IMG/VR virus record: IMGVR_UViG_3300035701_000238
Span: 1-26,660 of that record
Source of the DNA: a virus
Length of the DNA stretch: 26,660 nt
Direction: 5' to 3' (one strand)
Made by a program: the position numbers and the translations under genes. Every line of letters starts with the position of its first letter. The stretch's first letter is position 1. Positions 1-26,660 of this stretch are shown here, in pieces. Under the pieces are notes generated by a model. The model worked only from the letters and a program-made list of their open reading frames with translations. It was not told where the DNA came from and did no database searches.

Positions 1-540
1 GAATTAAAAACAAAAGATGGTTTGTCATTAAAAGAAAATCTCAAAAGAAATGGTATTTATGATTTTTATGATTTTGAAAATCATGTGCAAAAAGTTGAAG
101 ATAATTTTTGGAATAAAAGATTTAAAGTTTATAAGAAATGGAAGGATGAATGGGTAGCTCAATATTTAAAGAAAGGCTATTTTTGTTCATTGTCAGGATT
201 TACTTATAAAGGAATAATGACAAGAAACGAGTGCATAAATTTTCCGGTACAGGGTTGTGCTTTCCATCTTCTTTTATGGTCAATGACAAGGTTGATAGAA
301 GTACTTGAGAAGAAAAAATTTAAAACATTAGTGATCGGTCAGGTACACGACGAAATATTATTCGACACTGTTCCTGATGAACTTGACGATATAAAAGATA
401 TCGCAAAACGAATCATGTGTGATAAAATAAAGAAAGAATGGCCTTGGATCTCGACACATCTTGCGATAGACATCGAGCTTTCTCCAGTTGATGGGCGATG
501 GAGTGAATTAAAAAGTATAGGGGAATTTCGAGGAGAATAA
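1..540 (+). CDS. DNA polymerase, family A (Pol I-like), C-terminal part
   Basis: The reading frame is open from base 1, so the start lies upstream and only about 179 C-terminal residues are present. The visible part is the end of a family A polymerase palm. NFPVQGCAFHLLLW matches the helix before motif C, and GQVHDEILFDTVPDE is motif C with the catalytic HDE. Motifs A and B and any 3'-5' exonuclease domain are outside the window. Family A enzymes are a common replicative type in phages, including those that make modified-purine DNA. The stop is followed by a promoter and a new gene, so this looks like the end of an operon segment. The family call is firm; the subfamily is not resolvable here. 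Confidence 0.93.
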   Translation, partial: ELKTKDGLSLKENLKRNGIYDFYDFENHVQKVEDNFWNKRFKVYKKWKDEWVAQYLKKGYFCSLSGFTYKGIMTRNECINFPVQGCAFHLLLWSMTRLIEVLEKKKFKTLVIGQVHDEILFDTVPDELDDIKDIAKRIMCDKIKKEWPWISTHLAIDIELSPVDGRWSELKSIGEFRGE

Positions 541-549
541 AAGAAAGTA

Positions 550-558
550 TGTTATAAT
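550..558 (+). promoter_or_regulatory. Extended -10 promoter (TGtTATAAT)
   Basis: A perfect TATAAT at 553-558 is preceded by TGt, directly after the polymerase stop and 20 bases before the next start codon. No good -35 hexamer is visible at 16-18 bases. The same TGnTATAAT form occurs upstream of four other transcription units in the window. Confidence 0.6.
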
Positions 559-577
559 GATATGAAAGGAGAACAAA

Positions 578-868
578 ATGGATGATCAAGTAGGAAATAT
601 AGTTAGTATAACTAATAAGAAAAAAGAGAATTGGACTTCTGATAGTGAGATCATTTTAATAAGACTTCATAATGGAGAGTATTGGGAGTTGGCTATCCCT
701 AAGAAGCTTTGTGAAGAGCATATGGATTTTTTGAATGAATTAATAAATGATCCATCTTGGGATTGGGATGCAGTTGTCTCATTGAAAAAGAAATTCCCAA
801 ATTTAACTGAATGGGAAGCAACAAAAATCTGGTGCTTTTATACTTTGATCACACCAGATAATGAATAA
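578..868 (+). CDS. Hypothetical protein, 96 aa
   Basis: The start is supported by AAAGGAG at good spacing, just after a TGtTATAAT promoter. The protein is acidic and rich in tryptophan (several Trp between residues 40 and 90, including PSWDWD). It has no signal peptide, membrane segment or cysteine cluster. I do not recognise the family. It is the first gene after the polymerase and the likely head of the transcript that starts near 565. Confidence 0.75.
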   Translation: MDDQVGNIVSITNKKKENWTSDSEIILIRLHNGEYWELAIPKKLCEEHMDFLNELINDPSWDWDAVVSLKKKFPNLTEWEATKIWCFYTLITPDNE

Positions 869-870
869 GT

Positions 871-907
871 GTTTGTTATTTGCATTTGTTATTTGCAAAC
901 AACAAAC
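871..907 (+). repeat. Hairpin and 13-bp tandem repeat between genes
   Basis: Bases 871-883 and 895-907 form an inverted repeat of 13 positions with one mismatch, around an 11-base loop. It overlaps a 13-bp perfect tandem duplication (TTTGTTATTTGCA at 872-884 and 885-897). It sits between the stop at 868 and the Shine-Dalgarno of the next gene. No U-tract follows, so it is not a standard terminator. It could be an operator, a processing site or slippage debris. Confidence 0.5.
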
Positions 908-924
908 AAGAAAGAGGAGAGCAA

Positions 925-1344
925 ATGTTACAATTCGCAAATACCGATTTCTCATTGACACGGTTAGAATATGTTAAAAACATATTATTGACTGAGTCAC
1001 AAATTTCACTTTCAGTATTGGATTTGATCTGTGATTTAATAGAAAGGGAAAAGGAAAACAAATCTATATACTATGATAAAGTAGATAGGATTTTAAATGA
1101 AATAGAAAGACTTAATAGTGATCAATTAGATGAATTACTTGATAGTTTTAAACACAAGTATATGGAAGATATGTGTTATATTTGTAGGGATGAAATGAAT
1201 GATGAATACAGATATGAAATAGATGATTTAAGGGAACAACGAGATGAATTAGAATTCACATTACATGAGAAGGGAGAAGAACTTCAATATTTAGAGAATG
1301 AATTAAAAGCACAACAGACAGATAGGGAGTTTAGTGAGCGATGA
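925..1344 (+). CDS. Hypothetical acidic helical protein, 139 aa
   Basis: The frame is open from a TTG at 880, but the ATG at 925 is preceded by AAGAGGAGAG and follows the hairpin, so 925 is chosen. The protein is strongly acidic. The C-terminal third (roughly residues 95-139) is a predicted coiled coil rich in Glu, Leu and Gln. Cysteines in the middle (CYICRDE) could bind metal, but only two are paired. The family is not recognised. The stop overlaps the next start as ATGA, which suggests translational coupling. Confidence 0.7.
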   Translation: MLQFANTDFSLTRLEYVKNILLTESQISLSVLDLICDLIEREKENKSIYYDKVDRILNEIERLNSDQLDELLDSFKHKYMEDMCYICRDEMNDEYRYEIDDLREQRDELEFTLHEKGEELQYLENELKAQQTDREFSER

Positions 1345-1805
1345 ATAAATTATACTCAATAATATATCATAAGATTCCTTATGTTTCCGAAGTCATTGAT
1401 GGGATAGGTAATCTCATTAAATGGTTTCCTGTCATATGGAAAGATAGATGGTGGGATTATTCGTTCCTAGCAAAAATAATATCACATAAATTATTCCTTG
1501 ATGCCAAAGAATACGAAAAACAAGGAATACATTTATATGCTGATAGAGATGCAAGGAAAATGAAAATATGTGCTGAATTGATGAGAAGAATTGGTGATTA
1601 TGATTACTTTGAAAAGAAAACAAAATTATGGGATTTAGATTTGGACTATGAAAAGATACCAGGACATTCAATATGTGATCCTATATCTAATAAAGATAGG
1701 ATGAAATTAAGAAGAGCAGAAAAGAATGAAGAGGGGTTGAGAAAATATTATTTAAATTATTTTTTCAAACTAATGGTCAAGAATATTCAAACATGGTGGG
1801 ATTAA
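1341..1805 (+). CDS. Hypothetical protein, 154 aa
   Basis: The start overlaps the previous stop by four bases. The protein is basic, rich in Tyr, Trp and Lys, with an N-terminal half full of aromatic residues and no clear membrane span or motif. The family is not recognised. Coupling to both neighbours argues that it is expressed with them. Confidence 0.72.
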   Translation: MNKLYSIIYHKIPYVSEVIDGIGNLIKWFPVIWKDRWWDYSFLAKIISHKLFLDAKEYEKQGIHLYADRDARKMKICAELMRRIGDYDYFEKKTKLWDLDLDYEKIPGHSICDPISNKDRMKLRRAEKNEEGLRKYYLNYFFKLMVKNIQTWWD

Positions 1806-1806
1806 T

Positions 1807-2046
1807 ATGAAGAAGAAAAAAGAATTTGTTTCTCCAATAGGCTTTGAACTTATACTCCGACATCGGGATCAAGATGTTTTAATTCCAGTTATTCATTGGT
1901 TGTTGAGGAATAATGCTCCTCATTCTTTTCAATGGGAGCATATAATGCTTGAAAAAGAAGATGTGTACGAATTATCCATCCAGACATCATGGTCAGATAA
2001 TTTAGCTGAAATAGCTTATATGTGCGGTGATTATGGACAGGAATAA
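1807..2046 (+). CDS. Hypothetical protein, 79 aa
   Basis: The ORF begins two bases after the previous stop. Its Shine-Dalgarno (GGTGGGA) is weaker than that of its neighbours. It is a soluble acidic small protein with several Trp and His and no recognisable motif. Confidence 0.6.
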   Translation: MKKKKEFVSPIGFELILRHRDQDVLIPVIHWLLRNNAPHSFQWEHIMLEKEDVYELSIQTSWSDNLAEIAYMCGDYGQE

Positions 2047-2064
2047 AAAGAAAATGGAGGTAAT

Positions 2065-2454
2065 ATGACTAACAAAGAAAAGTTTATATTAGTAGGTGGG
2101 TATATTGCTTTGGTTGTAGTGGCATTTATGTTGCAAATTCATCAGAACAGAGAATTAGATAGCATGAAGGATTATATTTCTTCAAAAGAGATTTTACGAA
2201 TTACTATGGACAAGGAACTACAGACTATGGACAAGGAACTACAGATTCAGAAAGATAATATTGAAACAATTATGAAGTGGAATGAGATCCAGGCAAAGAG
2301 GATCAATAAACTGTATAATAAGATGAGGAGGACAAAGCTGATAGCGGATGCTTCTCTAGAGTTGGGATTGAAGAATAAGAATGCAATAGGATGGAACTGT
2401 CTTAGTAAGAAATATAGAAAGGATAAACTTCTGGAGAGTAAGGGAAGCAAATGA
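2065..2454 (+). CDS. Membrane-anchored coiled-coil protein, 129 aa
   Basis: A good GGAGG lies upstream of the ATG. Residues about 6-24 form one hydrophobic N-terminal segment (FILVGGYIALVVVAFML). A charged coiled-coil region follows, and then a strongly basic C-terminus. This topology resembles small phage membrane proteins such as inner-membrane spanin subunits. There is no partner lipoprotein or lysis gene next to it, so that role is only a possibility. A 21-bp tandem duplication lies inside the coil. The last four bases overlap the next start. Confidence 0.7.
   Translation: MTNKEKFILVGGYIALVVVAFMLQIHQNRELDSMKDYISSKEILRITMDKELQTMDKELQIQKDNIETIMKWNEIQAKRINKLYNKMRRTKLIADASLELGLKNKNAIGWNCLSKKYRKDKLLESKGSK
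2203..2244 (+). repeat. Exact 21-bp tandem duplication in frame
   Basis: ACTATGGACAAGGAACTACA plus G occurs twice in succession (2203-2223 and 2224-2244). It duplicates the heptad-like TMDKELQ inside the coiled coil of the membrane-anchored protein. The two copies are identical, which suggests a recent event. Confidence 0.9.
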
Positions 2455-3152
2455 AAAAGGAAGGTTCTATAACTGAAATCTCGTATTACTATCCACATAG
2501 AGAGATTGCAGAATACTTATTAACATTGCCTACGGTTTCAGACCTGATATATAGGACTCTCAATGTTCCTGACCGGGTAATGATTATGACACATGACGAC
2601 GATTTAGATCATACCATGATACAGGATGATATACCACGGACATGGTTTGTCTTACCACAGATAAGACACGAAGTAACAGGTGAAGATGTGCAATTACATT
2701 GGGACAAGTCCTCTAGTGAAACACTATCACAACAACTTTCTAGATTATCACAACCAACCGCTTGTAGGATACATCGTCTACTGTGGCGTTCCGACAACTT
2801 TGATTTCCCATTGATGGCTATGAATGGTATTCGTGTGGACTCCAGCAAGATCGGTGGAAAGCCCTATCAGCCTGTAATCAATGGAGTGTTGTTACCCATC
2901 GTGGAACTTCCAATTACAATTTCTGACTTTCCCCATGATTTCAAGGCCCTCTATGGGATAGCAGGAGCAAACCATCTCTACTTCCAATCAGGATATAGCC
3001 CGATCACTGTTATAGCTCACCCACTTACGATCTGTCAAAATCACCGTATGGTTTCCTGTTATTATGAATGTCTCTATCTGGCTCGCAAATACAGGTATGA
3101 AATTATGAATGTCACTCAATTTCAAAACAAATACATGAAGGGAGTTTTATGA
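2451..3152 (+). CDS. Polysaccharide-deacetylase-like protein, 233 aa
   Basis: The fold resembles NodB-type polysaccharide deacetylases. There is an acidic metal-site-like THDDDLDH at residues 47-54. A region R-x-H-x-L-x-W, then G-x-x-x-DSS near residues 110-140, is followed by LPIVELPITISD, where these enzymes carry PxExP-like loops. A late AHP could supply the last ligand. Known members remove N-acetyl groups from glycans such as peptidoglycan, chitin or capsule, using a divalent metal. No signal peptide is seen, so it would act in the cytoplasm, perhaps on a nucleotide sugar or lipid-linked glycan. It overlaps the following methyltransferase by four bases. The family call is by motif recognition only and is moderate. 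Confidence 0.55.
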   Translation: MKKEGSITEISYYYPHREIAEYLLTLPTVSDLIYRTLNVPDRVMIMTHDDDLDHTMIQDDIPRTWFVLPQIRHEVTGEDVQLHWDKSSSETLSQQLSRLSQPTACRIHRLLWRSDNFDFPLMAMNGIRVDSSKIGGKPYQPVINGVLLPIVELPITISDFPHDFKALYGIAGANHLYFQSGYSPITVIAHPLTICQNHRMVSCYYECLYLARKYRYEIMNVTQFQNKYMKGVL

Positions 3153-3907
3153 AGGAAGAGTTTAACCGAGAGTATTGGAATAAGTTCTATCAAAGTCCCG
3201 AAGTTGTTGGAAGTCAAAATGATTTGATCTTTCAAGATCTAAGCCACCGAGTAATTATGAGATCGATCGAAGCACATAGTAATATCCTTGTTGCTGGCTG
3301 CGGAAATGGACACGGCTTTGATATATATTCAGAGTTCTCCTGTACTCCCGTTGGCTTTGATTTTAGTTCCACTGGTATTGAATCCGCACTAAATAAATAT
3401 CCTCAATTTCTATTTACTGTCAGGGACATGACTCAACAACAAGATGATTTGATCGGAAAATTTAACTATGTCATTACAGAACGAAGTTTAACGAATCTTT
3501 CCAGTAGAGATATTCAACGCAAGACTATTTTGCTCTTGTTAAAATATCTCTCTCCTGGAGGCAAATTAATTATTTGTGAGCCATACTTATCCGGTTACAA
3601 GTCCATAAATTTGTTGAGACAATCCCTTAGATTATCCCCATTGGCCTTCCACGATAACGCTGTATTCGGTGATGATGATCTGTTTGAAGGGTTACCTATA
3701 AAGGTAGAAACCACCGTCACCTTCGGGGTCTATACCTTAATTAGTCGTGTAATTTATCCTGCAATGATCTTCCCAGAAGCTCCTAAATTTCAGTCCTCAT
3801 GGAATGGTATTGCCGCTCAGTTGTGTTTGCAAACAATCTCGGATGAAGTATATAATCATCTCCCAAGTCAACACAAACTATGGATAATAAAAGAAGGAGG
3901 TGAATAA
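3149..3907 (+). CDS. Class I SAM-dependent methyltransferase, 252 aa
   Basis: A Rossmann-type SAM site is visible: NILVAGCGNGHGFD (residues about 45-58, motif I), VGFDFS (motif II acidic end), a DMTQ loop, and YVITERSLTNL where motif IV lies. YLSPGGKLIICEPY is the usual post-motif strand. There is no DPPY or PCQ signature, so it is probably not a DNA base methyltransferase; small-molecule or glycan methylation is more likely. The start overlaps the stop of the deacetylase-like gene, and another methyltransferase follows, so the three probably act together. Confidence 0.85.
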   Translation: MKEEFNREYWNKFYQSPEVVGSQNDLIFQDLSHRVIMRSIEAHSNILVAGCGNGHGFDIYSEFSCTPVGFDFSSTGIESALNKYPQFLFTVRDMTQQQDDLIGKFNYVITERSLTNLSSRDIQRKTILLLLKYLSPGGKLIICEPYLSGYKSINLLRQSLRLSPLAFHDNAVFGDDDLFEGLPIKVETTVTFGVYTLISRVIYPAMIFPEAPKFQSSWNGIAAQLCLQTISDEVYNHLPSQHKLWIIKEGGE

Positions 3908-3916
3908 GAGGTGGGT

Positions 3917-4447
3917 ATGGATTTAGATTCTCTTTTTACCAAGTATGGTAGTGATAAGGGACTGACCTGTGAGTATGGAAAAATCTATGAGGAAAAACTT
4001 GCTTACTTGAAAGATCAAGAGTTCACATTGTTGGAGATTGGAGTCTGTAATCCGGGCAGACCAGAAGGAAGGGGGATTCCTTCTTTGCTTGCATGGCGAG
4101 AATGGTTTCCCAAGGCAAAAATCATAGGGGCAGATATCCGAGACTTCACAGAATTTATCATAGATCGTATAGACATAGTCAGGATGGATCAAGGAGATCC
4201 TCATTCTCTGCTGAATTTTGCAGAGGACAAAGGACCTTTTGATGTGGTGATTGATGACGGTTCCCATAAGTCATCGGATATTCTTGTCTCGTTTGACTGT
4301 CTTCTGCCATACACGTCAAAATTCTATTTCATTGAAGATTTACATATGGTGAGGCATGCCTCAATAATCAAAAACTTGGTAATGGGACAGGCACAGTTCC
4401 TAGCCTGTAAACATCCGAAAAGATATATAGCATGTGTGGAGGTCTGA
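3917..4447 (+). CDS. MycE-like class I methyltransferase, 176 aa
   Basis: The frame opens at GTG 3911, but the ATG at 3917 has better spacing from AAGAGG and is preferred. TKYGSDKG near the N-terminus, LLEIGV (about 38-43), AWREWFPKAKIIGADI, then FDVVIDDGSH and FIEDLH match the sugar O-methyltransferase group typified by the macrolide enzyme MycE. In that group, acidic and His residues of the IDDGSH and IEDL segments bind the metal. The substrate is inferred to be a sugar hydroxyl. At 176 residues it is short for the group and may lack the N-terminal oligomerisation domain. It sits last in the deacetylase-methyltransferase cassette, followed by a 71-base gap. Confidence 0.75.
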   Translation: MDLDSLFTKYGSDKGLTCEYGKIYEEKLAYLKDQEFTLLEIGVCNPGRPEGRGIPSLLAWREWFPKAKIIGADIRDFTEFIIDRIDIVRMDQGDPHSLLNFAEDKGPFDVVIDDGSHKSSDILVSFDCLLPYTSKFYFIEDLHMVRHASIIKNLVMGQAQFLACKHPKRYIACVEV

Positions 4448-4480
4448 TAGGATAAAAACAATAAGAGAAAAAGGAAAGAT

Positions 4481-4486
4481 TATAAT
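4481..4486 (+). promoter_or_regulatory. Possible -10 element upstream of clamp loader
   Basis: TATAAT lies in the only sizeable gap between the methyltransferase cassette and the clamp-loader gene, 33 bases before its ATG. It lacks the TGn extension and a clear -35, so the call is weak. Confidence 0.3.
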
Positions 4487-4518
4487 TTTAGAACAGAGCA
4501 AATATAAGGAGGAATAGA

Positions 4519-5472
4519 ATGTCTAGTCTTTATGTTACATATAGACCAACTGATCTTGATGGTATTATAGGAAATGAAGCCGTAGTTACTTCCCTTGCAG
4601 AAATAATCAAAAGAGAGAAAGATGAAATTAAGCCACATGCAATACTTATCCACGGTCCGTCAGGATGCGGAAAAACTACACTGGGTCGTATTTTAGCTGA
4701 AGGTTTGGGATGTAAAGGTATGGATTTAACAGAAGTAGATACAGGTGATTTCAGAGGAATTGACACAATTAGAGACATAAGAAGTAGAATGTATTTGAAG
4801 CCAATGGAAGGATCAGGAAGAGGTTGGATAATTGACGAGTGTGCCCGTCTAACTCCAGATGCACAGTCAGCACTTTTAAAATCATTAGAGGACACTCCTC
4901 CGGCAGTCACATTTATCCTTTGTACCACAGATCCTGATAAGCTCCTTCCAACAATAAGAAATAGATGCACCCAATTTCAAGTTTCATTATTGAATGAAAG
5001 AGAAATAACGATAATAATACGGACTGTTGCGAAAAAAGAAGGCATAGAAATCTCTGTTGATTCAATGAAGAAGATTGCAAAAGCATCACAAGGAAGTCCA
5101 AGACAAGCATTAGTATTACTTGATAAATGTAGAGAAGTAACTGAAGATCAAATTGATTCAGTATTATCAGACGTATTTCTTGCAGAAGCAAAAGTAATTG
5201 ATTTATGCAGAATTTTGATTTCTAAATCAAAGGATTGGGTAAAGGTTTGTGAAATACTAGAACGGTTAAAAAATGAAAATCCTGAATCAGTTAGAAGAGC
5301 TGTTATAGGTTATTTTGCAGTAGTATTAACAAAGGATCCTTCTCCTCACTATGGTGCATATTGGACAATGAGGTGCTTCTACCGATCCCCAACGTACGAC
5401 TTGGGATTCACAGCAATTAAGTTAGCTTGTTTTGAAGCAATGTTTATCGTTTCTGATGAAAAGGAACAGTAA
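4519..5472 (+). CDS. DNA polymerase clamp loader ATPase (DnaX/RfcS-like)
   Basis: This AAA+ ATPase would load the sliding clamp onto primed DNA. It opens with SLYVTYRPTDLDGIIGNE, the usual clamp-loader N-terminus. The Walker A GPSGCGKTT is at residues 46-54, Walker B IIDEC at 104-108, and SALLKSLEDTPP with IRNRC supplies the sensor and arginine-finger (SRC-like) region. The bacterial DnaX zinc module is absent, as in phage versions. At 317 residues it matches phage or archaeal small subunits. AAGGAGG precedes the ATG. No second loader subunit or clamp is recognised nearby. Confidence 0.93.
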   Translation: MSSLYVTYRPTDLDGIIGNEAVVTSLAEIIKREKDEIKPHAILIHGPSGCGKTTLGRILAEGLGCKGMDLTEVDTGDFRGIDTIRDIRSRMYLKPMEGSGRGWIIDECARLTPDAQSALLKSLEDTPPAVTFILCTTDPDKLLPTIRNRCTQFQVSLLNEREITIIIRTVAKKEGIEISVDSMKKIAKASQGSPRQALVLLDKCREVTEDQIDSVLSDVFLAEAKVIDLCRILISKSKDWVKVCEILERLKNENPESVRRAVIGYFAVVLTKDPSPHYGAYWTMRCFYRSPTYDLGFTAIKLACFEAMFIVSDEKEQ

Positions 5473-5856
5473 ATGCCTAAACATGAAACGACAAAGAAAG
5501 AATTTGAACTATTTGTTACTGAATGTAAAAAATGGATTGATTTCTTTGGTCTTATAGATTGGAAAGTTAAATATGAACATTGTGTATTGGCTTCTTCTAA
5601 TTATGCAGATTTATGTGTTGAAGGACTAGAGCAACGATTTGCTGTCATTCGTTTAAATAAGAAATGTTCCCCAATAGATCGTGAATTTTTTGATGTAAAA
5701 TTACATGCTTTTCATGAGGTAATGGAATTACTCTTGTATCCACTTTCCTATATAGGACAGTGTAGATATGTTTTAGACCCTTGTGAATTTGGTGTCGCTG
5801 TTCATTCAATTATTAGGACGTTAGAGAACACTATTTATAAAAAATTAAAAAACTAA
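5473..5856 (+). CDS. Zincin-like protein with HEVME motif, 127 aa
   Basis: The ORF begins on the base after the clamp-loader stop. The layout (W-x-V-x-Y strand, a middle strand RFAVIRLNK, then helix LHAFHEVMELLL at about 77-88, and a terminal IIRTLEN helix) resembles small SprT-like or phage metallopeptidases. The motif reads HExxE, not HExxH (H81, E82, E85). The third ligand may be a Glu, or the protein may not be catalytic. Its role is unknown; its position suggests coexpression with replication genes. Confidence 0.6.
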   Translation: MPKHETTKKEFELFVTECKKWIDFFGLIDWKVKYEHCVLASSNYADLCVEGLEQRFAVIRLNKKCSPIDREFFDVKLHAFHEVMELLLYPLSYIGQCRYVLDPCEFGVAVHSIIRTLENTIYKKLKN

Positions 5857-5875
5857 AAGTTTTATTGAAAAAGTG

Positions 5876-5884
5876 TGATATAAT
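5876..5884 (+). promoter_or_regulatory. Extended -10 promoter (TGaTATAAT)
   Basis: TGaTATAAT lies in the gap before the 701-residue gene. Transcription would start near 5891. The context AAGTGTGATATAATG is almost the same as at 24091, which suggests a shared promoter class. Confidence 0.65.
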
Positions 5885-5920
5885 GTTCATTAAATGAAAA
5901 TGAATGAAAAGGGGGAAATT

Positions 5921-8026
5921 ATGGAATTTGAAAAGTTTAAACACTTATTGCAAGAACATGTTGAAGAACTACTCAAGGATCAGTCTCATTTGTTTGTTAT
6001 AGATGTAGATAAGGATGTATTATGGAATACTTATCTTGATAGTTTTCCTGAGGGGACTAATGAGATCTTTCGGAAACGTCGTTATTATGATTGTAGTTGT
6101 TGTCGTCATTTTATCAAATCATTTGGGAATGTTGTTGTCATTAAGGACAACAAGATAAAAACTATTTGGGATTTTAAAACAGGAGAAACAGTAACCCTTC
6201 CAGTCTATCAACCTGTTTTAACAGCTCTTTCTAAGTTTGTTAAAAGCCATCCTGTAACTGATGTTTTTGTTACAAAGGAAAGTCAATTTGGTACTGATAA
6301 GAGTTATGAGAAAAAGGAAGGTTCTGCAGTTCTTACTTGGGATCATTTTTATGTGAAGCTTCCTAAGAACTTTATACATAAGACATCAGATACAGTGCCT
6401 ACTAGAATGGGTGTATATCGAGATATTCGTAATGTATTCAAGAGATCCCTTGATGAAATTTCTAAGGATTCAATTGATACAGTCTTAGAGCTTATTGCAC
6501 AGAAATCACTTTACAAAGGTGAGGAATGGGAGAATGTGTTATCAAAGTTTTTAACCCTTCATAAAGAGTATCACAAACTTAGTGCAAAGGAAAAAGAAAA
6601 TTATTGTTGGGTAAAATCAATGGAGGTAGGTGGTGTCATTGGAAAGATCAAAAACCATTCAATCGGAACCCTTCTCATGGATGTTTCAAATGGAGTTGAT
6701 CTTGATGAAGCAGTTCGAAAGTATGAGTCCATTGTGGCACCTACTAACTACAAAAGACCAAAGGCAATTTTTACCAAGAAAATGTTGGAAGAGGCACAAA
6801 AGAAGATTGAAGAATTAGGTTTGATGGATTCATTAGGAAGAAGGTATGCGACCCTTGATGATATTACTATCAATAATATCTTGTTTGCAAATAAAGATGT
6901 GGCCAAGAAAATGACTACAAATATAATGAATGTATTTGATGAAATGAAAAAGGATGTTGAAGTAGTTAATCCAAAACAACTTTCAAAGGTAGAGGAAGTT
7001 CCTATTGAAACATTTGTAGAGAACATTCTTCCAACGGCAACTAAAATTGAGGTATTACTTGAAAATAAACATATACCAAATTTGGTTTCATTGATTGCTC
7101 CAAAGGTAGGTGGATGTAAGACATTATTTAAATGGAACAATAACTTTTCATGGGCTTATAAAGGGAACATTACAGACAGCAGTATGAAGGAAAGAGTTAA
7201 ATTGGCTGGTGGAAATGTGGAGGGGATTTTGAGATTTTCTCTTCAATGGAATGAGAATGAAGATAATCAAAATGATTATGATGCTCATTGTTTTGAACCA
7301 GGATCAAAAAGTAAAGCAGATCGATATTATCGGAACAGTGAAGCTGGTCACATCTTTTTCCCAAATAAAGGGAGAAGTCACCCTTCCTCAGGTATGTTGG
7401 ATGTGGATATTATTCATCCTGCTCGAACTCAAGTTGCTATTGAAAACATTAGCTATACTGATGTTAATAAAATGAAAGAAGGTGTATATAGTTTCAACGT
7501 CCATTGTTATTCCCATAGAGGAGGGAGATCAGGATTTAATGCTGAAATAGAATTTGATGGGCAAATCTTCTCCTTTAACTATCCAAATGATATAAGGCAG
7601 GATGAATTTGTAGAAGTAGCAGAAGTAGAATATACACATAAAGAAGGATTTAAAATTGTTAAGTCTCTTCCTTCCTCATTTTCATCACGGGATGTATGGG
7701 GATTAAAAACAAATGCTTTCCATCCAGTTTCAGTGTGTATGTTCTCTCCAAATTACTGGGACAAGCAAAAGAGTAATGGACATAAACATTATCTCTTTAT
7801 GTTGAATGGATGCAAGAATGAAGAAAGTCCTAATGGGTTCTTCAATGAATTTTTGAAAGAAGACTTTATGCCTCATAAAAGAGTATTTGAGGCATTGGGA
7901 AGTAAAATGAGGGTTGAAGAGACAGACAAACAACTTTCAGGAATAGGATTTAGTTCCACCAAACATAGTGAGGTAATTTGTAAAGTGGAAGGGGCATTTA
8001 ATAGGATGATAAAGTTGGTGTTTTAA
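5921..8026 (+). CDS. Large conserved phage protein with DUF2135-like C-terminal domain
   Basis: An in-frame ATG at 5894 is nearly at the predicted transcription start and has no ribosome binding site. The ATG at 5921 has GGGGGAAATT before it and is chosen (701 aa). The N-terminal part contains a cysteine-rich CSCCRHF (C58, C60, C61, H63) followed by VVVIKDNKIKTIWDF. The middle is helical. From about residue 430, ILRFSLQWNE then DYDAHCFEPG, GMLDVDI, ENISY and GVYSFNVHCYSHRGG form a beta-rich module like DUF2135 (LxWxxxxDLDLH, GxLDxD, ENI, GxYxV). No catalytic motif is seen and the biochemical role is unknown. A von Willebrand A protein is encoded 2.8 kb downstream; the two may be partners. Confidence 0.8.
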   Translation: MEFEKFKHLLQEHVEELLKDQSHLFVIDVDKDVLWNTYLDSFPEGTNEIFRKRRYYDCSCCRHFIKSFGNVVVIKDNKIKTIWDFKTGETVTLPVYQPVLTALSKFVKSHPVTDVFVTKESQFGTDKSYEKKEGSAVLTWDHFYVKLPKNFIHKTSDTVPTRMGVYRDIRNVFKRSLDEISKDSIDTVLELIAQKSLYKGEEWENVLSKFLTLHKEYHKLSAKEKENYCWVKSMEVGGVIGKIKNHSIGTLLMDVSNGVDLDEAVRKYESIVAPTNYKRPKAIFTKKMLEEAQKKIEELGLMDSLGRRYATLDDITINNILFANKDVAKKMTTNIMNVFDEMKKDVEVVNPKQLSKVEEVPIETFVENILPTATKIEVLLENKHIPNLVSLIAPKVGGCKTLFKWNNNFSWAYKGNITDSSMKERVKLAGGNVEGILRFSLQWNENEDNQNDYDAHCFEPGSKSKADRYYRNSEAGHIFFPNKGRSHPSSGMLDVDIIHPARTQVAIENISYTDVNKMKEGVYSFNVHCYSHRGGRSGFNAEIEFDGQIFSFNYPNDIRQDEFVEVAEVEYTHKEGFKIVKSLPSSFSSRDVWGLKTNAFHPVSVCMFSPNYWDKQKSNGHKHYLFMLNGCKNEESPNGFFNEFLKEDFMPHKRVFEALGSKMRVEETDKQLSGIGFSSTKHSEVICKVEGAFNRMIKLVF

Positions 8027-8027
8027 G

Positions 8028-8306
8028 ATGGAAGGGTTGGGTGTAAATAGAACAGGTACGGTAACTGAATATAAAAGAGGTCACTTTTATTTGACTATTA
8101 CTGCTTTTGAGGATGGTCATTGTGAAATTGAAGTACATAAGTGTGTTCCAAAACTTATTTACCATTCATGTGATTATAAGGATAAGGAACATGCTATTGA
8201 ATCATTTAATAGTTTAGTTGCACAAGAGGAAAAAGAAAATATTAATAAAATACAAAAAATATGTAAGTCTTTAAATTTAAATAAAAAGGAGATAAGTCAT
8301 GTTTGA
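8028..8306 (+). CDS. Hypothetical protein, 92 aa
   Basis: It starts two bases after the large gene's stop. The N-terminal half is beta-rich (GTVTEYKRGHFYLTITAFED) with two isolated cysteines, and the C-terminal half is a charged helix. No family is recognised. It overlaps the next gene by eight bases. Confidence 0.7.
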   Translation: MEGLGVNRTGTVTEYKRGHFYLTITAFEDGHCEIEVHKCVPKLIYHSCDYKDKEHAIESFNSLVAQEEKENINKIQKICKSLNLNKKEISHV

Positions 8307-8664
8307 AAAGGCAAGTAGGATGAAATTAAGATTTGCTTACAAGGGTTCTTTATCGGTTGAAGATTTGTGGGATTTGGATGTTGAAGAGTTAGATGCTCTT
8401 TACAAAAAATTCAACAAAGATTTGAAGGAAACAAGTGAAGAAAGCCTTTTGAAAGTAACTAGGAAGAGCAATATTCCTGAACTCAAGGTCAACATTATCA
8501 AACACATTGTTGAAATTAAGTTGGCTGAGGCAGAGGAAAAGGAAAAGTTAGTTGTGAAAAGACAGCAAAAGAAGAGGATTTTAGAAATCATTGCTACCAA
8601 ACAGGATGCCGAACTTCTTGGGAAATCAATGGATGAATTGACTGCAATGGTAGACCAACTATAA
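8299..8664 (+). CDS. Hypothetical helical protein, 121 aa
   Basis: AAAAAGGAG precedes the ATG. The sequence is almost entirely charged helix (many Lys, Glu and Leu, including LAEAEEKEKLVVKRQQKK), with coiled-coil character and no cysteines. DLWDLDVEELDALYKKFNKD and, at the C-terminus, GKSMDELTAMVDQL look like short helical repeats. The function is not known. Confidence 0.72.
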   Translation: MFEKASRMKLRFAYKGSLSVEDLWDLDVEELDALYKKFNKDLKETSEESLLKVTRKSNIPELKVNIIKHIVEIKLAEAEEKEKLVVKRQQKKRILEIIATKQDAELLGKSMDELTAMVDQL

Positions 8665-8677
8665 AAAGGAGAATAAA
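8663..8677 (+). promoter_or_regulatory. Repeated initiation box (copy 1)
   Basis: AAAAAGGAGAATAAA is repeated exactly at 10050-10064 and 10378-10392, and with one change at 15408-15422. Each copy lies directly upstream of a start codon. It is a strong ribosome binding site conserved beyond the core AGGAG. Confidence 0.7.
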
Positions 8678-8679
8678 GA

Positions 8680-8889
8680 ATGAAAATTTCAGATGGAACA
8701 AGTAGAAGTGAAAAGGAAGTTGCAAAGTTGATTTGGAAAGAAGTTCTTATTAAGGGTTCATTGGATTTTGAGGACATTGAAGGTTTGGTTATTGGGAAAA
8801 AGATTTCTGAGAAACAGCGAGACAAGCTTGATAAATTTATGGATTATTATAAAGAGAAGTTTGACAAGATGTTAGCAACAAAAGAGTAA
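8680..8889 (+). CDS. Hypothetical protein, 69 aa
   Basis: The start is preceded by AAAAAGGAGAATAAAG, the same 15-base initiation box seen before two later genes. It is a small basic helical protein without recognised motifs. It ends nine bases before the first tRNA, so it may be cotranscribed with the tRNA cluster. Confidence 0.7.
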   Translation: MKISDGTSRSEKEVAKLIWKEVLIKGSLDFEDIEGLVIGKKISEKQRDKLDKFMDYYKEKFDKMLATKE

Positions 8890-8898
8890 AAGGAATGT

Positions 8899-8971
8899 CG
8901 AGGCGTAGCGCAGTTGGTAGCGCACCTGCCTTGGGAGCAGGGGGTCGGAGGTTCAAATCCTCCCGTCTCGA
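8899..8971 (+). tRNA. tRNA-Pro(UGG)
   Basis: A cloverleaf is readable. The acceptor CGAGGCG pairs with CGTCTCG (one G-T pair), followed by discriminator A. The anticodon loop CTTGGGA gives TGG. The T arm is GGAGG-TTCAAAT-CCTCC. No CCA is encoded. The structure is regular. Confidence 0.93.
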
Positions 8972-8979
8972 TCAAAATG

Positions 8980-9055
8980 GTGTAGGTGCCTGAATGGTAA
9001 GGGAACGATTACCAACTGCAAATCGTATATGTAGGTTCAAATCCTACCCTACACC
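8980..9055 (+). tRNA. tRNA-Cys-like (GCA?) with enlarged anticodon loop
   Basis: The acceptor GTGTAGG pairs with CCTACAC, and the T arm is GTAGG-TTCAAAT-CCTAC. The D stem CCT/AGG has loop GAATGGTA. The anticodon stem CGATT (9006-9010) pairs perfectly with AATCG (9021-9025), leaving a five-base variable loop. The loop between them, ACCAACTGCA, has 10 bases instead of 7. CTGCAAA, the usual Cys loop, is present but shifted against the stem. An extra G-C pair (8979 with 9055) could lengthen the acceptor. The amino-acid identity is therefore tentative. Confidence 0.65.
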
Positions 9056-9068
9056 CCAAATTTTTCAA

Positions 9069-9185
9069 AGGGGAGTAGCATAATGGTAATGCTGCGGAGT
9101 CGTAATCATGGTAGCAGCATGATAGTAGTGCTCCTAGGTAAGCACTTACTCTTAAGTCATGCTGGTTCGAATCCAGTCTCCCCTA
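9069..9185 (+). tRNA. Oversized tRNA-like gene, anticodon unassigned
   Basis: The outer parts are a proper tRNA. AGGGGAG (9069-9075) pairs perfectly with CTCCCCT (9178-9184). The D arm is GCAT-AATGGTA-ATGC, and the T arm is GCTGG-TTCGAAT-CCAGT. Between D and T arms there are about 68 bases instead of the usual 22-25. This interior holds two extra hairpins: ATCATG/CATGAT with loop GTAGCAG, and AGTGCT/AGCACT with loop CCTAGGTA. The total of 117 bases is too long even for a Leu or Ser tRNA. It may be a tRNA with an insertion or a tRNA-like decoy. Confidence 0.6.
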
Positions 9186-9188
9186 TAT

Positions 9189-9260
9189 GCTTCCGTAGTT
9201 CAATGGTAGAACGGGCGACTTATAATCGCTTGATGGTAGGTTCAAATCCTCCCGGAAGTA
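9189..9260 (+). tRNA. tRNA-Ile(UAU)
   Basis: The acceptor GCTTCCG pairs with CGGAAGT (G-T at the end), discriminator A. The D arm is GTTC-AATGGTA-GAAC. The anticodon stem GGCGA/TCGCT has loop CTTATAA, giving TAT, which reads AUA. The T stem has one mismatch. AUA is frequent in this AT-rich coding sequence, so a phage copy is plausible. Confidence 0.88.
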
Positions 9261-9286
9261 TTTTTATAGAATAAGGAGAAAGTTCT

Positions 9287-9772
9287 ATGAGTAAAGATTT
9301 CAATTTTGCTGCTGATGTATCAATCGACCCTGATAACTTAGACCAAGAATGTCTAGAACATGCAGGTAGATATCAAAGATACTCAGAGGAAATGGCTAAA
9401 GCAAAAGTAGCATTAGAGAAAGGGAAAAGGGAACTCGAAGTAACTCTTGCATTAGTTGAACTTGCTATTAGGAGAGGGGAAGGTAAACTTACAGAAGCAA
9501 TGGTTAAAGCTTTGGTCACAACAGATCCTAGAACACAACTTGCTTACGAAAAATATTATGATATAAAGAAGGAATATGAAATCTTGAATACAGCAGTATC
9601 AGCGTTTGAGCATAGACGTACAAATCTTTCAGATCTCGTTCGCTTACATGCTCAATCTTATTTTTCATCTCCAGAAGCAAGACCATTAGTAAGGGAACGA
9701 AAAAAGAAACAGGAAGACAATGATTTAACGGACAAAGCAATGGAAATATTAAGAAAGGCTAAGATAGTTTGA
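9287..9772 (+). CDS. Hypothetical helical protein, 161 aa
   Basis: AAGGAGAAAG precedes the ATG. The protein is nearly all helix, with a long coiled-coil region (residues about 35-115) and a charged basic tail. No family is recognised. It lies inside the tRNA cluster: tRNA-Ile ends 26 bases upstream, and the initiator tRNA starts on the base after its stop codon, so the mRNA must be processed at this junction. Confidence 0.78.
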   Translation: MSKDFNFAADVSIDPDNLDQECLEHAGRYQRYSEEMAKAKVALEKGKRELEVTLALVELAIRRGEGKLTEAMVKALVTTDPRTQLAYEKYYDIKKEYEILNTAVSAFEHRRTNLSDLVRLHAQSYFSSPEARPLVRERKKKQEDNDLTDKAMEILRKAKIV

Positions 9773-9844
9773 AGCGGGGTAGAGCAGAGGTAGCTTGTCA
9801 GGCCCATAACCTGGAGGTCGAGGGTTCGAATCCCTCCCCCGCAA
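9773..9844 (+). tRNA. Initiator tRNA-fMet(CAU) with C33
   Basis: The body GCGGGG/CCCCGC pairs, and the first position forms an A1xA72 mismatch, the hallmark of bacterial initiator tRNAs (C1xA72 in E. coli). The anticodon stem TCAGG/CCTGG has loop CCCATAA, giving CAT. The T arm is GAGGG-TTCGAAT-CCCTC. Position 33 is C, not the almost universal U. The anticodon stem lacks the full three G-C pairs of E. coli tRNA-fMet. The gene abuts the stop codon of the preceding CDS. Confidence 0.82.
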
Positions 9845-9853
9845 TTAATTAAG

Positions 9854-10042
9854 ATGAAAATATTATGGGATGCAAATTTAATGGTAGTACATAGACCAGG
9901 TAAAAGAAAGGAACCCGATTATGTAAATACCACAGGAATTCCAGAGAAGGATGTTTTTCCTGAATGTATTTGCAGAATTTGTGGAAAAGATTTTAGAAAC
10001 CTTAGACAATTATCAGATCATTGGAAAGAAGAACATGGGTAA
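9854..10042 (+). CDS. Small C2H2 zinc-finger protein, 62 aa
   Basis: The C-terminal part CRICGKDFRNLRQLSDHWKE carries C40-x2-C43-x12-H56-x4-H61, a single C2H2 finger. The N-terminal half is basic (HRPGKRKEPD). Single-finger phage proteins of this kind are often nucleic-acid binding. It begins ten bases after the initiator tRNA, and no strong Shine-Dalgarno is visible. The finger makes the frame convincing. Confidence 0.72.
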   Translation: MKILWDANLMVVHRPGKRKEPDYVNTTGIPEKDVFPECICRICGKDFRNLRQLSDHWKEEHG

Positions 10043-10064
10043 TTTAAATAAAAAGGAGAATAAA

Positions 10065-10379
10065 ATGATAACTAAAATCTATGGTAGTATAAAAAATGCC
10101 GGAGATGGAAGTGTTTATATTACGTGGATGGAATCAGAAGAATTGGCACAACTCGATCAGGACTTTGAGGATGAAGGATGGGCAGAACCATGTATTGAGG
10201 AACTTAGAATTGAATCAGAAGGGCCTGTTAAGATTCTTAATACAATAGAAACAGTACAAAATAAGATTAAAGAACTTGAGGAAGAATTAAAAGAAGACTA
10301 TATTCAAGCAGATGTTAAATGGAAAGCTAGAATGGAGAAGAAGTTAAACGCTCTAATGAGAATAAAGAAAAGTAAATAA
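10065..10379 (+). CDS. Hypothetical protein, 104 aa
   Basis: The frame is open from 9951, but the earlier part overlaps the zinc-finger gene. The ATG at 10065 directly follows the AAAAAGGAGAATAAA initiation box. The N-terminal half is beta-rich and acidic (GDGSVYITWMESEE), and the C-terminal half is a Lys/Glu helix. The family is not recognised. Confidence 0.75.
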   Translation: MITKIYGSIKNAGDGSVYITWMESEELAQLDQDFEDEGWAEPCIEELRIESEGPVKILNTIETVQNKIKELEEELKEDYIQADVKWKARMEKKLNALMRIKKSK

Positions 10380-10394
10380 AAAGGAGAATAAATT

Positions 10395-10778
10395 ATGGAA
10401 TCAAACGTAGAAGGAACGGAAGGAACAGAAAAGAAAGAAGTAGAGGTTGGGTTAGCAGGGGCGTTTTATGATTCATTGATCAGAGCTAATAGTAAGATCA
10501 AGAAAGATAGAGCTATATCAATAGCTGAGGATGTCTACCTCATATATAAAAGGACGGTAGAAGATCTTACTCAGAATTTGAGAAAGCTTAAAAGAGCTAG
10601 GGAAAATGCTCTTGATCTTTCTCCTGAAACCGCTCTGGGATTGAAGCCTGCTGTGGATTTTGATACATCAGAATGGGTGAGAACCGATATTGATCTTGGT
10701 GTGAAAATAAGAAATGAAGAGATCAAATTGGAAATAGCCCAGAGACAGTTCAAACAACTGTTTGCAGGAGGCATATAA
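10395..10778 (+). CDS. Hypothetical helical protein, 127 aa
   Basis: It starts just after a third copy of the initiation box. The protein is helical with an acidic N-terminus (EGTEGTEKKEVEV) and heptad-like segments. Its stop overlaps the von Willebrand A gene start as TAATG, so the two are probably translationally coupled and may form a complex. The family is not recognised. Confidence 0.75.
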   Translation: MESNVEGTEGTEKKEVEVGLAGAFYDSLIRANSKIKKDRAISIAEDVYLIYKRTVEDLTQNLRKLKRARENALDLSPETALGLKPAVDFDTSEWVRTDIDLGVKIRNEEIKLEIAQRQFKQLFAGGI

Positions 10779-11860
10779 TGGGACATGGTGGATATTCTTC
10801 AGATAGTAGAAAGTTAAGAGCAGATAATAGTTTTGTTGCCGATATAACAGCAAATGACTATGATTTAGAAACTACAGAGGAGTATTTAAAATCTAAGTCA
10901 TATTCTTATACAACTAATTCTAATGGTTCTTTTACTGTGGCATGTTCTTCGGCAAAGGACATGAAGAATCTCAAATCCAGTTTGGAAAGAGTTCTTCCTT
11001 CCGTAAGTTACCGTGGAGTAGCTGATTCTTTTGTTGGTTATTCTAGTAAAGGAATTAATGAGAATTTTACAAGTACCAGAATTAATGATGCAATGAACCC
11101 ATATGGTGTCAAAGTTCGAGAGTCAAGGGATTCTGAAAAACATCCAAACTCTATTCCTATTATCATTGCTCTTGATGAAACAGGATCAATGGGAAGTGTG
11201 CCTCAATTCCTTGTCACCGAAGGACTACCTAAAATGATGGAAAAGATTATTAAGTCTGGTATACCTGATCCTCAAATTCTATTCCTTGGAATTGGAGATC
11301 ATACCTGTGATTCTTCTCCATTGCAAGTTGGGCAGTTTGAATCATCTGATGAACTACTTGATAAATGGTTGACATCAGTTTATCTTGAAGGTCATGGTGG
11401 AGGAAATGATGGGGAATCATACCTTCTTGCACATTACTTTGCAGCATGTCACACAGCACATGATAATTGGGAAAAGAGGGGAAAGAAAGGATATTTGATT
11501 ACAATTGGTGATGAACCTTGTTTGGATCATGTTCCTTCCTCAGTCATTCAGCGATTAATGGGAAGTGAACAGCCTCAAAACTATACCGCGGCAGAGTTGA
11601 TTGATCTTGCGTCAAAAACCTATAATGTGTTCCACATAAACATTAAAGAAACAAGCTCAGGTTCAAGAGAAAAAGTTAATGATCATTGGGCTCAGCTTCT
11701 CCATGACAACTTCATTCAAGCCAATCATAGGGAAGATGTTGCTGATATAATTAGTAACATCATTTTGAAAGGAGAAAAAGTGAAGGGAAAGAAAGGAAAG
11801 AAGAAAGAAGAGGAAGAGGGAGGAAAAACAGACCCTAAGAAAGAAGAGATGATGCTCTAA
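10778..11860 (+). CDS. von Willebrand factor A domain protein, 360 aa
   Basis: A vWA domain starts near residue 125: SIPIIIALDETGSMG holds a MIDAS D133-x-T135-x-S137 metal site. It continues with QILFLGIGDHTCD, PLQVGQFESSDELLDK, EGHGGGNDGESYLLA and GYLITIGDEP. The N-terminal 120 residues are Ser/Asn rich and unrecognised. The C-terminal tail is a highly charged Lys/Glu stretch. vWA domains bind protein ligands through the metal and often pair with MoxR-type ATPases; no such ATPase is in view. It overlaps the upstream gene by one base and abuts the PurA-like gene. Confidence 0.88.
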   Translation: MGHGGYSSDSRKLRADNSFVADITANDYDLETTEEYLKSKSYSYTTNSNGSFTVACSSAKDMKNLKSSLERVLPSVSYRGVADSFVGYSSKGINENFTSTRINDAMNPYGVKVRESRDSEKHPNSIPIIIALDETGSMGSVPQFLVTEGLPKMMEKIIKSGIPDPQILFLGIGDHTCDSSPLQVGQFESSDELLDKWLTSVYLEGHGGGNDGESYLLAHYFAACHTAHDNWEKRGKKGYLITIGDEPCLDHVPSSVIQRLMGSEQPQNYTAAELIDLASKTYNVFHINIKETSSGSREKVNDHWAQLLHDNFIQANHREDVADIISNIILKGEKVKGKKGKKKEEEEGGKTDPKKEEMML

Positions 11861-12994
11861 ATGACCAGTCAAGCTGTCATAGGATGTGGCTTTGGGGATG
11901 AGGGCAAGGGAAAGACTGTCAGTTTCCTTTGCACTCAATACCCAAAGTCATTGGTAATTAGATTTAGTGGAGGGCACCAGGCAGGTCACCAAGTCTTTTA
12001 CCAAGATAAAAAACATGTATTTTCAAATTTTGGAAGTGGGACATTACAGGGATGCCCCACTTACTGGTCAAAGTTTTGCACAATAGATCCTGTAGGAATT
12101 ATGAATGAGCTTAATGATTTAGTAAAAATAAAATGTTTCCCTATTCTTTATATTGATAGAGAATGTCCAGTGACTACTCCTTTTGATAAAAGGGAAAACC
12201 GAGATGTTGATGAAATGAGGGGACATGGTTCAGTTGGAGTTGGTGTTGGACAAACATATGAAAGGGAATCAGATTTTTATTCATTGCTTGCAGGAGATTT
12301 ACTTGATCCATATGTCTTTAATGAGAAGGTAAAACTAATCAAAGATTATTATAAGATAGAAGGACTTGAAGAAGAGGAAGAAGATTTTCGTGTGGCATGT
12401 CTACAATTAGCAAATTACCCTTATAATCTTCCTGAAATAAAAATAATAAAGCAAAGGAATCTTCCTTGGGATTGCTTTAATAATATTATTTATGAAGGAT
12501 CACAGGGATTAATGTTAGATCAACATTTTGGATTCTTTCCCCATGTAACTTATGCAAATACGGGAATAAAAAACATTATTGAATTGTCAAAGCAGGGATA
12601 TTATCATTTACCATCGTTAAATGAAATATACTACGTCACACGAGCATATTTAACAAGACATGGTAATGGGCCAATGCCAAATGAAGAATTTGATTTTAAA
12701 CCAAATAATCCTTATGAATATAATTCCGATAAAACATATCAAGGGAAGTTTAGAACAGCTCCTCTGTCTCTTGATTTACTACACTATGCAATCAATAGAA
12801 ATCGAGGAGATGACTGTTATAAAGAAAAACTAGTGATTACTTGTCTTGATGTTGCTGATGAATTCCCTTTTACCATTGGTGGAAAATTATATACTTTGAA
12901 AGGAAGGGAATTAGTTTCAAGAATGTGTGATATAATTAATATCAATGAATCATTATTGAGCTATGGGCCACGAAACAACATGGAAGGAATATAA
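11861..12994 (+). CDS. Adenylosuccinate synthetase family enzyme (PurA/PurZ-like)
   Basis: The family joins Asp to a purine nucleotide using GTP or ATP: PurA acts on IMP and phage PurZ on dGMP in the 2-aminoadenine (Z) DNA pathway. GFGDEGKGK at residues 10-18 keeps the catalytic Asp13, and SGGHQAGH supplies the catalytic His43. RGHGSVGVGVGQT, TRAYLTRHGNGP and the C-terminal SYGPRNN are phosphate- and Asp-binding segments in the shorter archaeal/PurZ style. TCLDVAD (327-333) replaces the PurA guanine-binding TKLDVLD, with Lys lost and Asp kept. At 377 residues it is shorter than E. coli PurA. Retention of Asp13 argues against a typical PurZ; the substrate is open. Confidence 0.85.
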   Translation: MTSQAVIGCGFGDEGKGKTVSFLCTQYPKSLVIRFSGGHQAGHQVFYQDKKHVFSNFGSGTLQGCPTYWSKFCTIDPVGIMNELNDLVKIKCFPILYIDRECPVTTPFDKRENRDVDEMRGHGSVGVGVGQTYERESDFYSLLAGDLLDPYVFNEKVKLIKDYYKIEGLEEEEEDFRVACLQLANYPYNLPEIKIIKQRNLPWDCFNNIIYEGSQGLMLDQHFGFFPHVTYANTGIKNIIELSKQGYYHLPSLNEIYYVTRAYLTRHGNGPMPNEEFDFKPNNPYEYNSDKTYQGKFRTAPLSLDLLHYAINRNRGDDCYKEKLVITCLDVADEFPFTIGGKLYTLKGRELVSRMCDIININESLLSYGPRNNMEGI

Positions 12995-13159
12995 ATGTTT
13001 GAAATGATGAGCTTGTTGCATATTTTGTATGTGCTAATAGCCATAATCTTTATTTTATTCATGGCTTACGCATTTACTAGGGTTATAACTTCTGCAGCTT
13101 TAAGAAGTTATTGGGAATTTTTAAGCAAAGACAAAACAAAACACAATAAAGGAGATTAG
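12995..13159 (+). CDS. Single-span membrane peptide, 54 aa
   Basis: The ATG follows the PurA-like stop directly, with GGAA about nine bases upstream. The peptide has one membrane segment (LLHILYVLIAIIFILFMAYA, residues about 7-26) and a basic C-terminal tail ending KDKTKHNKGD. The function is unknown. It ends four bases before the homing endonuclease start and may be the original neighbour of the ssDNA-binding gene. Confidence 0.55.
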   Translation: MFEMMSLLHILYVLIAIIFILFMAYAFTRVITSAALRSYWEFLSKDKTKHNKGD

Positions 13160-13163
13160 TAAA

Positions 13164-14063
13164 TTGATTTGGGAGAAAGGACAAGTTCCTTGGAATAAAG
13201 GATTAGTAGGTGTTTATTCCGAGGAAACATTAGAAAAAATGAGAAAACCAAAGTCTGAAGAAGCTAAACAAAATATGAGAAAACCAAAATCAGTGAAAGG
13301 ACATATTCCTTGGAATAAAGGATCAACAGGAACAAAACGCTCAGAAGAATTCTGTAAAAAGATGTCAGAATTAGCTAAAATAAGGGAACAAAAAAAGAAA
13401 GAAGATGGATTTACAGTTAAACAAGAAACAAAAGACAAGATAAGTAAAAAATTGAAGGGTAGGAAAATACCAAAGGAGAAACAAAGAAAGAATTATAAAC
13501 CCACACAAGAAACAAAAGACAAAACAAGTAAAACACTTATGGGGCATTCTGTTTCAGAAGAAACAATAGAAAAAATGAAGAACAGAGAATATTCAGAAGA
13601 AACAAGAAAGAAAATGAGTGAAAAACAAAAAGGAAGGAAACATACTGAAGAACATAACTTGAAAATTGGTAAAGCTCTAAAAGGGAGAAAACAAACAGCA
13701 GAACACACTAGAAAAGTAAGGGAAGCAAACATAGGAAACCCAAAACTTTCTGGTACTAATAGTCCATGGTATATTGATGGGAAGGGGGAATATCCATACC
13801 CTAAGGATTTTACCAATATCAGAAATTCTATTTTGAAAAGAGATAATCATACTTGTCAACATTGTGAAGCAAAAGCTATTGAAGTACATCATATAGATAG
13901 GGATAAAACTAACAATGATCCAATGAATTTAGTTAGTGTATGTAAGAGCAGTCATACACTCGCTCATATTCCAAAACAAAGATCTTATTGGAAATTGTAT
14001 TATGAGGAATTAATGTCTTTAAGATTTTCAAATATAAAACAAGAAAAGGAGATTCATTTATGA
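13164..14063 (+). CDS. HNH homing endonuclease with NUMOD3-type repeats
   Basis: It starts at TTG 13164, with AAAGGAG upstream and WEKGQVPWNKG conserved from residue 3. The N-terminal two thirds is a string of Lys/Glu-rich NUMOD3-like DNA-binding repeats (SEETxEKM, KKMSEKQKGRKHTEEH). The C-terminal domain is HNH: CQHC (231-234), VHHID (241-245), N near 251, then CKSSHTLAH. The last zinc pair reads C260-x2-S263, so one zinc ligand is lost. Free-standing homing endonucleases insert beside conserved phage genes; this one precedes the ssDNA-binding gene and overlaps it as ATGA. Confidence 0.9.
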   Translation: MIWEKGQVPWNKGLVGVYSEETLEKMRKPKSEEAKQNMRKPKSVKGHIPWNKGSTGTKRSEEFCKKMSELAKIREQKKKEDGFTVKQETKDKISKKLKGRKIPKEKQRKNYKPTQETKDKTSKTLMGHSVSEETIEKMKNREYSEETRKKMSEKQKGRKHTEEHNLKIGKALKGRKQTAEHTRKVREANIGNPKLSGTNSPWYIDGKGEYPYPKDFTNIRNSILKRDNHTCQHCEAKAIEVHHIDRDKTNNDPMNLVSVCKSSHTLAHIPKQRSYWKLYYEELMSLRFSNIKQEKEIHL

Positions 14064-15085
14064 CAACAGGAAAGGATATGTATCGTCAGATGTGCCAAAA
14101 AGTGAAAACGTGGAGCTCCGATCAGGAACGTAAAAGTGGTGGGGGGCAAGAATTTGTTCTTCCAAGGGAAGCTTCCTTTTTCAAACCACACAAAATCAGT
14201 CCAGATGATAAGTTCATTATTAATCGTATAGAATTAATTCCGTATATCATTAGTATTGATAATCATCCAAAAGCAAAAAAAGGAGAGGCTTATTGGACAA
14301 GGAAATATTTTAGACATCGTGGATTAGGTGCTGATCATAAACTGACACTTGTATGTCCTTCAACATTAGGAAAACCATGTCCAATTTGTGAGTTCAGAAG
14401 GGAACTTGCAAAAGAGAAAGGGTGGAAAGATGATGAAGTTTCAGCTCTCCGTCCTCAGGAAGTTGATATTTTCAATATAATTGATAAGGATGAACCAACA
14501 AAAGGTGTTCAGCTTTTTGTAATGAGTTATGCTATGTTTGGTAAGAAATTCAAGGAAGAGATAGATGCAGATCCAGATAACATTTATTGTGTATTGCCTA
14601 CAAAGGAAGGAAAGACAATAGTAGCAAGATTTTCAGAAGAAAAATATGGAAACAATCCTTATTTTGAATGTTCCAAACTTGATTTCAAAGATAGGAAAGA
14701 AGATATAGAAGAAAAGTTGTTGAAGCAAGCAATTGATTTGGACACAATTCTTATTATTAAATCAGCACAAGAGATTCAGACAATATTTTTAGGTCTTGAG
14801 GCTGCCTCCACTGATCATAATACGGATACTGAAGTGAAAGTGGAAACAGAGCAAAAGGAACAGAAGGAACAGAAGGAACACAAGGAGGAGAAACATGAAC
14901 CAAGTCGCAAATCTAAACCTGTTGATACTGAAGAGAAGAAAGAGGAGAAGGTAAGTTCTAAAAATACTTCTGAATGTCCCTTTGGTCATGTTTTCGGGGT
15001 AGATACTAATAAGTTTGATGAATGCGATGATTGTCCAAAGTGGGATCCTTGTTGGGAAGAAAAGGATAACTTGAAGAAGAAATAA
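14060..15085 (+). CDS. Single-stranded DNA-binding protein, T4 gp32-like
   Basis: The protein would coat ssDNA at the replication fork and during recombination. The core shows a zinc site like gp32: H93-x5-C99-x7-C107-x2-C110, with CPICEF. It lies in an OB-type domain followed by LFVMSYAMFGKKF. Residues about 255-300 are a charged linker with EQK repeats. An extra C-terminal cysteine module (C306, H310, C322, C325, C331) is present; gp32 itself has an acidic tail there. The start overlaps the homing endonuclease stop, and the spacing suggests the endonuclease is an insertion upstream. Confidence 0.85.
   Translation: MTTGKDMYRQMCQKVKTWSSDQERKSGGGQEFVLPREASFFKPHKISPDDKFIINRIELIPYIISIDNHPKAKKGEAYWTRKYFRHRGLGADHKLTLVCPSTLGKPCPICEFRRELAKEKGWKDDEVSALRPQEVDIFNIIDKDEPTKGVQLFVMSYAMFGKKFKEEIDADPDNIYCVLPTKEGKTIVARFSEEKYGNNPYFECSKLDFKDRKEDIEEKLLKQAIDLDTILIIKSAQEIQTIFLGLEAASTDHNTDTEVKVETEQKEQKEQKEHKEEKHEPSRKSKPVDTEEKKEEKVSSKNTSECPFGHVFGVDTNKFDECDDCPKWDPCWEEKDNLKKK
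14849..14884 (+). repeat. Nine-base tandem repeat (EQK) in SSB linker
   Basis: Four successive 9-base units encode EQK, EQK, EQK and EHK in the charged linker of the ssDNA-binding protein. Units two and three are identical. This is typical slippage-prone linker DNA. Confidence 0.85.
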
Positions 15086-15093
15086 GAGCTGGT

Positions 15094-15113
15094 GTGGTCT
15101 GTAAGGATCACAG
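15094..15113 (+). other. Small hairpin at left end of the unit
   Basis: TGTGGTC pairs with GATCACA (one G-T pair) around loop TGTAAG, just after the SSB stop and overlapping the left inverted repeat. It competes with the 14-bp long-range pairing. No U-tract follows. Confidence 0.4.
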
Positions 15114-15191
15114 GGGATATAAAAGGTTTGTCATGGAAAGGTTTAATGTCTGAATGGTAGTGAGGAGAAGCGATAAATAAGGAGCAACACC

Positions 15192-15383
15192 ATGGGACAT
15201 AAACCATACACACAGGAAGAAACAAAGCATCACGGGCAGAATGTAGTCAGGAATTACGATGGTGCTGGAAAGAACTTCAGGACAGACATCTGGGAAAAGA
15301 ACAGTGCTGGAAGCACCACCAAGGAAGGACATCGGGTAGTCATAGACGGAAAGACCTACGATCATTACGGTAAAAAGATCTAG
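15192..15383 (+). CDS. Small basic protein of the inverted-repeat unit, 63 aa
   Basis: AAGGAG precedes the ATG. The protein is rich in Lys, His, Gly and Tyr (HKPYTQEETKHHGQNVVRNY; ending IDGKTYDHYGKKI), with no membrane span or cysteine. Its codons are much richer in G and C at third positions than those of the flanking genes. It is the only gene inside the 14-bp inverted repeats. No family is recognised; a nucleic-acid-binding role is a guess from charge. Confidence 0.65.
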   Translation: MGHKPYTQEETKHHGQNVVRNYDGAGKNFRTDIWEKNSAGSTTKEGHRVVIDGKTYDHYGKKI

Positions 15384-15422
15384 GTGAACAAAGACCACAC
15401 CAGCTATAAAAAGGAGGATAAA

Positions 15423-15926
15423 ATGTCAACAAATGATGTTCCGGGAGCAGAACCAAGAAATCAAGATAAATTAGGTATAGGATGTTGGGCAGAAGCACAA
15501 GATGGTTCTTTACTTCTTGTGGAAGGGATAGATGATGAAAAAGTCATCTATTCTATTTTCAATATGGCTCCATCAAAATTAGATCCTCCTCAACCTGCTG
15601 TTGAATATCGTGATGCTATGCCCATCAAGGGATTTGAAAAACAGTTTTCCTATTCAAAAAGTAAGAAACCTTTAGGAGGACTTTGGACGTGGCATGATAA
15701 AACCCCCTTTCCGTGGGAAAGAATAATTAAGGAAGGAATGCCAGATGGGGTTCGTTATTCTTCAGTTGAAGATCAGTTAAATGCAGCAATGCAAGTAGTC
15801 AGAGCAAGAAAGTTGTTAGGCCAAGGTCTTCCTGTTGCTGCAAGACCATGGATGAATCAAGTTAAGGACAAGAGCAGTAAGATAATTGACAAGATTCAAA
15901 GGGCAATTTCAGAATTGAGAGCATAA
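15423..15926 (+). CDS. Hypothetical protein, 167 aa
   Basis: A GTG at 15384 opens the frame, but it lies before the right inverted repeat. ATG 15423 has AAAAAGGAGGATAAA directly upstream and is chosen. The N-terminal half is a small beta-rich domain (GIGCWAEAQDGSLLLVEGID, VIYSIF). LWTWHDKTPFPWERII is a striking aromatic segment, and the C-terminus is helical. The family is not recognised. Confidence 0.8.
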   Translation: MSTNDVPGAEPRNQDKLGIGCWAEAQDGSLLLVEGIDDEKVIYSIFNMAPSKLDPPQPAVEYRDAMPIKGFEKQFSYSKSKKPLGGLWTWHDKTPFPWERIIKEGMPDGVRYSSVEDQLNAAMQVVRARKLLGQGLPVAARPWMNQVKDKSSKIIDKIQRAISELRA

Positions 15927-15928
15927 AC

Positions 15929-16108
15929 ATGAACAAAATCTACCGATTTTTAATGTATTGGTTATGGTTTAAACTTTTATTGAAAAGTGATGAATTTCAC
16001 TGGAGACTAAATCTACGTGAGAAACATATGAATCCTACTGGTTGGAATAAATTGTTTCAATTAAGGGATTTAGCTCACCAATTTGATATGAATAAAGGTT
16101 GGAAATAA
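15929..16108 (+). CDS. Small basic protein, 59 aa
   Basis: This ORF fills the gap between its neighbours exactly: ATG two bases after the previous stop, and TAA followed at once by the next ATG. The N-terminus is aromatic and hydrophobic (IYRFLMYWLWFKLLL, residues 4-18) and could lie on a membrane. The rest is basic. No family is recognised and the Shine-Dalgarno is weak. Confidence 0.5.
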   Translation: MNKIYRFLMYWLWFKLLLKSDEFHWRLNLREKHMNPTGWNKLFQLRDLAHQFDMNKGWK

Positions 16109-16420
16109 ATGCAAGATATTCTTGATGGTGCTGAAACAAAAAGGACAGACCTTACCTGTACTGAATGTGGTAAAATGTTCATAGCTCAGTTAGATATGCA
16201 GATTGATGGGAATCATATTATTGAGTGTCCTCATTGTGGACATGAACATTGTCGGGTGGTAAAGAAGGGTAAGGTCACAGATGATAGGTGGGATTCTCGA
16301 GGCCAGAGAATTGATGTGGAGAAAAGACATGTATGGAAAGCGACTTTACTCCCAATGTCAACATCTACCGCTGCTGAATATATAAGACAGAAGTGGATTA
16401 ATTTTGGGGTAGGAGCATGA
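16109..16420 (+). CDS. Zinc-ribbon protein, 103 aa
   Basis: CTECGKMF and CPHCGHEHCR form a classic zinc ribbon (C-x2-C, about 20 residues, C-x2-C) in the first half. The second half is basic (KKGKVTDDRWDSRGQ) with a helical tail. Such small ribbons in phages bind nucleic acid or act in complexes. It overlaps the next gene by four bases. Confidence 0.78.
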   Translation: MQDILDGAETKRTDLTCTECGKMFIAQLDMQIDGNHIIECPHCGHEHCRVVKKGKVTDDRWDSRGQRIDVEKRHVWKATLLPMSTSTAAEYIRQKWINFGVGA

Positions 16421-17241
16421 GTGCGACTTCATCAATAGGTTGGGGAGGAACAGGAACAGCAACTTCAAATGCATATTATCAAACAAATACTGGAACAAAC
16501 TATACATGGACAACATCTACTGTAACAGTCCCATCTCCCTATAACCCACCTCAAAAATATGCACTTGCTCCTCGTTTAGATATTAGAACATATAAAGATA
16601 CAGATCCGTATGAGTCTGTTGCATCTGCTGAAGTTGTATGGGATTCATATAACTCAGAACTTAGTATAGACTCTGATATTGTTAAGAAAATAAGGGTTCA
16701 TAAGGGAATGTCTCTTGAAGTTAATGGAGTTCCCTTAAAATTTGGAAAACGAGGATTTCTTGAATTAGATAGGTCTATGGATAATTTAACCCAATATGCA
16801 GAATTAAAAATTAATGTAACAAAAGATTGTTATATTCAAGTTAATGATAGTGGGTATAAAATATTTGGTGATGATGGGAAGGTCAAATACAAAGGTTGTG
16901 AATCAAGAGAATTTAATGAGTTTATAAATGCAACTGATTTGATGGAAGAGTTTATCAGATTCCTTGGGAAGTATAATGTCAGACAAGATGAAGTGTTGCA
17001 AATTCCCGTGGAACTCTTCATAAATTGGTTAGTTATCAAAGCCTGTGAAAAGGATAGAGAAGAACCACCAGAAGGAGTACTAAGAATTGAACAACACCCA
17101 AAACTTTTGACTTATAAAAAGAATGTATATGGTAGATGCAAATTTTGTGGGAAATTTATTTCAAGAAAGAAAGTAAAGTATGATATAATGTTTTGTAGTG
17201 GAAAACACGTAGATCGATATTTAGAAGGGAGAGAAATATGA
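16417..17241 (+). CDS. Unknown protein with low-complexity start and zinc-binding end, 274 aa
   Basis: Residues 2-40 are Gly/Ser/Thr/Tyr low complexity (SIGWGGTGTATSNAYYQTNT). The middle is a beta-rich region (SLEVNGVPLKFGKRG, YIQVNDSGYKIFGDDGK) followed by helices. The C-terminus CKFCGKFISRKKVKYDIMFC, then SGKH, is a treble-clef-like zinc site. The family is not recognised. The stop overlaps a 25-codon ORF as ATGA. Confidence 0.78.
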   Translation: MSATSSIGWGGTGTATSNAYYQTNTGTNYTWTTSTVTVPSPYNPPQKYALAPRLDIRTYKDTDPYESVASAEVVWDSYNSELSIDSDIVKKIRVHKGMSLEVNGVPLKFGKRGFLELDRSMDNLTQYAELKINVTKDCYIQVNDSGYKIFGDDGKVKYKGCESREFNEFINATDLMEEFIRFLGKYNVRQDEVLQIPVELFINWLVIKACEKDREEPPEGVLRIEQHPKLLTYKKNVYGRCKFCGKFISRKKVKYDIMFCSGKHVDRYLEGREI

Positions 17242-17315
17242 GTTGGATGACTGTTTTCTTAATTTTACTAGTACTATTGTTAGTTGGAATTCAACAAGAT
17301 GTAGGGGGATTATAA
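17238..17315 (+). CDS. 25-residue membrane peptide
   Basis: The ATG overlaps the previous stop (ATGA), and the TAA overlaps the recombinase ATG (TAATG), so it bridges the two genes. The peptide is almost only a hydrophobic helix: VFLILLVLLLVGIQ. It may be a real membrane peptide or a translational-coupling leader for the recombinase. A 24-residue peptide of the same design exists at 19630. Confidence 0.45.
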   Translation: MSWMTVFLILLVLLLVGIQQDVGGL

Positions 17316-18415
17316 TGGAAGTGACAAGAAAGAAATTAGCGGAACAAATTGAAGAAGAAGCCACCACGAACGGAGGGGACGAAGTTGTTAGTGAAGGGCC
17401 TTTCGTCCCCTCCGGCTCAACCTTATTGAATCTTGCTTGTTCTGATTCAATTGAAGGGGCTTTTGCTCTTGGAGGCTTAGTAAACATTATAGGGGATAGT
17501 CAAGCAGGAAAGAGTCTTTTGGCTCTTTCCATTTTGGCGGAATGTTGTAGTAATCCAATATTTAAAGACTACAAACTTATCTACGATGATGTAGAAGAAG
17601 CAAATTCCTTTGATATGGAGAATTTATTTGGGAATAAGTTGGTAGACAGATTGGAAGCTCCATTATATGTGGATGATCTTCCTGTGTATAGTAATACTAT
17701 TCAAGATTTTCATATGCATATAAATAGATTGGTAAAAGAAGGAGCCCCTTTTATTTATATATTGGATTCATTTGATGCTCTAACATCCGATGAAGAAATA
17801 AGTCATGTTGAAGGGAGGTTGGATGCTAGGGAAAAGGGAAAAGAAGCAAAAGGTAGTTATGGAATGGATAAGCCAAAGGCCATGAGTCAAATGCTTAGAA
17901 TGGTTAAAGGTAGTGTGAAAAGAACTAAATCCTTTGTGGGAATTATCTCACAAACAAGAGATGATATAAATCCCATGACTTTTACTAAGAAAACAAGATC
18001 AGGAGGAAATGCTCTAAGGTTTTATTCCTGGCATGAGATGTGGTTGGCTATTTCAGGAAAGATAAAAGGTAAAAGAGATATTCCTATTGGTGTGAACACA
18101 AAGATTAAAGTTAGTAAAAATAAGATAACTGGAAAACTCAGGGAAGTAGAATTCCCTATCTATTATTCACTAGGTATTTCAGATACTGAGTCTTGTATTA
18201 ACTGGTTGGTGGAGTATAAGTTTTGGGGGAAGTCTGGAGCATATATTGCTCCTCAAGATTGGGAAACATTGAGTAAAGATAAGTTTTACTTGAGGGATCT
18301 TATTAAGGAAATTGAAGATAATAATTTGGAAAAGTCATTAGCAAACCATGTCGGAATGAAATGGAAAGAAGTTGAAGATGAATTGAAGTTAGAAAGGAAG
18401 AAGAGATATGAATAA
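17315..18415 (+). CDS. RecA/UvsX-like recombinase
   Basis: Although the frame opens at ATG 17243, the ATG at 17315 has AGGGGG and TAATG coupling and gives 366 residues. The ATPase core shows Walker A GDSQAGKS (60-67), an acidic YDDVEEA, Walker B FIYILDSFDAL, and GIISQTRDDI, as in RecA/UvsX. The protein would catalyse strand exchange in recombination-dependent replication. The C-terminal part is not RecA-like and resembles phage forms. A perfect GC-rich hairpin lies inside codons 19-33. The gene overlaps a YopX-like gene by eight bases. Confidence 0.87.
   Translation: MEVTRKKLAEQIEEEATTNGGDEVVSEGPFVPSGSTLLNLACSDSIEGAFALGGLVNIIGDSQAGKSLLALSILAECCSNPIFKDYKLIYDDVEEANSFDMENLFGNKLVDRLEAPLYVDDLPVYSNTIQDFHMHINRLVKEGAPFIYILDSFDALTSDEEISHVEGRLDAREKGKEAKGSYGMDKPKAMSQMLRMVKGSVKRTKSFVGIISQTRDDINPMTFTKKTRSGGNALRFYSWHEMWLAISGKIKGKRDIPIGVNTKIKVSKNKITGKLREVEFPIYYSLGISDTESCINWLVEYKFWGKSGAYIAPQDWETLSKDKFYLRDLIKEIEDNNLEKSLANHVGMKWKEVEDELKLERKKRYE
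17371..17414 (+). other. Perfect 13-bp GC-rich hairpin inside the recombinase gene
   Basis: CGGAGGGGACGAA (17371-17383) is the exact reverse complement of TTCGTCCCCTCCG (17402-17414), with an 18-base loop. It starts 57 bases after the start codon. It is the most GC-rich stretch in this neighbourhood. No U-run follows. The encoded peptide is a loop before the ATPase core. Confidence 0.85.
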
Positions 18416-18860
18416 CAATGAGTATAATATACTTCTTGACAAACGAATAACCAAATACAGAGTTTGGGATAAAGAGAATCATAAAATGATCTACCCAGAT
18501 GGTATGTATGGGGAAGATATGGAAATAGGCACTGAAATTATTTCACTTAAAGTTGCAGGGGAGATGAATGGTTGTTCTGATGAATTTCAAGAACAATATG
18601 AACTTATGGAATTCACAGGTCTTTATGATTCGGATGATAAGGAAGTATATGAAGGAGATATTTTACTATTCACAGATTATAATAAATATGGATCAATTTA
18701 TTGGGATCAAGGGGATTTGGGCAATCCCGAGGCCAAATTTAGTGTTAGAGAAATTGGTGCTAATATTATGGATAGAAAGTGGTTATGTTGGCGATACAAA
18801 ATTGTTGGGAATGTGTTTGAAACAGAATCAGTTACAACACATGAAGAAATACAAATTTGA
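18408..18860 (+). CDS. YopX-family protein, 150 aa
   Basis: The pattern is YopX: KYRVWDKENHKMIYPD near the N-terminus, then ELMEFTGLYDSDDKEVYEGD, and a final WRYKIVGNVFET. This small beta-rich phage and plasmid family is widespread and has no settled function. It overlaps the recombinase by eight bases. Confidence 0.9.
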   Translation: MNNNEYNILLDKRITKYRVWDKENHKMIYPDGMYGEDMEIGTEIISLKVAGEMNGCSDEFQEQYELMEFTGLYDSDDKEVYEGDILLFTDYNKYGSIYWDQGDLGNPEAKFSVREIGANIMDRKWLCWRYKIVGNVFETESVTTHEEIQI

Positions 18861-18873
18861 AAAGGGGAAAGAA

Positions 18874-19365
18874 ATGGACACTGGAGAAAAGATAATACGA
18901 TATTTAGTACAGAATCAAGGAATAGCGAAATCTACTATTCAGATTCAAGATGAAATGGATAATTATACACAAACAGTTTCTAATGCTTTAGGAAAAATTA
19001 TGAGTTTTCCTCTTGTCCGTGTTTATTTTCGTAAAAGAAAATTATGCAAAAATGGAGAATCGTATGAATTTATAGGGAATTCCTACGATATGGATCAAAT
19101 AATTGAACAGTTCAATAAAGACAATAAAGGTAGAAAAGACTCGGATAAAGAGAGGAGAATAAAAAAGTATAAAGAGAAAGGTATTTTTACTGATGAAAAG
19201 AAGATTGAGACAATATATAAACAAGAGTACACAAAATTTGGAGCTAATGTTCCTAAAGAAGTTCATAGAGCATTTAAAGCAAATGTTGCTTTGAAAGGAA
19301 GAACAATAAATGAGGTTATATCTTCTTTACTCATTAAATATAACAAGGGAGAAATAAATGACTAA
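18874..19365 (+). CDS. Probable DNA-binding protein (wHTH-like plus RHH-like), 163 aa
   Basis: The frame is open from 18568, but that part overlaps the YopX gene; ATG 18874 has AAAGGGGAAA and is chosen. Residues 1-60 look like a winged-helix (IIRYLVQNQGIAKSTIQIQD, a recognition-like helix, then a basic strand pair). A charged linker follows. The C-terminal FGANVPKEVHRAFKANVALK then GRTINEVISSLL resembles a ribbon-helix-helix domain. It is probably a transcription regulator or DNA-organising protein. The stop overlaps the next gene. Confidence 0.65.
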   Translation: MDTGEKIIRYLVQNQGIAKSTIQIQDEMDNYTQTVSNALGKIMSFPLVRVYFRKRKLCKNGESYEFIGNSYDMDQIIEQFNKDNKGRKDSDKERRIKKYKEKGIFTDEKKIETIYKQEYTKFGANVPKEVHRAFKANVALKGRTINEVISSLLIKYNKGEIND

Positions 19366-19633
19366 TACACAAGAACAAATCTCAATTATTTGTGATGGAA
19401 TAAAACAAATGCTTATTGCTAAGAATGAAGACTATGGAAATAGTTTCCAAGACCCCATTCATGTTTTTTCTAGTGCTGGAAATGATGAGCAACTACGTGT
19501 GCGAATTGATGATAAAATTAAAAGACTTCAATCAATTACTCAATCAGGAAGTGCAATTAATTTTGAATCAGTTAAAGACACAGTACAGGATTTAGTTGGT
19601 TATTTAATTTTATGGTTGGTAAAGCATCCATGA
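19358..19633 (+). CDS. Nmad1/DUF1599-like protein
   Basis: KNEDYGNSF (22-30), RVRIDDKIKRL and ESVKDTVQDLVGYLILWL are the three conserved helical blocks of the DUF1599 family, also named nucleotide modification associated domain 1. The acidic helices recall all-alpha NTP pyrophosphohydrolases of the MazG type, but that link is only by appearance. Family members occur in phages next to thymidylate synthase or base-modification genes. In this genome the PurA/PurZ-like gene is an obvious possible partner. At 91 residues it is one domain only. Confidence 0.75.
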   Translation: MTNTQEQISIICDGIKQMLIAKNEDYGNSFQDPIHVFSSAGNDEQLRVRIDDKIKRLQSITQSGSAINFESVKDTVQDLVGYLILWLVKHP

Positions 19634-19704
19634 CGATTCTTCTTTTGCTTGTGATAATTGTAATCCTTCTTGATATTGATGATGAAATAAGGAAGAAAAC
19701 ATGA
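19630..19704 (+). CDS. 24-residue membrane peptide
   Basis: ATGA overlaps join it to the genes on both sides. The peptide is ILLLLVIIVILLD followed by an acidic-basic tail (IDDEIRKKT). Like the 25-residue peptide at 17238, it is a bare hydrophobic helix fitted exactly between genes. Confidence 0.42.
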   Translation: MTILLLLVIIVILLDIDDEIRKKT

Positions 19705-19832
19705 ATGATTACATAAACATATATTCAATTCCAATACTCATAGATGACATTGAACAAGTTGTGACTTTTGCTGTTTATGTGGATACTATTTTAATAAAAA
19801 CACTTACGAAATCATTTGAGGATATTCGATGA
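19701..19832 (+). CDS. Small protein, 43 aa
   Basis: It is linked to both neighbours by ATGA overlaps and fills the gap before the exonuclease gene exactly. It is beta-prone and acidic (YSIPILIDDIEQVVTFAVYV). No family is recognised and the Shine-Dalgarno is GGAAGAAA. Confidence 0.5.
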   Translation: MNDYINIYSIPILIDDIEQVVTFAVYVDTILIKTLTKSFEDIR

Positions 19833-20716
19833 AATTAATTCTGGATGTGAGCAATCTCTTGTATATCTCTTATTTTACTACAGGACAACTAGAGTACGAA
19901 GGGCATCCCACAGGAATCCTTTTCGGATTTCTCAATAAACTCAAAAAGATAGTAAAGGAGACTTCCCCTGAATCCATTCTCTTTTGTTGGGATTCAAGGA
20001 AGTCATTCAGGAAAGTAATATTTCCTGAATATAAAGCAAAACGACATCAAGAGAAAACACCAGAAGAGTTGGAAGATCTTTCTCAAGCATTCAAACAATT
20101 CAACGAAATTAGAGAGAAAGTTCTTCCGACTCTCGGATTCAACAACAGTTTTAGAATGACAGGATATGAAGCGGATGATCTAATTGCTACTATTTGTATG
20201 AGGAAACCAGAAGATTATATTATTGTTTCCTCAGATCAAGATTTGTATCAATTAGTTACAAAGACATATCATTATGAAATAAAGATGTATCACCCATCCA
20301 CAGGAAAGATAATGGATGCCAATGCCTTCCATTTAGTATATGGTATTCAGCCTGAACAGTGGGCAATGGCGAAAGCAATAGGTGGGTGTGATAGTGATGG
20401 TGTTCCAGGAATTGAAGGTGTGGCTGATCCTGCTAAGTCAAATAATTCAGGAGCGATAAGATACTTAAAAGGAACTCTTGATCACGGGAAAATTTATGAT
20501 AAAATAATAAGTGTTGAAGGGTTAAAATTAATTAATAGGAATTATAGATTAGTTAGTTTGCCATTTGAAGGTGATATAGATTTGGAATACAAAGAGGACA
20601 ATTTAACATATAGTGGGTTTAAAAAGATTTTTTCTCATTATGGATTTGAATCAATGAGAGCACAGAGTTGGGGAGATTTACTACCAATTAAATGGGATGG
20701 AGGAAGTGATGAATAA
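19829..20716 (+). CDS. 5'-3' exonuclease / flap endonuclease
   Basis: The acidic residues of the FEN superfamily are in order: LILDVSN (D6), FCWDSRKSFRK then PEYKAKR (arch region), TGYEADDLIA, SSDQDLYQLV, and GCDSDGVPGIEG, the helix-3-turn-helix DNA grip. It would remove RNA primers and flaps, the job done by the N-terminal domain of bacterial Pol I or phage T5 D15. The length (295 aa) is normal for stand-alone phage enzymes. The start overlaps the preceding tiny gene as ATGA. Confidence 0.93.
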   Translation: MKLILDVSNLLYISYFTTGQLEYEGHPTGILFGFLNKLKKIVKETSPESILFCWDSRKSFRKVIFPEYKAKRHQEKTPEELEDLSQAFKQFNEIREKVLPTLGFNNSFRMTGYEADDLIATICMRKPEDYIIVSSDQDLYQLVTKTYHYEIKMYHPSTGKIMDANAFHLVYGIQPEQWAMAKAIGGCDSDGVPGIEGVADPAKSNNSGAIRYLKGTLDHGKIYDKIISVEGLKLINRNYRLVSLPFEGDIDLEYKEDNLTYSGFKKIFSHYGFESMRAQSWGDLLPIKWDGGSDE

Positions 20717-21005
20717 AAAAAGTGGAATAATAAGAAAAGATGAGGAAAGAGGAACAATAAGAAAAGGGGAATACCATCCTTCCGCAGATACTGCGATGGC
20801 CTATATCAGATCTATACCATTGTCTGAATTATATACATGGTTGGAGGCATTCTCCAGTTGTGCTATAGAAGATAACCGACTTGGTGAAATATGCGCAGAA
20901 ACATTAAATAGAGTAATAAAAGGAGAACCTATAAGTGATCGTTATTTGTTAGGTCTTGCTTTCTTTATACTACATACCAATGTAAATAATAAGGAGAAAA
21001 TATGA
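20709..21005 (+). CDS. Hypothetical protein, 98 aa
   Basis: An ATG at 20697 is in frame, but GGAGG at 20699-20703 is correctly placed only for the ATG at 20709. The protein is mostly helical (AMAYIRSIPLSELYTWLEAF; SDRYLLGLAFFIL). No motif is recognised. It overlaps both neighbours and lies in the same run of coupled genes. Confidence 0.7.
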   Translation: MNKKSGIIRKDEERGTIRKGEYHPSADTAMAYIRSIPLSELYTWLEAFSSCAIEDNRLGEICAETLNRVIKGEPISDRYLLGLAFFILHTNVNNKEKI

Positions 21006-21415
21006 ATAAGGCAAGAGGAATGAATACAGAAGATGTTCAGAAAATTATAGAAGCAGCACAATCAGGTAATATTGAGTTTATTGGTTATTGTTATGACTGT
21101 AAAAAAGAAACAAGTCTTATAATTGAAATAACGGATTATGATACTTGGGAATACAAGATTAGTGGAGGAGCAATATACATAACTGAGGAACCCTACATTA
21201 GGGATGAAATAGGACAACCACCATTGTTAAATATAGGCCTTCAATTTAAATGTGAAGAATGTTTTGAAAAAGACCCTATACTTCATGACATAGAATGTGA
21301 AGTATACTCAAGGTGTGTTGGATACCTCAGGCCAGTCTCTCAGTGGAATGAGGGAAAGAAGGAAGAGTTTAAAGATCGAAAAGGATATATAGTTGAAGAG
21401 AAGGAGGAAGGATGA
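21002..21415 (+). CDS. Small protein with NrdD-type glycyl-radical tail
   Basis: AAGGAGAAAAT precedes the ATG. The last 40 residues match the C-terminus of anaerobic ribonucleoside-triphosphate reductase: VYSRCVGYLRPVSQWNEGKK then EEFKDRKGY. This contains R104-C-V-G107-Y108, where the glycyl radical forms in NrdD. Cysteines C30, C33, C84 and C87, plus C99, could make the zinc site that precedes this motif. The large catalytic barrel is absent, because the protein has only 137 residues. It may be a stand-alone radical domain, like GrcA/YfiD for pyruvate formate-lyase, or a zinc protein derived from NrdD. Confidence 0.75.
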   Translation: MNKARGMNTEDVQKIIEAAQSGNIEFIGYCYDCKKETSLIIEITDYDTWEYKISGGAIYITEEPYIRDEIGQPPLLNIGLQFKCEECFEKDPILHDIECEVYSRCVGYLRPVSQWNEGKKEEFKDRKGYIVEEKEEG

Positions 21416-21708
21416 TTATGAATAATGAAGGAGCAATGGGTATGAGTAGTGATGCTGCAAAAAGGGAATTAACTATTCCGGTGTCTCTTAACACTATACG
21501 AAAGAATCTTGAAATCCTAAAGGAGAGGATTGCTGCATTACAAAATAGACTTATTCCTATTAGTAGGGCGATCATACCATCAGAAAAGGTTACAAAAAAC
21601 AAGGAAGCTGCTTCTGTTCAACTTACTTCTGAATTGATGGGTATAAGTGATCAGGTAAGAAGTGCTTCCAATGTTATTGGGGACATCATAGATAGCCTGG
21701 AAATTTAA
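21412..21708 (+). CDS. Hypothetical helical protein, 98 aa
   Basis: The ATG at 21412 overlaps the previous stop, and GGAGGAAGG lies just upstream; 21418 is an alternative start. The protein is helical with a coiled-coil-like middle (IRKNLEILKERIAALQNRLI) and no cysteines. The family is not recognised. Confidence 0.7.
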   Translation: MIMNNEGAMGMSSDAAKRELTIPVSLNTIRKNLEILKERIAALQNRLIPISRAIIPSEKVTKNKEAASVQLTSELMGISDQVRSASNVIGDIIDSLEI

Positions 21709-21717
21709 GGAGGGAGT

Positions 21718-21849
21718 ATGGGTCAATATAATGAATTAATGAGTATTTGTATGGAAATAGTTGATACAGATTTTAACGATCAGATAGCTTTAAAAAATCT
21801 TATCGGTGAACTTAGAAAATTATTGTATGGAGAAGAGGAGGAAAAATGA
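21718..21849 (+). CDS. Small acidic helical protein, 43 aa
   Basis: AAGGAGGGAGT sits directly before the ATG and the stop overlaps the next ATG. It is an acidic two-helix peptide ending LYGEEEEK. The ribosome binding site and exact fit make it credible; the function is unknown. Confidence 0.6.
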   Translation: MGQYNELMSICMEIVDTDFNDQIALKNLIGELRKLLYGEEEEK

Positions 21850-22163
21850 AGAAGAAAGAAAAGGAAAAGGATTATACTGACGTTATTATTGATGTGGAAC
21901 CTGAAGTTTACAAAACACTAGTAGAAGAAGCAAAAAGATTAAATATCTCTTTTAACCAGCTTTGTATTAATATCCTTGAAGACAAAATAAAACAAGAACA
22001 AGAAAAGAGGAAAAGACAAGAACAAGACAAAAGAGAAAAAGAGGAAGTAATCATTATTGTGTCTACAGCAGATGGAGTACAACGATTCAATGGATCTGGT
22101 GATTTTGAATTGTTGTTTGGTAATTCAAAATATGAGATAGTTATCAACGGAAAACGAAAATGA
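21846..22163 (+). CDS. Ribbon-helix-helix-like protein with coiled coil, 105 aa
   Basis: Residues about 9-48 have the pattern of a ribbon-helix-helix DNA-binding domain: a short strand DVIIDVEP, then EVYKTLVEEAKRL and SFNQLCINILEDKI. A highly charged coil follows (many Lys, Gln, Arg and Glu). The C-terminal 35 residues are a beta-rich module (VIIIVSTADG, FELLFGNSKYEIVI). It is probably a small repressor or regulator; there is no toxin partner beside it. Confidence 0.65.
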   Translation: MKKKEKEKDYTDVIIDVEPEVYKTLVEEAKRLNISFNQLCINILEDKIKQEQEKRKRQEQDKREKEEVIIIVSTADGVQRFNGSGDFELLFGNSKYEIVINGKRK

Positions 22164-22348
22164 TCAAGGAAGGGTATAAGTATGCTCAACAGTATGACAA
22201 ACATCTTAATCAGTTGCTTGGGCAATTTCCTATTACTAAGGAAAATGCTCATGACTGGTTGGATTTTTGTCGCCAGATAAAAACATCAGTAATATTAATC
22301 GAACATAAAGCAATAAAGGAGCTAAAGAATGAAACAAGATCATTATGA
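22160..22348 (+). CDS. Hypothetical protein, 62 aa
   Basis: It overlaps the previous gene as ATGA and the next by 20 bases. The protein is helical and neutral to basic (YDKHLNQLLGQFPITKENAH). No motif is recognised. Confidence 0.62.
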   Translation: MIKEGYKYAQQYDKHLNQLLGQFPITKENAHDWLDFCRQIKTSVILIEHKAIKELKNETRSL

Positions 22349-22552
22349 GTATACAGATGAGTACTCAGAAATAACTCCTGAAATTTGGAAGTTACTTGAA
22401 AAACAAATTAAACCAGGACGAGACAATAGAATGATTTTTCTTACCACTCCCTATTCCAATTGTCCCTATTCCTCTTGGTTTAAGGATATGTATCTACAAC
22501 ATTGGAGTAAGGATATGAAAAAGGATTATGAGCAAAGGAGCTAAAGAATGAA
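22315..22552 (+). repeat. Exact 19-base repeat of an initiation region
   Basis: AAAGGAGCTAAAGAATGAA occurs at 22315-22333 and 22534-22552, covering Shine-Dalgarno, spacer and start codon of two successive genes. This suggests duplication of the initiation signal or of an ancestral gene start. Confidence 0.85.
22329..22544 (+). CDS. Hypothetical protein, 71 aa
   Basis: AAAGGAG stands before the ATG, inside the end of the previous gene. The protein is acidic at the start (YEYTDEYSEITPEIWKLL) and aromatic later. The function is unknown. Its initiation region (22315-22333) is repeated exactly at 22534-22552 before the next gene. Confidence 0.65.
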   Translation: MKQDHYEYTDEYSEITPEIWKLLEKQIKPGRDNRMIFLTTPYSNCPYSSWFKDMYLQHWSKDMKKDYEQRS

Positions 22553-22766
22553 GAATAATACAAACAAAAGAAAAGTTATCCATCCAGGTAATTTACCAGG
22601 CAGTTTTTCATCTTTGATTTTGTTTCTTATGGTTCTATATTTACTACTTGATAAATTCAATATACCTAGTTGGGGTTGGGGAGTGTATGGAACATTGGTT
22701 GTTGTTATATTACTTATAGGAGTAATTGGGAAAATTAATGAAGACTACGAAAGATTACTACCATAA
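22548..22766 (+). CDS. Membrane protein with two spans, 72 aa
   Basis: Two hydrophobic segments are seen, SSLILFLMVLYLLL (about 22-35) and VYGTLVVVILLIGVIG (about 46-61), joined by a short loop with WGWG. The N-terminus is basic and the C-terminus charged. The function is unknown. It precedes a promoter and two more envelope-directed genes. Confidence 0.7.
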   Translation: MKNNTNKRKVIHPGNLPGSFSSLILFLMVLYLLLDKFNIPSWGWGVYGTLVVVILLIGVIGKINEDYERLLP

Positions 22767-22769
22767 CAA

Positions 22770-22778
22770 TGTTATAAT
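22770..22778 (+). promoter_or_regulatory. Extended -10 promoter (TGtTATAAT)
   Basis: The motif stands in the short gap after the two-span protein and 26 bases before the next ATG. The unit it would drive ends at the terminator at 23982-24006 and holds only two genes. Confidence 0.6.
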
Positions 22779-22803
22779 AATAAAAAAGTGAAAGGAGATT
22801 ATT

Positions 22804-23085
22804 ATGCAAGATCAACAGGAGAACATAGTATATATGAAGGACAAAAAGAAAAAACCATTATGGGACATGTTTCATCCATTCCGAATATACATAGAGGTAA
22901 TGGTAATCATTGTGGGTACTGTTATCTTCTTTGGAATTATTGAGCCATGGCTTATTAGTTTCAAAAGTGATTTTACAGTATGGATGGGAATTTTACTTCC
23001 CATCTTTATTTATGTGCCTCTTACTATTTGGATTTTGAGAAGAGCATTTTTATATGCGAAAAAGATAGTAGATAACTTAAAATAA
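22804..23085 (+). CDS. Membrane protein with two spans, 93 aa
   Basis: AAAGGAG stands before the ATG. The N-terminus is soluble and basic (MKDKKKKPLWDMFHPFRIYI). Two hydrophobic segments follow: VMVIIVGTVIFFGIIEPWL (about 33-51) and MGILLPIFIYVPLTIWIL (about 61-78). A basic tail follows. It is cotranscribed with the SPFH lipoprotein and may be its membrane partner. Confidence 0.75.
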   Translation: MQDQQENIVYMKDKKKKPLWDMFHPFRIYIEVMVIIVGTVIFFGIIEPWLISFKSDFTVWMGILLPIFIYVPLTIWILRRAFLYAKKIVDNLK

Positions 23086-23099
23086 AAAGGAGAGAAGTT

Positions 23100-23957
23100 A
23101 TGAAAAAGTTCGGGGTTTTATTTTTGGCATTAGTCATACTGAGTATGACTACGGGGTGTTTGGAAAAGGTTCCTTATGGTTATCAAGGGATTTTAGTTAA
23201 TCTTCTTGGTGGAGACAAAGGGGTTACACCAGAGCAGGTTCCTGTTGGTAGGATTTGGGTTGGTCTCAATCAGGATTTATTCTTGTTTCCAACCTTCTTA
23301 CAAAACTATGTATGGTCACAGAGTGCAGAAGAAGGAAAGGCTGTTAATGAAGGAATAGATGTTCAGACGCAAGAAGGAATGGCTGTTGGTCTTGATGTTG
23401 GTATTTCTTATCATTTTGATCCTGAAAAGATACCTAGCATATTCAAACAGTTTATGAAAGGACCGGATGAAATAAGAGATATTTACATGAGGAACACAGT
23501 GAGAAATGCTTTGGTAAAATCAGCTTCTAGTTATACTGTAGAGCAAATTTATGGCCCGGGGAAGGCTGACTTCTTAAGTAAAGCCCAACAGTTTGCAAAA
23601 GATGATTCTGATCCAAAAGGGATTATAATTGACAAGTTATTCCTTACAGGTCAAATGAGGTTACCAGCACAGGTTGTTGCTGCTCTTAATGCAAAAATTC
23701 AAATGACACAGGAAGCACAGAAGGCAGAAAATCAGGTTAAACAGGCAGAGGCCATAGCGAAACAGCAGGTTGCTACTGCAGAAGGTAATGCAAAGTCAGT
23801 TTTGATTAATGCAGAAGCACAGGCGAAGTCTAACCAGATATTAAATGCATCATTGACTCCTACTCTTGTTGAGTACATAAAAGCCAATAAGTGGAATGGA
23901 CAACTTCCTCAAGTTACTGGAGGAGCAACACCAATTATTGATATGAGGACAAAGTAA
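23100..23957 (+). CDS. SPFH/Band 7 (prohibitin-like) lipoprotein, 285 aa
   Basis: The N-terminus is a lipoprotein signal peptide: MKKFGVLFLALVILSMTTGC, with Cys20 as the probable lipidated residue (the lipobox is somewhat unusual). The SPFH pattern follows: VPYGYQGILVNLLGG, then VQTQEGMAVGLDVGISYHFD and IRDIYMRNTVRNALVKSASS. Then comes the Ala/Gln/Lys coiled coil typical of prohibitins (AQKAENQVKQAEAIAKQQVA). Such proteins form membrane rings that scaffold lipids or restrain FtsH-type proteases. It would sit on the outer face of the cytoplasmic membrane or in the periplasm. A terminator follows at once. Confidence 0.88.
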   Translation: MKKFGVLFLALVILSMTTGCLEKVPYGYQGILVNLLGGDKGVTPEQVPVGRIWVGLNQDLFLFPTFLQNYVWSQSAEEGKAVNEGIDVQTQEGMAVGLDVGISYHFDPEKIPSIFKQFMKGPDEIRDIYMRNTVRNALVKSASSYTVEQIYGPGKADFLSKAQQFAKDDSDPKGIIIDKLFLTGQMRLPAQVVAALNAKIQMTQEAQKAENQVKQAEAIAKQQVATAEGNAKSVLINAEAQAKSNQILNASLTPTLVEYIKANKWNGQLPQVTGGATPIIDMRTK

Positions 23958-23981
23958 TTGAATTTTAAAGAGACCAGAATA

Positions 23982-24006
23982 ATGTTTGAGGAGAAGCCTC
24001 AAACAT
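23982..24006 (+). terminator. Rho-independent terminator after the SPFH gene
   Basis: ATGTTTGAGG pairs perfectly with CCTCAAACAT around loop AGAAG, 24 bases after the stop codon. It is followed by ATTTATTC. The stem is 10 bp but only moderately rich in G and C, and the T-run is broken, so it may be a weak terminator. Confidence 0.65.
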
Positions 24007-24029
24007 ATTTATTCATGAAAACAGGTCGG

Positions 24030-24079
24030 GTGCTGGAGCGGTTGTTCTCTACTGGATCTCTTTCAACCGCTTGCAGCAC
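24030..24079 (+). other. Long hairpin between terminator and promoter
   Basis: GTGCTG (24030-24035) pairs with CAGCAC (24074-24079), and GCGGTTG (24038-24044) with CAACCGC (24064-24070), separated by a small internal loop. The apical loop has 19 bases and is T-rich. It is the GC-richest part of this gap and lies just upstream of the next -10 box. It could be a second terminator, an operator or a small structured RNA. Confidence 0.55.
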
Positions 24080-24093
24080 ATACTAAAAAAATG

Positions 24094-24102
24094 TGATATA
24101 AT
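24094..24102 (+). promoter_or_regulatory. Extended -10 promoter (TGaTATAAT)
   Basis: ATGTGATATAATG, nearly the same as at 5874-5885, is placed 20 bases before the metallopeptidase ATG. TTGCAG upstream lies in the arm of the hairpin and is spaced too far away for a standard -35. Confidence 0.62.
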
Positions 24103-24122
24103 GAATTAAAAAGGAGAAAAAC

Positions 24123-24569
24123 ATGGAACCAACATTTTATACAAACGCTCCAGTAGAAGACATGGCAAATGACTTGATTCAAAAGTATGATGAACTTTCT
24201 GATTGTAGTTCTGCTATTATTAAGTATGTTTTTAAAAATGCAGAAAAGTCAAAACATGCTGGTGTTTGTTCCAAAGCAACTGGAAAATGGAAGTTCTTAG
24301 TTGATGTTGATTATGTTATAGAACTGCACTTTGAAACATGGGATGAATTAGATGAATTGCAACAAAAAGCATTACTATTCCATGAGCTTCATCATATTGA
24401 AAAGCAAACCAAAGTTAAAGATGGAGAAGAAATTGTCACCTGGAAAATTAGAGAACACACAAATCAGTTGTTTCTAAAAGAAGTAGAACTGTTTGGTGCT
24501 TGGAATTCCTCTTTAGTTCAATTACAAAATGCGTTTCTTGGAATAAAGACTCAGGCTGATTTAGAGTAA
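24123..24569 (+). CDS. Putative phage metallopeptidase, 148 aa
   Basis: QQKALLFHELHHIEK carries HELHH (H87, E88, H91), the zinc-binding and catalytic helix of a zincin. Upstream VDYVIELHFETWDEL is a strand, and a downstream WKIREHTNQLFLKEV helix may offer the third ligand. The layout matches the putative phage metallopeptidase family found in many tailed phages, whose target is unknown. AAAAGGAG precedes the ATG. A possible antisense gene overlaps its last 19 bases. Confidence 0.8.
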   Translation: MEPTFYTNAPVEDMANDLIQKYDELSDCSSAIIKYVFKNAEKSKHAGVCSKATGKWKFLVDVDYVIELHFETWDELDELQQKALLFHELHHIEKQTKVKDGEEIVTWKIREHTNQLFLKEVELFGAWNSSLVQLQNAFLGIKTQADLE

Positions 24570-24745
24570 GGAATGTTTTCTGAGGATGCATTAGATAATA
24601 TGACTTGGTTTAAAAGTTCATTAGTGAAGTTGATGATGTCTTTGGTTGCAAAACCATTTTTAAGCATCTCTTTGTGCATGGTTTTAGCCAGTAGTTTAAC
24701 TGCTTTTGTTGGTTCCATGTTTTTTAGTATTATTGGAGTTGTCAT
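24551..24745 (-). CDS. Possible minus-strand gene, 64 aa
   Basis: The minus frame encodes a soluble helical protein (MEPTKAVKLLAKTMHKEMLK, then KDIINFTNELLNQVI) with purines favoured at first codon positions, as in real genes. The + strand ORF over the same bases (24573-24809) has a poorer composition. No Shine-Dalgarno is seen. Going upstream of its ATG on the minus strand there is ATAATAT-like sequence, then a perfect palindrome (24771-24791). It converges with the metallopeptidase gene. This would be the only minus-strand gene in the window, so the call stays cautious. Confidence 0.42.
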   Translation of the reverse strand: MTTPIILKNMEPTKAVKLLAKTMHKEMLKNGFATKDIINFTNELLNQVILSNASSENIPYSKSA

Positions 24746-24770
24746 GACTTATATTATGCAAGAATCATGC

Positions 24771-24791
24771 AAAATAAACATTGTTTATTTT
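24771..24791. promoter_or_regulatory. Perfect 10-bp palindrome, possible operator
   Basis: AAAATAAACA, a central T, and TGTTTATTTT form a perfect dyad. It is placed between the possible minus-strand gene and the + strand promoter at 24836. The one-base centre makes it a better protein-binding site than an RNA hairpin. Confidence 0.5.
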
Positions 24792-24835
24792 CACATAATT
24801 AAAAATTAAGTTGTTGCAGTTATGACAACAGATTA

Positions 24836-24844
24836 TGTTATAAT
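24836..24844 (+). promoter_or_regulatory. Extended -10 promoter (TGtTATAAT)
   Basis: TATGTTATAAT stands 21 bases before the ATG at 24866. TTGCAG (24814-24819) lies upstream at 19 bases spacing, slightly long for a -35. It likely drives the run that includes the RuvC gene. Confidence 0.62.
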
Positions 24845-24865
24845 AAATGAAAAAGGAGAAAGGAA

Positions 24866-25090
24866 ATGATTACAAAGAAATGCTTGGCCTATGTAATATT
24901 GGCAACAACTGATTGGGAAAAGAAAGTCAAGGTTGAATTTACTCATATTCCCATTGATGAAGATTTTCCTGAGGATGGAATTCAACAAACTTTATGGGAA
25001 GCGATTACAAATAAATTAACGGGAACTTCAACTCCTATCAAAAGGGTAGAGATTAAAGATATTTATGTTAGAGTAGGACCAAAGGAGTAG
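24866..25090 (+). CDS. Hypothetical protein, 74 aa
   Basis: AAAAAGGAGAAAGG precedes the ATG. It is a small beta-rich protein (CLAYVILATTDWEKKVKVEF; VEIKDIYVRVG). No family is recognised. It is the first gene after the promoter and lies four bases before the resolvase gene, whose Shine-Dalgarno is inside its end. Confidence 0.72.
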   Translation: MITKKCLAYVILATTDWEKKVKVEFTHIPIDEDFPEDGIQQTLWEAITNKLTGTSTPIKRVEIKDIYVRVGPKE

Positions 25091-25093
25091 ATA

Positions 25094-25603
25094 ATGTTAC
25101 TGGCATTGGATGTAGGATTTAAAAATATGGGATGGGTCTTAATTGATAAAGGAGTAATCAAGAATTGTGGTGTCATAACAACTGAGAAGTCCAAGAACAA
25201 ACAATGTAGAGTGGCGGATGACCGAGCCTGGAGATCTGCAGAATTAGCCACCAAACTTGACGATCTTCTGAGAGATCAGTTTGTTGACGGCATCGTTGCA
25301 GAAGCACCAAGTGGTGGTGCCCAGAATGCACGGGCAATGGCGATGATGAACATGGGACTTGCTATCGTGTCCTGTGTTGCTGCATTAAGAGAAGTTCCCA
25401 TTGAGTGGTCAACTCCTCAAGAGGGCAAGAAGGCTATGTGTGGGAAGAACAATGCGAGTAAGGAAGAAATGATGCAAGCAGCAAGAGATTTATATCCTGG
25501 TTATATGTTTCCAAAAGCAGCAGGAACATTTGAACACATTGCAGATGCAATCGGTTCCTACAAGGCACTTAGGAATGGTAATTTAGTGAGACAGTATGGA
25601 TAA
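25094..25603 (+). CDS. RuvC-like Holliday junction resolvase
   Basis: The RNase H fold acidic residues are in order: LALDVGFKNMGW (D6), GIVAEAPSGG (E70), and FEHIADAIGSY (H148, D151). GKKAMCGKNNASKEEM near residue 115-130 is the typical helix region of RuvC. It would cut four-way junctions made by recombination-dependent replication before packaging. At 169 residues the size fits. Its middle is markedly richer in G and C than neighbouring small genes. It overlaps the next gene by eight bases. Confidence 0.88.
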   Translation: MLLALDVGFKNMGWVLIDKGVIKNCGVITTEKSKNKQCRVADDRAWRSAELATKLDDLLRDQFVDGIVAEAPSGGAQNARAMAMMNMGLAIVSCVAALREVPIEWSTPQEGKKAMCGKNNASKEEMMQAARDLYPGYMFPKAAGTFEHIADAIGSYKALRNGNLVRQYG

Positions 25604-25976
25604 GTCATGTAAAGGATGTGTCTATCATTGGTTGGATGGTCGATGTGGTGTCAGAGCAGATCATCCAAGAACGTCCAAGGGGTGTGAGGATTATCAGGAC
25701 TACTATCTTGCTGGGGAGATTCATGATGCTAAAATTCATGATGCTAAAATTCATGATGCTATTTATTCTTTTCATTCACCTGCTAAGAAAGTATCAGCAA
25801 GGGAAATTAAAAGAGTCCTGGGTTATCTTATTATATTTTTTATATTTGCATCCATATTTGTCTTTGGGGTTATGGTGATACACATTCCTTTTCTCGTCTT
25901 GCTTGGGATTTATTGTTTTGCATTAGGCACAGTAGGTTTAATCTTTCTAGCAGTCACGTGGATAATGGGAGGATAG
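25596..25976 (+). CDS. Cysteine-rich, two-span membrane protein with IHDAK repeats, 126 aa
   Basis: The N-terminus CKGCVYHWLDGRCGV with a later GCEDYQDYY is a small cysteine-rich motif that occurs in many phage proteins. Then IHDAKIHDAKIHDAI comes from a 15-bp tandem repeat. Two long hydrophobic segments follow (YLIIFFIFASIFVFGVMVIH and FLVLLGIYCFALGTVGLIFL). The N-terminal cysteine part probably faces the cytoplasm. The next reading frame begins with a related CENCYYWD motif. Confidence 0.75.
   Translation: MDKSCKGCVYHWLDGRCGVRADHPRTSKGCEDYQDYYLAGEIHDAKIHDAKIHDAIYSFHSPAKKVSAREIKRVLGYLIIFFIFASIFVFGVMVIHIPFLVLLGIYCFALGTVGLIFLAVTWIMGG
25719..25761 (+). repeat. 15-bp tandem repeat, about 2.9 copies
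   Basis: ATTCATGATGCTAAA is repeated at 25719 and 25734, and 13 bases of it again at 25749. It encodes IHDAK units between the cysteine-rich part and the first membrane span. The copies are identical, so copy number is likely to vary. Confidence 0.92.
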
Positions 25977-25977
25977 T

Positions 25978-26166
25978 ATGAAATGTGAAAATTGCTATTA
26001 CTGGGATTGAGGATGCCACATGATCAATAGTTATGTCACAGAAGAAGATGTGGTTGATTATTACTGTAAGATGGTCTTTAATTTGGCTGTCAAAGAAATA
26101 GCTGAAATCATGGTGGAGGAAATAAGGGATCTTTCTCCATTGAATGAGTTGGGAGTTTATCAATGA
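25978..26166 (+). pseudogene. Cysteine-motif gene interrupted by in-frame TGA
   Basis: GGGAGG precedes the ATG. The frame reads MKCENCYYWD, then TGA (26008-26010), then GCHMINSYVTEEDVVDYYCK and on to a normal stop overlapping the next ATG. C-x2-C-YYWD-x-GC is the same kind of motif as in the upstream gene, so the stop breaks a conserved cluster. CGA to TGA or TGG to TGA would explain it. Translation could also restart at ATG 26020, with GAGG (26009-26013 region) as a weak Shine-Dalgarno, giving 48 residues. A sequencing error is possible too. Confidence 0.65.
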
Positions 26167-26348
26167 TTAAGTTTATTGAGGGATTATTTTTATCAGATCA
26201 CGAATGGAAAAAGAAATATTGTCCTCATTTGTATAATTACTTGTTTTTGATGAATGATGAAAAGAGACATAACCTTTGGGTGAGTTATTGGGAAGCAAGT
26301 AAAAAGATAGAAATTCAAGTTCAATGGAAATTGGACGGAATATTATGA
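26163..26348 (+). CDS. Hypothetical protein, 61 aa
   Basis: It is joined by ATGA overlaps to both neighbours. It is a Trp-, Tyr- and Lys-rich small soluble protein (DHEWKKKYCPHLYNYLFLMN). No motif is recognised. Confidence 0.6.
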   Translation: MIKFIEGLFLSDHEWKKKYCPHLYNYLFLMNDEKRHNLWVSYWEASKKIEIQVQWKLDGIL

Positions 26349-26660
26349 TCAAGTCTTTACATATTGAAAATTGGCAAAGTCATAAGGATACCACCCTCAA
26401 TTTCTGTGATGGTGTCAATGTCATAACGGGTGTTCCAAACTCAGGGAAGACTGCGATCCTGCGGGCACTCCTGTGGCTGATCGAGAACAGACCTTCTGGT
26501 GCATCACAGTACATGCCCACATTCGCAGGAGACAAATGCTATTCAAGAGTAGAAATAACTCTTGATGATGATGTCATTATTAATCTTGAAAAATCCCTCA
26601 GAACAACCAAGAAAGGTGAGAAAGTAGTTGATGATTCAATTTACAAGATCATAGGAGGAA
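26345..26660 (+). CDS. SbcC/Rad50-like ATPase (gp46-like), N-terminal part
   Basis: The frame runs off the window end after 105 codons. SLHIENWQSHKDTTLNFCDG then VNVITGVPNSGKTAILRALL is the N-terminal ATPase lobe of SMC-like nucleases, with Walker A GVPNSGKT at residues 29-36. With an SbcD/gp47 partner it would process DNA ends for recombination. Coiled coil, zinc hook and Walker B are beyond the window. The start overlaps the previous stop as ATGA. Its codons are more GC-rich than those of the small genes before it. Confidence 0.88.
   Translation, partial: MIKSLHIENWQSHKDTTLNFCDGVNVITGVPNSGKTAILRALLWLIENRPSGASQYMPTFAGDKCYSRVEITLDDDVIINLEKSLRTTKKGEKVVDDSIYKIIGG

Follow-up and report, generated by a model that had tools for sequence, protein, structure and literature searches.

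A small gene enclosed by a perfect 14-bp inverted repeat in a phage replication operon: possible acquired cassette or RNA stem

Why is a single small gene, lying among the replication genes of a phage, enclosed by a perfect inverted repeat? The window analysed here, the whole stretch of 26,660 nucleotides (IMGVR_UViG_3300035701_000238, positions 1 to 26,660), is a gene-dense fragment of an uncultured phage, and its replication genes include a clamp loader, a PurZ-like adenylosuccinate synthetase, an HNH endonuclease, UvsX, an exonuclease and a RuvC-like resolvase. The unit in question (15087-15405, 319 bp in total) lies between the homologues of a single-stranded-DNA-binding protein (SSB) and of UvsX, and every gene near it is encoded on the + strand (Table 1). 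It drew attention in a preliminary description as a GC-richer segment with inverted-repeat ends, possibly a mobile cassette or else an RNA stem.

Table 1. Coordinates of the unit and of its neighbouring features in the window
Feature	Position	Strand	Remarks
SSB homologue, upstream neighbour	14060-15085	+	33% identical to ZHS_54 of Edwardsiella phage vB_EpM_ZHS
Left arm	15087-15100		AGCTGGTGTGGTCT; starts 1 nt past the SSB stop codon
Leader	15101-15191	+	91 nt, purine-rich, untranslated; weak hairpin
63-aa orphan gene	15192-15383	+	Basic, hydrophilic; GC3 0.49; codon periodicity in the correct frame
Right arm	15392-15405		AGACCACACCAGCT; ends 3 nt short of the AAAGGAGG RBS of the next gene
ATAAAAAGGAGGATAAA box	15406-15422	+	Recurrent stop/RBS module of the phage, outside the unit
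Conserved protein, downstream neighbour	15423-15926	+	First gene of the cassette 15423, 16109, 16417
UvsX-like recombinase	17243-18415	+	2158 nt after SSB here

Some features away from the unit are of interest in their own right. The PurZ-like 2-aminoadenylosuccinate synthetase (11861-12994, matching phrog_1211) means that the phage DNA may contain 2-aminoadenine. A tRNA cluster at 8898-9261 and 9773-9844 comprises five tRNAs according to Rfam and three according to ARAGORN, the one at 9069-9185 being unusually long. Additionally, the window holds a perfect 18-bp inverted repeat (24117-24134 and 24707-24724, with about 570 nt between the arms), where 0.03 repeats of at least 16 bp within 700 nt are expected per window; its first arm spans the start codon of a phage metallopeptidase gene (PF18894) and its second lies inside the next ORF, and the repeat could mask this start codon in long transcripts.

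The claimed perfect 14-bp inverted repeat around 291 bases is present, with arms that are exact complements. Both arms fall wholly within the untranslated spacers (106 and 39 nt) that flank one 63-codon gene, and they touch neither the SSB stop codon nor the ribosome-binding site (RBS) of the following gene. By 300 first-order simulations, about 0.14 perfect inverted repeats of at least 14 bp within 400 nt are expected per window, which is the conservative figure, since the repeat was found by inspection and so selected post hoc; a repeat of this kind with equally GC-rich arms appeared in none of the 300 simulated windows. When spacer pairs were simulated 3000 times at the same composition, the longest complement was 11 nt and none reached 12, and the six other genes with spacers of at least 8 nt on both sides have complements of 2-6 nt. 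Because the repeat is placed exactly in the two spacers, we consider its accidental origin unlikely.

Between the arms there is, as had been claimed, a single intact gene with its own RBS: one + strand ORF of 63 aa preceded by AAGGAG, which the weak leader hairpin exposes in its loop. The GC3 of this ORF (0.49, against a mean of 0.24) lies above that of all 264 63-codon windows drawn from other genes, its synonymous-codon score falls in the lowest 0.8%, and its codon log-odds are positive in frame (0.115) and negative off frame. Such a composition joined to an in-frame coding signal is the expected look of a real, acquired gene. Thus, given its own RBS, codon use like that of coding sequence and a GC3 further from the norm than anywhere else in the window, we conclude that the ORF was probably acquired. 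Neither a sigma-70-like promoter nor an intrinsic terminator was recognised for the unit in a search that covered these types only, so the gene probably relies on the operon transcript for its expression. The protein had no match in Pfam, PHROGs, NCBIfam or PADLOC and nothing significant in phages (best E = 9), plasmids or PDB, and peptide scans of IMG/VR and GTDB genomes and of 50 related viral records gave no match; these homologue scans detect close relatives only. A single-sequence structure model reached a mean pLDDT of 79.5, with the other four models at 49-62, and no significant fold match was obtained.

The gene's composition bears directly on a further point, namely that the boundary of the repeat was held to be a boundary of base composition. 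The unit is indeed GC-richer than the window (0.448 against 0.350, in the top 1.3% of 319-bp windows), as is its interior (0.436, in the top 2.9% of 291-bp windows), and a maximal-segment search places the best-scoring GC-rich segment at 15086-15404. It reaches these limits, however, only because the arms themselves are GC-rich, and with the arms set neutral it contracts to 15181-15360, the ORF. Thus, the GC step marks the gene and not the repeats; the excess is a property of the 63-aa gene rather than of a repeat-bounded unit, and the higher GC content stands while the coincidence of the two boundaries fails.

The surroundings of the unit are variable among relatives. The upstream neighbour is identified through ZHS_54, which matches the PHROG SSB profile 1192, and a two-sequence SSB profile recruited 80 viral contigs carrying a related SSB. 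Counted once per distinct downstream sequence, these relatives number 66; 49 of them carry a UvsX match after SSB, in most cases no more than 700 nt away. The annotation of Edwardsiella phage ZHS leaves 3 nt between the two genes, and relatives share about 27-50% protein identity with the window. Here the corresponding stretch of 2158 nt consists of the unit followed by genes at 15423, 15929, 16109 and 16417. As UvsX lies close behind SSB in most relatives, we conclude that this interval accepts insertions and is a place of gene gain and loss. Two relatives (L209 and L213) have a tRNA-Gly gene between SSB and UvsX, and part of the 5' end of this tRNA is exactly complementary to a stretch upstream of the gene; in L213 the gene lies at 6392-6480 and the stretch at about 6223-6236. 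The genes at 15423, 16109 (a zinc ribbon) and 16417 keep their order in other viral contigs recovered through the 15423 gene, whose protein is about 37-50% identical there, at GC contents of 25 to 64% where measured. In the stretches fetched from contigs with this gene cassette, this SSB or UvsX was not matched, and none of the eleven relatives inspected had a comparable repeat upstream of the 15423 gene.

The downstream edge of the unit adjoins a module of the phage itself. The box ATAAAAAGGAG, which at 15408 holds the RBS of the 15423 gene, recurs before start codons at about 8283, 8663, 10050, 10378 and 23084; at the junctions 8662, 10377 and 23083 the preceding gene stops at the TAA of the box. 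Computed removal of the unit, together with one ATAA, leaves the junction AAATAA-AAAGGAGGATAAAATG, which resembles these three and would fit an insertion that duplicated 4 bp. ATAA, which occurs at either end of the unit but 1 nt off on the left, was the sole candidate for a target duplication; it is not significant, and as a gene ending it is so common here (29% of genes) that it is no evidence by itself.

Evidence for present or past movement was sought within the window and beyond it. The stated absence of a transposase was borne out, none being recognised in the window, nor any site-specific recombinase, integrase, invertase or reverse transcriptase. The 14-bp ends, which it had been proposed to seek in other genomes, yielded no second pair at a spacing of 280-310 nt in IMG/VR or GTDB genomes, and the unit's DNA had no match in 50,697 phage records or in plasmids. 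Single arms match at least 119 stretches in IMG/VR, and among the matches listed only the window itself has an exact partner arm within 1.5 kb. Three loci with 2-3 mismatches and constant spacing (L022, L102 and L104, the first two being copies of one region) were rejected as copies of the unit, as both matches occur in the opposite order. We regard the lack of relatives in the searched collections as weak evidence. The idea of a mobile cassette is accordingly left with the outlying GC3, the variable SSB-UvsX interval and the clean junction on its side, and, against it, with no copies, homologue, recombinase or significant duplication found.

We tentatively favour reading the unit as an acquired one-gene cassette in the replication operon, delimited by its repeats. 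The 63-codon gene, with its foreign-looking codon usage, would have arrived together with its own leader and RBS, and its target would have been the stretch from SSB to UvsX, which varies among relatives. The 14-bp repeats would be the ends of the acquired segment, which may once have been mobile. If it was, a transposase or recombinase from the host or from another phage would have been needed, as for a non-autonomous element. Ordinary phage recombination may instead have carried the unit in, an HNH endonuclease gene sitting just upstream of SSB. That gene (13164-14063) shares 4 nt with the start of the SSB gene, and the enzyme is a possible free-standing homing endonuclease.

The reading that comes next, and that we hold to be nearly as likely, places the role of the repeat in RNA: once the operon is transcribed, the arms would base-pair and loop out the 291 nt that carry the small message. 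Such a stem might be processed by an RNase III-type enzyme, or it could shield the message from exonucleases and from the ribosomes of neighbouring genes. When as much as 250 nt of flanking sequence is included per side, the arm-arm stem is predicted with a pair probability of 0.85-1.0, its duplex energy is about -26 kcal/mol, and the unit folded with its arms gives z = -3.7 against shuffles; the position of the arms, in untranslated spacers that adjoin but exclude the SSB stop and the next RBS, also suits such a stem. This is the stem that had been suggested as an alternative. Against it, the interior without the arms is no stabler than shuffled sequence (z = -1.1), so that the arms carry all of the folding signal. 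Additionally, ribosomes finishing SSB would sit over the left arm, relatives with SSB have no equivalent conserved structure, and pairing leaves the outlying codon usage unexplained. Long-loop repeats of at least 11 bp do occur downstream of SSB at 6 of 56 loci, against 1.1 expected, the one in L213 overlapping the start of its tRNA-Gly gene; they differ in position and structure and belong to no Rfam family, and a structured RNA shared between SSB and UvsX was rejected. We rank the cassette first because the GC3 extreme of the window is the very gene that the repeat encloses, a coincidence that pairing does not predict, and the RNA stem next because, wherever the unit came from, its transcript is predicted to pair. 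The two are compatible, as an acquired cassette could have ends that pair in the message. We think it doubtful, and a good deal less probable than either, that the unit represents a new minimal type of mobile cassette, of 319 bp with perfect 14-bp ends around one 63-codon gene, moved in trans and inserted so as to leave translation of the operon intact, whose ends also form a closing RNA stem insulating the message of the cargo gene.

Other explanations are improbable to differing degrees. The repeat may have no function and be a match that arose by chance or neutrally, the spacers around an otherwise ordinary acquired gene being unusually long. To this explanation we give a small but real share of the probability: the window-wide expectation and the selection of the finding after looking speak for it, whereas the GC-rich arms and the length of the spacer complement were not reproduced in any simulation. 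It is far less likely that the unit is a conserved structured non-coding RNA, such as a large phage RNA, an intron or a retron-like element, in which the ORF would be incidental. A closing stem and the length of the unit fit the general plan of such RNAs, but an Rfam search of the unit gave chance-level matches only, even at E 10, its interior folds no better than shuffles, the ORF has coding periodicity, and the genes neighbouring the unit had no match to reverse transcriptase. Least probable of all is an invertible segment, in which site-specific recombination at the repeats would switch the gene on or off. Known invertible promoters are bounded by inverted repeats of similar length; against this, no recombinase was recognised in the window, and none of the codon shuffles closed the minus-strand ORF at 15108-15398, which an inversion would bring into the direction of reading. 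As a second reading frame this ORF was thus rejected, being a by-product of composition.

At present the unit is a single locus, unreplicated, and its gene is an orphan. Should the cassette reading hold, the unit would lie near the lower size bound for a gene-carrying insertion and would show how essential operons could gain a single gene without breakage. Should the stem reading hold, it would offer a simple means of insulating one message within an operon.

We do not assign the unit to the mycobacteriophage mobile elements MPME1/MPME2, to MITEs or to classical morons, and a search of the literature on phage MITEs, long-range intercistronic pairing and repeat-flanked morons found nothing close. 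Precursors of rRNA are closed by complementary flanks and processed by RNase III. The unit likewise has complementary flanks around a long RNA segment, but here 14 bp surround a 291-nt coding message and processing is only putative. The profile matches of the neighbouring genes include no reverse transcriptase gene beside the repeats, as a retron would have. MITEs are multicopy, have ends in common with an autonomous element, leave target duplications and usually carry no gene. In its shortness, its inverted ends and its want of a transposase the unit resembles them; it differs in carrying a gene, its ATAA is a candidate duplication that falls short of significance, and neither further copies nor an autonomous partner with the same ends were found in IMG/VR or GTDB (for single arms, among the matches listed). 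A classical moron brings a promoter and a terminator of its own. As in a moron, one acquired gene of deviant composition sits between two operon genes that are left undisrupted, but no promoter or terminator of the sigma-70-like and intrinsic types searched for was recognised in the unit, and inverted-repeat ends are no part of the moron definition.

The closest in plan are the mycobacteriophage elements. According to the account in PMC3029335, which cites Sampson 2009, MPME1 measures 439 bp and occurs as identical copies at different sites in sister phages, and its insertion adds 6 bp at the left end. Compared with the elements as that account gives them, our unit is 319 bp long and present as a single copy: near-identical copies in several phages were not found, its DNA having no match in 50,697 phage records and its paired ends none at a spacing of 280-310 nt in IMG/VR. 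Nor was an empty site seen among relatives at about 27-50% protein identity. What the unit has in common with MPME1 and MPME2, as far as the description in PMC3029335 goes, is that of a very small phage element without a familiar transposase, bounded by inverted repeats at its left and right ends.
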